Positions 1 through 64,000 of a DNA stretch of 64,000 nucleotides are shown here, piece after piece; the first letter of the stretch is position 1, and every line of letters begins with the position of its first letter. The notes under the pieces were generated by a model that saw only the letters and a program-made list of their open reading frames with translations, made no database searches and had not been told where the DNA came from. Origin of the DNA: Shinella zoogloeoides (GTDB lineage Bacteria > Pseudomonadota > Alphaproteobacteria > Rhizobiales > Rhizobiaceae); NCBI RefSeq assembly GCF_022682305.1, contig NZ_CP093528.1:2555501-2619500 (forward strand). The letters are read 5' to 3'. The translations under genes and the position numbers were made by a program.

Positions 1-491
1 GCTGGTTCGGCGGCGGAGCGGACCTGACGCCGGTGCTCGACCGCCGCCGCGTGATGAGCGACCCGGACACGGCCCTCTTCCACAAGGCGATGGAGATCAC
101 CTGCAACCGTCATCCGGTCGCCGACCATGCCAGATTCAAGGGCTGGTGCGACGAATATTTCTTCCTCAAGCACCGGAACGAGCCGCGCGGCACCGGCGGC
201 ATCTTCTACGACTGGCTGCACTCGCCGGAAGAGCTGGGCGGCTGGGACGCGGACTTCGCCTTCACGCAGGATGTCGGCCGCGCCTTCGCCATGGTCTATC
301 CCAAGATCGTGCGCTCCAACTTCAACAAGGGCTGGACCGAAGAGGACCGCGACGAGCAGCTCGTGCGGCGCGGACGCTATGTCGAGTTCAACCTGCTCTA
401 CGACCGCGGCACGATCTTCGGCCTGAAGACAGGCGGCAATGTCGATTCCATCCTCTCCTCCATGCCGCCGGTCGTGCGCTGGCCGGCTTAG
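1..491 (+). CDS. hemF: Aerobic coproporphyrinogen-III oxidase (C-terminal part)
   Basis: The gene enters from the left edge and ends at a TAG at 489-491, so only about 162 C-terminal residues are visible. It starts mid-protein with [10 protein letters not shown], followed by [24 protein letters not shown] and a C-terminal [16 protein letters not shown], which are hallmark segments of HemF. The enzyme decarboxylates coproporphyrinogen III to protoporphyrinogen IX with O2 in heme synthesis. The conserved C-terminus is intact. The start, promoter and N-terminal half lie outside the window. The identification is secure. Confidence 0.97.
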
Positions 492-614
492 GCCGCCGGG
501 GTATTTCCAGCAGAAGCGCGCAACGGTTTGCGGCCGCTCTCGCGGGCTTGTGACTACGGCGTGAGCGGCCTTCGTGGTATCATGCCCCTGTCTGATTCCA
601 TCAGGGAGGCAGTC

Positions 615-866
615 ATGATCCATGCGGCACAAGATGCAGCGCATCCGGGCCTCGACCCGCAATCCGCCGATTTTCTCGATCGTTTCGCTGAAACCATCCG
701 CGCCGAAAGCGGCACGGACCTGCCGCACGACTATTTCGTCGCGGAAGCACGATTGCGGCTTTCCCGCCGCGCCGTCTCGTCTTCCGGCGAGCGGCGGGCG
801 GAGCCGGAACGCCTCCAGTCGTCGGCCTGCTTCGATTGCTGGGCGAAGGGCGAGCACACCGCCTGA
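615..866 (+). CDS. Small hypothetical protein, 83 aa
   Basis: I do not recognise this protein. The ATG at 615 is chosen because AGGGAGGC lies just upstream at good spacing; an upstream in-frame start at 528 has no such site. The product is charged and soluble-looking, with an N-terminal PQSADFLDRFAETIRAE helix-like stretch and two Cys near the C-terminus (SACFDCWAKGE, CxxC). It has no signal peptide or membrane segment. It sits between hemF and a DUF1059-like gene, and both small genes share the string CGGCCTTCGTGG upstream. It could be a real rhizobial orphan. Confidence 0.55.
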   Translation: MIHAAQDAAHPGLDPQSADFLDRFAETIRAESGTDLPHDYFVAEARLRLSRRAVSSSGERRAEPERLQSSACFDCWAKGEHTA

Positions 867-953
867 CCGCGCCGGCAATGTCGAGCCGGGGCGGAACCAC
901 GGTCGGCCCCTTGCGTTTGCGTAGACGGCCTTCGTGGCCAAAACCCGGACGGT

Positions 954-982
954 TTGGCCGCTCCGGCCTCATCTGCTACAAT
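954..982 (+). promoter_or_regulatory. Predicted sigma-70 promoter of the DUF1059 gene
   Basis: TTGGCC at 954-959 and TACAAT at 977-982 are separated by exactly 17 bases and lie 28 bases upstream of the ATG at 1011. The -10 is a good match to TATAAT; the -35 keeps only TTG. A transcript starting near 989 would include the GGAG ribosome binding site at 1001. Prediction from sequence only. Confidence 0.5.
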
Positions 983-1010
983 GGTCCCGTTGAAACGACA
1001 GGAGATAGTC

Positions 1011-1202
1011 ATGAGACTTTTTGAATGCGGTTCACTCGTCCCCGGATGCGACTGGCATACGCGGGCCAATGACGACGCCGAAGTCGTCCGCCGTGCGGTC
1101 GAGCACATGCGCACCGCCCATGGCGAGACCATGATCCGGGAGAGCATGGTCGAGCATATCAAGGAACGCATCGTCAACGAAAAGGCCGCCGACGCCGCCT
1201 GA
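1011..1202 (+). CDS. DUF1059-family small protein
   Basis: A 63-residue protein beginning MRLFECGSLVPGCDWHTRANDDAEVVRRAVEHM. The Cys near position 5, the GC(D/x)W motif and the later HMRTAHG...ERI pattern match the DUF1059 family of short soluble proteins of unknown function. The ATG at 1011 follows AGGAGATAGTC; an in-frame upstream Met at 954 lies inside the predicted promoter and is rejected. The two Cys and His residues would suit metal binding, but that is inference. Confidence 0.8.
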   Translation: MRLFECGSLVPGCDWHTRANDDAEVVRRAVEHMRTAHGETMIRESMVEHIKERIVNEKAADAA

Positions 1203-1211
1203 GGCGACGGG

Positions 1212-2471
1212 TCAGCCTTCCATTGCAAGAACCTCCAGCCGGGCAAGCAGCTTTGCCCGGCTCTCATGGAAATTGCCGGCGACCCACGCGTCCTCAATGG
1301 CCGAAAGCGCCGCGCCGACCCTCGGCCCGGCGGGAATCCCGACGGCCAGCACATCCGCGCCCGTCAGCGGGAAGGACGGCTTCTGCCATTTTCCCGCGCG
1401 CGCCAGCAACCGCTGGCAGAGGCCAGCGAAGGCCAGCGCCGTTGGATCGCCCGGCCCGCGCGCCCGCGCGGCGGCAAGCGCCAGCTTGAGACGCATGACC
1501 AGCCCCTGCGGCCCGTTCTTGTAGAGCAGCCGGTCGAAGGCGGTTTCGGCGAGTTTTGGCGCGATCTCCTGCGCGGATGCCCAGTAATCGAGCGTGGCGG
1601 CTTCCGCCTTGGAAAGGCGCAGGCGCTCGGCAAGTCCCTTCAGCCGGTCCCGATCGGCGGGCACCATGGCGGCAAGACGCAGCAGCGCATCCGGCTTCCA
1701 GCCGAAAACCCTCTCCGCCTCGATCAGGCCGGGAATGGCGTCTATGCCCCATTTCTCCGTCTCGGGCAGGATTTCCGTCAGCACGCCCGCCTGCCGCATC
1801 CAGAGCAGCGCCCGCCCGGGATCGGGCGCACCCAGCAGCTTCTTCATCTCCGACCAGACACGCTCGGCCGACAGCTTGCCGAGTGTTTCCTTGGCCCGTG
1901 CACAGGCCTTCAGGCCTTCCGCGTCCGGCCGCCCGCTGCCGTAGAGCGCAAAGAAGCGGAAGAAGCGCAGAATGCGAAGATGGTCTTCCGCGATGCGGGT
2001 TGCGGCATCACCTATGAAACGCACCGCGCGGCTTTCGATATCCGGTAGGCCATTCACGAGATCGACCACCGTTCCGTCCTGCGTCGCATAGAGCGCATTG
2101 ATGGTGAGGTCGCGCCGCTCGGCGTCCATCTGCCAGTCGGTGCCGAAGGCGACTTCCGCACGCCGCCCATCCGTCGCGACGTCCCGGCGAAGCGTCGTCA
2201 CCTCGAAGGGCGCGCCGTCGATGACCAGCGTCACCGTGCCGTGCTCGATGCCCGTCGGCACCGCCTTGATGCCTGCCGCCTTCGCGCGCTCAACAACGAT
2301 CTCTGGCCGCAGCGTGGTCGCGATGTCCACATCGGCCACCGGCAGCCCCATCAGGCTGTTGCGCACGGCCCCGCCGGCCACGCGCGCCTCGCCGCCGTCG
2401 CTATTGAGCAGCGCCAGCACGCGCGTCAGCGCCGGATCGGAAAACCACGTCTCGCCGGAGACAGACGTCAT
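1212..2471 (-). CDS. cca: CCA tRNA nucleotidyltransferase / poly(A) polymerase family
   Basis: A 419-residue class II nucleotidyltransferase. The N-terminus has the nucleotide-binding GGAVRNSLMG motif (about residue 32) and the metal-binding DVDIATTLRPE pair, followed by the RRDLTINALY segment and an RILRFFRF helix typical of CCA-adding enzymes. It adds or repairs the 3' CCA end of tRNAs. Length fits the alphaproteobacterial form. Its ATG overlaps the stop of the upstream Nudix gene by 4 bases (2468-2471), so the two are probably translationally coupled. Last gene of a three-gene minus-strand operon. Confidence 0.93.
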   Translation of the reverse strand: MTSVSGETWFSDPALTRVLALLNSDGGEARVAGGAVRNSLMGLPVADVDIATTLRPEIVVERAKAAGIKAVPTGIEHGTVTLVIDGAPFEVTTLRRDVATDGRRAEVAFGTDWQMDAERRDLTINALYATQDGTVVDLVNGLPDIESRAVRFIGDAATRIAEDHLRILRFFRFFALYGSGRPDAEGLKACARAKETLGKLSAERVWSEMKKLLGAPDPGRALLWMRQAGVLTEILPETEKWGIDAIPGLIEAERVFGWKPDALLRLAAMVPADRDRLKGLAERLRLSKAEAATLDYWASAQEIAPKLAETAFDRLLYKNGPQGLVMRLKLALAAARARGPGDPTALAFAGLCQRLLARAGKWQKPSFPLTGADVLAVGIPAGPRVGAALSAIEDAWVAGNFHESRAKLLARLEVLAMEG

Positions 2472-3100
2472 GCATAGAGCCTTTCGTAGATCACCCGCAC
2501 GATACCGGCGGTGATGCCCCAGATATTATGCCCCTCATAGGGCATACGGTAATAATGCCGCTCGTCGCCGAGCCAGACGCCGCTGCCCCGCCCGTGATTG
2601 CGCGGGTCCATGAGGAAGGAGAGCGGCACATCGAAGACCTTCTCCACCTCGGCCGGATTGGGAACCAGCGCGAAACCCGGCTGCACCACCGCCAGCACCG
2701 GCGTGATCGAGAAGCCGGACAGCGCCTTGTACTGCGGCAGCCGACCGACCGGCTCGACGAAGCGACGGTCGAGGCTGATCTCCTCCTCCGCCTCGCGCAT
2801 CGCCGCCGTCTCGGCGTCGCCGTCCTCCGCATCCACCGCCCCTCCCGGAAAGGCCACCTGGCCGGAATGCTTGCGCATGGTCGCCGTGCGCTGGGTGAAG
2901 ATGACCCGCGCCTCCTCGCCGTCGTCGACGACGGGAACCAGCACGGCCGCATCGCGCAGCTTCATGTCCTCCAGATGGGGGATGACGCCGGGATTGAGCA
3001 GGCTGTCGCCATGCTCGCGCCAGCTCGCCTCGCCGAGCGTCAGGGTCTGCGCGACGGCGCGACGGCGGAACTCGGCGGCGCTGTAGGGCGCAAGGCTCAT
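2468..3100 (-). CDS. Nudix hydrolase, CoA pyrophosphatase (NudL-like)
   Basis: A 210-residue protein. The signature RTATMRKHSGQVAFPGGAVD followed by the Nudix box (E-T-A-A-M-R-E-A-E-E-E-I) is the pattern of the CoA pyrophosphatase branch, which cleaves CoA or its oxidised forms to 4'-phosphopantetheine and 3',5'-ADP. The start at 3100 was chosen because it forms an ATGA overlap with the stop of the DUF1285 gene; the frame stays open upstream without support. It ends in a 4-base overlap with cca. Substrate is inferred from the motif. Confidence 0.88.
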   Translation of the reverse strand: MSLAPYSAAEFRRRAVAQTLTLGEASWREHGDSLLNPGVIPHLEDMKLRDAAVLVPVVDDGEEARVIFTQRTATMRKHSGQVAFPGGAVDAEDGDAETAAMREAEEEISLDRRFVEPVGRLPQYKALSGFSITPVLAVVQPGFALVPNPAEVEKVFDVPLSFLMDPRNHGRGSGVWLGDERHYYRMPYEGHNIWGITAGIVRVIYERLYA

Positions 3101-3714
3101 CGGGACAAGGCATCCAGTTCGGCTGCCGGCATGACCGGAAAGACCATGCCGCCGGAGCGCACCGCGAACATCGGCACACCGTCGATCACCACGGTCTCGC
3201 CAAGCTCCACCAGATCGTACATCACCGCCCGCGAGACCAGCGCCTCCAGCCGGCCGCGCACGAGGAGATAGGGCTTCAGCTCGCTGTTTTCGCCCGCGAT
3301 GACGAAGCGCAGCGGATGCTCCGGCCCCGCCTCCACCACGTCGCCGACATTGGTGCGGAAGGTCAGCACCCGCGCCGCGCCCTCCCCGCTTACATTCATC
3401 TCGACGGCGAGGAAGGGCGCATCGACGACGCGGATGCCGACCTTCTCGACCGGCGTCACCAGATAGGTCTTCCCGTCTTCGTCCCTGCGCAGCACCGTGG
3501 AAAAGAGTCGCACCAGCGGCGCGCGGCCGATCGGCGTTCCGAGATAGAACCATGTGCCGTCGGCGCGGATTTCCATGTCGATATCGCCGCAGAACGGCGG
3601 ATTCCAGCGCTCGACAGGCGGCAGTCCGCGCCCGCCGGTCTCGGCGCTCGCGCGCGAGATCAGGGCGGCCAGTCCCGCAGCGTCCGTGCTTTCGCGAATT
3701 TCACCCGTTGCCAT
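3097..3714 (-). CDS. DUF1285 domain protein
   Basis: A 205-residue soluble protein with the DUF1285 pattern: LPPVERWNPPFCGDIDMEIRADGTWFYLGTPIGR, then RLFSTVLRRDEDGKTYLVTPVEKVGIRVVDAPF. The ATG at 3714 is preferred because a GGGACGGAAC site precedes it and conserved sequence begins just after; an upstream in-frame Met at 3870 would overlap the divergent MoxR leader. Function unknown. It heads a tightly coupled operon with the Nudix hydrolase and cca and faces away from the MoxR operon, so 3715-3887 should carry two divergent promoters. Confidence 0.85.
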   Translation of the reverse strand: MATGEIRESTDAAGLAALISRASAETGGRGLPPVERWNPPFCGDIDMEIRADGTWFYLGTPIGRAPLVRLFSTVLRRDEDGKTYLVTPVEKVGIRVVDAPFLAVEMNVSGEGAARVLTFRTNVGDVVEAGPEHPLRFVIAGENSELKPYLLVRGRLEALVSRAVMYDLVELGETVVIDGVPMFAVRSGGMVFPVMPAAELDALSR

Positions 3715-3887
3715 TGTTCCGTCCCGGTTCACCCCTATCTCCGCGAGAGGAAAAGGTGGATACAGACACGAGATAGTCATTTCGTGGCCGCTTGTCAGCC
3801 ACGGGTGCGCTAATAAGCTTTCCATATAGCGGGCGAACGCGGCAGGACCACGATTCGCCGGGCGCTTCAAACGGACTGGAGACGACC

Positions 3888-4901
3888 ATGGGCGTTCAAA
3901 ATTCCTCCGATGCGGGCCTCGACGAGAAGGCGGTGGTCGCGGCCGCCGAACGCGCGCTGTCCGATATCGCCCGCATCCGCCAGGAAGTCGCCAAGGTCAT
4001 CTTCGGCCAGGAGAGCGTGATCGAGCAAACCCTGCTCGCCGTCCTCTCCGGCGGCCACGCGCTGCTGGTGGGCGTACCGGGCCTCGCCAAGACGCGGCTC
4101 GTCGCCACGCTCGGCACCGTGCTCGGCCTATCGGCAAGCCGCATCCAGTTCACGCCCGATCTCATGCCTTCCGATATCCTCGGCTCGGAGGTGATGGACC
4201 AGGACGAGAACGGCAAGCGCTCCTTCCGCTTCGTGCCCGGCCCGATCTTCACCCAGCTTCTCATGGCCGACGAGATCAACCGCGCTTCGCCGCGCACCCA
4301 GTCCGCGCTCTTGCAGGCCATGCAGGAATACCATGTGACGATCGCCGGCGCCCGCAACGACCTGCCGAGGCCCTTCCATGTGCTGGCCACGCAGAACCCG
4401 CTGGAGCAGGAAGGCACCTATCCGCTGCCGGAAGCCCAGCTCGACCGCTTCCTGCTGCAGGTCGACGTCCACTATCCCGAGCTTGCCGCCGAGCGGCAGA
4501 TCCTCCTGGAAACCACCGGCGTCCACGAGGCGCGGGCCGACGCCGTCCTTTCCGCCGAGCGCCTGATCGAGATCCAGGCCCTCATCCGCCAGATGCCCGT
4601 CAGCGAGAAGGTGCTGGACGCGATCCTGTCGCTGGTGCGCTCCGCCCGCCCCGGCAACGGCGTCGCCTCCACCGACAAGCATGTGGCCTGGGGTCCCGGC
4701 CCGCGCGCCGGGCAGGCGATGATGCTCTGCGCCCGCGCCCGCGCGCTCTACGACGGCCGCCTCGCGCCCTCCGTCGACGACGTGCTGGCGCTGGCCGAAC
4801 CCATTCTCCAGCACCGCATGGCGCTGACCTTCGGCGCACGCGCCGAGGGCATGTCGGTGCGCGACGTCATCGCCGGCCTCGTCCGGCAGGCGGGCGGCTG
4901 A
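3888..4901 (+). CDS. MoxR-family AAA+ ATPase
   Basis: A 337-residue MoxR ATPase. Visible motifs are Walker A GVPGLAKT (about residue 66), Walker B LLMADEINRASPRTQSALLQAMQE, the sensor segment HVLATQNPLEQEGTYPLPEAQLDRF and a C-terminal lid with HRMALTFGARAEG. MoxR proteins act as chaperone-like ATPases with VWA-domain partners to insert metals or mature membrane or periplasmic complexes. The ATG at 3888 follows CTGGAGACGACC. It starts a four-gene operon with DUF58 and two large membrane proteins, the usual MoxR/Bat arrangement. Confidence 0.93.
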   Translation: MGVQNSSDAGLDEKAVVAAAERALSDIARIRQEVAKVIFGQESVIEQTLLAVLSGGHALLVGVPGLAKTRLVATLGTVLGLSASRIQFTPDLMPSDILGSEVMDQDENGKRSFRFVPGPIFTQLLMADEINRASPRTQSALLQAMQEYHVTIAGARNDLPRPFHVLATQNPLEQEGTYPLPEAQLDRFLLQVDVHYPELAAERQILLETTGVHEARADAVLSAERLIEIQALIRQMPVSEKVLDAILSLVRSARPGNGVASTDKHVAWGPGPRAGQAMMLCARARALYDGRLAPSVDDVLALAEPILQHRMALTFGARAEGMSVRDVIAGLVRQAGG

Positions 4902-4914
4902 ACGGGATAGAAGC

Positions 4915-5835
4915 ATGGCATCCGTCGGCCAGATCGTCCAACCGACCCCGACCCGCGAGATTCTTTCGCGGGCGCAGGCCCGTGCCGCCCTCATTCCCGA
5001 TTGCATGGTGGAGGCCCGGCGCCTCGCCAACACGGTGATCGCCGGCTGGCACGGCCGCCGCAAGCGCGGCATCGGCGAGAATTTCTGGCAGTTCCGCCCC
5101 TATGTCGACGGCGAGAGTCTGTCGCGCATCGACTGGCGGCGCTCGGCACGCGACGACCACACCTATGTGCGGGACCGCGAATGGGAGGCCGCCCATACCG
5201 TCTGGATCTGGGCCGACCTTTCGCCGTCGATGATGTACAAGTCCAGCTTCGGCTCCGTCTCCAAGGAAAGCCGCGCGCTCGTGCTCATGCTGGCGCTCGC
5301 CGAAATCCTCGCCCGCTCGGGCGAGCGCATCGGCTGCCCCGGCATCATGGAGCCGATCGCCGCGCGCAACACCGCCGAGCGCCTCGCGACCGCCCTGATG
5401 CACCGCCCCGCGACCGGCGGCCTGCCGGACACCGCCATGATCCGCGGCAGCAGCGATATCGTGCTGATCGGCGATTTCCTCGATCCCGTCGCCGACGTGA
5501 TGGACCGCCTCGGCCCCCTCGCCCGCCGCGGCCTTCGCGGCCATGTCGTCGAGATCGCCGACCCGGCGGAGGAGCTTTTCCCCTTCACCGGCCGCACCGA
5601 ATTCACCGATCCCGAGAGCGGCGAGAAGCTGACCGCCGGCCGCGCCGAGACGCTGAAGGACGACTACGCCCGCGCCTATGCCGCGCGGCGCGAGACCCTG
5701 GCGGACAACCTGCGCCATCTCGGCTGGAGCTTCGTTTCCCACCGCACCGACCGCCTCGCCTCCGAGGCGCTGGTAGCCATGCACGCCTATCTCTCCGGCA
5801 TGCCGGCGATGCGGGCGGAGAGGATCGGCCGATGA
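4915..5835 (+). CDS. DUF58 protein (VWA-like MoxR partner)
   Basis: A 306-residue DUF58 protein. The family core RRKRGIGENFWQFRPYVDGESLSRIDWRRSARDD is present, followed by a VWA-like strand ending DLSPSM, where D-x-S-x-S can form a metal-ion-dependent adhesion site. It starts 13 bases after the MoxR stop, and its TGA overlaps the next ATG (ATGA, 5832-5835), so the operon is translationally coupled. DUF58 proteins are the standard cognate partners of MoxR ATPases; the substrate here is unknown. No membrane segment was seen, so it is probably cytosolic or membrane-associated. Confidence 0.9.
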   Translation: MASVGQIVQPTPTREILSRAQARAALIPDCMVEARRLANTVIAGWHGRRKRGIGENFWQFRPYVDGESLSRIDWRRSARDDHTYVRDREWEAAHTVWIWADLSPSMMYKSSFGSVSKESRALVLMLALAEILARSGERIGCPGIMEPIAARNTAERLATALMHRPATGGLPDTAMIRGSSDIVLIGDFLDPVADVMDRLGPLARRGLRGHVVEIADPAEELFPFTGRTEFTDPESGEKLTAGRAETLKDDYARAYAARRETLADNLRHLGWSFVSHRTDRLASEALVAMHAYLSGMPAMRAERIGR

Positions 5836-8636
5836 GCGCTTTCGCCTTCGCCTTTCCCGCCGTACTGGCCGCCCTGGTCCTTCTGCCCGTCATCTGGTGG
5901 CTGCTGCGCCTGACGCCGCCCAAGCCGGCGAGCGAGGTCTTCCCGCCCTTCGCCATCCTCGCCTCCATCCTCAAGCGCGAGGAGACGCCGGCGCAAAGCC
6001 CCTGGTGGCTGACGCTGCTGCGCATGCTGATGGCCGCCGCCGTCATCCTGGCCATCGCCGATCCCGTCTTCAACCCGCGCGCCAATACGCTGTCAACCGG
6101 CGGCCCGCTCGTCCTCGTCGTGGACAATAGCTGGGCCGCCGCCACCGACTGGAAGCAGCGCGCCGAGACCGCCTCGGCGCTGATCGACGACGCGGAAAGC
6201 CGCGACCTGCCGGTCTCGCTCGTGCTGACCGCCGACCGAACGCACGACGCCGTGCCGGTCGATGCGGTGACCGCCCGCAACAGGCTCGCCGCCGCCGGGC
6301 CGCGCCCGCTGCCGGCCGAGCGCGACGCTGCCGTCGCAGCGCTGCGCACCGCGCTCGACGGCACCGCACCCGGCACCCTGGCCTTCATAACCGACGGCAT
6401 GGCGAGCGGTGGGGCCGACGACACGGTCGCCGCCCTCAAGGCCCTTTTGCCCGCCGAGTTTCGCCTGATCGCCGGCGATGGCGCATCCGCCGTCGCCGTC
6501 ACCGCGGCGACCAACGGCGCGGACGCCCTTTCCGTCACGCTGACCCGGCTCGACGGCGGCCCGGCGCGGAGCCTGCCGCTGACCGCGCATGACAGCCGCG
6601 GACGCCCCATCGCCACCGGCACCGCCAATTTCGCAGCCGGCGCGACCACGACGACTGGCACGGTCGCCGCCCCCTTCGAACTGCGCAACGACTTTTCCCG
6701 CCTCACCGTCGACGGACTTGCCAATGCCGGCGGCACCTATCTGCTGGACAATTCCTTCCGCCGCCGCCGCGTCGCCTTCCTTTCCGGCGAGGTGCTGGAC
6801 GCCAGCCAGCCGCTGCTCTCGCCGCTGCACTACATCAACCGCGCGCTCGCGCCCTATGCCGACCTCATCCAGCCGAGCGTCGCCGACCTTTCCTCCGCCA
6901 TCCCCGAACTGCTGGAACAAAAGCCCTCCGTGCTGATCATGGCCGATATCGGCCGCCTGCCGGAAGGCGTGCAGGACGAGGTGAAGCGCTGGATCGAGGC
7001 CGGCGGCATGCTGATCCGCTTCGCCGGCCCGCGCCTTGCCGCCGCGCCCGCCGACGATCCGCTGGTGCCCGTCATGCTGCGCAAGGGCGAGCGGGCGCTC
7101 GGCGGCGCGCTCTCCTGGTCCGAGCCGCAGCCGCTTTCCGCCTATCCGGCGAACAGCCCCTTCTTCGGCATGCGCGCGCCGGAAAACATCCTCGTCAAGC
7201 GCCAGGTGCTCGCCGAGCCGACGCCGGACCTTGCCGAGCGCACCTGGGCGAGCCTTGCCGACGGCACGCCGCTGGTCACGACCGGCCCGCTGGGCGCCGG
7301 CCGTATCGTGCTCTTCCATGTCAGCGCGGAAACCGGCTGGTCCAGCCTGCCGCTCTCCGGCGACTTCGTGGAAATGCTCCGCCGCACCGTGCAGCTTTCC
7401 CGCGGCGGCGTCTCGACGGGCGGCAGCGGCCAGCAGGCGCAGGGCCTGCCGCCGTACCGGCTGATGACCGCGAGCGGCACGCTTGCCGGCGCAACCGGCG
7501 AGGCCAAGCCGCTCGCCGCCGGCGACGCCGGACGGACGGCGGCCAGCTTCGACAACCCGCCCGGCCTCTACGGCACCGCAGACGGCTATGTCGCCCACAA
7601 CCTCTTCCCACCCGGATACGCGATCGGCCCGCTTGCCGTCGCGGACGGCGCATCCATCCGGCGCGAGCCGCTGGCCGGCAAGGAGACCTGGTCGCTGAAG
7701 CCCCATCTCTTCACCCTCGCCGCCCTGCTCCTGCTGGCCGATTGCGCCATCGTGCTCCTGATGGGCGGCGCCTTCGCCATGCGCCGTACGCCGAGGCGCG
7801 GGGCGGCAACCGCCCTTGTCCTGCTGCTTGCCGCCGGGATGCTGACCGCAATGCCATCCGAAAGCCGGGCGGACGATTCCAGGCCGGGCGACGAGGCCAT
7901 CCTGTCCCGGCTCGACACCACGCACCTCGCCTATGTCATCACCGGCGAGAGCGAGGTGGACCGCATTTCCGAGCGCGGCCTTGCCGGCCTCACGGAGTTC
8001 CTCACCTACCGCACGACGCTGGAGCCAGGCGAGCCGGTCGGCGTCGATATCGCCCGGGACGAGCTGGCGCTCTACCCGATCCTCTACTGGCCGGTCAGCG
8101 CCAGCGCCGAAATGCCCTCGGCCGCCGCGATCAGCCGGATCGACGCCTATATGCGCAACGGCGGCACGGTACTGTTCGACACGCGCGACCAGTTCGTCTC
8201 GCTCGACGGCAATGCGGCAAGCCCCAACACGGAGCGGCTTCAGGCGATCCTCGCCAATCTCGACATACCGCCGCTGGAGCCGGTGCCCGCCGATCACGTC
8301 CTGACCAAGGCCTTCTACCTGCTCGCCAATTTTCCCGGCCGCTATGCCGGCGGCCCGCTCTGGGTCGAGGCCGAGCTGGACCGCAAGGAAGACCCGTCCC
8401 GCCCCGCCCGCGCCGGCGACGGCGTGTCGCCGATCATGATCACCGGCAACGATTTCGCCGGGGCCTGGGCGATCGATGCGAACGGTATGCCGCTGTTGCC
8501 GACCGTTCCTCCGGACGAGATGCAGCGCGAGCACGCCTTCCGCGCAGGCGTCAACATCATGATGTACATGCTCACCGGCAACTACAAGGCGGACCAGGTG
8601 CACGTTCCCGCCCTCCTCGAACGGCTGGGACAGTAG
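5832..8636 (+). CDS. BatA-like / DUF4159 membrane protein
   Basis: A 934-residue protein. The N-terminus carries two membrane helices (FPAVLAALVLLPVIWWLL and LLRMLMAAAVILAIADPVF) typical of the aerotolerance-regulator BatA N-terminal domain. A VWA-like region follows with VVDNSWAAA, a degenerate metal site (D-x-S-x-A). A long periplasmic section leads to two more hydrophobic segments near residues 620-680, and a C-terminal DUF4159 domain from about residue 690 (LDTTHLAYVITGESEVDRIS, later MRNGGTVLFDTRDQ). The ATG at 5832 overlaps the DUF58 stop. Probably an inner-membrane component of a MoxR-driven complex; specific function unknown. Confidence 0.87.
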   Translation: MSAFAFAFPAVLAALVLLPVIWWLLRLTPPKPASEVFPPFAILASILKREETPAQSPWWLTLLRMLMAAAVILAIADPVFNPRANTLSTGGPLVLVVDNSWAAATDWKQRAETASALIDDAESRDLPVSLVLTADRTHDAVPVDAVTARNRLAAAGPRPLPAERDAAVAALRTALDGTAPGTLAFITDGMASGGADDTVAALKALLPAEFRLIAGDGASAVAVTAATNGADALSVTLTRLDGGPARSLPLTAHDSRGRPIATGTANFAAGATTTTGTVAAPFELRNDFSRLTVDGLANAGGTYLLDNSFRRRRVAFLSGEVLDASQPLLSPLHYINRALAPYADLIQPSVADLSSAIPELLEQKPSVLIMADIGRLPEGVQDEVKRWIEAGGMLIRFAGPRLAAAPADDPLVPVMLRKGERALGGALSWSEPQPLSAYPANSPFFGMRAPENILVKRQVLAEPTPDLAERTWASLADGTPLVTTGPLGAGRIVLFHVSAETGWSSLPLSGDFVEMLRRTVQLSRGGVSTGGSGQQAQGLPPYRLMTASGTLAGATGEAKPLAAGDAGRTAASFDNPPGLYGTADGYVAHNLFPPGYAIGPLAVADGASIRREPLAGKETWSLKPHLFTLAALLLLADCAIVLLMGGAFAMRRTPRRGAATALVLLLAAGMLTAMPSESRADDSRPGDEAILSRLDTTHLAYVITGESEVDRISERGLAGLTEFLTYRTTLEPGEPVGVDIARDELALYPILYWPVSASAEMPSAAAISRIDAYMRNGGTVLFDTRDQFVSLDGNAASPNTERLQAILANLDIPPLEPVPADHVLTKAFYLLANFPGRYAGGPLWVEAELDRKEDPSRPARAGDGVSPIMITGNDFAGAWAIDANGMPLLPTVPPDEMQREHAFRAGVNIMMYMLTGNYKADQVHVPALLERLGQ

Positions 8637-8637
8637 G

Positions 8638-10710
8638 ATGACCCTTCAGTTCTCCCCCTTCCTGCCCTGGATCGCCATCGCCCTCATCGGCATCGCCGGC
8701 CTTGCGCTCTCCGCCCTCGGCCTGTGGCGGGGGCTGCGCGGCGCCTTCCTGCGCGCGCTCGCCCTCCTGCTGCTGGTGCTTGCCCTTGCCAACCCGGTCT
8801 TCCTGCAAGAGGATCGCGAAGCGCTTTCGACGGTCGTTCCCGTCATCGTCGACCGCAGCCAGAGCCAGGCAAGCGCGGAACGCACCGCCCAGAGCGACGC
8901 CGCGCTGGCGGGCCTCAAGGAGCGCTTCGCGCGCTATCCCCGCATCGAGCCGCGTATCGTGGAGGCCGGCGACGACGACACCTCCGACACGCCCTCCACC
9001 CGCCTCTTCGACGCCCTGAACGCCGCCATCGCCGATGTGCCGCGTTCGCGCGTCGGCGGCGCGATCCTGATCACCGACGGCCAGGTGCACGACATTCCCG
9101 AAACCGCGGCCTTCTCCAGCTTCGACGCCCCGGTCCATGCGCTCGTCACCGGCCGGCCGGACGAGTTCGACCGCCGCATCGAAGTGGTCAGCGCGCCGCG
9201 CTTCGGCATCGTCGGCGAGGAGCAGGAGCTGAAATTCCGCGTGGTGGACGACGGCAAGGAGCCGGACACGCCGGCCCGTGTGACCGTGCGCCTCAACGGC
9301 AACGAGATCGCCTCGGAAATCGCCCAGCCCGGCACCGAACAGCCGCTCGGCTTCACCGTGCCGCGCGGCGGCAACAATATCCTGGAATTCGAGGTCGATC
9401 CCGTCGAAGGCGAGATCACCACCGCCAACAACCGCGCCGTCCATGTCATCGAGGGCATCCGCGAGAACCTGCGCGTGCTGCTGGTCTCGGGCGAGCCGCA
9501 TGCCGGCGAGCGCGCCTGGCGCAACCTGCTGAAGTCCGACACGGCCATCGACCTCGTGCACTTCACCATCCTGCGTCCGCCGGAAAAGCAGGACGGCACG
9601 CCGATCAACGAGCTGTCGCTGATCGCCTTCCCGACGCGCGAGCTGTTCGTCGACAAGATCAACGAATTCGACCTCATCATCTTCGACCGCTACCAGCATC
9701 GCGGCGTGCTGCCGATCCTCTATTACGACAATATCGCGCAATATGTGGAGAACGGCGGCGCGCTGCTGATCGCGGCAGGCCCCGAACATGCGGGCAACGA
9801 TTCCATCGCCGGCACGCCGCTTTCCGCCGTGCTGCCGGCCACGCCGACGGGCGCGATGAACGAAGCCCCCTTCTATCCGCGCCTGTCGGAGCAAGGCAGG
9901 AAGCACCCTGTCACGCGTGGCCTTGAGGGCGCGAAGGACGAGCCGCCCCACTGGGGCCGCTGGTTCCGCACCGTCGATGTGGAGCGCCCCGAGGGCAATG
10001 TCGTCATGGAGGCCAATGACGGCAAGCCGCTGCTGGTGCTGAACCGCGCCGGCAAGGGCCGCGTCGCGATGCTGCTCTCGGATCAGGGCTGGCTGTGGGC
10101 GCGCGGCTTCGAGGGCGGCGGCCCGCATGTCTCGCTCTACCGGCGCATGGCCCATTGGCTGATGCAGGAGCCGGCGCTGGAGGAAGAGGCGCTGACCGCG
10201 CGCACCTTCGGCCGCACGCTGCAGATCAACCGCCAGACCATCGGCGACGCCCCGGGCGAGGCGATCCTCAAGCTGCCGTCCGGCGGCACGCAGCGGGTCG
10301 CGCTCAAGGAAGCCGAACCCGGCCTCTTCCGCGCCGAGATCGCCACCAGGCAAACCGGTCTCTACGAGATCACCAACGACAATCTCAGCGCCCTCGTCCA
10401 CGTCGGCGCGGTGGACGCGCCGGAATTCAAGGCGACGATCTCGACGACGCAGACGCTGCAGCCGCTCACCGCGGCCACCAAGGGCACGGTCCGCCGGCTC
10501 GTCGCGGAAAGCGGCGAGGCCGTCTCCCTGCCGCCGCTTCTGCCGGTCTCCGGCCAGATCCGCACCATCGACGAGGACCGCCTGTCGCTGCGCATGACGG
10601 ACGAGACGGTGCTGAAGGGCGTCAACTCCCTGCCGCTCTTCGCCGGCTTTGCCGGGGTCGGCCTGCTGCTCCTCGCCTTCTCGGCCATGTGGTATCGCGA
10701 AGGGCGTTGA
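8638..10710 (+). CDS. VWA / glutamine-amidotransferase-like membrane protein
   Basis: A 690-residue protein starting one base after the preceding stop. Two N-terminal helices (WIAIALIGIAGLALSALGLW and FLRALALLLLVLALANPVF) are followed by VIVDRSQSQ, an intact D-x-S-x-S metal site of a VWA domain at about residue 72. Around residues 275-420 is a class-I amidotransferase-like fold (RVLLVSGEPHAGERAWRNLL, then YVENGGALLIAAGPEHAG), and a helix near the C-terminus ends in WYREGR. It pairs with the BatA/DUF4159 protein: here the metal site is intact, whereas in the neighbour it is degenerate. Role in the MoxR system is inferred from context. Confidence 0.85.
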   Translation: MTLQFSPFLPWIAIALIGIAGLALSALGLWRGLRGAFLRALALLLLVLALANPVFLQEDREALSTVVPVIVDRSQSQASAERTAQSDAALAGLKERFARYPRIEPRIVEAGDDDTSDTPSTRLFDALNAAIADVPRSRVGGAILITDGQVHDIPETAAFSSFDAPVHALVTGRPDEFDRRIEVVSAPRFGIVGEEQELKFRVVDDGKEPDTPARVTVRLNGNEIASEIAQPGTEQPLGFTVPRGGNNILEFEVDPVEGEITTANNRAVHVIEGIRENLRVLLVSGEPHAGERAWRNLLKSDTAIDLVHFTILRPPEKQDGTPINELSLIAFPTRELFVDKINEFDLIIFDRYQHRGVLPILYYDNIAQYVENGGALLIAAGPEHAGNDSIAGTPLSAVLPATPTGAMNEAPFYPRLSEQGRKHPVTRGLEGAKDEPPHWGRWFRTVDVERPEGNVVMEANDGKPLLVLNRAGKGRVAMLLSDQGWLWARGFEGGGPHVSLYRRMAHWLMQEPALEEEALTARTFGRTLQINRQTIGDAPGEAILKLPSGGTQRVALKEAEPGLFRAEIATRQTGLYEITNDNLSALVHVGAVDAPEFKATISTTQTLQPLTAATKGTVRRLVAESGEAVSLPPLLPVSGQIRTIDEDRLSLRMTDETVLKGVNSLPLFAGFAGVGLLLLAFSAMWYREGR

Positions 10711-10887
10711 CCCCTGCCGCGTTTCGGCTAATCTTGCCGCACGGCCGGAGGCGGCCGGCAGACCCGCGCCTTTCCCGAAGGCATGGCGAACGCCTCCTCA
10801 AGAACCTTTCTCCACCGTTCATCGTTGGGCGAAGGCGTCGGCAATGCGGGCACTGACGGGGACTTCGCCGGAACGAAAGGAACGGAC

Positions 10888-11424
10888 ATGCGCGATTTTC
10901 GCGATGCCAAGGCCATGGCGAAAGCCATGCGGGAAACGCTGGCCGCCCGCAATATCGAGATCAGCCACAGCGAAGCCCTCGAAATCGTCGCCCGCCAGTT
11001 CGGCGTGGAGACATGGAACATTCTCTCCTCGAAGATCGAAGCCAAACCGCCGGAAGGCGGCATCGCCTTCGAGCAGGCCGTGCCCATCGTGCGCATCTTC
11101 GACGTGGCGAAGGCGCATGAATTCTATCTCGGCTTCCTCGGCTTCTCCGTCGACTGGGAGCACCGCTACGGCGACCGCTTCCCGCTTTATACGCAGGTCT
11201 CGCGCGGCGGATTGCGGCTGCACCTTTCCGAACATGCGGGCGACGCCACGCCCGGCGGCAACATGGTCGTCTACATGAAGGGCATCCGCGCCTTTCAGAA
11301 GGAGCTGATCGGCAAGGACTACCCCTATATGCGGCCGGGCCTCGAGGACGAGGGCACACGGCTGGAGGTGACGGTGACCGATCCCTTCCAGAACCGCATC
11401 CGCTTCATGGAGTTGAAGGACTGA
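10888..11424 (+). CDS. Glyoxalase/bleomycin-resistance superfamily protein
   Basis: A 178-residue protein. The first 55 residues (RDFRDAKAMAKAMRETLAARNIEISHSEALEIVARQFGVETWN) form a helical domain often fused to this type of glyoxalase. The rest is a VOC fold with the VPIVRIFDVAKAHEFYLGFLGF start strand and a C-terminal EVTVTDPFQNRIRFME. Such proteins are usually metal- or ligand-binding detoxification or antibiotic-binding proteins; no specific substrate can be read. The ATG at 10888 follows GAAAGGAACGG; earlier in-frame Met codons lack a site. It ends just before a 138-bp repeat. Confidence 0.8.
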   Translation: MRDFRDAKAMAKAMRETLAARNIEISHSEALEIVARQFGVETWNILSSKIEAKPPEGGIAFEQAVPIVRIFDVAKAHEFYLGFLGFSVDWEHRYGDRFPLYTQVSRGGLRLHLSEHAGDATPGGNMVVYMKGIRAFQKELIGKDYPYMRPGLEDEGTRLEVTVTDPFQNRIRFMELKD

Positions 11425-11444
11425 AACCCTTTCCGGCTGGGTTA

Positions 11445-11582
11445 CCCCTCATACGGCCTGCCGGCCACCTTCTCCCCGCAAGCGGGGCGAAGGGGATATG
11501 CCGAACCGGCTTCCCCAGCCAATGATGATGCGTGGGGCAAGTCCCCTCTCCCCGCTTGCGGGGAGAGGGTTAGGGTGAGGGG
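11445..11582. repeat. 138-bp palindromic intergenic repeat, copy 1
   Basis: A 138-bp element bounded by inverted ends CCCCTCA / TGAGGGG. Inside are two GC-rich palindromes, a left one with a CCCCGCAAGCGGGG core and a right one with CCCCGCTTGCGGGG, separated by a less conserved spacer. Two more copies of the same length lie at 33455-33592 (inverted) and 36692-36829. The design resembles the RIME/REP-type mosaic elements known from rhizobia; exact family membership was not checked. It fills most of the gap between the glyoxalase gene and the convergent acetyltransferase and may act as a transcript-end structure. Confidence 0.85.
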
Positions 11583-11602
11583 CAAATTGTCGAGGGAGGG
11601 CC

Positions 11603-12127
11603 TTACCGCCCTTCCGCCCCATCGTCCCGCCAGGCGATGACGCCCTTCAGCCGCTCATGCGTATCTTCCGCAAAGGGCATGACGAGCACGCGGGCCGGAT
11701 CGACAGGACCGGGGAAGGTAAGCGCGTTCCACGCCACCTTCTCGAAGCCGAGCGGACCATAATAGGGCGGATCGCCGACGAGCACGACGGCTTCCGACCC
11801 CTTGCGCTTCGCGGCAGCGCAGGCGATGCGCAGGAGTTCCCGGCCGATGCCCCGGTTCTTGTGCGAGGGGCGCACGGCGAGCGGACCGAGCAGGTGCGCC
11901 TTCACGCCGCCGGCCAGAACGGGCGTCATGCGCACCGAGGCGATCGTCTCGCCGTCGTCCGTGCAGACGAAGGAGAGCGAGAGATCGTGCGGCCCCTGCT
12001 CGCGGATACGCGCGGCGGCACGGACGTGCCGGCCCGGGCCGAAGGCTTCCTCGTTGATCAGTTCGATGGCGGCGTCGTGGGAGGTATCTTCCGTCAGGTA
12101 GACGATATCGTGCTTGAGCATGTTCAT
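11603..12127 (-). CDS. GNAT N-acetyltransferase
   Basis: A 174-residue acetyltransferase. The acetyl-CoA binding motif appears as LGPLAVRPSHKNRGIGRELLRIACAAAKRKG (R/Q-x-x-G-x-G/A), followed by VVLVGDPPYYGPLGF, which is typical of the YhbS-like branch of GNAT enzymes. The substrate cannot be told. It starts at 12127 or at the Met two codons inside, and neither has a strong ribosome binding site. It faces away from the glutathione transferase gene across a 281-base divergent region. Confidence 0.85.
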   Translation of the reverse strand: MNMLKHDIVYLTEDTSHDAAIELINEEAFGPGRHVRAAARIREQGPHDLSLSFVCTDDGETIASVRMTPVLAGGVKAHLLGPLAVRPSHKNRGIGRELLRIACAAAKRKGSEAVVLVGDPPYYGPLGFEKVAWNALTFPGPVDPARVLVMPFAEDTHERLKGVIAWRDDGAEGR

Positions 12128-12365
12128 GGATCAGGGAACCGGATACGAAGCTGGGATGCAGGTGATCGCGCCGCCGCCGAAGGGGGCGCAGCGTGAGCAT
12201 CAGCGTCGTCGTGGGGTTCCCGTGTAGAACATGCCTGTCGTCTTCCTCGCCGGCCGGAGCGCCGGTACTGGTCTGCGCGGATAGCAGAAATTTTCACTCT
12301 GTCAAAGAGCAAAACGCACCGTTCACTAAAAAGCGCCTATCCAGCCCCGCCCCATGCGCTATCTA

Positions 12366-12379
12366 TGAACGCACGTTCA
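12366..12379. promoter_or_regulatory. Perfect 14-bp palindrome, candidate operator
   Basis: TGAACG-CA-CGTTCA reads the same on both strands and lies 29 bases upstream of the GST start at 12409, where an operator would block transcription. Its form resembles operators of TetR-family repressors. No regulator gene is adjacent, so the binding protein is unknown. The rest of the 12128-12408 divergent region shows no other clear element. Confidence 0.4.
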
Positions 12380-12408
12380 GGCCGCGATCGGCGGCGAAGG
12401 AGACAATC

Positions 12409-13395
12409 ATGGGCATGCTCGTTGACGGCGTCTGGCATGACGTCTGGTACGATACGAAGGCGACGAAGGGCCATTTCCAGCGTTCCGTCTCGCAGTTCCG
12501 CAACTGGATCACGCCGGACGGCGCGCCCGGCCCGACCGGCGAAGGCGGCTTTGCGGCTGAGGCCGGCCGCTACCATCTCTATGTCTCGCTTGCCTGTCCC
12601 TGGGCGCACCGCACGCTGATCTTCCGCAAGCTGAAGAAGCTAGAAGACCTTATCACCGTCTCCGTCGTCGATCCGCTGATGCTGTCGAAGGGCTGGGAGT
12701 TCAAGGGCGAGAACGGCGGCACGCTCGATCCGCTGTTCGGCGCCGCCGCGCTCTACGAGGTCTATCTCAAGGCCGATCCGCACTATTCCGGCCGTGTCAC
12801 CGTGCCCGTCCTGTGGGACAAGAAAGAGAACCGCATGGTCTCGAACGAATCGGCCGAGATCATCCGCATGTTCAACACCGCCTTCGACCATATCACCGGC
12901 TCGCGCGAGGACTTCTACCCGGAGCCGCTGCGCGCCGAAATCGACGCGCTGAACGACAGCATCTACGACACCGTCAACAACGGCGTCTACAAGGCCGGCT
13001 TCGCGACGACGCAGGAAGCCTATGAGGCCAACGTCAACAGGCTCTTCACGATGCTGGACAGCCTTGAAGAGCGGCTTTCGACGAAGCGCTACCTCACCGG
13101 CGGGCGCATCACCGAGGCCGACTGGCGGCTCTTCACGACTCTGGTGCGCTTCGATCCGGTCTATGTCGGACACTTCAAGTGCAACATCCGCCGCATCGCC
13201 GACTATCCGAACCTCTACGGCTACCTGCGCGACCTCTACCAGGTGCCCGGCGTCGCCGACACGGTGAACATGCGCCACATCAAGGAGCACTATTACCGAA
13301 GCCACGTCACGATCAACCCGACGGGCGTGGTACCGGTCGGCCCGCAGATGGACCTTTCCGTCCCGCACGGTCGCGAAGGGCTGAAGGCGGCCTGA
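12409..13395 (+). CDS. Glutathionyl-hydroquinone reductase-like GST (Xi class)
   Basis: A 328-residue protein. The catalytic motif CPWAHR (Cys63) replaces the usual GST Ser/Tyr and is the mark of the Xi class (YqjG/PcpF/ECM4), which removes glutathione from glutathionyl-hydroquinones. Further support: the N-terminal GHFQRSVSQFRNWITPDG, the C-terminal half with GRITEADWRLFTTLVRFDPVYVGHFKCN, and a family length of about 320. The ATG at 12409 follows GAAGGAGACAATC. A perfect palindrome lies just upstream and suggests repressor control. Confidence 0.9.
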   Translation: MGMLVDGVWHDVWYDTKATKGHFQRSVSQFRNWITPDGAPGPTGEGGFAAEAGRYHLYVSLACPWAHRTLIFRKLKKLEDLITVSVVDPLMLSKGWEFKGENGGTLDPLFGAAALYEVYLKADPHYSGRVTVPVLWDKKENRMVSNESAEIIRMFNTAFDHITGSREDFYPEPLRAEIDALNDSIYDTVNNGVYKAGFATTQEAYEANVNRLFTMLDSLEERLSTKRYLTGGRITEADWRLFTTLVRFDPVYVGHFKCNIRRIADYPNLYGYLRDLYQVPGVADTVNMRHIKEHYYRSHVTINPTGVVPVGPQMDLSVPHGREGLKAA

Positions 13396-13397
13396 AC

Positions 13398-13886
13398 CTA
13401 CCAGTAATCCGCGAAGGGCGACCGGCCGGCGATCTCCTCCAGCCGCCGGCGGGTCGCCGCCGTGGTCGCGGCCGGCAGGGCGTCGAGCGCAAAGAAGCCG
13501 GCCTCGACAATCTCGCGATCCCGGAGGCGCGGCGCCGTCTGCGCCACGCCATCGCAGCGATAGAGCAGCACATGGTCGCGCTTGCTGGTCTGCCGGTTGA
13601 AATAGACATGGAGGAGCTGCGGCGGCGCGCCGATGGCAAGGTTGCCCTCCTCCCTGATTTCCTTGGCCAGCGCCTCCAGCGCCGTCTCCCCCCGCTCGAT
13701 GCCACCACCCGGCAGATGCCAGCCCGGCACGTAGCTGTGGCGCACGAGGAAGATGCGGCCGGCCTCGTCGAAACAGGCCGCGCGAACGCCCATCGTCATG
13801 CCGCGCGACAACGCGAAGTAGCCGTGCAGCACGCGCTTCACAAGGTTCACGAACGGGCCTCCGACCGGCGAGATGTTGTCATCCAT
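13398..13886 (-). CDS. Nudix hydrolase
   Basis: A 162-residue Nudix protein. The Nudix box reads GGIERGETALEALAKEIREEGNL: the key acidic residues are kept, but the usual Arg of REUXEE is Lys and the following Gly is shifted. Before it lies MTMGVRAACFDEAGRIFLVRHSYVPGWHLPGG, and the C-terminus has a DREIVEAGFFALDALP segment. The start at 13886 (MDDNISP) is preferred over 13943. It is convergent with the GST gene (2 bases apart) and divergent from the metallophosphoesterase. Substrate unknown. Confidence 0.82.
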   Translation of the reverse strand: MDDNISPVGGPFVNLVKRVLHGYFALSRGMTMGVRAACFDEAGRIFLVRHSYVPGWHLPGGGIERGETALEALAKEIREEGNLAIGAPPQLLHVYFNRQTSKRDHVLLYRCDGVAQTAPRLRDREIVEAGFFALDALPAATTAATRRRLEEIAGRSPFADYW

Positions 13887-13996
13887 CGCGGCACTTCGCC
13901 GGAACCGCCCGGCCAAATCAAGACACACCACCGCAAATGGCAAGGAATATCCACGCCTTGCGTTTCCCTTGCCGGTCTTATGCTCTAAGGAAAGGT

Positions 13997-14899
13997 ATGT
14001 TCAGACTTGCCCATATATCGGACGTCCACCTCGGGCCGCTGCCGGCCCTCACCTTCCTGGAACTGTTCTCCAAGCGCATCACCGGCTTCGTGAACTGGCA
14101 CCGCAACCGCCGCCGGCACCTCTTCACCAACACGCTGGACATCGTGCTGGACGATATCGAGCGGCAGAACCCCGACCATCTGGCCATTACCGGCGACCTC
14201 GTGAACCTCGCCTCTTCACTGGAGATCGCCGCCGTGAAGCGCTGGCTGCCGGAAGCGGGCACGCCGGAAAACGTCTCCGTCGTGCCGGGCAATCACGATG
14301 CCTATGTGCGCGGCGCCTACGAGAAGTCGACGCGCGCCTGGTATCCCTACATGCGCGGCGACGCCGGCCCGGACGAGTGGCAAGAAGACAGGCACGTCTT
14401 TCCCTATCTGCGCGTGCGCGGGCAGGTGGCGATCATCGGCTGCTCGACGGCGGTGGCGACCCCGCCCTTCTCGGCGTCAGGCTATTTCGGCAGCCGGCAG
14501 GCGCGCGAGGCGGTGAACATGCTGCGCGCGGCGGGCGAGGCCGGCCTTTTCCGCGTCGTGCTCATCCACCATCCGCCGATCCGCGGCGCGACTTCCTTCC
14601 ACAAGCGCATGATCGGCATCCGCCGCTTCGCCGCGACCATTTCGACAGGTGGCGCGGAGCTGGTGCTGCACGGCCATACCCATCTCAACACGGTGAACTG
14701 GCTGCCCGGCCAGACGAAGCCGGTGCCGGTGGTAGGCATCGCCTCTGCCTCGCAGGGACCGGGAGGCCACAAGCCGCCGGCGGGGTACAACCTCTTCTCC
14801 ATCTCCGGCGCGCCGGGCAACTGGACCGTCGAGCGCGAGCGCTATGCGCTGACCGGGGACGGCCTTGCGCTGACGCTCGCCGAGACCTCGCGCTTCTAG
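13997..14899 (+). CDS. Calcineurin-like metallophosphoesterase
   Basis: A 300-residue phosphoesterase with every metal-binding block of the family: DVHLG near the N-terminus, TGDLVN, PGNHDAY, IHHPP and HGHTHLN. These residues hold the two-metal centre that hydrolyses phosphodiesters or phosphomonoesters. No signal peptide was seen, so it is probably cytosolic. The ATG at 13997 follows AAGGAAAGGT; an upstream in-frame Met at 13937 would overlap the divergent Nudix gene. Substrate cannot be inferred. Confidence 0.9.
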   Translation: MFRLAHISDVHLGPLPALTFLELFSKRITGFVNWHRNRRRHLFTNTLDIVLDDIERQNPDHLAITGDLVNLASSLEIAAVKRWLPEAGTPENVSVVPGNHDAYVRGAYEKSTRAWYPYMRGDAGPDEWQEDRHVFPYLRVRGQVAIIGCSTAVATPPFSASGYFGSRQAREAVNMLRAAGEAGLFRVVLIHHPPIRGATSFHKRMIGIRRFAATISTGGAELVLHGHTHLNTVNWLPGQTKPVPVVGIASASQGPGGHKPPAGYNLFSISGAPGNWTVERERYALTGDGLALTLAETSRF

Positions 14900-14985
14900 G
14901 CACGAATAAATCCACGGCCCCATCCGTTCCCTCCACCTGAAGCGGCCTGCGCCCGGCAGACGGCCCGATCGAGGAGGAACCTGAC

Positions 14986-15579
14986 ATGCTCCGCCATACC
15001 ATGCTGCTATCGTTCTGCGCCGCCGTTTCGCTGACGGCGTTCTCCGCCGCGCGCGCGGCCGACAGCGACACGACCACCCCGCCCGTGGCGACCGAAACCA
15101 CCACGACCTGTACCGGCGGCAAGATCTGGAGCACCGAGAAGAAGGAATGCATCGCGGCGGAGGACATGAAACCGGCCAAGCACAAGAAACCGGAAGAGCA
15201 GAAGAAGTCCGAGCGCGAGATCGACGACAGGCTCTACGCCGCCGCACGCGAATTCGCCTATGCCGGCCAGTATGGGAATGCGCTGCGGGCATTGCGCGCC
15301 GCCTCGGACCAGGAAGACCCGCGCATCCTCAACTATCTCGGCTACAACACCCGCAAGCTCGGCAACATGGAACTCGGCATGCGCTATTACAGACGGGCGC
15401 TGCAGAAGGACGAGAACTACATTCTCGCCCGCTCCTATATGGGCCAGGCCCTGATCGAACAGGGCGATATCGAGGGTGCGCGCGTGCAGCTCGTCGAGAT
15501 CCGCGACCGGGGCGGTGAGAACACCTGGGCCTATCGCGCCCTCCTTCAATCGCTGGGCGGCGAACGCACCGGCTACTGA
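14986..15579 (+). CDS. Secreted tetratricopeptide-repeat protein
   Basis: A 197-residue protein with a cleavable-type signal peptide (MLLSFCAAVSLTAFSAARAA). A short Thr-rich, charged linker containing two Cys (TCTGGKIWSTEKKECI) is followed by tetratricopeptide repeats from about residue 80 (LYAAAREFAYAGQYGNALRALRAA, LNYLGYNTRKLGNMELGMRYYRRAL, ARSYMGQALIEQGDIEGARVQL). GAGGAGGAAC precedes the ATG. Probably a periplasmic scaffold or binding protein; no partner is apparent. It lies upstream of the ECF sigma operon, but 160 bases separate them. Confidence 0.82.
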   Translation: MLRHTMLLSFCAAVSLTAFSAARAADSDTTTPPVATETTTTCTGGKIWSTEKKECIAAEDMKPAKHKKPEEQKKSEREIDDRLYAAAREFAYAGQYGNALRALRAASDQEDPRILNYLGYNTRKLGNMELGMRYYRRALQKDENYILARSYMGQALIEQGDIEGARVQLVEIRDRGGENTWAYRALLQSLGGERTGY

Positions 15580-15739
15580 GCCTGTCCCGGTCGGGGACAA
15601 ACGTCGCGGAACGCGGGGAAACTGCGTTCCGGTTGCCGTTCGCGCTTGCGGACCCAAGGAAGAATGTTTCATATCAGGCGGTCGCTGCCCGGTCGGGAGC
15701 GAATAGAGTTTTGATCCCGAACGTTCCCTTGGAAAAGCA

Positions 15740-16258
15740 ATGCGTCCGACGGCAGAATCGAAAGAGTTCCGGCGAGAATTGGTCAATTTGCTGCCGAAGT
15801 TGCGGCGTTTCGCCATGACGCTGACGCGCAACGGCAGCGATGCGGACGACCTCGTACAGGAGGCCTGCGAAAGGGCCATCACGCGAAGCCATCTGTGGAA
15901 CGGGGAAGGCCGGCTGGAAAGCTGGGTTTATGCAATGACGCGCAATCTCTGGGTGGACGAGATCCGCAAGCGAAAGGTCCGCACAGGGTCCGGTACGGTA
16001 GATGTTGCCGAGCAGGATAGCCTGCATATCGAGGCGTCGGCCGACAAGGCGGTCTATGCCAAGCAGTTGCACAAGTTGATCATGACCATGCCGGAAGGCC
16101 TTTCGAGCGTCTTCCTGCTGGTGAATGTCGAAGGCCATAGCTATCGGGAAGCGGCGGATATCCTCGGGATACCGATCGGCACCGTGATGAGCCGGCTTTC
16201 GGCGGCCCGCATCAGGCTCGCGGCCATGATCTCCGAACAGACGGAAAGGAGGGCCTGA
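15740..16258 (+). CDS. ECF-type RNA polymerase sigma factor
   Basis: A 172-residue sigma factor with region 2 (LRRFAMTLTRNGSDADDLVQEACERAI, then ESWVYAMTRNLWVDEIRKRK) and region 4 (PEGLSSVFLLVNVEGHSYREAADILGIPIGTVMSRLSAARIRL). There is no region 3, as in ECF factors. The ATG at 15740 follows TTGGAAAAGCA. The stop is 2 bases before the GTG of a membrane anti-sigma factor, so the two form a sensing pair. Not an EcfG/PhyR type, as no PhyR or NepR gene is nearby. Confidence 0.9.
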   Translation: MRPTAESKEFRRELVNLLPKLRRFAMTLTRNGSDADDLVQEACERAITRSHLWNGEGRLESWVYAMTRNLWVDEIRKRKVRTGSGTVDVAEQDSLHIEASADKAVYAKQLHKLIMTMPEGLSSVFLLVNVEGHSYREAADILGIPIGTVMSRLSAARIRLAAMISEQTERRA

Positions 16259-16260
16259 TC

Positions 16261-17112
16261 GTGGAAAGCACGCAGGGTCTCCCGCTCGAAGTACGCCTGT
16301 CGGCCTATCTGGACGGCCAGCTACCGGAAGCGGAAGTGGAAGAAATCAACGCCCTCCTCGCCGCCGACGACGCTGCGCGCGCGACCTATGAGAAGCTCAA
16401 GCTCGGCAGCGAATTCGGCGCGCGCGCCTTCGACAGGATGCTGCAGGACCCGATCCCGCTCGATCTGGTGCGCAACATCAAGGAAGCCGGCAAGGACGAG
16501 GACGAAACGCCGAAGCTCGGCATCGCCGCCATCCCGGTCTCCGCCGTGCCCGCCGCGCGCCGCAGCGCCTTCTGGCCGCAGGCGCTCGCCGCCTCGCTGG
16601 TGATTTTCCTCGCCGGCGGTGCCGCCGGCTATCTTATCTCCGAGCAGAAGCAGACCTCCCAGGTCGCCTCCGAGTCCTTCGCGCCCGTCCGCACCTGGCT
16701 GGACGATATCGCGGACTACCACCGCATCTATGCGCATCAGACGCGCCACCTCGCGGAGGTGGCGGCCGACGACAAGGCCCATATCGTCGAATGGCTCACG
16801 GCCAGCACCGGTGTCGGCTTCACGGTGCCGGACCTCTCCGCCCAGAACCTCACCTTCGAGGGCGCGCGCCTGTTGGTGGCCGGCGGCCGGCCGACCGCGC
16901 AACTGCTCTACCGCGACGCCGAGAACGAGGTCTTCGCGATCTGTTTCCTGAAGAGCGAACCGGTAGACGGCAAGACGGATCTGACGGAAAGCATCCGCGA
17001 CGACCTCGGCCTTATCTCCTGGCAGCGGGGCAATGCTTCCTTCGTCGTGGTCGGCCCCTCCTCCGACCCGAATCTCGAGCGCATCGCCCAGACGGTCGCC
17101 ACCAAGATCTGA
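16261..17112 (+). CDS. Membrane anti-sigma factor
   Basis: A 283-residue protein starting at GTG (16261), 2 bases after the sigma gene. The N-terminal LSAYLDGQLPEAEVEEINALLAADDAARATYEKLK is the short helical sigma-binding part of zinc-less anti-sigma factors. One membrane helix follows near residues 102-126 (FWPQALAASLVIFLAGGAAGYLIS), and the C-terminal 150 residues form an outside sensor domain seen in alphaproteobacterial anti-sigma proteins. It probably holds the partner sigma factor inactive until an envelope signal is sensed; the signal is unknown. A strong terminator follows. Confidence 0.87.
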   Translation: MESTQGLPLEVRLSAYLDGQLPEAEVEEINALLAADDAARATYEKLKLGSEFGARAFDRMLQDPIPLDLVRNIKEAGKDEDETPKLGIAAIPVSAVPAARRSAFWPQALAASLVIFLAGGAAGYLISEQKQTSQVASESFAPVRTWLDDIADYHRIYAHQTRHLAEVAADDKAHIVEWLTASTGVGFTVPDLSAQNLTFEGARLLVAGGRPTAQLLYRDAENEVFAICFLKSEPVDGKTDLTESIRDDLGLISWQRGNASFVVVGPSSDPNLERIAQTVATKI

Positions 17113-17130
17113 GCGCATTCCGCCCAAACA

Positions 17131-17163
17131 AAAGCGCCCGGCAGCATCGCTGCCGGGCGCTTT
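17131..17163. terminator. Bidirectional intrinsic terminator between the anti-sigma gene and leuA
   Basis: A perfect 15-bp stem, AAAGCGCCCGGCAGC paired with its complement around a 3-base ATC loop. The T run on the plus side (17161-17163, then CTTG) and the A run on the left mean it can work on both strands. It sits 19 bases after the anti-sigma stop and 20 bases after the convergent leuA stop. Confidence 0.9.
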
Positions 17164-17182
17164 CTTGTGCCGTAGCGCGCGA

Positions 17183-18889
17183 TCAGCCGCGTGCGGCGAT
17201 CACATGGTTGGCCGCCGAGACGATGGCTTCGAGCGAGGCCGTCACGATATTCGTGTTGATGCCGACGCCGAACAGCTTGCCGCCCGGATGCTGGACTTCG
17301 ACATAGGCGATGGCCGCCGCGTTCGAACCCTGCTGCAGCGAATGCTCGGAATAATCGACCACCGACATCGGCACGCCGAGATAGATCGACAGCGCATTGA
17401 TGAAGCCGTCGATCGGGCCGGTGCCCTTGCCCTCGATGCGTTTGGCCTCGCCACCGTCGGTGATCTCGGCGGCAACGATGCGCGATCCCTTGTTGCCGGC
17501 ATCGGGATAGGTGTGGTGGTCGACGAAACGCAGGCGCGTGCCCGGCTGCGTGACATAGCGCGCGATGAAGCTTTCATGGATGCGCTTGGCCGGCAGCTCC
17601 ACGCCTTCCTCATCCGTAATGCGCTGGATCTCGTCGCGGAACTCCACCTGCAGGTTGCGCGGCAGGTTGATGCCGTAGTCTTCCTGCAGGATATAGGCGA
17701 TGCCGCCCTTGCCGGACTGCGAGTTGATGCGGATGATCGCCTCGTAGGAGCGGCCGACGTCCTGCGGGTCGATCGGCAGGTAGGGCACTTCCCACAGCGG
17801 CTTGTTGGCCTTCTTGATGGCCTTCATGCCCTTGTTGATGGCGTCCTGGTGCGAGCCGGAGAAGGCCGTGTAGACCAGTTCGCCGACATAAGGGTGTCGC
17901 TCGGGAATGACCATCTCGTTGGAATATTCGTAGACGGCCTTGATGCGTTCGATATCCGAGCAGTCGAGCTTGGGATCGACGCCCTGCGTGTACATGTTCA
18001 GCGCCAGCGTGACGACGTCGACATTGCCCGTGCGCTCGCCATTGCCGAACAGCGTGCCTTCCACGCGATCCGCACCGGCCATCAGGCCGAGTTCCGTCGC
18101 GGCGATACCGGTGCCGCGGTCGTTATGCGGATGCAGCGAGATGAGCACGTTCTCGCGGTTGTCGATATTGCGGCACATCCATTCGATCTGGTCGGCATAG
18201 ATGTTCGGCGTCGCCATCTCGACGGTCGAGGGCAGGTTCAGGATCAGCTTGTTGTCGGCCGTCGGCTTCACGATCTCGACGACCGCGTTGCAGATTTCCA
18301 GCGCCACTTCCAGCTCGGTGCCGGTGAAGCTCTCCGGCGAATATTCGAAGCGATAGCCGCCGCCGGCCTTGGCCGCCATGTCGGTGATCATCTTGGCCGC
18401 ATCGGTCGCGATCTGCTTGATACCTGCGACGTCCTTGGCGAATACGACGCGGCGCTGCAGCTCGCTGGTCGAGTTGTAGAAATGGATGATCGGCTGATGC
18501 GCGCCTTCCAGCGCCTCGAAGGTCCGGGTAATCAGCTCGGGACGGCACTGCACCAGCACCTGCAGCGAGACGTCGTCCGGCACGTTGCCTTCCTCGACAC
18601 ACCAGCGGGCGAAGTCGAAGTCGGTCTGCGAGGCAGAGGGGAAGCCGATTTCGATTTCCTTGAAGCCCATGTCGAGCAGGAGCTGGAACATGCGGGCCTT
18701 GCGGTCGTGGCCCATCGGGTTGATCAGCGACTGGTTGCCGTCGCGCAGATCCACCGAGCACCAGATCGGCGCCTTGGTGATCGTCTTGCCCGGCCAGGTG
18801 CGGTCCGGAATGTTGATCGTGGGGTAAGGCTGGTACTTGACCGCCGCCTCGGACATGCCCTGCTTGGGGGTGTGGGTCTTCAGAATCAT
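17183..18889 (-). CDS. leuA: 2-isopropylmalate synthase
   Basis: A 568-residue long-form LeuA. The catalytic TIM barrel has the SVDLRDGNQSLINPM signature (the metal- and acetyl-CoA-binding block), HPHNDRGTG with its metal His pair, and NGERTGNVDVVTLALNMYTQGV. The C-terminal regulatory domain (PTVAELTDGGEAKRIEG-like, then DYSEHSLQQGSNAAAIAYVEV) should bind leucine for feedback inhibition. It makes the first committed step of leucine synthesis from 2-oxoisovalerate and acetyl-CoA. The ATG at 18889 follows GAAGAGAAGACGCG. It lies downstream of a leucine-rich leader peptide and its promoter, so attenuation is likely. Confidence 0.96.
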   Translation of the reverse strand: MILKTHTPKQGMSEAAVKYQPYPTINIPDRTWPGKTITKAPIWCSVDLRDGNQSLINPMGHDRKARMFQLLLDMGFKEIEIGFPSASQTDFDFARWCVEEGNVPDDVSLQVLVQCRPELITRTFEALEGAHQPIIHFYNSTSELQRRVVFAKDVAGIKQIATDAAKMITDMAAKAGGGYRFEYSPESFTGTELEVALEICNAVVEIVKPTADNKLILNLPSTVEMATPNIYADQIEWMCRNIDNRENVLISLHPHNDRGTGIAATELGLMAGADRVEGTLFGNGERTGNVDVVTLALNMYTQGVDPKLDCSDIERIKAVYEYSNEMVIPERHPYVGELVYTAFSGSHQDAINKGMKAIKKANKPLWEVPYLPIDPQDVGRSYEAIIRINSQSGKGGIAYILQEDYGINLPRNLQVEFRDEIQRITDEEGVELPAKRIHESFIARYVTQPGTRLRFVDHHTYPDAGNKGSRIVAAEITDGGEAKRIEGKGTGPIDGFINALSIYLGVPMSVVDYSEHSLQQGSNAAAIAYVEVQHPGGKLFGVGINTNIVTASLEAIVSAANHVIAARG

Positions 18890-19051
18890 CGCGTCTTCTC
18901 TTCGTCGTCCCGGCATTCGCGGAAGGTCTTAGCGCAAGGATCGGCGCTTGGCGACGGCGAATGCTGGCCATGGGCGGCCAGAACCGGAATTAATGCATGG
19001 GGTGAAGCGAGGAGCTATTGCCGGCAGGGCTTTTCGGCCGCCGGGCGCTCC

Positions 19052-19177
19052 TCAGCGAACCCGGCAACCGCGCGTAAGGCCGAGAAGAAGAAGCGAGGAG
19101 AAGCCGCGCGAACGCTCGCGAACAGCAACGCTGCCGCGGGAAACTCGTTCGATGATCTGTGCGCCGGTCTTCAACAT
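19052..19177 (-). CDS. leuL: Leucine leader peptide of leuA
   Basis: A 41-codon open frame encoding FSSLLLLGLTRGC near its C-terminus: four consecutive Leu codons (CTT CTT CTT CTC), then Gly, then a fifth Leu (CTT). It ends 162 bases before leuA. Its ATG lies 7 bases after a well-formed -10 box, so the mRNA would begin at or next to the AUG and be translated without a classical ribosome binding site. Low leucyl-tRNA should stall ribosomes on the Leu run. GAGGAGC just after the stop can pair with GCTCCTC 40 bases on, or with the similar CTCCTC inside the leader, giving mutually exclusive folds. No U-run terminator was seen, so the output step is unclear. Confidence 0.75.
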   Translation of the reverse strand: MLKTGAQIIERVSRGSVAVRERSRGFSSLLLLGLTRGCRVR

Positions 19178-19184
19178 GAGGCGG

Positions 19185-19213
19185 CTTATACCGGCAGGAA
19201 GGCCGCTGTGCAA
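19185..19213 (-). promoter_or_regulatory. Promoter of the leuL-leuA transcript
   Basis: On the minus strand TTGCAC (19208-19213) and TATAAG (19185-19190) are separated by exactly 17 bases, a near-consensus sigma-70 promoter. The -10 ends 7 bases before the leader ATG at 19177, which predicts a leaderless transcript. The trpL promoter at 24222-24250 has the same spacer and the same 7-base distance. Confidence 0.75.
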
Positions 19214-19225
19214 CCCACCTGAAAG

Positions 19226-19252
19226 AAAAAGCCCTCCGCTATGGGAGGGCTT
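19226..19252 (-). terminator. Intrinsic terminator of clpP
   Basis: A 9-bp stem (AAGCCCTCC / GGAGGGCTT) with a 6-base loop, followed on the minus strand by a run of T (complement of the A tract at 19226-19230). It lies 26 bases after the clpP stop and just upstream of the leu promoter, so it insulates the two transcripts. Confidence 0.87.
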
Positions 19253-19277
19253 CGTCAATTCAAGGGGCAGAAACGCC

Positions 19278-19856
19278 TCAGATATCTGCCTGCGAGGTCA
19301 CGATGCGCGAGACGAGGCCGTAGCCCTTGGCTTCTTCCGCCGAGAGCCAGTAGTCGCGGTCCGTGTCCTTGGCGATCTTCTCGATCGGCTGGCCGGTCGC
19401 GTCGGCGAAGATCTTGTTCAGGCGCTCGTTCATCTTGATGATTTCACGGGCCTGGATCTCGATATCCGATGCCATGCCGCGGGTGCCGCCCGACGGTTGG
19501 TGCAACAGGAAGCGGGTGTTCGGCAGGCAGATGCGCCGTTCCTTGGGTACGGCGACGTAGATCAGCGCACCGGCCGAGGCGACCCAGCCCGTGCCGATCA
19601 TCCAGACCTTCGGCTTGATGAACTTGATCATGTCGTGGATCGAATCGCCCGATTCCACATGGCCGCCCGGCGAGTTGACGTAGATGCGGATATCCTCGTC
19701 ACCGGCGGCGGCGAGCGCCACGAGCTGCGAGCAGACCTTCTGCGCCAGTTCCTGGTTGATCGGCCCGTAGATGAAGATCGAACGCGACTTGAAAAGGTTC
19801 GCCTCCGTTTCCTTGCCCAGGGGCAGTTCCGTCTTCTTGTCGTCTTCGTCGCTCAT
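19278..19856 (-). CDS. clpP: ATP-dependent Clp protease proteolytic subunit (ClpP paralogue)
   Basis: A 192-residue ClpP. The catalytic triad can be placed: Ser in [13 protein letters not shown], His in [10 protein letters not shown] and Asp in [13 protein letters not shown]. The usual ASMG around the Ser reads ASAG, and the N-terminus is short and acidic ([16 protein letters not shown]), as in secondary ClpP copies of rhizobia rather than the main clpP-clpX gene. No clpX or clpA lies next to it. It forms serine protease rings that degrade proteins fed by a Clp ATPase. The partner ATPase cannot be told from this window. Confidence 0.9.
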
Positions 19857-20117
19857 CCAAAGTCTCCGGATTGCTCGTCAATAGTCCTGTCGCCGTTCAG
19901 ATAATGCGACTCACCGGCCAAGACAATGCAACAAAGCGATAACGCGCGATAGGGTTTGTCCACGCGGCGGGAAAACAGGGTAAACGCCCAGCGCCTGTCA
20001 TTCGGCAAAACAACCATGGCTTTTACCATGGACGGATTGCGCCTTGCCCACTAGAGTATGCACATTACTGAAAAACTGCATCACCGACCAACCAAAGGCA
20101 GCGGAAAAGGGGATACC

Positions 20118-20696
20118 ATGATCAAGCGCATCATACTCGCATTCACCGCATTTGCGGCCACCGCCGCGCCCGCCTTCGCCCATCTCAATCCGGAAGAGCA
20201 CGGCTCCTTCATGGCGGGCCTCTCGCACCCGCTCTTCGGCCTCGATCACATCCTCGTCATGGTCGCGGTCGGCCTGTGGGCCGCACAGATCGGCGGCAAG
20301 GCGCTTTGGGGCGTGCCGCTCGCCTTCGTCACCACGATGGCCATCGGCTTCGGCCTCGCGCTTGCCGGCATCGGCCTGCCCTTCGTCGAGCCGGCCATCC
20401 TCGCCTCGGTCGTCGCCCTCGGCCTGCTGGTCGCCATGGCCGTCAAGCTCGACACCGTCATGTCCGCCGCCATCGTCGCCGTCTTCGCGCTGTTCCATGG
20501 CCATGCCCATGGCGGCGAACTCGGCTCGGCGGGCGCCCTACAGTTCGGCGTCGGTTTCGTCGTTGCGACGGCCTTCCTGCATATCGCCGGTATCGGGCTT
20601 GGCCTCGGCATCGCCCGCCTTTCCGGCGGTGCTCTCGCCGCCCGCATCATCGGCGGCCTGACGGCGCTTGCGGGGCTGGTGCTCGCCTTCGGCTGA
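20118..20696 (+). CDS. HupE/UreJ-family metal permease
   Basis: A 192-residue membrane protein. A signal-like first helix (IILAFTAFAATAAPAFA) is followed by the family motif HPLFGLDHILVMV, in which His and Asp/His are thought to bind nickel or cobalt, and by five or six further hydrophobic segments. A His-rich HGHAHGGE loop follows. HupE/UreJ proteins supply metal to hydrogenase or urease, but neither gene is in the window, so its substrate is open. The ATG at 20118 follows AAAAGGGGAT. Confidence 0.87.
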   Translation: MIKRIILAFTAFAATAAPAFAHLNPEEHGSFMAGLSHPLFGLDHILVMVAVGLWAAQIGGKALWGVPLAFVTTMAIGFGLALAGIGLPFVEPAILASVVALGLLVAMAVKLDTVMSAAIVAVFALFHGHAHGGELGSAGALQFGVGFVVATAFLHIAGIGLGLGIARLSGGALAARIIGGLTALAGLVLAFG

Positions 20697-20722
20697 CGGC
20701 CGGCTTCCGGGCTATGGTTTGA

Positions 20723-20753
20723 AAAGCGGCGGTGCACGCGCATCGCCGCTTTT
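20723..20753. terminator. Terminator between hupE-like and CDF genes
   Basis: A 9-bp stem AAAGCGGCG / CGCCGCTTT around a 12-base loop, with T on the plus side (20750-20753) and A on the other. It lies between two convergent genes and may serve both. Confidence 0.7.
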
Positions 20754-20759
20754 GTTTAT

Positions 20760-21680
20760 TTATGGCGCGGCCGCGACGGGCGGCGCAACGCGAACCCGCT
20801 CGCCGTGAGCCTTCTCCGTCTCCGGCTCGACATGGATGGCGACATGCACGCCCGGCTGCACGGCGCCGATAGCGTCCTCCAGCCGGTCGCAGATCTCGTG
20901 CGCCTCGCCCACCGGCATCGCCGCCGGCACGACGAGGTGGAAATCGACGAAGGTCGCCGCTCCCGCCCTGCGGGTCTTGAGGTCGTGCACGCCAAGCGAG
21001 CCGGCGCCGTTCGCCGCGATCGCCGCCTTGATCGCCTCCGCCTCGTCCGGCTCCACCGCATGGTCCATCAGCCCGTCGACGGAGTGGGCGATGACCTTCC
21101 AGCCCTGGTAGAGGATGTTGAGCGCGACGAGCACCGCCAGCAGCGGATCGAGCACCGCAAAGCCGGTGGCGATCGCCAGCACGAGGCCGATGAGCACGCC
21201 GACCGAGGTGACGACATCCGACAGGATATGCTGCCCGTCCGCCGCCAGCGCCGGCGAGCGATAGCGCCGGCCGGCGCGGATGAGCACATAGGCCCAGGCC
21301 GCGTTAATCACGCCCGCCGCGAAATTGATGACAAGGCCGAGAACCGGCGCGTCCATCGGCTCGGGCGCCAGCACGGCCGGCAGGGCCGCCATGACGATCA
21401 GCAGCGCCGCCACCACGATAAGCACGCCTTCGAGAACCGCCGAGAGATATTCGGCCTTGTGGTGCCCGAAGGGATGGGTCTTGTCGGCGGGCTTGGCCGC
21501 ATAGCTGACCGCCACGAAGGCGACGATGGCCGCCACCACGTTGACGCTCGATTCCAGCCCGTCCGAAAGCAGCGCCACCGACCCCGTCACCCACCAGGCG
21601 ACGAGCTTCAACCCCATCACGCCGAGCGACAGTGGAATGCCCCACAGAGCGAGCCGCCTGACCTTGTCCGAATTTTTCAT
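20760..21680 (-). CDS. Cation diffusion facilitator metal exporter
   Basis: A 306-residue CDF protein. Metal-site blocks are SDGLESSVN in the second helix, HPFGHHKAEYLSAVLEG in the loop, and ADGQHILSDVVTS (H-x-x-x-D) in the fifth helix. About six membrane segments are followed by a cytosolic C-terminal domain with GVHDLKTRRAG, typical of zinc/cobalt or manganese exporters of the YiiP type. The ATG at 21680 is chosen because GGAGAG lies 4 bases upstream. It exchanges divalent metal for protons across the inner membrane; metal specificity cannot be assigned. Confidence 0.9.
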   Translation of the reverse strand: MKNSDKVRRLALWGIPLSLGVMGLKLVAWWVTGSVALLSDGLESSVNVVAAIVAFVAVSYAAKPADKTHPFGHHKAEYLSAVLEGVLIVVAALLIVMAALPAVLAPEPMDAPVLGLVINFAAGVINAAWAYVLIRAGRRYRSPALAADGQHILSDVVTSVGVLIGLVLAIATGFAVLDPLLAVLVALNILYQGWKVIAHSVDGLMDHAVEPDEAEAIKAAIAANGAGSLGVHDLKTRRAGAATFVDFHLVVPAAMPVGEAHEICDRLEDAIGAVQPGVHVAIHVEPETEKAHGERVRVAPPVAAAP

Positions 21681-21732
21681 ACCGCTCTCCATGCGCATGC
21701 AAACGAGTTGCAAAAGCCTGGTCCATCAACGC

Positions 21733-21767
21733 AAAACCGCGCGCACGGGGACGTGCACGCGGTTTTT
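21733..21767. terminator. Terminator downstream of trpE(G)
   Basis: A 15-bp stem with one C-A mismatch (AAAACCGCGCGCACG / CGTGCACGCGGTTTT) and a 4-base loop, with T runs on both sides. It lies 100 bases after the trpE(G) stop on the minus strand, ahead of the CDF gene. Confidence 0.75.
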
Positions 21768-21866
21768 CTCTTCGGGTTTCGCTATGGACCAGACAGGCGG
21801 CTTTGTCAAAGCCCGCACGGCCAGGTGCACAGGTTAGCGTCGCCCCTCCGGGGGCAACCCACCGAC

Positions 21867-24056
21867 CTAAGCGGCCTTCACCTTCGCCTTCTTCGACAGA
21901 TGCGCCACCACGTTCTCGATCATGCGCATGCCGGCGTCCTGGCCGAGCGTCATGATCGATTCGGGGTGGAACTGCACCGCCGCCACCGGCTCGCTGGCGT
22001 GTTCGATACCCATGATCGTGCCGTCCTCGCTCTCCGCCGTGATGATGAAATCACGCGGCAGCGTCGCTGGATCGGCGAAGATCGAGTGATAGCGCCCGAC
22101 CGTCACCTCCTTGCCGAGGCCGGAGAAGACGATGCCCGGCTCCAGCACGCGGATGCGTGAGGGCTTGCCGTGCATGGGAACGGCAAGCTGGCGCAGTTCG
22201 CCGCCATAGGCTTCCGCCAGGGCCTGAAGCCCGAGGCAGACGCCGAAGATCGGCAGGTTCCGCTCCCGCGCCTTGCGGATCGTCGCCTTGCAGTCGAAAT
22301 CCTTCGGATTGCCCGGCCCGGGCGACAGCACGACGAGGTCCGGCCTGATTCGGTCGAACACCTCTTCGGGAACCGGTGTGCGCACGGTCGTCACGTCCGC
22401 ACCGGTCTGGCGGAAATAGTTGGCAAGCGTGTGGACGAAGCTGTCCTCATGGTCGACGAGCAGGATCTTCACCCCTGCCCCGACCGTCGCGACATCGCGC
22501 TGGACCTTGGCGGAATTGCCGGATCTGGCGTCGCGGATGGCTGCAATCATGGCGGAGGCCTTCAGTTCGGTTTCGGCTTCTTCTTCTTCCGGGCTGGAAT
22601 CGTAGAGCAGCGTGGCGCCGGCGCGCACTTCCGCGATGCCGTCCTTGATGCGGATGGTGCGCAGCGTCAGGCCGGTGTTCATGTCGCCGTTGAAGCCGAC
22701 CATGCCGATCGCCCCACCATACCACGCGCGCGGGCTTTTCTCATGCGCCTCGATGAAGCGCATCGCCCACAGTTTCGGCGCCCCTGTCACGGTGACGGCC
22801 CAGGCGTGCGAGAGGAAGCCGTCGAAGGCGTCCATGTCGTCGCGCAGGCGCCCTTCGATATGGTCGACCGTGTGGATGAGGCGCGAATACATCTCGATCT
22901 GCCGGCGGCCGATGACCTTGACCGAACCCGGCTCGCAGACGCGGCTCTTGTCGTTGCGGTCGACGTCCGAGCACATGGTCAGCTCGGATTCGTCCTTCTT
23001 GGAGTTCAGCAGCTTCAGAATCTGTTCCGAGTCGGCGATCGGGTCGTCGCCGCGCTTGATCGTGCCCGAGATCGGGCAGGTTTCGATGCGCCGGCCCGAC
23101 ACGCGCACGAACATTTCCGGCGATGCACCGACGAGATATTCCTGGTTGCCGAGGTTGATGAAGAAGGAATAGGGCGACGGATTGATCGCCTTGAGGCGGC
23201 GGGAGATTTCCGACGGCTTGCTCTCGCAGCGCTCGAAGAACTTCTGGCCGGGAACGACCTCGAAGAGATCACCGCGCTTGAAGCTCTCCTTCGCCTTGAC
23301 GACCAGCTCGGCATATTCGCCGGGCCGGTGGTCGCCGTGCGGCGGAATGACATCGACGGTCTGGAACGGCTCGGCGGCAATCGCCTCGCCCTTGCCTTCC
23401 GTCGAAAACCCGTCCTTGGCGAAATCGTAGCGGTCGATCCAGGCCTTGGCCGCATAATGGTCGACGACGAGAATCTCGTCCGGCAGGAAGAGCACCATGT
23501 CGCGCTGGTCGTCCGGCCGCGTCAGCTTGAGGTCGATGGCGTCGAACTGGAAGGCGAGATCGTAGCCGAAGGCGCCGTAGAGGCCGAGGCTGGCATCCTC
23601 GGCCGAATGGAAGAGGTCCGTCACGGCGCGCAGCACCGTGAAGACCGTCGGCATCTTGGAGCGCTCCTCCTCGGTGAACACCCGGTCGGGCAGCTTCACG
23701 TCAAGATCGAGGCGGGTTGCCGTGCGCGCGCCGAGCGCCAGTTCCCGCACCTCGGCCAGCCGGTCGGCGATCAGCGACAGCAGCACCTCGCCGCGGGCGT
23801 TATAGGCCTCGATCCAGACGGCGCGGCCGAAGGAGGAGATGCCGAGCGGCGGATCGACCACGGCCGTATCCCAGCGCGTATAGCGGCCCGGATATTCATA
23901 GTTCGAGGAGAAGACCGCCCCGCGCCGCTCGTCGAGCTTGTCGATGTAGCTGGAGATCGCATCGGCATAATCCGCCGCGCGGCGGCGGCGCGTGACGGTC
24001 ACCCCGCCGCGCGTTTCATAGGCTTCGCCGCCATCTTCCAGAATTTTCGTGGCCAT
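21867..24056 (-). CDS. trpE: Anthranilate synthase, fused TrpE-TrpG
   Basis: A 729-residue fusion. The chorismate-binding TrpE part holds [25 protein letters not shown] and [16 protein letters not shown]; the C-terminal glutamine amidotransferase holds the catalytic Cys in [16 protein letters not shown] and the His/Glu pair in AVQFHPESI. The enzyme converts chorismate and glutamine to anthranilate, the first step of tryptophan synthesis. The fusion and length match trpE(G) of rhizobia. The ATG at 24056 follows CGGAGTTGGGGA. An upstream Met at 24104 would fall in the attenuator and is rejected. It lies behind trpL, so expression should drop when Trp is plentiful. Confidence 0.97.
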
Positions 24057-24102
24057 TCCCCAACTCCGTTTCAGGCCCGGTCTTCGCAAGGCGGCCGAAC
24101 AC

Positions 24103-24133
24103 AAAAAAGCCGCCTCGAATTTTCCGGGCGGCT
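24103..24133 (-). terminator. trp attenuator terminator
   Basis: On the minus strand the stem AGCCGCC / GGCGGCT (plus coordinates 24127-24133 and 24108-24114) with a 12-base loop is followed by TTTTTT. GAGGCGGC, the 3' arm, occurs again immediately after the trpL stop, so it can pair with the same GCCGCC and block the terminator. This is the classic alternative-pairing design of attenuation. Confidence 0.88.
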
Positions 24134-24169
24134 CATCGTCTCAATCACGCATGACTGGTCAAGGCCGCC

Positions 24170-24214
24170 TCAGCGAACCCACCACCAGCCGGCAATGATA
24201 CGTGCGTTTATCAT
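24170..24214 (-). CDS. trpL: trp leader peptide, 14 aa
   Basis: A 14-codon frame encoding MINARIIAGWWWVR with three consecutive Trp codons, 113 bases before trpE(G). Sinorhizobium meliloti has a trpL leader of the same length and ending. The ATG begins 7 bases after the -10 box, so the transcript is predicted to start at the AUG. When charged Trp-tRNA is scarce, the ribosome should stall on the Trp run and allow readthrough into trpE(G). The released leader RNA (rnTrpL) and peptide of S. meliloti have further reported roles; whether that holds here is inference. Confidence 0.93.
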   Translation of the reverse strand: MINARIIAGWWWVR

Positions 24215-24221
24215 GGGGCAA

Positions 24222-24250
24222 GTGTTAGCCGCAGATGGGGACTTGCGCAA
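24222..24250 (-). promoter_or_regulatory. Promoter of the trpL-trpE(G) transcript
   Basis: TTGCGC (24245-24250) and TAACAC (24222-24227) on the minus strand are separated by 17 bases, and the -10 ends 7 bases before the trpL ATG. Geometry matches the leuL promoter at 19185-19213. Confidence 0.75.
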
Positions 24251-24334
24251 GGGCCTCCTGCCGAGGCCCGAAGAAAAGGGGGCGGCGATAAGACGCCGCC
24301 CCCAACCCGTGACAAACCCCACCTCGCCCGCCGC

Positions 24335-24420
24335 CGTCATCCTCGGCCTTGTGCCGAAGGTCCACCAACGCATTGAAAACAGAGGCGTTGCGGATGCCCG
24401 GGACAAGCCCGGGCATGACG
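24335..24420. repeat. REP-like element with inverted ends
   Basis: An 86-bp stretch bounded by CGTCAT / ATGACG, containing TCCTCGGCCTTGTGCCGA-type and GCCCGGGACAAGCCCGGGC-type palindromes. This kind of CGTCAT...ATGACG repeat is common between genes in alphaproteobacteria. It lies between trpL and the heme receptor gene; the rest of 24251-24487 has no gene. Confidence 0.7.
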
Positions 24421-24487
24421 GATGAGAGGTTTGCACACCGTTTCGGCAGTCTGAGGGGCGGCTACGAGTGCCCCTCCTCATCCATGC

Positions 24488-26746
24488 TCAGAACGTCTTG
24501 GTAAGGGAGATCCTGAAGCTGCGCCCCGGCTCGGAATAGTAGGCAAGGGGCTGGTTGGAGTTGCCGATTGCAGGGGTATCAGTCGACACAGTACGCGATG
24601 CGACGCCGTTCCAGTACTGCTTGTCGAAGATATTGTAGACGCCGGCCTGGATCCGGAGACCTTCGGTTCCCTCCGGCTCCCACCATGCCGTCAGATTGGC
24701 GACACCATAGCCCGGCGCATTGAAATCACTTGCAACAGAGGACTTGCGCATGGCGTTGGCGAAGATACCGGTCAGATCGACGCCCCAATCATCCTGACTG
24801 TAACCGATCCCCGTAACGGCCTTGAATGGCACGACAGTGCGCACAGCCTCGTCGGTGTCCGTATCCTTGGCGCTCGTGTAGCTGAGCGAGCCGTTGATGT
24901 GGAATCCATTGTCAAATGCGTGGGATGCACTGACTTCCAACCCCGCGACTCGAACGCGGTCGCGATTATAATATTCGTAGACCGTATTCGTCGAGGGTCC
25001 ATACTTCTGCACATCGATGAAGTTCCGGTACCGATTGTAGAAGCCGACCACCCGCATCGTGGTATCGCCAGCGTCGTAATTGCCACCAAGTTCAAATCCC
25101 GTCCCCGTTTCCGACTTCAGATCGGGATTGCCGATCATAAAATAATTGGCGCCGGTAAATGGGGACCCCTTGAAGCGCAGATACAATTCGTTGACGTTCG
25201 GCGCCCGGTAGGCCATCGAGGCTTGGGCAAAAAGCTCCAGGTCCGGGGACACATCATACCCGACCAACAGCTTCGGCGAGAGACGCAAGCCGCTCTTCGA
25301 ATCCGGCATGCCGACATAGCCGGCGTTCTCAACCGAGAACGAGTCCGTTTCCTGCGGGCTATAGTGGAACCAATCGAAGGCAAGCCCCGGCGTCACGGAC
25401 CAGGCGGAATCGTCATAACGCATTTTATCGTCCACGGTGACGGCGAACCTTGTGCCATTCACGTCCGGCATGTCCGCTTGATTGACGTGGAGCGAACCGC
25501 AAGTAGTCCCTGAAAATGTCCCTCTGACGCAGCCGTCATCACCCGCCGTGTAGGACTCCGCCCAGAAATAGGAGAAGTTACCGCGGATCGTCAGGTCATG
25601 ACTGACATTACCTGTTTCGAACGCCTTATTGAACGTGCTGGCAATGCCGACAGACTGCTCTTCAAGCTGTGTCGAGCGGTACCAATCACCTATTGGAGCA
25701 ACAAGACGTATACCCTCGTTGCCTACATCTCGTTTTACATTCTGCCAGTAAATCGAAGACCGGATCGAATCGAAGAAGCCGCCGGGTTCTGTCAGCTGGT
25801 AATCCAGCGAGACCCGGTCACGCTTGCTTTCCTCAAAGCCGAAGAAATCCCTAAAGCCTCGGGCGGAGTTTGTTCCGTTGCGTAGGGTCAGGAGTTCGGT
25901 ATCGACATCACGATTATAGTGCTCGGCCGTCAAGCCGATCTTGTGCCCTCCTTCAAGCTCGTGGCGAAGCTTGAAGAGCAGGTTGGTTTCCGAAAGGTCA
26001 GCCGGATTGGCCTCGTCACGCTTGAAGCCGATACCGCCGACCGTGCCGGTGCCACGCGTCTCATGCCCGCGCAGATAGGATCCCTGGAACAGCACGCTGG
26101 TATCGTCGAAACGCTTCGCCACCGCGAGGCTGCCGCCAAGCCCCTTGTTGGCGCTATCATAGGTGGCCTTGCCGATGCCGCCCCAATCGCGTCCTTCCTT
26201 GATCAGGTCTTCAGGCTCCAGCGTGCGCAGAACGACAGCGCCGCCAAGGGCACCGGATCCCGCGCGGCTCGAGTCTGCCCCCTTGACGATATCCAGGGTG
26301 GAAACGGAGTTGAAGGAGAAGGCGGTCGTGCCGCCATCGGCATTGGTCGTCGATGATGCCGGCGACCCCGCACGGGCGAAATTGCTCATATGAGGCTGCG
26401 GGATATCGTCGATCAGCGTCGTCACCCGGTTGGGTTCCATACCTCGGATGACAAAGCCCCTGTCAGCCGGCGAATACTGAACGCTCGGGTCCAGGCGCGA
26501 GATATCCGAGGGGGAATTTATTTCCTGGCGGCGTAGCTGCTCCGCGCTCGTCTGCACGGCGAGAGGAGTATCCTCAACGCTGCCCGCCCGCCGGACAACC
26601 CGTTTCCCCTTCACCACAACCGGCTGAAGGTTCGTGGTGGCAGCAGCGCCGTTTGCGGCATCCTGTGCGGAAGCGCCGGTGGAGAGCGAGAGCACGGCCA
26701 GCGCCGTGCAAGCCTGAAGTGCGGAGCGGTAACGCCGGGCCTGCAT
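24488..26746 (-). CDS. shmR: TonB-dependent heme receptor (ShmR/HmuR-like)
   Basis: A 752-residue outer-membrane receptor. Signal peptide (ALQACTALAVLSLSTGASA), TonB-box region (LQPVVVKGKRVV), plug domain with PADRGFVIRGMEPNRVTTLIDDIPQPH, then a beta-barrel ending in Phe. The barrel carries YRAPNVNEL (about residue 511) and GNPDLKSETG (about residue 538), the FRAP/NPDL-type boxes of heme and hemoglobin receptors. It imports heme with TonB energy. A TGA-N9-TCA IRO-type box overlaps the predicted promoter upstream, suggesting iron (RirA) control. The periplasmic and ABC heme genes are not in this window. Confidence 0.9.
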   Translation of the reverse strand: MQARRYRSALQACTALAVLSLSTGASAQDAANGAAATTNLQPVVVKGKRVVRRAGSVEDTPLAVQTSAEQLRRQEINSPSDISRLDPSVQYSPADRGFVIRGMEPNRVTTLIDDIPQPHMSNFARAGSPASSTTNADGGTTAFSFNSVSTLDIVKGADSSRAGSGALGGAVVLRTLEPEDLIKEGRDWGGIGKATYDSANKGLGGSLAVAKRFDDTSVLFQGSYLRGHETRGTGTVGGIGFKRDEANPADLSETNLLFKLRHELEGGHKIGLTAEHYNRDVDTELLTLRNGTNSARGFRDFFGFEESKRDRVSLDYQLTEPGGFFDSIRSSIYWQNVKRDVGNEGIRLVAPIGDWYRSTQLEEQSVGIASTFNKAFETGNVSHDLTIRGNFSYFWAESYTAGDDGCVRGTFSGTTCGSLHVNQADMPDVNGTRFAVTVDDKMRYDDSAWSVTPGLAFDWFHYSPQETDSFSVENAGYVGMPDSKSGLRLSPKLLVGYDVSPDLELFAQASMAYRAPNVNELYLRFKGSPFTGANYFMIGNPDLKSETGTGFELGGNYDAGDTTMRVVGFYNRYRNFIDVQKYGPSTNTVYEYYNRDRVRVAGLEVSASHAFDNGFHINGSLSYTSAKDTDTDEAVRTVVPFKAVTGIGYSQDDWGVDLTGIFANAMRKSSVASDFNAPGYGVANLTAWWEPEGTEGLRIQAGVYNIFDKQYWNGVASRTVSTDTPAIGNSNQPLAYYSEPGRSFRISLTKTF

Positions 26747-27096
26747 GTCTATCCTCTTGGGTCAGCGCGCACGACAGCGGCCAGACGCAGGGGATGCGCC
26801 GGCTCTCAGCCATGCGGAAATATGGCGAAAACATGATCGGGCCTGAAGCCCGCCTCATCGCTATGAAACATGATTAAACTTGTCAACATAAAAAAGATGA
26901 CTTTATCAATCCACTATCGATGAAGAGCGGCGCTGTCACATAAATGACGATTTTCAAAAGGGTGGATTGCCCGCCCCGCTCAAGCCACGCTCGGTGCCTG
27001 CCGCCGGAATCGCGAATTTTCAGCGTTGCGGGTATTTTCCCAATCCGTAAGCATATGCTAATGGCTTGACGGAAACACAGGCAGCAAGGCAATTCC
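26747..27096. other. Divergent intergenic region between heme receptor and unknown gene
   Basis: 350 bases without a supported gene. It holds the IRO-type box at 26871-26885 near the receptor side and, near the other end, the palindrome AGCATATGCT at about 27050-27059, which could be an operator for the rightward gene. GC content is lower than in surrounding genes, as expected for a promoter region. Confidence 0.6.
26871..26885. promoter_or_regulatory. IRO-box (RirA-type) TGA-N9-TCA
   Basis: TGA-TTAAACTTG-TCA fits the TGA-N9-TCA iron-responsive operator of rhizobial RirA. It overlaps a TTGACA (minus strand, 26881-26886) that could be the -35 of the heme receptor gene starting at 26746. Binding would repress the receptor in iron-rich cells. 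The motif is short, so chance occurrence is possible; position beside a heme receptor raises its weight. Confidence 0.65.
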
Positions 27097-27405
27097 ATGG
27101 TTTCCCGCATGGTGGACAGGTTCCGCGAGCTGCAGCAGCGGCTGGCGGAAGTGATCGAGCATTACGAAACGCCTGAATTCAGGGCGCTGGATGGCAACAT
27201 GGCTGCCGCCTTCCAGGCGATCTGCCGGCATGTGCCGCGCAACGCGAACGAGGCGCGCACCATGGCGGCCTTCTTTCTCGACCTCATCGAAAGCAACGAT
27301 GCGGGTGACAACATCCATATCATCCGGCACGTGCGGGCGATCGTCGTCGATTGTATCGAGGGGGATCGGCCGGCCATGGAAATCACGCACGGCGCCGGTA
27401 TCTAG
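27097..27405 (+). CDS. Hypothetical protein, 102 aa
   Basis: I do not recognise this protein. It is helical-looking and soluble, with RFRELQQRLAEVIEHYETPEFRALDG at the N-terminus and a later RTMAAFFLDLIESNDAGDNIHIIRHVRAIVVDCIEG. It has no signal peptide. The ATG at 27097 has only weak upstream GGCAGCAAGGC; the Met at 27109 is an alternative. It faces away from the iron-controlled heme receptor, so a role in iron or heme use is possible but unproven. Confidence 0.55.
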   Translation: MVSRMVDRFRELQQRLAEVIEHYETPEFRALDGNMAAAFQAICRHVPRNANEARTMAAFFLDLIESNDAGDNIHIIRHVRAIVVDCIEGDRPAMEITHGAGI

Positions 27406-27495
27406 CACGCCGGCAACGACGCCTCAGCCGCACCTCCTGCAACCAAATCGCCCGTCCGACGTTTCCCCGCCGACATATCAGCCGGGAGACGCCCC

Positions 27496-28206
27496 ATCGC
27501 CACGATCCGCCGCCTGCCCCTTCTCGCCGCCGTCCTGCTCCTCACCGGAGCCGCCGAATTGCCGAAGGACGGCCCCCTGCCCGCGGCCCGGCCCGAGCGC
27601 AAGGTCGTGGAACCTGTTGAAAACAAGGCAGCACAACGCCCGCAGGAAGACACGGAAGAACAGGCATCCTGCCGGGCGGCTCTCGGGAAGGCCGGCGCGG
27701 TCTTCGTAGAGGCGCCGACCGTCGAGGACGGACAGACCTGCGGCATGGAACACCCGGTAACGCTCAAGGCCCTGGCCGGCGGCATCGAGGTCGAGCCGGA
27801 CGCGACCGTGCGGTGCGAGACGGCGTTGCAGCTTGCCCGTTGGGTGGACGGCTCGGTCAAGCCGGCCATCGCGGCGGCCATGCCACAAGACGCGATCACC
27901 GGCCTCACCCAGGCCTCTGCCTATGTCTGCCGCAATCGCAACGGCGCGCCGGAGGGCAAGATTTCCGAGCACGCCTTCGGCAACGCCATCGATATCGCCG
28001 GGTTCACGCTGAAAAGCGGAAAGACGCTCGTCATTCGCCCCGCCGACAGGGACGCCACGCTGGAGGGCGCCTTCCAGCGCGCCATCACCGAAGCCGCCTG
28101 CCTCTACTTCACGACGGTGCTCGACCCCGGCAGCGACGCCGCCCACCAGAACCACCTGCATCTCGACGTGAAGGCGCGCCGCGGCGGATATCGCTATTGC
28201 TGGTGA
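27496..28206 (+). CDS. Extensin-like family protein, start codon unusual
   Basis: The conserved C-terminal part (from about 27640) has the extensin-like domain: Cys-containing ASCRAALGKAGAVFVEAP, SEHAFGNAIDIAGF and HQNHLHLDVK, whose His/Asp pattern resembles the zinc site of M15-type peptidases. The first standard start in frame is a TTG at 27559, which would remove the signal peptide. Reading upstream in frame gives ATIRRLPLLAAVLLLTGAAEL, a clean signal peptide, beginning at an ATC (27496) preceded by GGGAGACGCCCC. I report that start as likely, with TTG 27559 as the fallback. It probably acts in the periplasm. Confidence 0.75.
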   Translation: MATIRRLPLLAAVLLLTGAAELPKDGPLPAARPERKVVEPVENKAAQRPQEDTEEQASCRAALGKAGAVFVEAPTVEDGQTCGMEHPVTLKALAGGIEVEPDATVRCETALQLARWVDGSVKPAIAAAMPQDAITGLTQASAYVCRNRNGAPEGKISEHAFGNAIDIAGFTLKSGKTLVIRPADRDATLEGAFQRAITEAACLYFTTVLDPGSDAAHQNHLHLDVKARRGGYRYCW

Positions 28207-28309
28207 CGCCACGCGATATTTTCGGCCGCATCTCAAAAGGCCTGGCGGCGACACCTATCTCTAGCCCGGCCGTCGCGGCCAATCGCCATTCCCATCCAGA
28301 GGCCCTGCC

Positions 28310-28816
28310 ATGTCGATCACGCCCTACGAACTCTCCATCCCTGCCTTCCAGCGCGGCTTTGCCGTGCTGTCCAAGCTGCTCGACAAGGCCGAGGCCTTTG
28401 CGGAGGAGAAGAAAATCAAGCCAGAGGTTCTGGTGAATGCGCGCCTTGCACCCGACATGCTTTCGCTTGCCGGCCAGGTGCAGCGCATGAGCGACACCGC
28501 CAAGGGCGCCGCCGCCCGCCTCACCGGCACGGAGGCGCCGAGCTTTGCGGACGACGAGACGACCCTCGCCGATCTCAGGGCGCGCATCGGAAAGACGACG
28601 GCCTATCTCGCCTCCGTGCCGGAAGCGGCTTTCGCAGGCGCGGAGGCGCGCACCGTGGTGCTGAAGACGCGCGGCGGGGAAATGAGTTCCCCGGGCAAGG
28701 ATTATCTTCTCACCTTCGTGCTGCCGAACTTCTATTTCCACCTCACGGCCGCCTATGCGATCCTGCGCCATAACGGCGTTTCCGTGGGCAAGCTCGATTA
28801 TCTCGGCCGGACCTGA
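28310..28816 (+). CDS. DUF1993-family protein
   Basis: A 168-residue soluble protein. The N-terminus (LSIPAFQRGFAVLSKLLDKAEAFAEEKKI) and the C-terminal segment GKDYLLTFVLPNFYFHLTAAYAILRHNGVSVGK match DUF1993, a small helical-bundle family of unknown function distantly like DinB proteins. The His and Tyr in FYFHLTAAY could bind metal. The ATG at 28310 is the first in frame. A GC-rich hairpin follows and separates it from fhs on the other strand. Confidence 0.85.
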   Translation: MSITPYELSIPAFQRGFAVLSKLLDKAEAFAEEKKIKPEVLVNARLAPDMLSLAGQVQRMSDTAKGAAARLTGTEAPSFADDETTLADLRARIGKTTAYLASVPEAAFAGAEARTVVLKTRGGEMSSPGKDYLLTFVLPNFYFHLTAAYAILRHNGVSVGKLDYLGRT

Positions 28817-28824
28817 CGCGAAGA

Positions 28825-28844
28825 ACGGGGCCCGAAGGCCCCGT
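28825..28844. terminator. Hairpin between DUF1993 gene and fhs
   Basis: A perfect 8-bp stem ACGGGGCC / GGCCCCGT with a CGAA loop between convergent genes, 5 bases past the fhs stop on the minus strand. The T tract after it is short, so it is a moderate terminator at best. Confidence 0.6.
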
Positions 28845-28849
28845 ATGTT

Positions 28850-30529
28850 TCAGAACAGGCCTTCGATCTGGCCGTCCTCGTTGAGGAAGATCCTTTCCGA
28901 GGACGGCACCTTCGGCAGGCCGGGCATGGTCATGATCTCGCCGGTGATGACCACGACGAAACCGGCGCCGGCCGAAAGGCGCACCTCGCGCACCGGCACC
29001 GTATGGCCAGATGGCGCGCCGCGCAGGTTCGGGTCGGTCGAGAAGGAATACTGCGTTTTGGCCATGCAGACCGGCAGGTTGCCGTAGCCCTGGTCCTCCC
29101 ATATGCGAAGCTGGTCGCGCACCGACTTGTCGGCGATGACCTCGCCGGCGTGGTAGATATCCTTGGCGATCGTCTCGATCTTCTGGAACAGCGGCATCTC
29201 GTCGGGATAGAGGGGCGAGAATTGCGACAGGCCGGATTCGGCAAGGTCGACGACCTTGCGGGCCAGCGCCTCGATGCCCGCCGAGCCTTCCGCCCAATGC
29301 CGGCAGACGATGGCCTCGGCCCCGAGCGTGGCGACGAAATCCTTCACCGCCCTGATCTCAGCCTCCGTATCGGAGGTGAAGTGGTTGATGGCGACGACAA
29401 CCGGCACGCCGAATTTCTTGACGTTCTGCACATGCCGGCCGAGATTGGCGCAACCCTTCTTCACCGCCTCGACATTCTCCCGGCCGAGATCGTCCTTCTT
29501 GACGCCGCCGTTCATCTTCATGGCGCGCACGGTCGCCACGATCACGGCCGCGTCGGGCTTCAGCCCCGCCTTGCGGCACTTGATGTCGAAGAACTTTTCC
29601 GCCCCGAGGTCTGCGCCGAAGCCGGCTTCCGTCACCACATAATCGGCAAGCTTCAGCGCCGTCGTGGTGGCGACGACGGAATTGCAGCCATGCGCGATGT
29701 TGGCGAAGGGGCCGCCATGCACGAAGGCCGGATTGTTCTCCAGCGTCTGCACGAGGTTCGGCTGCATGGCGTCCTTCAGCAGCACCGTCATCGCTCCGTC
29801 CGCCTTGATGTCGCGGGCGAAGACCGGCGACTTGTCGCGGCGATAGCCGATGATGACGCTACCGAGGCGCTTTTCGAGGTCTTTCAGGTCCGTTGCAAGA
29901 CAGAGGATCGCCATGACCTCCGAGGCGACGGTGATGTCGAAGCCGGTCTCGCGCGGATAGCCGTTGGCCACGCCTCCGAGCGAGCCAACGATGTGGCGCA
30001 GCGCCCGGTCGTTCATGTCCATCACGCGCCGCCAGGCGATGCGGCGGATATCGATGTTCTGTTCGTTGCCCCAGTAGATGTGATTGTCTATGAGCGCGGC
30101 GAGAAGATTGTGCGCCGAGGTGATGGCATGGAAGTCGCCGGTGAAGTGGAGGTTCATGTCCTCCATCGGCACGACCTGCGCATAGCCGCCGCCGGCCGCC
30201 CCACCCTTGACGCCGAAGCAGGGTCCGAGCGAGGCCTCGCGGATGCAGGTTATCGCCTTCTTGCCGATACGGTTCAGCCCGTCGCCGAGGCCCACCGTCG
30301 TGGTCGTCTTGCCCTCGCCGGCCGGCGTCGGGTTGATCGCGGTGACAAGGATCAGCTTGCCGTTCGGCCTGCCCTTCTGCGCGGCGATGAACTCGGCGCT
30401 GATCTTCGCCTTGTCATGGCCGTAGGGCAGCAGGTGCTCGGGCGGAATTCCCAGCTTCCCGCCGATTTCCAGGATCGGCTTCTTGCGGGCCGCGCGGGCG
30501 ATCTCGATATCGGACTTCACGTCTGCCAT
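28850..30529 (-). CDS. fhs: Formate-tetrahydrofolate ligase
   Basis: A 559-residue enzyme. Visible blocks are [26 protein letters not shown] (nucleotide-binding loop), [34 protein letters not shown] and a C-terminal [18 protein letters not shown]. It joins formate to tetrahydrofolate with ATP to give 10-formyl-THF for purine and one-carbon metabolism. Length fits the family. The ATG at 30529 follows AGGGAAC. It is 80 bases downstream of the DUF2333 gene on the same strand and may share its transcript. Confidence 0.97.
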
Positions 30530-30608
30530 GCGATGTTCCCTCCCCAAAACAACGAATAGCGAACAGGCTCCTCCGCCTATCCGCTATTCATCCCGTTCCC
30601 CTGTGCAA

Positions 30609-31757
30609 TCACCGCGCCAGCACGTCGCGTATCTCCACGAAGTTCGAGCGCACGCGCAGCATGTAGAAGCCGATCGTCGCCAGATGCGTCGGCATGATCC
30701 AGCCGTCTTCCCGGCCGTTCGAGATGATGCTCGGCTGGATGCGCAGCGCGGAGCGAAGCTGGCTGATCGTCGAAGTCCACAACGGCTCGATGCCGCGCGC
30801 CCGGATGACGGCCTCGAAATCCGCACCCGCCGCCGAAAGAATGCCATACTGGGCGTAGAGCTGGCCGTAGGCAAACCAGAAACGGTCGTCCGCACGGGTA
30901 TCGAACCAGCCGTTGTTGTAGAATTCCGAGCGCTCGCGCAGGATCGCCGTGGTGGCGCCGAGGTCGTTCGCCAGACGGTCGAGCAGCTCGATCAGGTTGT
31001 CCGAGCGGCCGTCGAAGATCGCGTCGCAGGCCTCCAGCGAGGCGTTGAACTTGCGCAGGTCCGCCATCGCCGTGCGGTAATAGTTCGGTGTCGGCGTCTT
31101 GGGCAGCAGCGAATCCGAACCGAAATACCAGGTCTCCTCGTCGAACTGGAGATTGCCCCGCGCCCGCTGAAGATCGGCATTAATGCCCGACGTGCCGCGC
31201 ACGCGACCGAGCGAATCCACAAGCTCGACGGCCGTGCGGCGCACCACCTGGTTCACGCCGCGCTGGAAGGAGGCCTTGTTGTCGAACCACGGCGTCTTGT
31301 CCCAGTCCAGCCCGAAAAGCCCGAGCTTGTAGAGCAGCATCGAGGAAATCCAGGCATTCTGGTTGACGTTGAAATCGATAAGGTCGGCCGTCACATCCAC
31401 GATGGCCGAGCGCACGCAGGTCCGCGGCTCCGGCTCGACGGCCTCGCCCGCCGCCGGCGTCGTCGCGTTGCCGGCCGTGGCGGTGCCCGCGTCCTGCCGG
31501 CGCTGGCCGAGATTGTAGCTGTTCACATAGTCGGGATCGAAGCCGCTCCAGACCTGCGTCTGCCAGACGAAATAGCCGTAGAACCCAACGAGCAGGAGCA
31601 GCACGATGCCGATCGGCCCCTTGATGATCCAGCCGCGGGCGCGATACCAGTTCGCCACCGTGATGAAGGGCCACAGGATCCAGGCGATCACCATGCCGAT
31701 ACCCCGGCCGATGGCCGCGAAGATGCGCTGGAAGAACGCGACGATCGGGTCAAGCAT
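30609..31757 (-). CDS. DUF2333-family membrane protein
   Basis: A 382-residue protein. The first part has amphipathic and hydrophobic stretches (IVAFFQRIFAAIGRGIGMVIAWILWPFI) and a membrane helix near residues 47-65 (GPIGIVLLLLVGFYGYFVW). The rest is a large soluble, probably periplasmic domain with Cys in EPRTCVRSAIV, matching DUF2333. It overlaps the stop of the DUF6638-like gene by 8 bases; the inner Met at 31757 is preferred because GAGAGG lies 9 bases upstream. It is the last and only clearly membrane-bound member of the gene block ending here. Function unknown. Confidence 0.75.
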   Translation of the reverse strand: MLDPIVAFFQRIFAAIGRGIGMVIAWILWPFITVANWYRARGWIIKGPIGIVLLLLVGFYGYFVWQTQVWSGFDPDYVNSYNLGQRRQDAGTATAGNATTPAAGEAVEPEPRTCVRSAIVDVTADLIDFNVNQNAWISSMLLYKLGLFGLDWDKTPWFDNKASFQRGVNQVVRRTAVELVDSLGRVRGTSGINADLQRARGNLQFDEETWYFGSDSLLPKTPTPNYYRTAMADLRKFNASLEACDAIFDGRSDNLIELLDRLANDLGATTAILRERSEFYNNGWFDTRADDRFWFAYGQLYAQYGILSAAGADFEAVIRARGIEPLWTSTISQLRSALRIQPSIISNGREDGWIMPTHLATIGFYMLRVRSNFVEIRDVLAR

Positions 31758-33051
31758 TGGCGTCATCCTCTCTGATGCCGAAGAGTTTCCTGCGGAAAGC
31801 AGCCTTGTCCTGCAGATAGGTCCGCGTCAATGTCGCCACAACGTAGGCGCGGAATTTTTCGCTGTAATGCTCATAGGCTGCGTAGAAGCCCTGCTTGTCG
31901 AAGACGAAGCGGGACACGAAGTCGTAGGGAACCATTTGCGAAATCAGACGGTTGACCAGCCACTGGTCCGGATGGTCGGGCGCGGCGCGCACAACGAGGA
32001 AGCGCCGATCCGGCGCGACCTCGTCGATCTTGATCTCGCCGGTCGCCGCCACCGTGCGGGCGGCTTCCATGAGGAAGGGATAGGTGCCGTCTTCCGCGAC
32101 CAGCGCGACATTGTGGTGCATCCAGGTTTGCAGCCAGATGCGGTCGGCCTTTTCGAGATCGGCGGTCGGATCGGCGCGGTTGACGAGGCCGGCCACCGTC
32201 ATGTCCGCCCGATGCTGGAAGAGACCGGACGGCTCCACCCAGGAGGCGCGCGGCAGCTCCAGCCGCTTCGTCGCCGCCAGGAACTCGAAGATGCGCTTGT
32301 GGTCGTCGAGCGCGATATAGCTCACCTGCCAGGGCCGCGAGCGACGGAAGCCCGGCACGCTCGGGTCGCAGATCACCGTCGTCGTCTTGTCGTCGAGGAA
32401 GACGTAAACGCCGCCGAAATGGTTCGCCCAATAGGCTTCGTGGCGGAAGACGAGCTGGTCCGGCACGAGCGCGTTCAGACGGATGTCACCGGTCTGCTTC
32501 GCCAATTCCACCATGCGGTTCAGCATGGCATCGTCCGACCAGGCGTTCGGCACCGTCTTCAACCGGTCCACCAGCCCGCGCAGCTCCGCCGCCTTGCCGA
32601 GCATGTCCTCCGCCGACAGTACCTTGAAGCGCACCTCGTTGATGGAGAGCAGGTCGTCGATATCGTTGACGACCGAGACCGAGTCCTCGATCTCGCCATA
32701 GAGCGCGTCGCGGATAGTGATCGCGTTGATCGCCCGGGCATTGGCCGAGAAGAACTCGTGCATCAGCGCCGCGGTGTTGGAAAAGCTCGTATGCACCACC
32801 GGCAGATTCTCCTGCTCGGGCGTCATGACAATGAAGCGCCGGTTGACGCGGTTGGGGTCGAGATAGTCCCGGTCGCCCAGTTCGTCGGCGATCTCGGGCG
32901 AAAAGCCCGTCATGTCGATACGGAAGCTCGACAGCGCCGTGCGCCGCATCCCGAATCCATCCAGCGCCTTGTTGTAGCGCTCAACCAGATGCGGCTCGTC
33001 GACGGGCAGGAGCCGGCCATAGATCAATTCGGCTTCGAGGAGGCGTTTCAT
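31750..33051 (-). CDS. Uncharacterised protein, DUF6638-like
   Basis: A 433-residue soluble protein, which I recall as the family catalogued as DUF6638 (not checked). Notable segments are LIYGRLLPVDEPHLVERYNKALDGFG at the N-terminus, FVFDKQGFYAAYEHYSEKFRAYVVATLTRTYLQDKAAFRRKLFG at the C-terminus and a central LDDKTTTVICDPSVPGFRRSRPWQVSYIALDDHKRIFEFLAATKRLELP. No signal peptide or membrane helix. GGAGAATTG precedes the ATG; the start overlaps the upstream DUF559 stop by one base (TGATG). Function unknown; gene order suggests that it works with the AAA ATPase. Confidence 0.7.
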   Translation of the reverse strand: MKRLLEAELIYGRLLPVDEPHLVERYNKALDGFGMRRTALSSFRIDMTGFSPEIADELGDRDYLDPNRVNRRFIVMTPEQENLPVVHTSFSNTAALMHEFFSANARAINAITIRDALYGEIEDSVSVVNDIDDLLSINEVRFKVLSAEDMLGKAAELRGLVDRLKTVPNAWSDDAMLNRMVELAKQTGDIRLNALVPDQLVFRHEAYWANHFGGVYVFLDDKTTTVICDPSVPGFRRSRPWQVSYIALDDHKRIFEFLAATKRLELPRASWVEPSGLFQHRADMTVAGLVNRADPTADLEKADRIWLQTWMHHNVALVAEDGTYPFLMEAARTVAATGEIKIDEVAPDRRFLVVRAAPDHPDQWLVNRLISQMVPYDFVSRFVFDKQGFYAAYEHYSEKFRAYVVATLTRTYLQDKAAFRRKLFGIREDDANA

Positions 33052-33452
33052 CAATTCTCCGTTGCGGGCAAGAATATCAGATCGGTTTCCACCACACACT
33101 CAGCCAGCCGGCCTTCGCATACTGCCAAAATAGTCTCCAGAACGGCCTCCCGTTTCGCAACCACGTCCACACTCCAGAAACGAGCGATGGACCAGCCATT
33201 CATGCGCATGAATTCATTTCGCTTCCGGTCGTATTCACTACCTGCATGCTGGCTTCCGTCAACCTCGACGACCAGCATTTCCTCTCGGCATGCGAAGTCT
33301 GCGAAATAAGGCCCGATGGCGAGTTGCCTTACGAACTTGAAGCCATTCAAGCGCCGCCCGCGCAGATCCGACCAGAGCCATGTTTCCGCATCATTATCGA
33401 CTTGACGCAGTTGCCTTGCTCTTTCGGTCTTCTTGCCGTTTGCGCCCCGCAT
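33051..33452 (-). CDS. DUF559 endonuclease-like protein
   Basis: A 133-residue protein of the DUF559 family, related in fold to very-short-patch-repair and restriction-type endonucleases. Core segments are DAETWLWSDLRGRRLNGFKFVRQLAIGPYFADFACREEMLVVEVDGSQH (the EVDG...Q part resembles the catalytic E/D-x-K-like strand) and YDRKRNEFMRMNGWSIARFWSVDV. It starts immediately beside the 138-bp repeat at 33455-33592, and the repeat end GAGGGG lies 2 bases before the ATG, so the repeat appears to supply the ribosome binding site. It interrupts the gene block between the AAA ATPase and the DUF6638-like gene. Its activity is not shown. Confidence 0.8.
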   Translation of the reverse strand: MRGANGKKTERARQLRQVDNDAETWLWSDLRGRRLNGFKFVRQLAIGPYFADFACREEMLVVEVDGSQHAGSEYDRKRNEFMRMNGWSIARFWSVDVVAKREAVLETILAVCEGRLAECVVETDLIFLPATEN

Positions 33453-33454
33453 AG

Positions 33455-33592
33455 CCCCTCACCCTAACCCTCTCCCCGCAAGCGGGGAGAGGGGACGCGC
33501 CCAACGCGACGGAGATGATTGAGGAAACCGGCGCGACTTGTCTCCTTCTCCCCGCTTGCGGGGAGAAGGTGGCCGGCAGGCGGGATGAGGGG
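33455..33592. repeat. 138-bp palindromic intergenic repeat, copy 2 (inverted)
   Basis: Same element as copy 1 in the opposite orientation: it begins CCCCTCACCCTAACCC and ends GGCGGGATGAGGGG, with both palindromes intact. It is exactly 138 bp. It sits between the AAA ATPase stop (33602) and the DUF559 ATG (33452) and provides GAGGGG upstream of that ATG. Confidence 0.87.
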
Positions 33593-33601
33593 CCATCATC
33601 C

Positions 33602-35512
33602 TCACCACCGTCCTTCCGCCTTCATCGTCTCGATCTCCCGGATCGCCTTCTTCCGCTGGCGTTCGCGGCGGATGATGTCGGAAACGGCGGCGTCGTCGGA
33701 TTTGTCGGTGTAGCGGAACTCCGAGTCGGCGTAGCGGTTGATCTCCTGCAAAACCATCTCCATCGAGATCGGCCCGCGCAGCTCTTCGATCATCGCCTTC
33801 TTCTCATCGTAGCCCTTGTGCATGAAGGCGTCCGCCGTCGCGAACCAGTCGTCCGGCAGGTCGACGTCCATGGCGCGCATCTTGATGGCGTCGGTGATGT
33901 TCTTGATGGCGCGGCCCGTGAAGCGCGGCTCGGCGAGCTTGATGCGATGGAGATAGGCGCCCACATCGGCAAGCGACCTGATAGCGCCCTGTTCCTTCTC
34001 ATGCACCTCCCAGACGGCGAGAAGGCCGTCCTCCTGGGGCCTGGCATGCTGCTCGTAGGAGGTGGAGACGGCGCGCTTGATCTCCTGCCCTTCGAAAAGC
34101 GTGTGCTCGCCGAGCGGGATCGAATGGTTCTTGCCGACGAGCATGGCGAAGATGTCGATATAATCGTCCTCGGTCTGCGGCCCGTCTACCAGCCAGCGGG
34201 CGCCGGCACGCTGGCGTAGCGCGTCGTCGACATTTTCCGGATAGTTGGAGAACATGCCGAAGGTGCAATTGCCGCGCACCACCGTCGAGGCGCCGGCGAA
34301 GCTCTCCATCAGCACGGCTGTCACCTCATGCTGGCCGGCCGAGGCGCGGTCGTCGGAACGCTTGGCTGCGACCTGGTCCACATCGTCGATGGTGCCGAAG
34401 CCGATCGCCTTCGGATTGATGACGTTGTTGACGAATTCCTTGCAGTTCTGGCCGGACTTGCCCTGATAGGAGGAGATCTGGTCGACGCCGAAATTCTCGT
34501 AGTGGAAGGCGTAGCCGGCGATCTGGCAGTAGTCGTTGACGAGGCCCGCGAGCATCTGGATGAGGATCGTCTTGCCGGTGCCCGGCATGCCGTCGCCGAT
34601 GAAGGTGAAGAGGAAGCCACCGAGTTCGACGAACGGGTTCATCTGCCGCTCGAAATCGTAGGCGACAAGCATCTTGGCGAGCTTCATCGCCTGGTATTTG
34701 GCGATGTGGTTGCCGATGATCTCGTTCGGCTTCTTGAAGGTCATGACCAGCGGCTTGCGCTTCTGGCCCGGCGCGACGTCGAAGCCGGACAGCGTGAAAT
34801 CGTCCTGCTCGATACGGATATGCGCGTTCTCGAAGCCGGCAAGACCGGTGAAACGCGCGCGGCGGCCGATCAGCCCCTCGATGGCGACACGCGAGAAGGC
34901 GCGGGCGCGGCTGATGAGCGCCGCATCGTCCGGCGCACCGGCAAGCGTACGGTCGAGGCCGGCGACCATGCTCTTGAGCGCATCCTGCGGCGTGTCGAAA
35001 AGATAATCCGGCTCCCCGCCATCCTCCACCGGCTCGCCCTCGCCCGGCAGCGTCGCGCCGAGATAGGCGGCGAAGGTGAAGGCGGCGATGTAGGCGGAGG
35101 CGGAAAGCAGGGCCTTGAACTGGTTCGCCTCGTCGCCAGTCAAAGGCGCGGCGAGGTTGCGCGATTGCAGGCCTTCGAGATTCGTCTGGCGGGAGAAGGC
35201 ATCCGTCACGGCGAGCGCCACCTGAAGGCCGCGGCGCGCGCGATAGAGCACGGCATGCTGCTGCGGTGAGAGCAGCGGATCGGCGGCGCGCACGGACTGG
35301 ATGGTCTTCGCCAGCTCCACCTCGCGGGTGCGGCGACTGCCGGCGGTCGAGACCGTCGAGACGAAGCGCCGGCCGGTGCCGGCAAGCGCGGCGCCGCTCT
35401 TGCCGTCATCGCTTTCGAGGATGACGAGCTTGGAAACGAGGCTCTGCGCGACCGCCTGGTGCCTGGCGATATCGTCCTCGTGGATCGTCGTCAGTCCGGC
35501 GTTGAGGCTCAT
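33602..35512 (-). CDS. AAA+ ATPase of the uncharacterised gene block
   Basis: A 636-residue ATPase. Residues 1-290 form an N-terminal region with a hydrophobic stretch (SAYIAAFTFAAYLGATL) and no clear domain. The AAA core has Walker A GDGMPGTGKT (306-315), a segment ISSYQGKSGQNCKEFV (about 346) resembling the pore-loop and following helix of classic AAA unfoldases, Walker B with FGTIDDVDQ (about 372-380), sensor-1 NCTFGMFSN, and an arginine-finger region DDALRQRAGARW (about 429-440). GAGGG precedes the ATG, and the upstream gene stops 1 base before it. This looks like a substrate-threading or remodelling AAA protein; the target is unknown. Confidence 0.85.
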   Translation of the reverse strand: MSLNAGLTTIHEDDIARHQAVAQSLVSKLVILESDDGKSGAALAGTGRRFVSTVSTAGSRRTREVELAKTIQSVRAADPLLSPQQHAVLYRARRGLQVALAVTDAFSRQTNLEGLQSRNLAAPLTGDEANQFKALLSASAYIAAFTFAAYLGATLPGEGEPVEDGGEPDYLFDTPQDALKSMVAGLDRTLAGAPDDAALISRARAFSRVAIEGLIGRRARFTGLAGFENAHIRIEQDDFTLSGFDVAPGQKRKPLVMTFKKPNEIIGNHIAKYQAMKLAKMLVAYDFERQMNPFVELGGFLFTFIGDGMPGTGKTILIQMLAGLVNDYCQIAGYAFHYENFGVDQISSYQGKSGQNCKEFVNNVINPKAIGFGTIDDVDQVAAKRSDDRASAGQHEVTAVLMESFAGASTVVRGNCTFGMFSNYPENVDDALRQRAGARWLVDGPQTEDDYIDIFAMLVGKNHSIPLGEHTLFEGQEIKRAVSTSYEQHARPQEDGLLAVWEVHEKEQGAIRSLADVGAYLHRIKLAEPRFTGRAIKNITDAIKMRAMDVDLPDDWFATADAFMHKGYDEKKAMIEELRGPISMEMVLQEINRYADSEFRYTDKSDDAAVSDIIRRERQRKKAIREIETMKAEGRW

Positions 35513-35513
35513 C

Positions 35514-36662
35514 TCATCCCTCGCTGATTACCTGGTTTCCTGAAATCACATGCACCTTGTAGGCGCCGAAAATGCCCTGCGTCTCGCCCGCGGCATAGAG
35601 CGCCTGATAGGCGTCGTGCGGCACGAGCGCATGCTTCTCGTAGGCGCTGACGCCCATGCGGGCGGCCTCGAGGTCGTCGGTCTCGATATGGAATTCCTCC
35701 TGCGCCGGGGTGGAACTCCAGAACCCCTTCTGCGCCGGACGTTCGGCCTTGGAGAAGATCTCCTGCACCGTCCAGGTCAGGAGCCAGGCATTCTCCGGCT
35801 TGCGCACCTTGGAGAGGATATCGTTGACCCGCGCATTGTTCTCCGTGATGCCCGCCGAATAGAACGGGCCGAGCACGAAGCGGCGAAGCTGCTTGGGGTG
35901 CAGCGTCGGAAAATCCCTGTCGAGATTGGTGGCGATGGTGGCCGGCGTCAGCGAATAGGCGCTGTTCTTCAGCGCAAAATCGTCGAAACGGCTGGCAAGC
36001 TCGGGGTTGAGGAGTCCACCGACAGGCAAGGGGATATCCACATCGGGATTGAGCTTGCCGTCACCGCTCACCAGCATCTTGACGACGTTTTCCGACGAAT
36101 CCTCGATGGTCGCCATATAGACCATCGGCAGCGTCGCCGTGCCGTCGAACGCGCCCCAGCAGACGACATAATAGGGCCGCATCGTCTTCGGGTTCACCGC
36201 GACGCGGATCGTTTCCGGCAGCACGAAGGGCGAGAAGATGTCGCCCTTGCCGATCTGTTCGAGATAGAGCCTTTCGGCCATGCGGGTCTGCAGGTCGGTC
36301 GGGAACGCCTTCTGCCGCAGGATGAAATCCGCCATCTCAGTGCGTAGCTGGTCAGCGTTGGGGATCGCGGCGAGGCGCTTTTCGGCGCTCTGGCGGTCGT
36401 TCTCCAGCTCCAGCACGTTCTGGAAGACGGGAAAGCCGCTCTCGGCGCGCGACACGCGGAACTGCTGCACGAAGCCGATGCGGTTCTCCCAGCAGGCGAA
36501 GGAAGCCTTCAGCCGCGCGAGATAGGGCATAACGACCTCGCCCACCACGCTGTTGCGGTAGAGCGGCGAGTTGCGATCACCGAGGAAGATTTCGAGGCCA
36601 CTCATGGCCGCCCGGATGGTCGAAAAATATTGTGCGACGGCGCTGTCGGCGGAGATGGTCAT
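35514..36662 (-). CDS. Uncharacterised 382-aa protein of the AAA block
   Basis: I do not recognise the family. The protein is soluble and mixed helix/strand; it begins MTISADSAVAQYFSTIRAAMSGLEIFLGDRNSPLYRNSVVGEVVMPYLARLK and has RPYYVVCWGAFDGTATLPMVYMATIEDSSENVVK in the middle, suggesting a compact domain. The ATG at 36662 follows GGAAGGTTGCC; it stops one base before the AAA ATPase ATG, so the two should be co-translated and probably interact. The 138-bp repeat (copy 3) lies directly upstream and separates it from the coiled-coil gene. Confidence 0.7.
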   Translation of the reverse strand: MTISADSAVAQYFSTIRAAMSGLEIFLGDRNSPLYRNSVVGEVVMPYLARLKASFACWENRIGFVQQFRVSRAESGFPVFQNVLELENDRQSAEKRLAAIPNADQLRTEMADFILRQKAFPTDLQTRMAERLYLEQIGKGDIFSPFVLPETIRVAVNPKTMRPYYVVCWGAFDGTATLPMVYMATIEDSSENVVKMLVSGDGKLNPDVDIPLPVGGLLNPELASRFDDFALKNSAYSLTPATIATNLDRDFPTLHPKQLRRFVLGPFYSAGITENNARVNDILSKVRKPENAWLLTWTVQEIFSKAERPAQKGFWSSTPAQEEFHIETDDLEAARMGVSAYEKHALVPHDAYQALYAAGETQGIFGAYKVHVISGNQVISEG

Positions 36663-36691
36663 GGCAACCTTCCGCAAGAGGCGTGCAGCAG

Positions 36692-36829
36692 CCCTTCATC
36701 CGGCCTGCCGGCCACCTTCTCCTTGGCTGCGGGGCGAAGGAGGTATGCCGGGCCGGTTTCCCCAATCCTCAACGTTGCATGAGGCACATCCCCTCTCCCC
36801 GCTTGCGGGGAGAGGGTTAGGGCGAAGGG
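36692..36829. repeat. 138-bp palindromic intergenic repeat, copy 3
   Basis: The same 138-bp element as copy 1 and in the same orientation, but with a degraded left palindrome (CTCCTTGGCTGCGGGG) and ends changed to CCCTTCA / CGAAGGG. The right palindrome is perfect. It lies between the coiled-coil gene and the 382-aa gene of the same strand. Confidence 0.85.
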
Positions 36830-36849
36830 CAATCGGATGCCTGCAACCA

Positions 36850-37938
36850 TCACGATTTCACGTAGTTGGCCGTATTGTGCTTGTCCATCACCGACTGGAA
36901 GCGGCGGGCGAAGGCATCGTCCGCAAGCTTCTTGCGGCGCTGGATATCCTGCGTCGCCAGCATGTTCTTCTCGTGCATCTCCAGAAGGTCGCCGATATGG
37001 CGCTGGGCGGCCGAGCCGATGCCGGCCATGGTTTCTTCCGCAGCGGTGTCGACCTGCGAGCCGAGCGTGTTGATCTTGTGCGCGACGTCCTGCTGGGCGG
37101 CCGTCTTCAGCGAGTCTTCCAGCGCCTTGTAGAGCACGATGCGCTGCTCGGTATCGATGGTCAGCTTGTTGATCAGCGTGTTCTGCGCGGCGATCTGGTT
37201 GTTAAGCGAATCCACGAAGGTCTGGAACATGGAGGTGTAGCGCTCCAGCGTCTGGCTCTCGGCCAGAAGCTCCTGCTCCTTCGCCTGCATCTGGTTGTAC
37301 TCGGTCGCCAGCGCCGAGCGCTCGCCCTCGAGATCCGTGCGGGTCTTCTGCTCGGTCGAGGCCGCGATGCGGTTCTCGAGGTCCATGAGGAGCGGGTTCA
37401 GTTCCTCGATGCGGTTCTGCGTCGCCTCCAGGTTCGCCATGGTGCCCTTGCGGCGCTCGATCACCTGCACGAGGCTCGTTTCGGAGGTCTTGTAGCGCTG
37501 GTCGAGGATCGACTTCTGCTCCTTGAGGATGCCGACGATCGTGTCGGACTTGGAGAGCAGTTCCTGCAGGTTGCCGGCCAGCGACATGTTGCGCACGCGG
37601 TCGGTGCGCATGCGCTGCATCTTCTGCTTGGAGAAGATGCCGATGAACTTCTCGTAGCCCGTATAGCTCTTCATGCTCTCGAATTCGGTGCCGAAGACGT
37701 TCGTGGCGTCTTCGAGACCGATGATGAGGTCGGCGATATTGCCTTCCATCACCTTCTGCTGGGCGATGACGTCCTGGATGCGGGCATTCTCGATGTCGAA
37801 ATTGACGTCGCCGAGCTTGGTGTCGGCTTTCGCGAACTGTTCCAGCACAACGCCGGACTGCTCCAGCTTGCCGCGCATCTCGTTGACGACGCTGCGGGTC
37901 TTGTCGATTTCAGCATCGAAGTTCTGAAGTGTGGCCAT
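36850..37938 (-). CDS. Long coiled-coil protein of the AAA block
   Basis: A 362-residue, Gln/Glu/Lys-rich protein predicted to be almost all helix with long coiled coils (for example IEELNPLLMDLENRIAASTEQKTRTDLEGERSALATEYNQMQAKEQELLAESQTLERY). The layout recalls TelA/KlaA toxic-anion-resistance proteins, but sequence similarity is weak and I do not assign it. The ATG at 37938 follows GGGGAAAAGGCAT. A TATAGT at 38006-38011 (minus) could be its -10. It is the first gene of the block and may act as a scaffold or adaptor for the AAA ATPase. Confidence 0.7.
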   Translation of the reverse strand: MATLQNFDAEIDKTRSVVNEMRGKLEQSGVVLEQFAKADTKLGDVNFDIENARIQDVIAQQKVMEGNIADLIIGLEDATNVFGTEFESMKSYTGYEKFIGIFSKQKMQRMRTDRVRNMSLAGNLQELLSKSDTIVGILKEQKSILDQRYKTSETSLVQVIERRKGTMANLEATQNRIEELNPLLMDLENRIAASTEQKTRTDLEGERSALATEYNQMQAKEQELLAESQTLERYTSMFQTFVDSLNNQIAAQNTLINKLTIDTEQRIVLYKALEDSLKTAAQQDVAHKINTLGSQVDTAAEETMAGIGSAAQRHIGDLLEMHEKNMLATQDIQRRKKLADDAFARRFQSVMDKHNTANYVKS

Positions 37939-38110
37939 ATGCCTTTTCCCCTTGAGCTCTCCACGGCGAACGTCTGCGCCGCCCGATTTATTCTTTCGCG
38001 GCGACACTATACGATTTCAGGCAGATAGGAACCTGCCAGCGGGTTTTCCCGCAGAACATGTGGGACAGCGCCGGCGCGCCGCAAGACGGGCGGGGAATTA
38101 TTTCTCATGC

Positions 38111-38488
38111 CTACTGCGCGGCGGGATTCTTCAGATAGGCGATGAGGTTGGCGATATCCTCGCTCTTTTTCAGGCCGGCGAAAGTCATGGCCGTGCCCGG
38201 AACCATGGCGCGCGGCGACAGGAGATATTCAGCCAGCAGCGCCTCGCTCCAGCGCTTGCCGCCCTCCGCGAACCCGGTCATTGCCGCCGAATAGCTGTAA
38301 TCGGCAACGGACGCCACCGGCCGGTCGACAATGCCCGAAAGCGTCGGCCCGACCCGGTTAACCGGTTCCGTCGTGTGGCAGGTCGCGCATTTCCGGAAAA
38401 CCGTCCTGCCCGCCGCCGCATCGCCGCCGGCAAAAGCGGGAGAGGCAAGACAGAGGACGGCAGCCGCCAGCACAGCAGGATATTTCAT
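38111..38488 (-). CDS. Periplasmic c-type cytochrome
   Basis: A 125-residue class I cytochrome c. A signal peptide (YPAVLAAAVLCLASPAFA) precedes the heme-binding CATCH at about residue 34, and the distal Met ligand is probably in RAMVPGTAMTF. Length and motif order match the cytochrome c2/c-550 type, which carries electrons in the periplasm. The ATG at 38488 has no strong site but is the only sensible start. It lies 22 bases downstream of tdk on the same strand. Confidence 0.9.
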   Translation of the reverse strand: MKYPAVLAAAVLCLASPAFAGGDAAAGRTVFRKCATCHTTEPVNRVGPTLSGIVDRPVASVADYSYSAAMTGFAEGGKRWSEALLAEYLLSPRAMVPGTAMTFAGLKKSEDIANLIAYLKNPAAQ

Positions 38489-38510
38489 CGCAAGCCTCTC
38501 CGCAGCCGCC

Positions 38511-39098
38511 TCACTTGGCGTTCATGATGTCGTCCCAATGGCGGCGGCAATAGGAAACGTACTTGTCATTGCCGCCGATTTCCACCTGCGCGCCATCCTT
38601 CGCCACCTTGCCGTCCGCGCCAAGGCGCACGACCATGGTCGCCTTGCGGCCGCAATGACAGATGGTGCGCACCTCGCGAAGCTCATCTGCAAGGGCGAGC
38701 AGCGCCTTCGATCCCGGAAAGAGCTTGCCCTGGAAATCCGTGCGCAACCCGTAGGCCATGACGGGAATGTGCAGCCGGTCGGCCACGCGGGCAAGCTGCC
38801 AGACCTGCTCCTCGGAAAGGAACTGCGCCTCGTCGATGAAGACGCAGGCGATCTCGCCTTCCCCGTCACCGTTCAGTTGCTCGATATGGCGATAGAGGTC
38901 ATCCGAACGATCGAAGGCGATGGCGTCCGAGGAAAGACCGATGCGCGAGGAGATGCGGCCCTGCCCGGCGCGGTCGTCAAAGGAGGCGATGAAGATCGTC
39001 GTGCGCATGCCGCGTTCCCGGTAGTTGTAGGACGCCTGCAGGAGCAGCGTCGACTTGCCCGCGTTCATCGTCGCGTAACTGAAATAGAGCTTGGCCAT
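38511..39098 (-). CDS. tdk: Thymidine kinase
   Basis: A 195-residue type II thymidine kinase. Walker A SYATMNAGKST, the DEAQFLSEEQ Walker B, MAYGLRTDFQGKLFPGS, and a zinc site with ICHCGRKATMV and YCRRHW. It phosphorylates thymidine with ATP for nucleotide salvage. The ATG at 39098 follows CGGAGACAAACC; an upstream Met at 39167 is rejected. Length fits. Confidence 0.95.
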   Translation of the reverse strand: MAKLYFSYATMNAGKSTLLLQASYNYRERGMRTTIFIASFDDRAGQGRISSRIGLSSDAIAFDRSDDLYRHIEQLNGDGEGEIACVFIDEAQFLSEEQVWQLARVADRLHIPVMAYGLRTDFQGKLFPGSKALLALADELREVRTICHCGRKATMVVRLGADGKVAKDGAQVEIGGNDKYVSYCRRHWDDIMNAK

Positions 39099-39326
39099 GG
39101 TTTGTCTCCGTTGCCGCGTCATGGCCCGGGAACCGGCGATTTTCCAGCCGAAAGGGCTGAAAACCACAGAAAACAGCGCGGCCCGTCCTTTGCGACATCC
39201 ATGTGCACAATTGCGAACCGGCGTGAAATTAATTGGACGGCCCGGGGGCTTCCGGCTACGCCAAAGTGCTTGAAAGCATATCGTTTTGATGATTGGCTAA
39301 ACCATCAATCATAAGGGGAGCAATAA

Positions 39327-40286
39327 ATGAAGACCGCATCACCATTCAAGACCCTGCTTGCCGCGGCCGTTTCCGTCCTCGCGCTCGGCGTCGCCCACGT
39401 TTCGGCGGCCGAAGCGGAAAGCTGTGGCAAGGTTCGCTTCTCGGATGTCGGCTGGACGGACGTCACCTCCACCACCGCGACCGCGAGCGTCATCCTCAAG
39501 AGCCTCGGCTACGAGACGGAAGTCACCGTCCTTTCGGTGCCCGTTACCTTCACCTCGCTCAGCAACAAGGATATCGACGTCTTCCTCGGCAACTGGATGC
39601 CGACCCAGGAAGCCGATATCAAGCCGTTCCGCGACAACGGCACGGTCGAGACCGTGCGCGAGAACCTCGAGGGCGCGAAGTACACGCTCGCCACCAACGC
39701 CAAGGGCGCGGAACTCGGCATCAAGGACTTCGCCGACATCGCCAAGCAGAAGGAAGCGCTCGGCTCCAAGATCTACGGCATCGAGCCGGGCAATGACGGC
39801 AACCGCCTGATCATCGACATGGTCTCGGCCAACAAGTTCGACCTGACCGGTTTCGAAGTCGTCGAATCCTCCGAGCAGGGCATGCTGGCCGAGGTCGCCC
39901 GCGCCGAGCAGGAAGGCGCGCCGGTCGTCTTCCTCGGCTGGGAACCCCACCCGATGAACGCCAACTTCAAGCTGACCTACCTCACCGGCGGCGACGACAT
40001 CTTCGGCCCCAACTTCGGCGGCGCGACGGTCTACACCAATGTGCGCAAGGGCTATGTCGCCGAGTGCCCGAACGTGGGCAAGTTCCTGCAGAACCTCAAG
40101 TTCTCGCTGGAAATGGAAAACCAGATCATGGGCAAGATCCTGAACGACGGGCAGGATCCGGAAACGGCCGCAACCGAATGGCTGAAGGCCAACCCGGCCG
40201 CCATCGAGCCGTGGCTCGCCGGCGTGACCACCAAGGACGGCAGCGGCGAGGCCCTGGCAGCCGCAAAAACGGCACTCGGTCTCTAA
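39327..40286 (+). CDS. choX: Choline ABC transporter substrate-binding protein
   Basis: A 319-residue periplasmic binding protein. The signal peptide (LLAAAVSVLALGVAHVSAAEA) is followed by CGKVRFSDVGWTDVTSTTATASVILKSLGYETEV, the pattern of ProX/ChoX-type quaternary-amine binders, and by the C-terminal ETAATEWLKANPAAIEPWLAGVTT. It captures choline for import. AAGGGGAGCAATAA lies before the ATG. The upstream 39099-39326 region carries the promoter, with the AT-rich stretch near 39286-39310 showing an imperfect inverted repeat. First gene of choXWV. Confidence 0.93.
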   Translation: MKTASPFKTLLAAAVSVLALGVAHVSAAEAESCGKVRFSDVGWTDVTSTTATASVILKSLGYETEVTVLSVPVTFTSLSNKDIDVFLGNWMPTQEADIKPFRDNGTVETVRENLEGAKYTLATNAKGAELGIKDFADIAKQKEALGSKIYGIEPGNDGNRLIIDMVSANKFDLTGFEVVESSEQGMLAEVARAEQEGAPVVFLGWEPHPMNANFKLTYLTGGDDIFGPNFGGATVYTNVRKGYVAECPNVGKFLQNLKFSLEMENQIMGKILNDGQDPETAATEWLKANPAAIEPWLAGVTTKDGSGEALAAAKTALGL

Positions 40287-40433
40287 CAGACCAGAATAGG
40301 GCGGGGAGGAAACTTTCCCGCCCTACTTGTCTGCGGATATTGCTATTCCAGCAGAGGTATCTGCCCGGGCCTGCGGGACCGGACTTTCGGGAATGCATCG
40401 CGCATCGTCAAACTCCAGCCAGGGACTTCCACC

Positions 40434-41303
40434 GTGGATTGGCTCACCGTCTCCAAAATTCCGATCGGACCGATCGCCAAGGAAGCCGTCAGCTGGCTGA
40501 CGACCAACGGCAAGGGACTGTTCGATTTCCTCAAGGTCTTCCTGCAGGCGGGCATCGACGCCGTGCTCTTCCTGCTGCAAGGTCCCTTCGCCAGCGCCGG
40601 CGGCAAGCTTGGCTATGCCATGGCGCTCATCCTGCTCGTCACGGGCGCGAGCTGGTATTTCCGCCGCTCGGTTGGCGTCGCGCTCTTCACCCTCCTCGGC
40701 CTGCTGCTCATCGTGAACCAGGGCTACTGGAAGGAAACGACGGAGACGCTGGCGCTCGTGCTCGCGGCGACCGGCGTCAGCATGGTCGTCGGCGTGCCGC
40801 TCGGCATCGCCGCTGCGCGCCGGCCGTGGTTCTATTCGATCCTGCGGCCGATCCTCGACCTGATGCAGACGATCCCGACCTTCGTCTACCTCATCCCGGC
40901 GCTGATCCTCTTCGGCCTCGGCATGGTGCCGGGCCTGATCGCCACGGTCATCTTCGCCATTCCCGCGCCGATCCGCCTCACGCGCCTCGGCATCATCTCG
41001 ACGCCGCCCTCGCTGGTCGAGGCCGCGCAGGCCTTCGGCGCGACGCCCGGCCAGGTGCTGCGCAAGGTGGAGCTGCCCTTCGCCATGCCGCAGATCATGG
41101 CGGGCCTGACGCAGACCATCATGCTCTCGCTGTCGATGGTGGTCATCGCCGCGCTCGTCGGCGCCAAGGGCCTCGGCGTTCCCGTGGTGCGCGCGCTGAA
41201 CACCGTGAACATCTCCATGGGCTTCGAGGCAGGCCTCTGTATCGTGATCCTCGCGATCATCCTCGACCGCCTCTTCCGCTCCTCCGACGAGGGAGACGCC
41301 TAA
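40434..41303 (+). CDS. choW: Choline ABC transporter permease
   Basis: A 289-residue inner-membrane permease with GTG start (40434) after AGGGACTTCCACC. Six or more membrane segments are visible; the EAA-like loop reads EAAQAFGATPGQVLRKVELPFAMPQIMAGL. It forms the channel of the choline importer. Its TAA overlaps the choV ATG by one base (41303), so the two are coupled. It lies 147 bases after choX, where mRNA processing or a weak stop may lower permease level; inference only. Confidence 0.93.
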   Translation: MDWLTVSKIPIGPIAKEAVSWLTTNGKGLFDFLKVFLQAGIDAVLFLLQGPFASAGGKLGYAMALILLVTGASWYFRRSVGVALFTLLGLLLIVNQGYWKETTETLALVLAATGVSMVVGVPLGIAAARRPWFYSILRPILDLMQTIPTFVYLIPALILFGLGMVPGLIATVIFAIPAPIRLTRLGIISTPPSLVEAAQAFGATPGQVLRKVELPFAMPQIMAGLTQTIMLSLSMVVIAALVGAKGLGVPVVRALNTVNISMGFEAGLCIVILAIILDRLFRSSDEGDA

Positions 41304-42343
41304 TGACCGACGCCGTCGTCTTCAACAACGTCTCCATCATCTTCGGCGACAACCCGCAGAAGGCCCTCTCGATGGTCGACGCGGGCAAGAGCCGCGACGA
41401 GATCGGCGCCGAAACCGGCCTCGTGCTCGGCGTGGCCGACGCCACGCTCTCCATCACCGAGGGCGAAATCCTCGTGCTGATGGGCCTTTCCGGCTCTGGC
41501 AAGTCCACGCTGCTGCGCGCCGTCAACGGGCTTGCCCCGGTGGTGCGCGGCGAGGTGCAGGTGAAGGCCGGCAGCGGCGGCGTGAACCCCTACGGGTCGA
41601 CACCCAAGGCCCTGCGCGACTTCCGCATGCACACCGTCTCCATGGTGTTCCAGCAGTTCGCCCTCCTGCCCTGGCGCACCGTCGCCGACAATGTCGGCTT
41701 CGGCCTGGAGCTGGCCGGCGTGCCGGACAGCGAGCGCAAGGCGCGCGTTGCCGAACAGCTTGAACTGGTCAACCTCACCAAATGGGCCAACCGCAAGGTG
41801 AACGAGCTGTCGGGCGGCATGCAGCAGCGCGTCGGCCTTGCCCGCGCCTTTGCGACCGGCGCGCCGATCCTCCTCATGGACGAGCCGTTCTCGGCCCTCG
41901 ACCCGCTGATCCGCACGCGCCTGCAGGACGAGCTTCTGGAGTTCCAGCGCCGGCTGAAGAAGACCATCATCTTCGTCAGCCACGACCTCGACGAGGCCTT
42001 CCGGATCGGCAACCGCATCGCCATCATGGAGGGCGGACGCATCATCCAGTGCGGCACGCCGCAGGAGATCGTCAAGAACCCGGCAAACCAGTATGTCGCG
42101 GACTTCGTGCAGAACATGAACCCGATCAACATGCTGACGGCCGGCGACGTGATGCAGCACGGCCCGTCCGGCGACGGCGGCGTGACGGCGACGGCAACGC
42201 CCGCGACCCCGCTCGTCGACATCCTCGACGCCATGTCCCGCACGCCCGGCAATGTCGGTGTCGTCGACAACGGCACCGTCGTCGGGACGATCAACGCCCA
42301 GGATATCGTGAACGGATTGACGCGGCACCGCCGCCGCGGCTGA
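41303..42343 (+). CDS. choV: Choline ABC transporter ATP-binding protein
   Basis: A 346-residue ATPase of the quaternary-amine importer class. Walker A GLSGSGKST, signature LSGGMQQRVGLARA and Walker B ILLMDEPFSALDP are present, with an N-terminal extension (SIIFGDNPQKALSMVDAGKSRDEIGAETG). The C-terminal 60 residues (VDILDAMSRTPGNVGVVDNGTVVGTINAQDIVNGL) resemble one CBS-type regulatory domain. It powers choline uptake for glycine-betaine synthesis and as a nutrient. A strong terminator follows. Confidence 0.94.
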   Translation: MTDAVVFNNVSIIFGDNPQKALSMVDAGKSRDEIGAETGLVLGVADATLSITEGEILVLMGLSGSGKSTLLRAVNGLAPVVRGEVQVKAGSGGVNPYGSTPKALRDFRMHTVSMVFQQFALLPWRTVADNVGFGLELAGVPDSERKARVAEQLELVNLTKWANRKVNELSGGMQQRVGLARAFATGAPILLMDEPFSALDPLIRTRLQDELLEFQRRLKKTIIFVSHDLDEAFRIGNRIAIMEGGRIIQCGTPQEIVKNPANQYVADFVQNMNPINMLTAGDVMQHGPSGDGGVTATATPATPLVDILDAMSRTPGNVGVVDNGTVVGTINAQDIVNGLTRHRRRG

Positions 42344-42368
42344 CAGACGGCCCCGTTCGGATTAGATA

Positions 42369-42402
42369 GGGCGGCGCACCTCTTCCGGTGCGCCGCCCTT
42401 TT
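42369..42402 (+). terminator. Terminator of choXWV
   Basis: A perfect 12-bp GC stem GGGCGGCGCACC / GGTGCGCCGCCC with a 6-base loop, then TTTT. It ends only 21 bases before the ATG of the HugZ-like gene, so that gene's own promoter must overlap the terminator or it depends on readthrough. Confidence 0.9.
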
Positions 42403-42423
42403 GCATTCGATATGGAGCCGATC

Positions 42424-43188
42424 ATGACCGAGAAGGACAAGCCGAGCATTCTGCGCGAAACGGACGACGAGGCCCGCCGCCTCGCCCGAACCCTGTTGCG
42501 CTCGGCGCGAAGCTGCGCCCTCGCCGTCCTGGAGCCCGAGACCGGTTTTCCGATGGCCACCCGAACGCTGACCGGCACCGACACCGACGGCACGCCCGTC
42601 ATCCTCGTCTCCGCCCTCTCCTTCCACACCCAGGCGCTGAGGGCCGATCCGCGCGCCTCGCTGCTGGCGGGCGAGCCGGGCAAGGGCGATCCCCTCGCCC
42701 ATCCGCGCCTCACCGTCCTCTGCCGGGCCGAGGAAGTGCCGCGCGAGAGCGAGGCACGCACGGCCCTGCGCGAGCGCTTCATCCGCCGCCATCCCAAGGC
42801 GAAGCTCTATGTCGACTTCCCGGACTTCACCTTCTTCCGCCTCGTGCCGGAGCGCGCGAACCTCAACGGCGGCTTCGGCAAGGCCTTCATCCTTACGCCG
42901 GACGATCTCCTGATCCGTTCGCCCGCGCGCGCCGCGCTCGCCGAGATGGAGACCGGCGCGGTGGAGCACATGAACAGCGACCACGCCGAGGCCGCCACCA
43001 TCTACGCCCGCCACTACTGTGGCGCGAAGGACGGCGACTGGAGCATCGTCGGCCTCGATGCGGGGGGCATCGATCTTGGAAGCGGCGACAAACTCAAGCG
43101 TCTGGAATTCTCACGCGAACTTGATCAGGCCGGGGAACTTCGCGGCGAGCTGGCGCGTTTGCTCCAGGAAGCGCGCGCGGCGGGCTGA
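42424..43188 (+). CDS. HugZ/PNP-oxidase-like protein with DUF2470
   Basis: A 254-residue protein. The N-terminal half is a split-barrel flavin/heme-binding fold (ARSCALAVLEPETGFPMATRTLTGTDTDGTPVILVSALSFHTQAL), and the C-terminal part matches DUF2470 (VEHMNSDHAEAATIYARHYCG), as in HugZ/HutZ heme-utilisation proteins. In Campylobacter and Vibrio relatives the family degrades heme; here that is inference, supported loosely by the heme receptor elsewhere in the window. The ATG at 42424 follows GGAGCCGATC. The C-terminal conserved His in the DUF2470 motif is kept. Confidence 0.85.
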   Translation: MTEKDKPSILRETDDEARRLARTLLRSARSCALAVLEPETGFPMATRTLTGTDTDGTPVILVSALSFHTQALRADPRASLLAGEPGKGDPLAHPRLTVLCRAEEVPRESEARTALRERFIRRHPKAKLYVDFPDFTFFRLVPERANLNGGFGKAFILTPDDLLIRSPARAALAEMETGAVEHMNSDHAEAATIYARHYCGAKDGDWSIVGLDAGGIDLGSGDKLKRLEFSRELDQAGELRGELARLLQEARAAG

Positions 43189-43359
43189 ACGCCTGCATTT
43201 TCGTCTTTCCGCCGTGCGCGAGCAGGAAATCGGGCTGTCGTCAAGCGCGCGCCTACCCCGATTTCTTGCTCTTGATGAGGGTGCTTTTGTTTATATGCTA
43301 ACAAGCGGATTGATAGAAAATCGTGTGATTTGAAGCGGAAACGCCCAAAGGAGTTTCAG

Positions 43360-43695
43360 ATGGAAAAGATTTCAGACGCAGAACACGCACAGGCCGAGGT
43401 TGCATCCGATTTCCTTTCGGCCATGGCGAACCCGAAGCGCCTGCTGATCCTGCGCGTGCTGGTGGGCGGAGAGATCGCCGTCGGAGCCCTGGCCAACCAG
43501 GTCGGCCTCAGCCAGTCGGCTCTGTCGCAGCACCTTTCCAAGCTGCGCGCGCAGAATCTCGTGACCACCCGTCGCGACGCCCAGACCATCTATTACTCCA
43601 GCAAGTCCGACGCCGTGATGACCGTGCTCGAAGCCCTCGACCGCATCTACAAGGCAGGCGGCGCGGCAGCGGAAAAGAAGCTGCGCATCGCCTGA
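43360..43695 (+). CDS. nolR: NolR-like ArsR-family regulator
   Basis: A 111-residue winged-helix repressor. The block FLSAMANPKRLLILRVLVGGEIAVGALANQVGLSQSALSQHLSKLRAQNLVTTRRDAQTIYYSS is nearly identical in pattern to rhizobial NolR, a repressor of nod and other genes that also controls itself. It lacks the Cys/His metal site of classic ArsR. The ATG at 43360 follows AAAGGAG; an in-frame TTG at 43330 is less likely. The upstream region (43189-43359) is AT-rich near 43270-43330 and probably holds its autoregulated promoter. No nod genes are in view, so a general regulator is also possible. Confidence 0.83.
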   Translation: MEKISDAEHAQAEVASDFLSAMANPKRLLILRVLVGGEIAVGALANQVGLSQSALSQHLSKLRAQNLVTTRRDAQTIYYSSKSDAVMTVLEALDRIYKAGGAAAEKKLRIA

Positions 43696-43721
43696 AATCG
43701 GACAAATCACCCGTTTCCATG

Positions 43722-43749
43722 CGCCCCGGATGAGAATCCGGGGCGTTTT
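43722..43749 (+). terminator. Terminator of nolR
   Basis: A 10-bp perfect stem CGCCCCGGAT / ATCCGGGGCG with a GAGA loop and TTTT, 26 bases after the nolR stop. Confidence 0.9.
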
Positions 43750-43880
43750 GCGTTGAAAGCCGCTCCCGATGCGCCTTGACGGCCCCCGGGGCCTTGATAG
43801 TTTGACCATCGGGTAAAAATCGCCGGGATAGTCCCCCGCATCCAAGAGACCCCGGCATTCCAAGGATCATGGAGAACCGC

Positions 43881-45206
43881 ATGTCCAACCGCCTCAACAC
43901 CCCCAACGACCTGCGCGCCTTCTGGATGCCGTTCACGGCGAACCGGCAGTTCAAGAAGGAGCCGCGCCTTTTCGTCGGCGCGAAGGACATGCACTACACC
44001 ACCCATGACGGGCGGCAGGTGCTGGACGGCACGGCGGGCCTGTGGTGCGTCAATGCCGGCCATTGCCGCCCGAAGATCACCGAGGCGATCCGCGAGCAGG
44101 CTGGCGAACTGGACTACGCCCCCGCCTTTCAGCTCGGTCATCCCAAGGCCTTCGAGCTGGCTAACCGCCTCGTCGACATCGCCCCCGAGGGCATGGACCA
44201 TGTGCTCTATACCAATTCCGGCTCCGAATCGGTCGAGACGGCGCTCAAGGTCGCGCTCGCCTATCACCGCGCCAGGGGCGACGGCTCCCGCTTCCGCCTG
44301 GTCGGCCGCGAGCGCGGCTACCACGGCGTCAATTTCGGCGGTATCTCCGTCGGCGGCATCGTCTCCAACCGCAAGATGTTCGGCACGTTGCTGACGGGCG
44401 TCGACCACATGCCGCATACCCATTTCCCGGACAAGAACGCCTTCTCGCGCGGCGAACCGGAACATGGCGGCGACATCGCCAGCGAATTGCAGCGCATCAT
44501 CACCCTGCATGACGCCTCGACCATCGCCGCCGTCATCGTCGAGCCGGTCGCCGGCTCCACGGGCGTGCTCATTCCGCCGAAGGGCTACCTGCAGAAGCTG
44601 CGCGAGATCTGCACGCAGCACGGCATCCTCCTGATCTTCGACGAGGTGATCACCGGTTTCGGCCGCCTCGGCGCCCCCTTCGCCGCCCAGTATTTCGACG
44701 TGAAGCCGGATATCATCACCACCGCCAAGGGCCTGACCAACGGCGTGATCCCGATGGGTGCGGTCTTCGTGACCTCCGAGATCCACGACGCCTTCATGAA
44801 CGGCCCGGAGCACATGATCGAGTTCTTCCACGGCTATACCTATTCCGGCAACCCGATCGCCTGCGCCGCCGCCCTCGGCACGCTCGACACCTACCGCGAA
44901 GAGGGCCTCCTGACCCGCGCCGCGGATCTCGCCTCCTACTGGGAGGACGGCCTGCATTCGCTGAGGGACTGCCCGAATGTCATCGACATCCGCAATGTCG
45001 GCCTGATCGGCGCCGTCGAGCTTGCCTCGATCCCCGGCGAGCCGACCAAGCGCGCCTTCAACGCCTTCCTGAAGGCCTACGAGAAGGGCCTGCTCATCCG
45101 CACGACGGGCGACATCATCGCACTCTCCCCGCCGCTCATCATCGAGAAACACCATATCGACGAACTGTTCGGCAAGCTTAGAGAGGTCCTGCAGAACAAT
45201 ATCTGA
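43881..45206 (+). CDS. Omega-amino acid-pyruvate (beta-alanine) aminotransferase
   Basis: A 441-residue class III PLP aminotransferase. The PLP lysine is in TTAKGLTNGVIPMGA, with LIFDEVITGFGRLG before it and the N-terminal FWMPFTANRQFKKEPRLFVGAKDMHYTTHDGRQVLDGTAGLWCVNAGH, which is specific to the beta-alanine/omega-amine-pyruvate group. It moves an amino group from beta-alanine, putrescine-type or other omega amines to pyruvate. The ATG at 43881 is chosen because GGAGAACCGC precedes it; the Met at 43869 has a weaker site. A terminator follows. Confidence 0.92.
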   Translation: MSNRLNTPNDLRAFWMPFTANRQFKKEPRLFVGAKDMHYTTHDGRQVLDGTAGLWCVNAGHCRPKITEAIREQAGELDYAPAFQLGHPKAFELANRLVDIAPEGMDHVLYTNSGSESVETALKVALAYHRARGDGSRFRLVGRERGYHGVNFGGISVGGIVSNRKMFGTLLTGVDHMPHTHFPDKNAFSRGEPEHGGDIASELQRIITLHDASTIAAVIVEPVAGSTGVLIPPKGYLQKLREICTQHGILLIFDEVITGFGRLGAPFAAQYFDVKPDIITTAKGLTNGVIPMGAVFVTSEIHDAFMNGPEHMIEFFHGYTYSGNPIACAAALGTLDTYREEGLLTRAADLASYWEDGLHSLRDCPNVIDIRNVGLIGAVELASIPGEPTKRAFNAFLKAYEKGLLIRTTGDIIALSPPLIIEKHHIDELFGKLREVLQNNI

Positions 45207-45227
45207 CCCGGCCCGCCCGGCAGACGG

Positions 45228-45252
45228 AAACGGCGGCCTCGGCCGCCGTTTT
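45228..45252 (+). terminator. Terminator of the aminotransferase gene
   Basis: An 11-bp stem AAACGGCGGCC / GGCCGCCGTTT closing on a very short loop and followed by TTTC, 21 bases after the stop. It may also serve the opposite strand. Confidence 0.8.
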
Positions 45253-45277
45253 CATATACGCCGAAAAGGCACCCGGT

Positions 45278-45765
45278 TCAGGGGACCAGGCGCTTCTCGT
45301 AACGCCATGCCTCGAGATCGAAAGGACCGGCAATGGTGCTAAGGCGATGGACGGCCGTGGCGGCAAGATGCCAGCCGCACTTTTCATAGAAGCGCGCCGC
45401 ACGATGGTTGCCGATCGCGCAGATCAGCCAGGCCGTCTCCACGCCATGCGCCGCAAGCCGCGCCTCCGCATCCGCCACGAGTGCGGCCGCGATACCCGCG
45501 CCGCGCCCTTCCGGCGCAACGAAGAGCTGGTCCAGCTCGTCATGTCTGATGGCGCAGAAGCCGAGCGGCGCGCCGCGATCGCCGACGACGCGGACCTCCG
45601 GCAACATGTCGCCCAGCCGCTCCTCGAAACTTTCCAGCGTGCGCAGCCGGGCAAGCTCCGCCGGTAGGACCGCGGCATGCGCATCCGCCAGCCCGCGTGC
45701 CAGAGCCGCGCAAGCGCCCCGATCTCGGACGCCTCGGCTTTTCTTATGATGGGTGCCGGCTGCAT
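45278..45765 (-). pseudogene. Frameshifted GNAT acetyltransferase
   Basis: The N-terminal part (MQPAPIIRKAEASEIGALARLWHAGW, ATG at 45765 after GGAGAAAGCG) and the C-terminal part (DAHAAVLPAELARLRT..., acetyl-CoA motif LFVAPEGRGAGIAAALVADAEARL, GNHRAARFYEKCGW) are both well preserved but lie in different frames. They join near 45688, where TGG-GCG-GAT would be read if one G were added; the window has TGGCGGAT. This is either a real one-base deletion in a G run or a sequencing error. If joined, the protein is about 162 residues, a normal GNAT length. Confidence 0.8.
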
Positions 45766-45865
45766 CGCTTTCTCCATGAAAGAGCCTTTGGCACCCCACC
45801 GAGGCTCTTGCAAGTGCGGGCCGTTTGGGGGCTATTGTGCCGCACGGAAACCTGAGGCCTGCACC

Positions 45866-46735
45866 ATGCCGACCATCACCCGCATCGCCAACGAATTCCT
45901 CGCAGTCGAGATTTCCTCGCTCGGCGCCGAAATGCAATCGGCCACCACACGGGATGGCGCCGGCTGGCTGTGGAACGGGGATGCGGCCTTCTGGACGGGC
46001 CGCTCGCCGGTGCTGTTCCCCATCGTCGGCAAGGCGCCCGACGACACGCTGTTGATCGACGGCGCGCCTTACCCCATGGCACAGCACGGCTTTGCCCGGC
46101 GGCGGGAATTCACGCTGGACGACGCGGCGGCGACCGCCTGCCGCTACGTGCTGGAAGCCTCCGACGAAACGCGCGCGGCCTATCCGTTCGATTTCAGGCT
46201 CGCCGTCGCGCACAGCCTCGACGGGCCGGCCCTCACCGTCGCCGCCGAAGTGGAAAACCGCGGCGAGACGCCGATGCCCTTCGGCTGTGGCTTCCACCCC
46301 GCCTTCCGCTGGCCGCTGCCGGGCGCGCAGGGCAAGCCGCATGCCGTCATCCTCGACAATGCGGGCGAGCCGGAGCGCCAGCCCCTCGAAAAGGGCCTGC
46401 TGTCGCAAGACAGGACCACCTCCCCCTTCCAGGCCGGCCGGCTGACCCTTGCGCAGGATCTCTTCGAAGACGACGCCCTCGTCTTCCCCGAGGGTGCGGG
46501 CAATGGCCTCACCTATGCCGCCGAGGGCGGCCCGAGCCTTACCTTCCATTTCGAGAACCTGCCGAACCTGGCGCTCTGGACGAAGCCCGGCGCGCCTTTC
46601 CTCTGCGTGGAGCCGTGGCATGGCACGGCGGCACTTTACGAAGGCCCGCACGAACTGAAGGACAGGCCCTACACGACCCTGCTTGGCCCCGGCGAGCATA
46701 CGCGCTTCGCCTTCACGGTGATCTTCCCGACCTGA
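45866..46735 (+). CDS. Aldose 1-epimerase-family protein (LacX-like)
   Basis: A 289-residue galactose-mutarotase-fold protein. Key segments are FWTGRSPVLFPIVGKAPDD, AQHGFARRREF with the conserved His, GCGFHPAFRWPLPG with the second His, and the C-terminal CVEPWHGTAA carrying the catalytic Glu. It interconverts anomers of aldoses or hexose phosphates. The start at 45866 follows CTGAGGCCTGCACC, a modest site. Sugar specificity is unknown. Confidence 0.88.
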   Translation: MPTITRIANEFLAVEISSLGAEMQSATTRDGAGWLWNGDAAFWTGRSPVLFPIVGKAPDDTLLIDGAPYPMAQHGFARRREFTLDDAAATACRYVLEASDETRAAYPFDFRLAVAHSLDGPALTVAAEVENRGETPMPFGCGFHPAFRWPLPGAQGKPHAVILDNAGEPERQPLEKGLLSQDRTTSPFQAGRLTLAQDLFEDDALVFPEGAGNGLTYAAEGGPSLTFHFENLPNLALWTKPGAPFLCVEPWHGTAALYEGPHELKDRPYTTLLGPGEHTRFAFTVIFPT

Positions 46736-46810
46736 AGATTCGCCTTTCCGGCTCTTTCCTCCCGCCACGGCATGCTAGTGTTCTCCGACAAGGATTCGGA
46801 GAAGGCAGCC

Positions 46811-48505
46811 ATGCGCAATTTGGAACGTTTCATCGATCAGGGAACCGGACGCGAACCCGCCGATATCGTGCTCAAGGGCGGCCAGTTCCTCGATCTGGTG
46901 ACGGGCGAACTCGTCGCCTCGGACATCGCCATTTCCGGCGAGCGCATCGTCGGCACCTGCGGCGACTACAAGGGGCGTCAGGAGATCGACATTTCCGGCC
47001 GCATCGTCGTGCCCGGCTTCATCGATACGCATCTGCACATCGAGTCCTCGCTGGTCACCCCGCATGAATTCGACCGCTGCGTGCTGCCCTATGGCGTGAC
47101 GACCGTCATCTGCGATCCGCACGAGATCGCCAACGTCCTCGGCACCGAGGGCATCCAGTTCTTCCTCGACAGCGCGCTGGAAACGATCATGGATATCCGC
47201 GTGCAGCTTTCGAGCTGCGTGCCGGCGACGCATCTCGAAACCTCCGGTGCCGACCTTCCCATCGAGCGGCTCCTGCCCTTCCGCAACCATCCCAAGGTCA
47301 TCGGCCTTGCCGAATTCATGAATTTTCCGGGCGTCATCCACAAGGATCCCGTCTGTCTTGCCAAGCTGGAGGCTTTCCAGGGCGGCCATATCGACGGCCA
47401 TGCGCCGCTGCTTACCGGCAACGACCTCAACGGCTATCTCTCCGCCGGCATCCGCACCGAGCATGAATGCACGACGGCCGAGGAGGCGCTGGAGAAGATC
47501 CGCAAGGGCATGCATATCCTCATCCGCGAGGGGTCCGTCTCCAAGGACCTGCACGCCCTGATGCCGATCCTCACCGAGCGGCTCTCGCCCTTCCTCGCGC
47601 TCTGCACCGACGACCGCAACCCGCTCGACATCGCCGAGCAGGGCCATCTCGACTACATGATCCGCACGGCCATCGCCCATGGCCGCGCGCCGCTCGCCGT
47701 TTACCGCGCCGCCTCCATCTCCGCGGCGAAAGCCTTCGGCCTGCGCGACCGCGGCCTCGTCGCCCCCGGCTGGCGCGCCGACCTCGTCGTCATCGACACG
47801 CTGGAGAACTGCAAGGCCGGGATGGTCTTCTCGGCTGGCCGCAAAGTGGACGACGCCCTCTTCGCAACCCGCAAGGCAGTCGAACCGGTCGGTCTCGACA
47901 GCGTCAAGGCGCGGCCCGTCAGCGCCGCCCATTTCGCCGTTCCCGTCACGGAAGGTGAAACGCCGGTGATCGGCGTGCTGCCGGGCAAAATCATCACCGA
48001 GCACCGCCGCTACCGCCTGCCGGCGAAGGGCAACCAGACAACCGTCGATCTGGCGCAGGATATCATCAAGGTCGCAGTCATCGAACGCCACGGCAAGAAC
48101 GGCAATCATGCCAACGGCTTCGTGCAGGGTTTCGGCCTGAAGAAGGGCGCCATCGCCTCGACCGTCGGCCATGACAGCCACAATATCTGCGTGGTCGGCG
48201 TCGATGAGGACGACATGGCGCTGGCGGCAAATCGCCTCGGCGAGATCAAGGGCGGCTTCGTCGTGGTGGAGGACGGCAGGGTGACCGGCGAGATCGCCCT
48301 GCCCGTCGCCGGCCTGATGAGCCTCGAACCCTACGAGAGCGTCCGCGACACCCTGCACCACCTGCGCCACGCCGCCTTCGCCCTCGGCGCCACACTGGAG
48401 GAGCCCTTCCTCCAGCTCGCCTTCCTGCCGCTGCCGGTCATCCCGCACCTGAAGATTTCAGACCGGGGGATGGTGGATGTGGATCGGTTCGCGCTGATCG
48501 AGTGA
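46811..48505 (+). CDS. ade: Adenine deaminase
   Basis: A 564-residue amidohydrolase. The metal-binding [10 protein letters not shown] is near residue 80, with the PHEIANVLG segment after it, and the C-terminal half contains [17 protein letters not shown] and [24 protein letters not shown], all typical of the Ade family. It converts adenine to hypoxanthine in purine salvage. The ATG at 46811 follows GGAGAAGGCAGCC; an upstream Met at 46772 is rejected. It is convergent with the ParE-like toxin gene (2-base gap). Confidence 0.95.
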
Positions 48506-48507
48506 GG

Positions 48508-48816
48508 CTACTCCACTCCGAAATCGTCTCCGTCGATATCCAGATAACGGCTGAGGACGCGAACGATAATCAGCTGGGTAACACTCGTCTCGTAGAAAAG
48601 AACGTAGTTTCCGATCACGAAGCTGCGCAGGTTTTCTCCCAACTCCGGCCGCAACCGGCCGGATTGCGGGTGAGCGGAGAGCTTGCGCACAACCTCGACC
48701 ACACGATCGAGAAGACGATCGGCCGCGGCTTCGCTGTCATCGGCGATGTAACGCCATATCTGTACAAGGTCTTCCTCCGCTCGCGGAAGGCGTGTGACCT
48801 CAAGCACGGCCGCCAC
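48508..48816 (-). CDS. parE: ParE/RelE-type toxin
   Basis: A 102-residue protein of the RelE/ParE superfamily: RLPRAEEDLVQIWRYIADDSEAAADRLLDRVVEVVRKLSAHPQSGRLRPELGENLRSFVIGNYVLFYE. The helical hairpin followed by G-x-x-R-P-E-L and a C-terminal strand is the ParE layout. The start is a GTG at 48816, overlapping the antitoxin stop; a second GTG at 48807 is possible. ParE toxins poison gyrase; RelE types cut mRNA, and the ParD partner favours ParE. Confidence 0.88.
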   Translation of the reverse strand: MAAVLEVTRLPRAEEDLVQIWRYIADDSEAAADRLLDRVVEVVRKLSAHPQSGRLRPELGENLRSFVIGNYVLFYETSVTQLIIVRVLSRYLDIDGDDFGVE

Positions 48817-49048
48817 GCGCCCGCGCCTTGATGGCCATCATATCCAGCGGGGCGGCAGAGCCGCTCTCCAGTCCTTCGCAAATGGCCTCCTTCAGCGCCG
48901 CGATTTTCGCTTCCCGCTGCCGCTCCCGATCTTCCAGGAGGCGCAAGCCATCCCTCACCACTTCGCTGGCGCTGGCGTAACGACCGGTGGCGAGAAGCTC
49001 GCGTACGAAGGATTCATAGTGATTGCCGAGCGTATAGCTGGAGGCCAT
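48800..49048 (-). CDS. parD: ParD-type antitoxin
   Basis: An 82-residue ribbon-helix-helix antitoxin (MASSYTLGNHYESFVRELLATGRYASASEVVRDGLRLLEDRERQREAKIAALKEAI). The N-terminal strand-helix part binds DNA, and the C-terminal tail should wrap the toxin. TGGAGTTTCGCC precedes the ATG. It overlaps the toxin start by 17 bases, so the pair is coupled. A palindrome at 49063-49081 just upstream is the likely operator. Confidence 0.9.
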   Translation of the reverse strand: MASSYTLGNHYESFVRELLATGRYASASEVVRDGLRLLEDRERQREAKIAALKEAICEGLESGSAAPLDMMAIKARARGGRA

Positions 49049-49062
49049 GGCGAAACTCCAAA

Positions 49063-49081
49063 AGTATCACTTTATGATACT
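49063..49081. promoter_or_regulatory. Candidate ParD operator
   Basis: AGTATCA-CTTTA-TGATACT is a perfect 7-bp inverted repeat with a 5-base spacer, 15 bases upstream of the parD ATG. This is the usual place for autoregulation by the ParDE complex. Confidence 0.7.
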
Positions 49082-49104
49082 CTGGACGCCTGCCATCCGC
49101 AACC

Positions 49105-50748
49105 TCACAGCCGCACGCAGGCCATATCCAGCCCATCCAGCGCAATCACCCCATCCTTCGGCCTGGCCCCGAAACCGGGCACCGGCACGGGATCCCCCAG
49201 CACCAGCGATTTCGCCGGCACGAACTCCGCTTTCCCGCGCGTCAGGTTGAAGACGAAGAGCAGCTTTTCGCCGCCCTTCTCCCGCGTGAAGGCAAGGATG
49301 TCCTGGTTGGAGTGGAGGAAAGCCATGTCGCCGTCATGGAGCGTTTCATGCTCTTTCCGGAAGGCGAGCGTCGCGCGGTAGTGGTTGAGCACGGAGCCGG
49401 CGGTCTTCTCCTGCGTATCGACCGCAAGGCGGGCATGATCTTCCGGCACTGGCAGCCAGGGCTTCGCGGTGCTGAAACCGGCATGGGCCTCGCCATGCCG
49501 CCAGGGCATCGGCGTGCGGCACCCGTCGCGCCCCTTGAAGGCCGGCCAGAAGCGGATGCCGTAGGGGTCGCGCAGGTCCTCGAAGGCAAGCTCCGCTTCG
49601 GTGAGACCCAGTTCCTCGCCCTGATAGAGGCAGATCGAACCGCGCAGCGTCGACAGCAGCGTGATCGCCAGCTTGGCGACGCGCTCGCGCTCCTCCGGCG
49701 CTTCGATAAAACGGCTGACATGGCGATTGACGTCATGGTTGGAGAAGGCCCAGCAGACCCAGCCATCCGTCACCGCCCGCTGGAAGCTCTGCACGCACCG
49801 ACGGATATGGTCGGCCGTGAAATCCGGCCCGAGCAGATCGAACGTATAGCACATGTTCAGCTTGTCGCCGCCGCTTGTATAGTCGGCGACGGTCTTCAGC
49901 GAGCGCGCACCGTCGCCCACCTCGCCCACCGTCATGCGCCCCTCGTACTCGTCGAGCAGGGCGCGGAAACGCCGGAGGAAATCGACGTTTTCCGGCTGCG
50001 TCTTGTCGTAGCGATGCGTCTGCATACCGTAGGGGTTCACGTCCGGAGCATCGAGGCCGACGTCGTCGGGATTGGCCTCGTGGGGCGGGTTGTCGCGCAG
50101 CTTCCGGTCATGGAAATAGAAATTCACCGTATCGAGGCGGAAACCGTCGACGCCCCGGTCCAGCCAGAAGCGCACGGTCTTCAGCAGCGCGTCCTGAACA
50201 TCGGGATTGTGGAAATTGAGGTCCGGCTGCGAGGTCAGGAAGTTGTGCATGTAATATTGCTTGCGCACGCCGTCCCATTCCCAGCCCGGCCCGCCGAAGA
50301 TCGACAGCCAGTTGTTGGGCGCGGTGCCGTCCGGCTTCGGATCGGCCCAGACATACCAGTCGGCCTTCGAGTTCGAGCGGCTGGAGCGGCTTTCGACGAA
50401 CCACGGGTGCTGGTCGGAGGTGTGGGAGATCACCTGGTCGATGATGACCTTGATGCCGAGATGATGGGCCTCGGCCAGCATCGCGTCGAAGTCCGCCAGC
50501 GTGCCGAACATCGGATCGACGTCGCAATAATCCGAGACGTCATAGCCCATATCCGCCATCGGCGACTTGAAGAAGGGCGAGAGCCAGATGGCGTCGACGC
50601 CGAGCGAGGCGATATGGCCGAGCCGTTTCGTGATGCCCCTGAGATCGCCCATGCCATCGCCAGTCGTGTCCTGGAACGAGCGGGGATAGACCTGATAGAT
50701 GACCGCGCCGCGCCACCAGTCGTCGGCCTTCCTGCGGGTCCTTGTCAT
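49105..50748 (-). CDS. GH13 alpha-glucosidase (AglA-like)
   Basis: A 547-residue glycoside hydrolase of family 13. The TIM barrel begins WWRGAVIYQVYPRSFQDTTGDGMGDLRGI; the nucleophile Asp is in GFRLDTVNFYF (about residue 203), the acid/base Glu in VGEVGDG (about 274) and the transition-state Asp in FSNHDVNR (about 338). The VGEVGD form favours alpha-1,4-glucosidase over trehalose synthase, and the protein resembles rhizobial AglA. It has no signal peptide, so it is probably cytosolic and hydrolyses imported maltose- or trehalose-type sugars. No agl transporter lies beside it. Confidence 0.88.
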   Translation of the reverse strand: MTRTRRKADDWWRGAVIYQVYPRSFQDTTGDGMGDLRGITKRLGHIASLGVDAIWLSPFFKSPMADMGYDVSDYCDVDPMFGTLADFDAMLAEAHHLGIKVIIDQVISHTSDQHPWFVESRSSRSNSKADWYVWADPKPDGTAPNNWLSIFGGPGWEWDGVRKQYYMHNFLTSQPDLNFHNPDVQDALLKTVRFWLDRGVDGFRLDTVNFYFHDRKLRDNPPHEANPDDVGLDAPDVNPYGMQTHRYDKTQPENVDFLRRFRALLDEYEGRMTVGEVGDGARSLKTVADYTSGGDKLNMCYTFDLLGPDFTADHIRRCVQSFQRAVTDGWVCWAFSNHDVNRHVSRFIEAPEERERVAKLAITLLSTLRGSICLYQGEELGLTEAELAFEDLRDPYGIRFWPAFKGRDGCRTPMPWRHGEAHAGFSTAKPWLPVPEDHARLAVDTQEKTAGSVLNHYRATLAFRKEHETLHDGDMAFLHSNQDILAFTREKGGEKLLFVFNLTRGKAEFVPAKSLVLGDPVPVPGFGARPKDGVIALDGLDMACVRL

Positions 50749-50898
50749 GCGTTCTCGCTCCGGTTCCTGTTGGTATCGGGCAAGATGTACCGTGCGCCCC
50801 ATGAGGCGTAAACGGGTGGTCTCGCGTTTTTTCGACGGTTGACGAAGCGGCCGCCGGTCTGGATGATGTCGGCAAATTCCATAGAGAAGGTTGACCGC

Positions 50899-51903
50899 AT
50901 GCCCGGTGACGTCACCCTTTCCCCCGCCGAAGCGATGGACCTCGCCCGCACCGCGCTGATGCGCGTCGGCATGGCGGAAGCGGCGGCGACCGCCCTCGCC
51001 CGTGCCACGCTGGACGCCGAGATGGCCGGCAAGCGCGCCCTCGGCCTCCAGCACCTTACGGATTACCTCAGGGGCCTCATCGACGGCCGGATCAAGGGGC
51101 GTGCCGAACCGCTCATCACCTCGCCGGTGCCGGCCATTATGAAATGCGACGCCATGGGCGGCGTGGCGCAACACGGTTTCTCGCTCGCCCATGAGGAACT
51201 GGCCTCCAAGGCGCGAACCTTCGGCCTTGCGGCCTTCGCCCTGCACAACAGCTATACGACCGGCGAACTCGGCTGGTACGCCGCCCGGCTTGCGGAAGAA
51301 GGTCTCGTTACGCTCGCGGCCACCAACGGCCCCGCCCTGATGGCCGGCGCGGGCGGGCGGCAGCCGGTTTATTGCACCAATCCGCTCGCCTTCGCCGCGC
51401 CGCTCGATACCGGCCGCATCCTCCTCGTGGATCAGGCATCCAGCGCCACGGCCTTCGTCAATATCCGCGAGGCGGCAGCCCGCGGCGAGGCAATCCCCGA
51501 CGGCTGGGCCCTCGATCAGGACGGCGCGCCGACCACCGATCCCTTCGCGGCCATGCAGGGCGCGCTTCTGGCCTTCGGCGGCGCGCGGGGCGCCAATATC
51601 GCTCTCATGGTGGAGGTGCTGGCGGCAGGACTGACCGGCGCGAACTGGTCGCTCGACGCCCCGGACTTCCAGGCAGGCGACACTTCGCCCGGCGCCGGCC
51701 TTTTCGTGCTCGCCCTTTCGCCGCAGCTTTTCACGGACGATTTTGTCACGCGCCTCTCAAGCCAGGCCAAACGTCTTGTGGGTGACTACAGCGTCCATAT
51801 CCCCGGTATCGAACGCGTGAAGAGACAGCGCGATGCCGAAAGCGCGGGCATCGTCTTGCCCCGCCAACTCTTTGACAGTATTTCCTCTTTCCGGCGTAAT
51901 TGA
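50899..51903 (+). CDS. Ldh-family NAD(P)-dependent oxidoreductase
   Basis: A 334-residue member of the malate/L-lactate dehydrogenase (Ldh2) family. Typical blocks are LARATLDAEMAGKRALGLQHLTDYLRGLIDGRI, LAAFALHNSYTTGELGWYAARLAEEGLVTLAATNGPALMAG and the Gly-rich FGGARGANIALMVEVLAAGLTG. Members reduce 2-oxo acids, Delta1-piperideine-2-carboxylate, ureidoglycolate or diketo-gulonate. It lies 16 bases upstream of kdgK, which hints at a sugar-acid substrate. The ATG at 50899 follows AGAGAAGG. Confidence 0.88.
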   Translation: MPGDVTLSPAEAMDLARTALMRVGMAEAAATALARATLDAEMAGKRALGLQHLTDYLRGLIDGRIKGRAEPLITSPVPAIMKCDAMGGVAQHGFSLAHEELASKARTFGLAAFALHNSYTTGELGWYAARLAEEGLVTLAATNGPALMAGAGGRQPVYCTNPLAFAAPLDTGRILLVDQASSATAFVNIREAAARGEAIPDGWALDQDGAPTTDPFAAMQGALLAFGGARGANIALMVEVLAAGLTGANWSLDAPDFQAGDTSPGAGLFVLALSPQLFTDDFVTRLSSQAKRLVGDYSVHIPGIERVKRQRDAESAGIVLPRQLFDSISSFRRN

Positions 51904-51919
51904 CCGGAGAGGAACGGAC

Positions 51920-52834
51920 ATGGCTGGACGGCTGCTGGCAATCGGCGAATGCATGGTGGAACTGATGCAGGCCGAAGGCGGTCTGATGCGCAAAAGCTTC
52001 GCCGGCGACACGTTCAACACCGCCTATTACGCCCGCCAGTTCCTGCCCGCCGACTGGAGCGTCGACTATTTCTCCGCCGTCGGGACGGACATGATCTCCG
52101 ATGAAATGCTGGCCTTCATGCAAGGGCACGGCATCGGCACGGATCATGTCTCGCGCATCGAAGGCCGCTCGCCCGGCCTCTACATGATCCATCTGAAGGA
52201 CGGCGAGCGCAGCTTCTCCTACTGGCGCTCCGTCTCCGCCGCAAAGCTGCTCGCCCGCGACGGCGACCGCCTGCGCGCCGCCGTCGAAGCGTCCGATATC
52301 GTCGTCTTCTCCGGCATCACCCTGGCGATCCTGCCGGCGGAGGATGTCGAGACCCTGCTTGCCGAACTGCGCCGCGCCAGGTCCGCCGGCAAGCGCGTCG
52401 TCTTCGATCCCAATATCCGCCCGCGTCTCTGGGGCGATGCGGAACGCATGCGCGCGACGATCACCGAGGGCGCCCGCGCCGCCACGCTCGTCATGCCGAG
52501 CCTCGACGACGAGACGACCCATTTCGGCGACGCCTCGCTGGAAGAGACGATCGCGCGCTATGCCGCGCTCGGCGTTGCGGAACAGGTGGTGAAGGATGGA
52601 GCCGAGGGCGCAACGCTCGTCTTCGGCGGCGAGCGCAGCCACGCGCCTTCCGCGAGGGTGGAAAAGATCGTCGATACGACGAGTGCCGGCGACAGCTTCA
52701 ACGGCGCATTCCTCGCCCGCATCGCCGTGGGCGCGACGCCGCAGGAAGCCGCCCGCTTCGCCGCGGACGTCGCCGCGGCGGTCATCCAGCATCACGGCGC
52801 GCTGGTGGCAAAGGACAAGCTGCCGGTGGGCTGA
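51920..52834 (+). CDS. kdgK: 2-dehydro-3-deoxygluconokinase (KDG kinase)
   Basis: A 304-residue PfkB-family sugar kinase. The N-terminal AIGECMVEL and FAGDTFNTAYYARQF, the FDPNIRPRLW segment, and the anion-hole motif DTTSAGDSFNGAF near the C-terminus fit KdgK. It phosphorylates 2-keto-3-deoxygluconate for the Entner-Doudoroff route. GGAGAGGAACGG precedes the ATG. It forms an operon with the dehydrogenase 16 bases upstream and is convergent with der (3-base gap). Confidence 0.9.
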   Translation: MAGRLLAIGECMVELMQAEGGLMRKSFAGDTFNTAYYARQFLPADWSVDYFSAVGTDMISDEMLAFMQGHGIGTDHVSRIEGRSPGLYMIHLKDGERSFSYWRSVSAAKLLARDGDRLRAAVEASDIVVFSGITLAILPAEDVETLLAELRRARSAGKRVVFDPNIRPRLWGDAERMRATITEGARAATLVMPSLDDETTHFGDASLEETIARYAALGVAEQVVKDGAEGATLVFGGERSHAPSARVEKIVDTTSAGDSFNGAFLARIAVGATPQEAARFAADVAAAVIQHHGALVAKDKLPVG

Positions 52835-52837
52835 GCC

Positions 52838-54268
52838 TCAGCGCCGCTTCTTCGCCTTGCTGGCATAGGGATTGTCGGACGCCCGGAAATGGATACGGAT
52901 CGGCACGCCCGGCAGATTGAAGTCGTTGCGCAGGCCGTTCGTGAGGTAGCGGATATAGGATTCCGGCAGCGCATCGGGGCGCGTGCAGGAGACCATGAAG
53001 CCCGGCGGGCGGGCCTTCACCTGCGTCATGTATTTCAGCTTGAGGCGGCGGCCGGAAACGGCCGGCGGCGGATGCTGCGTCTGCACCGCATCCAGCCAGC
53101 GGTTGAGCTTGGCGGTGGAGATGCGGCGGTTCCAGGTGCGGTCCGTGTCGATGACGGCCTGCATCAGCTTGTCGAGGCCACGTCCGGTCTGGCCGGAAAC
53201 CGGCACGGCGCGGATGCCGCGCGCCTGCGGCAGCAGCCGCTCGGTCTTCTCGCGCAGATCGGCAAGCACGGCCTGCGGGTCGTCGATCAGGTCCCACTTA
53301 TTGAAGGCGAGCACGGCGGCGCGGCCCTCGCGCAGCACGAGGTCGACGATCTGCAGGTCCTGCTTCTCGAAGGGAATGGTGGAATCGAAGACGATAACGA
53401 CCGTCTCGGCGAAGCGGATGGCGCGCAGGCCGTCGGCGACGGAGAGCTTTTCCAGCTTCTCCTGCACCTTGGCCTTGCGGCGCATGCCGGCCGTGTCGAA
53501 CATCTTGATCGTGCGGCCCTGCCAGTCCCATTCGACGGAGATGGAATCGCGCGTGATGCCGGCCTCCGGGCCGGTCAGCAGGCGGTCCTCACCCAGGAAA
53601 CGGTTGATGAGGGTGGACTTGCCGGCATTCGGGCGGCCGACGATGGCGACGCGCAGCGGCTTCGTCTCGTCGTATTCCGGCTCGAAATCCTCGTCCTCTT
53701 CCGCGCCCTCGGCCATTTCGGCCCGCACGTCGATATTGGTCTCGGCCTCGTCGTCTTCGGGATAGGCGCGATCCTCGCCAATGGCGGCGACGATGGCGTC
53801 GCGCAGGTCCAGCATGCCCTGGCCGTGTTCAGCGGAGATGGGCGTCGGCTCGCCGAGACCCAGCGTGAAGGCGTCGTAGAAGCCGCCGTCCGAGCCGCGC
53901 GCCTCCGACTTGTTGGCGACGAGCACGACCGGCTTGCCCTTGCGGCGCAGCATCTCGGCCAATGTCTGGTCGACCGGGGTGAGGCCCATCTTCGCGTCGA
54001 CCACGAAGAGCGAGAGGTCCGCCTCCTCGATGGCCGCTTCCGTCTGGGCACGCATTCGGCCCTGCAACGTCTCGGGCGCGGCCTCTTCAAGGCCGGCGGT
54101 GTCGATGATGCGGAATTTCAGGTCGATGAGGCGGGCGTCGCCCGGCCGGCGGTCACGCGTGACGCCGGGCGTATCGTCGACGAGCGCGAGCTTCTTGCCC
54201 ACGAGCCTGTTGAACAGGGTGGACTTGCCGACATTGGGGCGTCCGACAATGGCGACGGTGAAGCTCAT
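52838..54268 (-). CDS. der: Ribosome-assembly GTPase Der (EngA)
   Basis: A 476-residue tandem GTPase. Both domains are complete: [18 protein letters not shown] and later [21 protein letters not shown], each with NKxD (VANKSE, FNKWDL). The C-terminal KH-like domain ends with [26 protein letters not shown]. It is essential for 50S assembly. An acidic linker ([26 protein letters not shown]) between the GTPase domains is typical of alphaproteobacteria. It lies 19 bases after the TPR protein gene, in an operon with it. Confidence 0.96.
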
Positions 54269-54287
54269 GAACGTGTTCCGTTCCCGA

Positions 54288-54959
54288 TCAGGAGGACAGC
54301 TTGCCGCTTGCCGTCATCAGGTCAAGCAGCATCTGCGCGCGGTTGGCGACATTGCGCGGGCTTTCGCCGTCGTTGAGGATCGCGTCGAACCATTCCTTGG
54401 CGCGCGCATAGTCCCCATGCTTGAAGGCGGACAGGCCGAGAACCTCGCGGGCGGAGTGACGCAGCGCGCTCTGCGGCGTCGCAAGCTGCTCGGCTTCGGC
54501 CGAGACCTGCTCGTAGGTGCCGGTATCGACGAGGAGATAGGCCGCGCGAAGGCGGGCCGCGTCGCGCAGCGCCTGCGGCACCGAGGCATCCTTGGCGATG
54601 GTCGTGAAGGCATTGACGGCGCCCTCGGCGTCCGTCTCAGCCAGAAGCGAGGCCGAACGCATGCGTGCCAGCACCGGATAGGCGCCGAAGCCGTCCTTCT
54701 CCAGTTCGGCAAGGGCGGCAAGCGCCTCGTCCTTCTTGCCGTCGCGGGCGAGCGTCAGGGCGGCGAGGAACTGGTCGCCGGCGGCCGAAGCCTCGCTGTC
54801 GCGCCAGTAATCGTAGCTCACCTTGCCGATCGTACCCAGGACGACCAGCACGGCGGCGGCGATGAGGATGCGGCCGAAGCGCTTCCAGACCAGACGCATC
54901 TGGTCGGAGCGCAGTTCCTCGTTCACCTCGCGGATAAAGCTGTCGTCCTGATTTACCAT
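54288..54959 (-). CDS. Membrane-anchored TPR-like protein (YfgM-like)
   Basis: A 223-residue protein. A cytosolic start ([29 protein letters not shown]) leads to one membrane helix ([23 protein letters not shown], about residues 32-54) and a periplasmic helical-repeat domain ([28 protein letters not shown]...). This is the layout of YfgM, an ancillary SecYEG/periplasmic chaperone-handover protein usually encoded near der. The ATG at 54959 follows GGAAAACGAC. Operon with der. Confidence 0.85.
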
Positions 54960-55061
54960 GTCGTTTTCCGGCGCAACCAACGTTTAAAAGTTAGCGCCTT
55001 CTACCCGATTTTCGCGGCGTTGTAAGGGGGCTGGCGCGAAAAGCCCCCGGATCGGCACGGA

Positions 55062-55655
55062 TCAGCCGAGCGGCGCCACCCCGATCAGCCATTCGTGCAG
55101 CTTGAACACGATCGCCGCATAGAGCGCGAGACCGGCGACGACGGAGATGATGTCGTATTTCGCGGCGACGAAAACGGGCAGCTTGGTCTCGCCGGCGGCG
55201 ATACGCTTTTTCAGCGTGATGCGCAGGATGACCGCCCAGGCGAGGATCGTCACGAAGAGAAGGACCGAATAGCTCTCGCCGTTCGCCAGCAGATGCGCCA
55301 GCGCCCAGATCTTGATGGCGACGAGCAGCGGGAACTTCAGCCTGGTGCGGATATGGCCCGCTGGCAGGCAGCCGGCGACAAGACAGATCGAGGCGATCAT
55401 CATCAGCGTCAGCGCGATATGGGCCATGAAGGTCGGGGGCGTATAAACCGCGAAAACCCCGCTTCCGCCGTTCTCGCGCGCGTCGATGAAGCCGTAGACG
55501 ATGAGGAAGAGGCTTGCGAGCGAGACGATGCCGTGCAGCGCCATCCAGCCCGGCTTGCCGAGCGCCGAGATGCCGGCATCGCGAAGTCCCGGCGCGACGG
55601 GACGCAGGAGATGGGTGACGACGAAAAGAACCAGACCGGCGATGAGCAACGTCAT
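55062..55655 (-). CDS. NnrU-family membrane protein
   Basis: A 197-residue inner-membrane protein with about five hydrophobic segments. Starts MTLLIAGLVLFVVTHLLRPV; the conserved KPGWMALHGIVSLASLFLIVYGF and RLKFPLLVAIKIWALAHLLANGE match NnrU, a family linked to nitrite and nitric-oxide reduction. No denitrification gene lies nearby. The ATG at 55655 follows CAAGGGGC. Confidence 0.87.
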   Translation of the reverse strand: MTLLIAGLVLFVVTHLLRPVAPGLRDAGISALGKPGWMALHGIVSLASLFLIVYGFIDARENGGSGVFAVYTPPTFMAHIALTLMMIASICLVAGCLPAGHIRTRLKFPLLVAIKIWALAHLLANGESYSVLLFVTILAWAVILRITLKKRIAAGETKLPVFVAAKYDIISVVAGLALYAAIVFKLHEWLIGVAPLG

Positions 55656-55794
55656 GGAAATGCCCCTTGAAGAAAAGTCGGCCCTTGGCCGTTCTCTCTG
55701 GAATATCCGTGACGGGCCGAGAATTCCAGCCCGATCAAAGGATTGCCGCATTCGGAATCGATGAGAAACCCTTTGCAAATTGTCGCGGGTAGCC

Positions 55795-56799
55795 ATGTCA
55801 CCGTCTCGAACCCTCCTCCTTCCCCTCATTGCCGCGCTTGCCGCGGGGTCGGCGCTCGCCAAGGACGATGCAATCAAACCGATGAAGCGCAAGCAGCTCG
55901 TCATCGTCTCCTTCGACGGCGCGCACGACAACATGCTCTGGGAGAAGAGCCGCGCCATGGCCAAGCGCACCGGCGCGCATTTCACCTATTTCCTCTCCTG
56001 CACCTTCCTCTTTTCGAAGGACGAGCGCGCGAAATATCAGGCCCCCCATCAAAAGCGCGGCCGCTCCAATGTCGGCTTCTCGCAAGACAGGGACGAGACG
56101 ATCCTTCGCCTCGGCGAAATCTGGCTGGCGAAGCTCGAGGGCCACGATATCGGCAGCCACGCCTGCGGCCATTTCGACGGTGGAAAATGGAGCGCCGACG
56201 ACTGGAAGGCGGAATTCGCCTTCTTCCGCGATTCGCTGAAGAGCGCGTGGCGGAATGCCGGCGTCGGCGAGCGGGAGCCAGGCGGCTGGCAGCGCTTCGC
56301 GGCGGAAGACATCAAGGGTTTTCGCGCGCCCTACCTTTCGGCCGGAAGCGGCCTCGTCAAGGCGCTGGAGGCGGAGGGCTTCGCCTATGACGCCAGCCTC
56401 GTCACCAAGGGGCCAGCCATGCCCGCCGCAACCGGCGACATCGCCCGCTTCGGCCTGCCGCTCATCCCGGAAGGCGCTTCGCAGCGCCCCGTCATCGCCA
56501 TGGACTACAACCTCTATGTCCGCCATTCCAAGGGCAAGGAGGCCCCGGAAAGGAGCGCCGCCTTCGAGGAAAGCACGCTGAAGGCCTATCGCGACGCCTT
56601 CGCGAAGCAATATGACGGCGAGCGCATCCCGCTCCAGCTCGGCTTCCATTTCGTGGAGATGAATGCCGGCGCCTATTGGCGCGCGCTCGACCGGTTCCTG
56701 ACGGAGACCTGCGGCAGAACGGACGTCGCCTGCGTCAGCTATGCCGGCGCACTGGACATTCTCGCAAAAGAGAAGAAGGCGGCCGGAGCCGCCCTCTGA
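55795..56799 (+). CDS. Secreted polysaccharide deacetylase
   Basis: A 334-residue protein. Signal peptide (RTLLLPLIAALAAGSALA), then VIVSFDGAHDN with the catalytic Asp, GHDIGSHACGH with the metal His residues, and FRAPYLSAGSG, which fit the NodB/CE4 fold. CE4 enzymes remove acetyl groups from chitin-like or peptidoglycan sugars. It is longer than NodB and ends without a membrane anchor. The ATG at 55795 has a weak site; an in-frame TTG at 55780 is worse. Substrate unknown. Confidence 0.87.
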   Translation: MSPSRTLLLPLIAALAAGSALAKDDAIKPMKRKQLVIVSFDGAHDNMLWEKSRAMAKRTGAHFTYFLSCTFLFSKDERAKYQAPHQKRGRSNVGFSQDRDETILRLGEIWLAKLEGHDIGSHACGHFDGGKWSADDWKAEFAFFRDSLKSAWRNAGVGEREPGGWQRFAAEDIKGFRAPYLSAGSGLVKALEAEGFAYDASLVTKGPAMPAATGDIARFGLPLIPEGASQRPVIAMDYNLYVRHSKGKEAPERSAAFEESTLKAYRDAFAKQYDGERIPLQLGFHFVEMNAGAYWRALDRFLTETCGRTDVACVSYAGALDILAKEKKAAGAAL

Positions 56800-56808
56800 T
56801 CGCAATCC

Positions 56809-58086
56809 CTACGGCTCGTTGGCCGCAAGCTCACCCTCTTCCTGCGCCCTTTCCAGGTAGCGCTGGTCGATATCGGGAAGCGGTTGGTCGTCGATCGCCG
56901 CCTCGAAGGCCTTGAGGCGCTTGTAGATCGACAGCAGCTCCACGATCGTCGTCCAGGAATTGACGAGATACTGGAACGACTCGCGCACCTGCCCGAACAC
57001 GTTCTGGATCTGGCTCATCACGCCGAGCGTCAACTTGCCGGCGACGATGGAGGGAACCAGCACGAAGGTGCCGAAGAGGTTGTCGGCCTGCAGGTAGAAG
57101 ATGCGGGCGACGTTGAAATAGAGATAGTGGAAATAGAGGCGGAAATAGTTCTTCCGTACGTTCGCGAAGAGTTCGGCCACCGTCGGCGGCTGCGCCCGGT
57201 CGGCATGGTCCTCTCCATAGACCAGTTCCTTGCGGTAGGCCGCCTCGACGCGCTGGTTGCGGAATTCCAGCCCCGGCAGCTTGATGCCGACCGCGGCAAG
57301 GAACACCGTCCCGAACAGCGACCAGCAGATCGCCGCCCAGACGAGGGCATGCGGGACCTCGCCGATGAAGGGCAGAACCGTCACCGTGCTGGAGAACTTG
57401 AACAGCACGGGCAGGAAGGCGACGAGCGTCATGATCGAGGAAACGAGGCTGACGCCGAGACCTTCCACGGTGCGCGAGAAGCGCATCGTATCGTCCTGTA
57501 CACGCTGCGAGGCGCCTTCGATGTGGCGCAGCTTGTCCCAGTGGGACATGTAGAAATCGTTCATCGCCGTGCGCCAACGGAAGACATAGTGGCTGACGAA
57601 GAAAAGGTTCAGCGTGCCGACGGTGATGGCGACGAAGGCGATGCCGGCAAAGCCGATCATGCCGACATAGATCTCGGTTTCCGTCGGGATCGGCTCGGTG
57701 CGTGCAAGTCCGCGCTGGATCATGTCGTAGAACGGCCCGTACCACGCATTGATGGCGACGCTGACCTGCACGGAGAAATAGGTATTGAAGATGATCAGCG
57801 CCGAGCCGAGCACCGACCAGAGCTGCCATTGATGCGGGCTGTAGGTGAACCAGAAGGCGGCGAACAGCCCGACCATCACCGCATAGTACATGTAGAACCA
57901 GAGGAAGGGCGCCGACCAGAAGACGGAGACCCCGATGATCGCCTCCTCGCCCGGCTTCAGCGGCGGCAGCCCGATATAGGCGCCCAGACTCTCGCCGCCG
58001 GCGTACCAGATCGCCATGGCAAGGGCCGACCAGAGGACGACGGACGGAAAGAACAATCTCGGATTTGGAAAGAAGGAGACGAACAA
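56809..58086 (-). CDS. bacA: BacA/SbmA-family peptide transporter
   Basis: A 425-residue inner-membrane protein of the SbmA/BacA family. Strong matches: [13 protein letters not shown] and [91 protein letters not shown] and the C-terminal [13 protein letters not shown]. In rhizobia BacA protects bacteroids from plant NCR peptides and affects lipid A; here the role is inference. No ATG fits the N-terminus; TTG at 58086 gives [13 protein letters not shown], aligned with the known BacA start, and I use it. Confidence 0.9.
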
Positions 58087-58171
58087 GGGAAGCGCTTTCG
58101 TTGCGAAGCAGGCCGAAGATGCGCAGAACCTAAAGGAGTTTGCGCAGCACAACAATTGGCGCTCGCCGGCA

Positions 58172-59362
58172 TTACCGAGATTTAATGGAAGGCACGCCGC
58201 CGAGCGCGGCGATGACCGCAGCCAGCAAGAGAAGACCGGAGGCAGCAAGGCTCGGCAGCGCATAGCTGCCCGTGCGCGCCGCCAAGAACCCGGCCCCGAG
58301 CGGCCCGACGATCTGCCCGACGCCGAAGGCCGCCGTCATCAGCGCCAGGACGCGGCGCGGGCTGTCGCTGGCCAGAATGCGACCAAGCTGCAGGCCATAG
58401 GCGGTGATGACGACGAAGGTAAGCCCGAGCAGCCCGCCACCGATCAGCGCGGAGGCCGGAAAGGGCAACACGACCGTCGCCGCGACGCCTGCCGCCTCCA
58501 CAAGGAGCGCCAGCAGATAGGCGGAGGCGACGCCGCATCGCCGCTCCACGGGCTTCCAGGCAAGGAGCGAAAGCGCGGCGGCAGCACCAGTGACGAGCCA
58601 GGTCAGGCATTCGAGCAACGGACTTTCCGCCCCCTCCCGCGCGATGGCGACGATGAACGTCGCCGTCACTACATAGCCGATGCCGAAAAGCCCGTAGCTG
58701 AGGGTCAGCGCTGCCAGTGGCCGCGTCCAGGCAATGGCCGGCTCACGTACCGTGCCCGCGCTGCCCACCGGCCGCGGCAACAGCCAAGCCACGGCGGCAA
58801 GGCCGGCCGCACCGAGCAGCGCGCCGGCAAACCAGTCGATCCGCCAGGACGGGATGGCCGTAACGGGTGCAAGCGAAAGCAGGTAGACCACCACCGCCGA
58901 AACCGCGATGCCGATGCCGACCCCGGAAAAATGCGCCATCTGGACTCGCGGGTCACGATGCGCAAGGCCGATGGCAAGCACGATGCCAGAGGTGAAAATG
59001 AGGCCGAACGCGCTGGCAAGGCCCGCCAGGAACCGCACCGCCGAAAGCGTCGCGACACCCGTCAGACAGCCCATTGCGAGAAGCAGCAGAACCGTCGCAG
59101 CCAGCGAGCCGACCGCAAGGCGCCGCTCGTGGCCGGCGGCCCAGCTATAGGCGGCCAGCACCGCGCCGAGGAGATAGCCCGCAAAGTTCGCAGCAGCGAT
59201 GACGCCGGCATCGGCCGCATCGAGACCGAGGCCCGCCATCATGCCGGGCAGGACCGGCGTATAGAAGAACCGCCCAAGCCCCATGGCGACCGCCATCGCC
59301 ACGGCCCCGGCAATGGCGGCGCGGACGGGTTGGCGGGAAGAAGGGAACGGACGCTGCATCAT
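58172..59362 (-). CDS. MFS transporter, YbfB/YjiJ type
   Basis: A 396-residue major-facilitator protein with about 12 membrane segments. The N-terminal [24 protein letters not shown] and the A-loop-like [23 protein letters not shown] match the YbfB/YjiJ group. Its substrate is unknown. Several in-frame Met codons exist upstream (59404 also possible); 59362 is chosen because family members begin just before the first helix. It lies upstream of bacA on the same strand (85-base gap). Confidence 0.85.
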
Positions 59363-59438
59363 GCCGCGACCATTGCACTGCAACATGATCGCGGCAAACG
59401 ACATTTATTGATCGACGGATCAGCCCCGGTGAAGGCGC

Positions 59439-60191
59439 TCAACCGGGCAGCGTCACCACCAGCGGGCCGTTGCGCGTGGCGACGACCGTATGCTCGAACT
59501 GCACCGTCGGCGCACGGGGGTCGCTGTAGAGCGTCCATTCGTCCTTGTCGCCGCTTTCCGCCCAGTTCGCGCCCAGCGACAGGAAAGGCTCGACCGTGAA
59601 GACGAGGCCTTCCGTCATGCGGCGCTTTTCCTGCGGGTCCGGCCATGTCGCGATTTCCGCCGGCTCCTCGTGCAGCGAGCGGCCGACGCCGTGGCTGGCG
59701 AGGTTGGCGATCAGCGTGTAGCGGTTCTTGCGCGCGAAGGCGCCGATGGCGTTGCCAACCTCGGCCAACGGCCGGCCGGCCCTCACTTCCTTGAGGCCGA
59801 CCCAGAGCGCGCGCTTGCCGTCGCGGCAAAGCCGCTCCACCCCCGGCGCGGCACGCCCGACCGTGAAGGACGCGCCCGTATCGGCGAAGTAGCCGTCGAG
59901 TTCGGCGGAAACATCGATATTGACGAGGTCGCCTTCCGCGATCACCCGGTCGCCCGGAATGCCGTGCGCCACTTCCTCGTTGATGCTGATGCAGGTCGCG
60001 CCCGGGAAGTTGTAGCAGCTCTCCGGAGCCGAGCGCGCGCCGGCGGCCTCCAGCATGCGCCGGCCGATCAGGTCCAGCTCGGCGGTCGTCATGCCGGGCC
60101 TGACGGCGGTCGACATATGCTGCAGCACGTTCGCGCAGATCCGGCCGATCGCCTTCAGGCCGTCGAGGTCTTCATCGTTTCCAAGGGTCAT
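59439..60191 (-). CDS. map: Methionine aminopeptidase, type I
   Basis: A 250-residue enzyme. All five metal ligands can be placed: two Asp in NIDVSAELDGYFADTGASF, His in ASHGVGRSLHEEP, Glu in FTVEPF and Glu in QFEHTVV. It removes the N-terminal Met from new proteins. The start MTLGNDEDLDG gives a normal type I length. Rhizobia usually carry more than one map; this may be a second copy. Confidence 0.93.
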   Translation of the reverse strand: MTLGNDEDLDGLKAIGRICANVLQHMSTAVRPGMTTAELDLIGRRMLEAAGARSAPESCYNFPGATCISINEEVAHGIPGDRVIAEGDLVNIDVSAELDGYFADTGASFTVGRAAPGVERLCRDGKRALWVGLKEVRAGRPLAEVGNAIGAFARKNRYTLIANLASHGVGRSLHEEPAEIATWPDPQEKRRMTEGLVFTVEPFLSLGANWAESGDKDEWTLYSDPRAPTVQFEHTVVATRNGPLVVTLPG

Positions 60192-60237
60192 CGCATCTCT
60201 CTTTCGCGGCGCGTCCTATCACGTCCGCGCCACGCTG

Positions 60238-61278
60238 TCAGGCGGAAGCCTCCGCCAACATCTCGCGCACCAGCGGCGCGACCTTCGTGCCGTAAAGCTC
60301 GATCCCGCGCAGGATCCGGTCATGCGGCATCAGCCCGATCGCCATCTGCAGCAGGAAGCGGTCGTTGCGGAAGATTTTTTGGTGCGCGACGATCTTCCTC
60401 GCCACCGTCTCCGGATCGCCGAGGAAGAGATGGCCGTCCGGCCCGATGGACTGGTCGAACTGCGCCCGGCTCGTCGGCCCCCAGCCGCGCTCGCGGCCGA
60501 TGCGGTTCATCACCTCGGCCTGCGGCCCATAGAAGGCATCGGCCGCGGCCTCGGTCGTATCTGCGATGAAACCGTGCACGTTGATGCTGGTCTTCAGCTT
60601 CGCCTCGTCCTGCCCCGCGCGCCGCGCGGCCTCGCGGTAGAGGTCGAAGAGCGGCGCATAGCGCGCCGGCGTGCCGCCGATGATCGCGAGCGCCAGCGGC
60701 AGCCCGTAGGCCCCTGCCCGCGCCACCGATTGCGGCGTACCGCCGACCGCGATCCAGATCGGCAGCCTGCCATGCGCCGGCCGCGGATAGACGCCGATCC
60801 CCGATAAAGGCGCACGCATCACGCCGTTCCACGAGACCTTCTCGCTTTCGTTGAGAGCGAGCAGCAGGTCGAGTTTCTCCTCGAAGAGCTGGTCGTAATC
60901 GTCGAGCGCATAGCCGAAAAGCGGGAAGGATTCGATGAAGGACCCGCGCCCCGCCATGATCTCCGCCCGGCCGCCGGAAATCAGGTCGACCGTCGAGAAC
61001 TGCTGGAAGACGCGCACCGGATCGTCCGACGACAGCACCGTGACCGCGCTCGAAAGCCGGATATTCTTCGTGCGCGCCGCCGCCGCGGCGAGGATGACGG
61101 CGGGCGCCGAGGCCGCATAGTCCGGCCGGTGATGCTCGCCAAGCCCGAAGACATCGAGCCCCACCTGATCGGCAAGCTCGATCTCCTCGATGAGATTCCT
61201 CAGCCGCCGTTCCCCCTCCCGCCCCTTGTCGGAGGCGTTGGGATCGACATCGGCGAATGTATAGAGACCAAGTTCCAT
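60238..61278 (-). CDS. LLM-class flavin-dependent oxidoreductase
   Basis: A 346-residue luciferase-like protein. N-terminal [13 protein letters not shown], the [15 protein letters not shown] motif, [43 protein letters not shown], and [11 protein letters not shown] fit the group. Such enzymes oxidise substrates with FMNH2 or F420. No flavin reductase or sulfonate genes are nearby, so the substrate is open. Confidence 0.9.
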
Positions 61279-61378
61279 GGGATGTTCCGGATGAGAGGAT
61301 TTGCCCTGAAATATGACCGGCGACGGCGGCTTGAAAGGGCTTACGGAGAAACAGTGTGTTTACAGGAACATCCTTCAT

Positions 61379-61406
61379 AAAAAAACGGGGCGATATCCGC
61401 CCCGTT
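61379..61406 (-). terminator. Terminator of the AHSA1 gene
   Basis: A 9-bp stem AACGGGGCG / CGCCCCGTT with a 5-base loop and a seven-T tract on the minus strand (A run at 61379-61385). It ends the minus-strand transcript that includes the AHSA1 gene, 8 bases past its stop. Confidence 0.9.
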
Positions 61407-61414
61407 TCTGTTGC

Positions 61415-61894
61415 TCAAAGCGTCGATGCCACCGCCTCAAGCTGCATCGCCACCTGCCCCCAACCCTCGTGGAAGCCCATCTTCGCATGCGCCTCGCAGT
61501 CCTCCACGCTCCAGTGGCGGGCGATGGCGGTGTAGCGAGTCTGGCCGTTGCCGAGGTCGTCGAGGAGGATTTCAGCGGAGAAGAAGGCGCGCTCACTTGG
61601 CTTGAAGTCCGGGCCGAAAGCGTCGGTAGTGATGATGCGGCGGTCCTTTTCCACCTTGAGGAAGATGCCGGTGCTGTCCATGTGGAAGCCGTCCGGACCG
61701 GTCATGACGGTGCGGAACTTGCCGCCGTCGCGCGGCTCGATCTCGATGACGGGCGTCTCGTAGGGCTTGGGCGCGAACCATTGCTTCATCAGCTCCGGCG
61801 TCGTCCAGGCCTTGAAGAGTTGAGAGGGCGTGGCGTTCAACACGCGGGTCAGCACCAGTTCGCGGCTGTTGGCGGGCTTGATCTCGGCGGTCAT
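61415..61894 (-). CDS. AHSA1/SRPBCC-family protein
   Basis: A 159-residue START-like fold protein. ELVLTRVLNATPSQLFKAWTTPELMKQWFAPKPYETPVIEIEPRDGGKFRTVM and the C-terminal EGWGQVAMQLEA fit the AHSA1-like group often encoded near ECF42-type sigma genes and DGPF proteins. GAGGAGCAAGAC precedes the ATG. It probably binds a small hydrophobic ligand; the ligand is unknown. It follows the ECF42 sigma gene on the same strand by 77 bases and may belong to the same regulon. Confidence 0.85.
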   Translation of the reverse strand: MTAEIKPANSRELVLTRVLNATPSQLFKAWTTPELMKQWFAPKPYETPVIEIEPRDGGKFRTVMTGPDGFHMDSTGIFLKVEKDRRIITTDAFGPDFKPSERAFFSAEILLDDLGNGQTRYTAIARHWSVEDCEAHAKMGFHEGWGQVAMQLEAVASTL

Positions 61895-61971
61895 GTCTTG
61901 CTCCTCGTGGATGAACTGGATGGTGCGCATCAAGGACGGCCGGCGAACGGCCAGTGCGACATTGAAGCGGA

Positions 61972-63228
61972 TTATTGTTCGGCACCGGCCACTTCACGCC
62001 GCATGCTGTCGATATGTTGGCGGATATGGGCCGCCTCGGCGGAGGTCGTGGCAAGCGCGATGGCCCGGTCGAAGGCCTGATGCGCCTCGGCATAGCGGCC
62101 GAGCTGCTTCAGGAGGCCGCCGCGCAGGCCGTGGAAATAGAAATAGCCGTCCAGCTTCTCCGCCAGCGGCTCGACGAGCGCCAGCGCCGCCTCCGGCCCC
62201 TCGCGCCTGGAGACCGCGACGGCCCGGTTGAGCCGCACCACAGGCGATGGCTGGAGGCGCTCCAGTCTCTGGTAGAGCAGGTCGATCTGAAGCCAGTCCG
62301 TCTCCGCCGCCGTTCCGGCGCGGGCATGCAGGGCGGCAATCGCCGCCTGTATCTGGAAGGGACCGGGCGCGCGATGGCGGATCGCCTTGTCGATCATCAC
62401 CAGCGCCTCGTCGATCAGCGGCCGATCCCAGAGCGAACGGTCCTGATCCTCCAGCGGCACGATCTGCCCGTTCGCATCGAAGCGGGCATCGAACCGCGAA
62501 TGCTGAATGAGCAGGAGCGCCGTGAGGCCCATGATCTCCGGCTCGGACGGAAAGAGTTTCAGCAGCAGCCGCGCCAGCCGGATCGCCTCCGCGCAGAAGG
62601 GCGTATCCGCCTTCTGCGGCACGCCGGCCGAATAGCCCTCGTTGAAGACGAGATAGATCATCGCAGCCACAAGCCCGAGCCGTTCGGCCCGCGCCGCCGC
62701 ATCCGGCGTCTCGAAGGCAATGCCGGCCGCGCCGACCCTGGCCTTGGCGCGGGTGATGCGCTGCTCCATCGCGGCTTCCGAGACGAGGAAGGCCCGCGCG
62801 ATCTGCCTCACCGAAAGGCCGGAGACGATGCGCAGCGCCAGCGCGATCTGCTGCGTAGCCGGCAGGTCGGGATGGCAACAGACGAAGAGCAGGCGCAGGA
62901 TGTCGTCGCGGTAATGCGCGCCGTCCAGCCGGTCGGCAAGGTCGCTCTCGGTGTCCTCCAGATCGGACAGCATCTCCTCGGGCGGCAGCGGCTGGGTTTT
63001 CACACGCTTGCGCACCTGATCGATGCCGCTGTTACGGCCGACGAAGATGAGCCATGCGGCCGGATCGCGCGGCGGGCCTTTCTCGGGCCATGTCCTCAGC
63101 GCGCGAAGGCAGGCTTCCTGAAAAGCCTCCTCCGCCATGTCGAGGTCACGGAAGTAGCGCAGCAGCGCCCCCATGGCCTGCGGCCGCGCCGAGGTGAGCG
63201 CCAGGTCGATCCAGGCGAGGTCTGTCAT
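61972..63228 (-). CDS. ECF42-type sigma factor with C-terminal repeat domain
   Basis: A 418-residue sigma factor. The N-terminal half holds sigma regions 2 and 4 (RYFRDLDMAEEAFQEACLRALRTWPEKGPPRDPAAWLIFVGRN and GLSVRQIARAFLVSEAAMEQRITRAKARV). The C-terminal 200 residues form a TPR-like domain (LKQLGRYAEAHQAFDRAIALA). ECF42 factors use this domain instead of an anti-sigma factor and control a partner DGPF gene. The partner is present upstream, overlapping by 4 bases. Confidence 0.9.
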   Translation of the reverse strand: MTDLAWIDLALTSARPQAMGALLRYFRDLDMAEEAFQEACLRALRTWPEKGPPRDPAAWLIFVGRNSGIDQVRKRVKTQPLPPEEMLSDLEDTESDLADRLDGAHYRDDILRLLFVCCHPDLPATQQIALALRIVSGLSVRQIARAFLVSEAAMEQRITRAKARVGAAGIAFETPDAAARAERLGLVAAMIYLVFNEGYSAGVPQKADTPFCAEAIRLARLLLKLFPSEPEIMGLTALLLIQHSRFDARFDANGQIVPLEDQDRSLWDRPLIDEALVMIDKAIRHRAPGPFQIQAAIAALHARAGTAAETDWLQIDLLYQRLERLQPSPVVRLNRAVAVSRREGPEAALALVEPLAEKLDGYFYFHGLRGGLLKQLGRYAEAHQAFDRAIALATTSAEAAHIRQHIDSMRREVAGAEQ

Positions 63229-63599
63229 GCGATGGGCACTCCCGGATTGAAGAACTGCAGCGGCCGGATCTCATAGGTCCCGTTTGCCGGATTGGCGGCG
63301 GAAAGCTCGCGGGCGAACTGGATCGCCTCCTCCAGCGTCTCGGCCTGAAGCACGAAGAAACCGAGGAACTGCTCCTTGGTTTCGGCGAAGGGACCGTCCA
63401 TGACGATATCGTCCGTCGCGCCCTTGCGCACGGTGACGGCCGCCGTCGTCGGCATCAGCCGCGCGACGGGGCCGAGCTTGCCGGCCTCGGCATAGCGCTG
63501 GTTGACGGCGCCGAGATCGGCCATGACCTTGTCGTCCAGCTCCTTTGACCAGGCGCAGACTTCACTTTCGGCATCGTAACAAAGAACGGCATACAGCAT
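63225..63599 (-). CDS. YCII/DGPF-domain protein
   Basis: A 124-residue protein with the family mark DGPFAETKEQFLGFFVLQAETLEEAI and a C-terminal YEIRPLQFF. DGPF proteins are small ferredoxin-fold proteins, and their genes are the usual partners of ECF42 sigma factors. It overlaps the sigma gene by 4 bases. A matching promoter lies upstream at 63622-63648. Its biochemical role is not known. Confidence 0.9.
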   Translation of the reverse strand: MLYAVLCYDAESEVCAWSKELDDKVMADLGAVNQRYAEAGKLGPVARLMPTTAAVTVRKGATDDIVMDGPFAETKEQFLGFFVLQAETLEEAIQFARELSAANPANGTYEIRPLQFFNPGVPIA

Positions 63600-63621
63600 G
63601 GTAAACTCCCGTTGGCTGAAA

Positions 63622-63648
63622 GACGTAGAAGTAGCGTCTCAGCCGACA
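63622..63648 (-). promoter_or_regulatory. Candidate ECF42 promoter
   Basis: On the minus strand TGTCGG (63643-63648) and CGTC (63622-63625) with 17 bases between fit the TGTCGA-type promoter described for ECF42 factors. The -10 lies 22 bases upstream of the DGPF ATG at 63599. It predicts self-activation of the operon. Confidence 0.6.
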
Positions 63649-63694
63649 GGGCGCACCGGATTATTTTTGATTTTTGCCAGGGCGTTCCAGCGGT

Positions 63695-64000
63695 TCAGAT
63701 CTTGAACACATCATCCTGCCGGAACACGATGACATAGCCGCCGGTCGCCTCGGCTTCGCGCGCCCAGTCCCGCAATTGCGCGTGATAAGGCTCGCGCCGC
63801 CAGATATCGGGATGGTCGGGATCGACCAGAACCGTGATCTGCGGCCCCTGCCGATAGACCATCATGTGCGAGCGCGACGGTTCCCATATCTCGGCAAATC
63901 CCGCATCGGTCATCCAGAGGCAGAGAAAGTCACGGCAGACCGAGGGCCGGTCCACATAGATCGAGCATCCCTTCCCCGCGACGCAATGGCGGCACCAGAC
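63695..64000 (-). CDS. Cysteine-rich protein, YkgJ-like (partial)
   Basis: The gene runs off the right edge, so only its C-terminal 101 residues are seen. The visible start of the frame reads VWCRHCVAGKGCSIYVDRPSVCRDFLCLW: several Cys with spacing like the YkgJ metal-binding cluster. The rest, up to FRQDDVFKI, is a small folded tail. It may bind iron-sulfur or zinc; no function is assigned. There is no start to examine. Confidence 0.75.
   Translation of the reverse strand, partial: VWCRHCVAGKGCSIYVDRPSVCRDFLCLWMTDAGFAEIWEPSRSHMMVYRQGPQITVLVDPDHPDIWRREPYHAQLRDWAREAEATGGYVIVFRQDDVFKI

Follow-up and report, generated by a model that had tools for sequence, protein, structure and literature searches.

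Does the group of minus-strand genes around an AAA ATPase in Shinella zoogloeoides encode a single machine and, if so, of what kind? We addressed this question in a window of 64,000 nucleotides, the whole stretch of DNA that was analyzed; the assembly containing it measures 5.14 Mb. An initial annotation had recognized five genes here, and the list of open reading frames together with Pfam matches located all five on the minus strand where they had been placed. In minus-strand order, the locus consists of a gene that we label cytochrome-c-like on account of its CxxCH motif; cc, which encodes a coiled-coil protein of 362 aa (36850..37938); unk, which encodes a protein of 382 aa (35514..36662); the AAA gene (33602..35512; 636 aa); a DUF559 gene; the gene for a DUF6638 (PF20343) protein of 433 aa (31750..33051; Pfam E = 1.3e-79); the gene for a DUF2333 (PF10095) protein (30609..31766; Pfam E = 1.4e-15), 385 aa long, or 382 aa if translated from the ATG at 31757; and the gene for formate-THF ligase. 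Neither Cc nor Unk matches a Pfam family over the cut-off.

The genes had been described as packed with overlaps or 1-base gaps wherever repeats do not intervene. The tight junctions and the repeats were both found: a 1-base gap separates unk and AAA, the DUF6638 and DUF2333 genes overlap by 8 or 17 bases, depending on the start codon of the latter, and the two wider spacings, 187 bases between cc and unk and 550 bases between AAA and the DUF6638 gene, each hold one copy of a 143-nt repeat (36691..36833 and, between AAA and the DUF559 gene, 33451..33593). These copies, inverted relative to each other and 82% identical, bracket the unk-AAA pair. The description had overlooked, however, the complete minus-strand DUF559 gene between AAA and DUF6638 (PF04480, endonuclease-like; 133 aa; 33051..33452; Pfam E = 5.4e-32), which has one base in common with the DUF6638 gene.

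We examined how these genes are distributed. Among 299 Pseudomonadota genomes, AAA, unk, and DUF6638 each occurred in 20, and the three lists, matched by eye, were identical; cc occurred in 24, which a script comparison with the AAA list resolved into the same 20 plus four more. We enlarged 15 of the 19 non-window matches to 14–18 kb, leaving out four from the same family. All 15 loci carried cc-unk-AAA-DUF6638 on one strand and in this order; 11 of them come from families other than that of the window, including one from a different class. Within Rhizobiales, 77 of 80 loci preserved all five genes in order and strand, with the three exceptions at contig ends; these 80 are the best of at least 533 relatives, picked by AAA similarity, and are uninformative on genomes lacking the AAA gene. 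Named Sinorhizobium, Mesorhizobium, and Shinella carry the block, and relatives of cc were also present in Rhodobacterales, such as Roseovarius. The AAA protein of the window reaches 97% identity with proteins that bear the name Shinella. Since it is conserved far beyond the genus, the gene set does not represent a chance assembly. The genes are not scattered, and the matching phylogenetic profiles and fixed gene order uphold the earlier proposal of a single functional unit: cc, unk, AAA, and DUF6638 form a four-gene core that is inherited as one unit with a membrane partner and probably encodes one undescribed machine. Literature searches found no paper describing this gene system.

The DUF559 gene sits at a junction whose content varies. 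Among the 69 Rhizobiales loci in which AAA and DUF6638 were both fully read, the gap between them exceeded 200 bp in 43 and was shorter than 50 bp in 26. Recognizable cargo was present in 40 of the 43 wide gaps (DUF559, 19; ParE/RelE-type toxin with an HTH antitoxin, 10, or with an RHH antitoxin, 7; PIN, 2; HicB, 1; PLD, 1), the other three being without these families; representatives were assigned by Pfam and the rest by tblastn to those representatives. Toxin–antitoxin-type genes filled this slot in 20 of the 69 loci. At the other junctions, gaps above 200 bp were seen in 19 of 75 (cc-unk), 3 of 71 (unk-AAA), and 0 of 52 (DUF6638-DUF2333) cases, and gaps above 400 bp in 3 of 75, 2 of 71, and 0 of 52, respectively. 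Elsewhere the slot held AbiJ_NTD4 and DUF3825 genes (loci L022 and L024), a DUF4145-like gene below the cut-off (L026), and, in S. meliloti Ak57, an ISRm16 transposase. We interpret this varied cargo as passenger genes that inserted at a single junction tolerant of them.

The same cargo could instead belong to an anti-phage or genetic-conflict system, in which AAA and its partners would sense or unfold an invader product and the toxin–antitoxin and nuclease genes of the slot would form part of the response. Such a role would suit the 40 of 69 Rhizobiales slots that hold these families, the AbiJ_NTD4 and DUF3825 genes, the plasmid-borne copies described below, and weak PADLOC matches (AAA to TRIP13, 26.6 bits; the DUF559 protein to PDC-S37, Hhe, and PDC-S03). 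However, 26 of the 69 loci leave no room for cargo, no relative was found in phages and none was confirmed in viral contigs, and the block is flanked on opposite sides by thymidine kinase (found at 61 of the 80 Rhizobiales loci) and formate-THF ligase (74 of 80), an arrangement suggestive of vertical inheritance at a single site. We consider an anti-phage role very unlikely. The earlier statement that the block resembles no recognized defence, secretion, or transport system agrees with our search of the PADLOC 2023 models, in which Cc, Unk, DUF6638, and DUF2333 had no match and AAA had only the weak one to TRIP13.

We characterized the AAA protein by its motifs and relatives. It matches PF00004 with 40.8 bits against a cut-off of 21.2, and its best PDB relatives in a profile search were the ATPase domain of an i-AAA protease (E = 3e-5), VCP-like proteins, proteasomal Rpt/PAN, and katanin, which places it in the classic clade. 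For the motifs we compared 93 AAA sequences (the window's own, 75 from Rhizobiales, 15 from the enlarged loci, and those of Vibrio and R. leguminosarum); the motif names and placements are our assignment, guided by profile alignments. Walker A (306–315, GDGxPGTGKT), the pore-loop-like Y349-Q-G-K-S, sensor 1 (N423), the arginines of the SRH (R433, R435, and R439), and the sensor-2-like G533-R534 were present in all 93. The Walker A, candidate arginine-finger, and pore-loop-like residues noted initially were retained; Walker B, likewise noted, was present (D376-D377), but with Asp in place of the catalytic Glu in 93 of 93 sequences, none of which had the hhhhDE form. An Asp is unusual here and tends to lower the rate of ATP hydrolysis. 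Because the replacement is universal in our set, hydrolysis by this AAA protein may be slow or absent, and by its sequence we class it as a variant of the classic AAA ATPase. It does not represent a well-studied family with a known substrate. The M41 zinc protease domain of FtsH and the i-AAA proteases is absent, as no peptidase family appeared in the Pfam scan. With Asp invariant at its catalytic position, the family also offers a test of how that residue works.

Alternatively, the protein might not thread at all but act as a slow ATP-dependent switch or scaffold, its Asp-type Walker B holding ATP for a long time while its ring serves as a membrane-associated organizer of Cc, Unk, and DUF6638. 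The presence of D377 instead of Glu in all 93 sequences, with every other motor residue invariant, would fit such a role, but all 93 likewise retain the sensor 1 residue, the arginines of the SRH, and the Tyr of the pore loop, as expected of a working ring motor. We regard the switch as rather unlikely and retain the motor as our working view.

The fifth gene behaves differently from the other four. DUF2333 followed DUF6638 in all four enlarged loci of the same family and in 79 of the 80 Rhizobiales loci, whereas 10 of the 11 enlarged loci outside the family had a downstream gene of 215–266 aa; four of these ten are DUF1523 by Pfam and the other six were assigned by similar sequence. In the eleventh (L031), no such downstream gene was seen. 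As a family, DUF2333 is much more widely distributed than the core: it was found in 68 of the 299 Pseudomonadota genomes, only nine of which have AAA. By these sequence assignments, DUF2333 lies outside the universal core and is replaced by DUF1523 in other lineages. Hydropathy identified two N-terminal hydrophobic segments of membrane type in the window's DUF2333 protein (~15–37 and 43–70), consistent with the membrane partner proposed at the outset and making DUF2333 a likely one; among six DUF1523 proteins tested, five had two hydrophobic segments and one (L028) had a single segment.

The four-gene core also exists on plasmids, namely 0.9 Mb Vibrio plasmids and R. leguminosarum pRlX5. The Vibrio core L173 matched the family profiles with E-values of 1.2e-89 (cc), 5.5e-80 (unk), 2.1e-200 (AAA), and 9.4e-80 (DUF6638). 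AAA and unk were found in the same ten plasmid records; the Sinorhizobium and Shinella records among these are 3.5–4.6 Mb in size and resemble chromosomes deposited as plasmids. Next to the cores of the Vibrio plasmids and of pRlX5, tblastn detected no DUF2333, and hydropathy identified no membrane protein beside the Vibrio core. Thus, of the five-gene block originally envisaged, the four-gene core held across lineages and DUF2333 did not, and a membrane anchor may not be general.

We then considered the coiled-coil protein. Hydropathy found no membrane-type segment in Cc, as anticipated for a soluble coiled-coil partner, and its most conserved part is ~221–300. It is similar in length and coiled-coil look to the TelA (PF05816) toxic-anion resistance proteins, and a test of tellurite sensitivity had been suggested on first inspection; a TelA link was not supported, as profile–profile comparison by hhalign gave a probability of 0.3%, Cc had no Pfam match, and no TelA match was found in this genome. 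Among 190 genomes of the window's family, which we take as Rhizobiaceae in the wide sense, AAA was present in 113, cc in 120, and neither in 70. All 113 AAA-bearing genomes had a cc match, two of these being cut at contig ends. Of the seven genomes with cc only, five had a decayed cc (G043, G107, G265, G433, and G463), one (G314) had a weak match within a 1623-aa frame, and one (G404) is a 68%-complete genome with a contig that ends within unk; a sixth decayed cc (G253) came from the 299-genome sample.

At six AAA-less loci (L144-L147, L177, and L178), the decayed cc adjoins DUF2333 in every case, with thymidine kinase adjoining in five and formate-THF ligase in three, while tblastn detected none of unk, AAA, and DUF6638 in these stretches. 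G391 and G463 carry the same genus label (g246), yet only one of them has AAA, so that at least one loss of AAA probably took place within a genus. The segment of Cc at 273–296 is strongly constrained when the full system is present, 14 of its 24 columns being at least 95% conserved in 95 full-system sequences. In the six AAA-less loci it had 0–25% identity to the consensus; five of them lacked 12–22 of its positions and the remaining one lacked 2. Block 228–272 kept 27–58% identity there, and the protein had diverged throughout, mostly to 20–35% identity in blocks other than 273–296. These results suggest that segment 273–296 serves the AAA motor; since the whole of Cc is diverged in the six loci, the link is suggestive rather than proof. 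Lineages that lack the AAA trio and carry a Cc altered in one conserved segment constitute a natural deletion series, in which the key interaction is testable at once.

The persistence of the cc-DUF2333 pair without AAA also bears on whether the system is a bacterial analogue of ESCRT-III/Vps4, in which polymers of Cc, bound to the membrane at DUF2333 or DUF1523, would be disassembled by AAA. The soluble coiled coil of Cc and its conserved C-terminal segment, which goes with the AAA protein, also speak for such an analogue. On the other hand, the Pfam matches of Cc and AAA include no ESCRT-III, PspA/Vipp1, or MIT family. We consider this analogue distinctly unlikely.

The other two core proteins were approached through predicted structures. 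The AF2 model of Unk is confident and consists of a helical N-terminal part followed by a beta-beta-alpha-alpha-beta-beta part, which is T-fold-like at low significance; T-fold is the family to which we take its structural matches to belong. DUF6638 likewise gave a confident AF2 model, which had no significant fold match in the PDB.

A possible lead to the physiology of the block comes from S. meliloti. The SMc numbers of the block are our guess from neighbouring genes. A TonB-dependent hemoglobin-type receptor gene is located close to the block in S. meliloti Ak57. The literature places a ChvI-bound DNA fragment of S. meliloti inside SMc02733 (PMC3687685) and equates shmR with SMc02726 (PMC2848241, PMC8343143). 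Given this number for shmR and the nearby receptor gene, SMc02733 may lie in or near the block.

Taken together, the sequences establish which genes make up the set and that they are inherited jointly, and they support an AAA motor that has Cc for a dedicated partner and lies near a membrane protein. Beyond this, we give an about even chance to Cc, Unk, AAA, and DUF6638 forming one AAA remodelling machine, with an exchangeable membrane protein tethering it to the inner membrane. We infer the complex, its ring, threading and direction of work, its membrane site, and the adaptor role of Cc as follows. AAA would assemble into a ring and use ATP and the Y349 pore loop to pull Cc, or a client delivered by Cc, by way of the C-terminal segment of Cc (~273–296); Unk and DUF6638, as further dedicated subunits, would serve to select the substrate or to couple it; and the anchor, DUF2333 here and DUF1523 elsewhere, would hold the machine at the inner membrane. 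A more specific version, which we treat as a long shot, is a membrane-remodelling motor in which Cc, once assembled at DUF2333 or DUF1523 on the inner membrane, would be pulled apart via 273–296 by a ring of the Asp-type AAA protein that bears DUF6638 and a T-fold-like ring of Unk as its cap. AAA and its coiled-coil partner occur in 113 of the 190 sampled family genomes and also on Vibrio plasmids, yet we found no name or phenotype for them.

How does the tethered remodelling machine compare with known systems? The more specific version would resemble ESCRT-III/Vps4 in logic, not ancestry: the likeness lies in the predicted arrangement of a coiled-coil partner with an AAA-linked C-terminal segment near a membrane protein, whereas no sequence relation was seen for Cc and the Pfam scan gave no MIT match for AAA. 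Unk may resemble the tunnelling-fold enzymes (urate oxidase, DHNA, PTPS, and GTP cyclohydrolase), a candidate likeness of low significance that was obtained with a predicted model. The closest comparison is with the classic AAA ATPases, such as the i-AAA protease, CDC48/VCP, PAN/Rpt, and katanin, with which the AAA protein shares the AAA core, Walker A, sensor 1, the SRH arginines, and the pore-loop aromatic residue. Unlike these, it has neither a protease domain nor a second AAA domain in the Pfam scan, its catalytic Glu is Asp throughout the 93 sequences, it carries an N-terminal region of its own (~240 aa, without a Pfam match), and it is accompanied by a different set of partner genes.

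The junction between the AAA ATPase gene and the DUF6638 gene is a polymorphic cargo slot. Among the 69 Rhizobiales loci in which both genes were fully read, 40 of the 43 gaps longer than 200 bp at this junction contain DUF559, toxin–antitoxin, PIN, HicB or PLD genes. In the window the slot holds the DUF559 gene at 33051–33452, and other loci with such a slot include L057, L059, L062, L066, L087, L117, L125 and L133. The pair formed by unk and the AAA gene is flanked by two copies of a 143-nt repeat (82%) in inverted orientation, at 33451–33593 and 36691–36833.

In six genomes of the Rhizobiaceae in the wide sense that lack unk, AAA and DUF6638 (L144–L147, L177 and L178), a decayed coiled-coil gene and the DUF2333 gene are left as a minimal pair, which is adjoined by thymidine kinase at five of these loci. 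The core of coiled-coil, unk, AAA and DUF6638 genes also adjoins an mfd gene on plasmids of ~0.9 Mb in Vibrio parahaemolyticus and V. vulnificus (L173 and L174). The matches H1–H5 in the plasmid collection are Sinorhizobium and Shinella records of 3.5–4.6 Mb, which look like chromosomes filed as plasmids.

Outside the window, SMc02733 of S. meliloti contains a ChvI-bound fragment, according to PMC3687685; this gene may lie in or near the S. meliloti counterpart of the block, a placing that we regard as putative.
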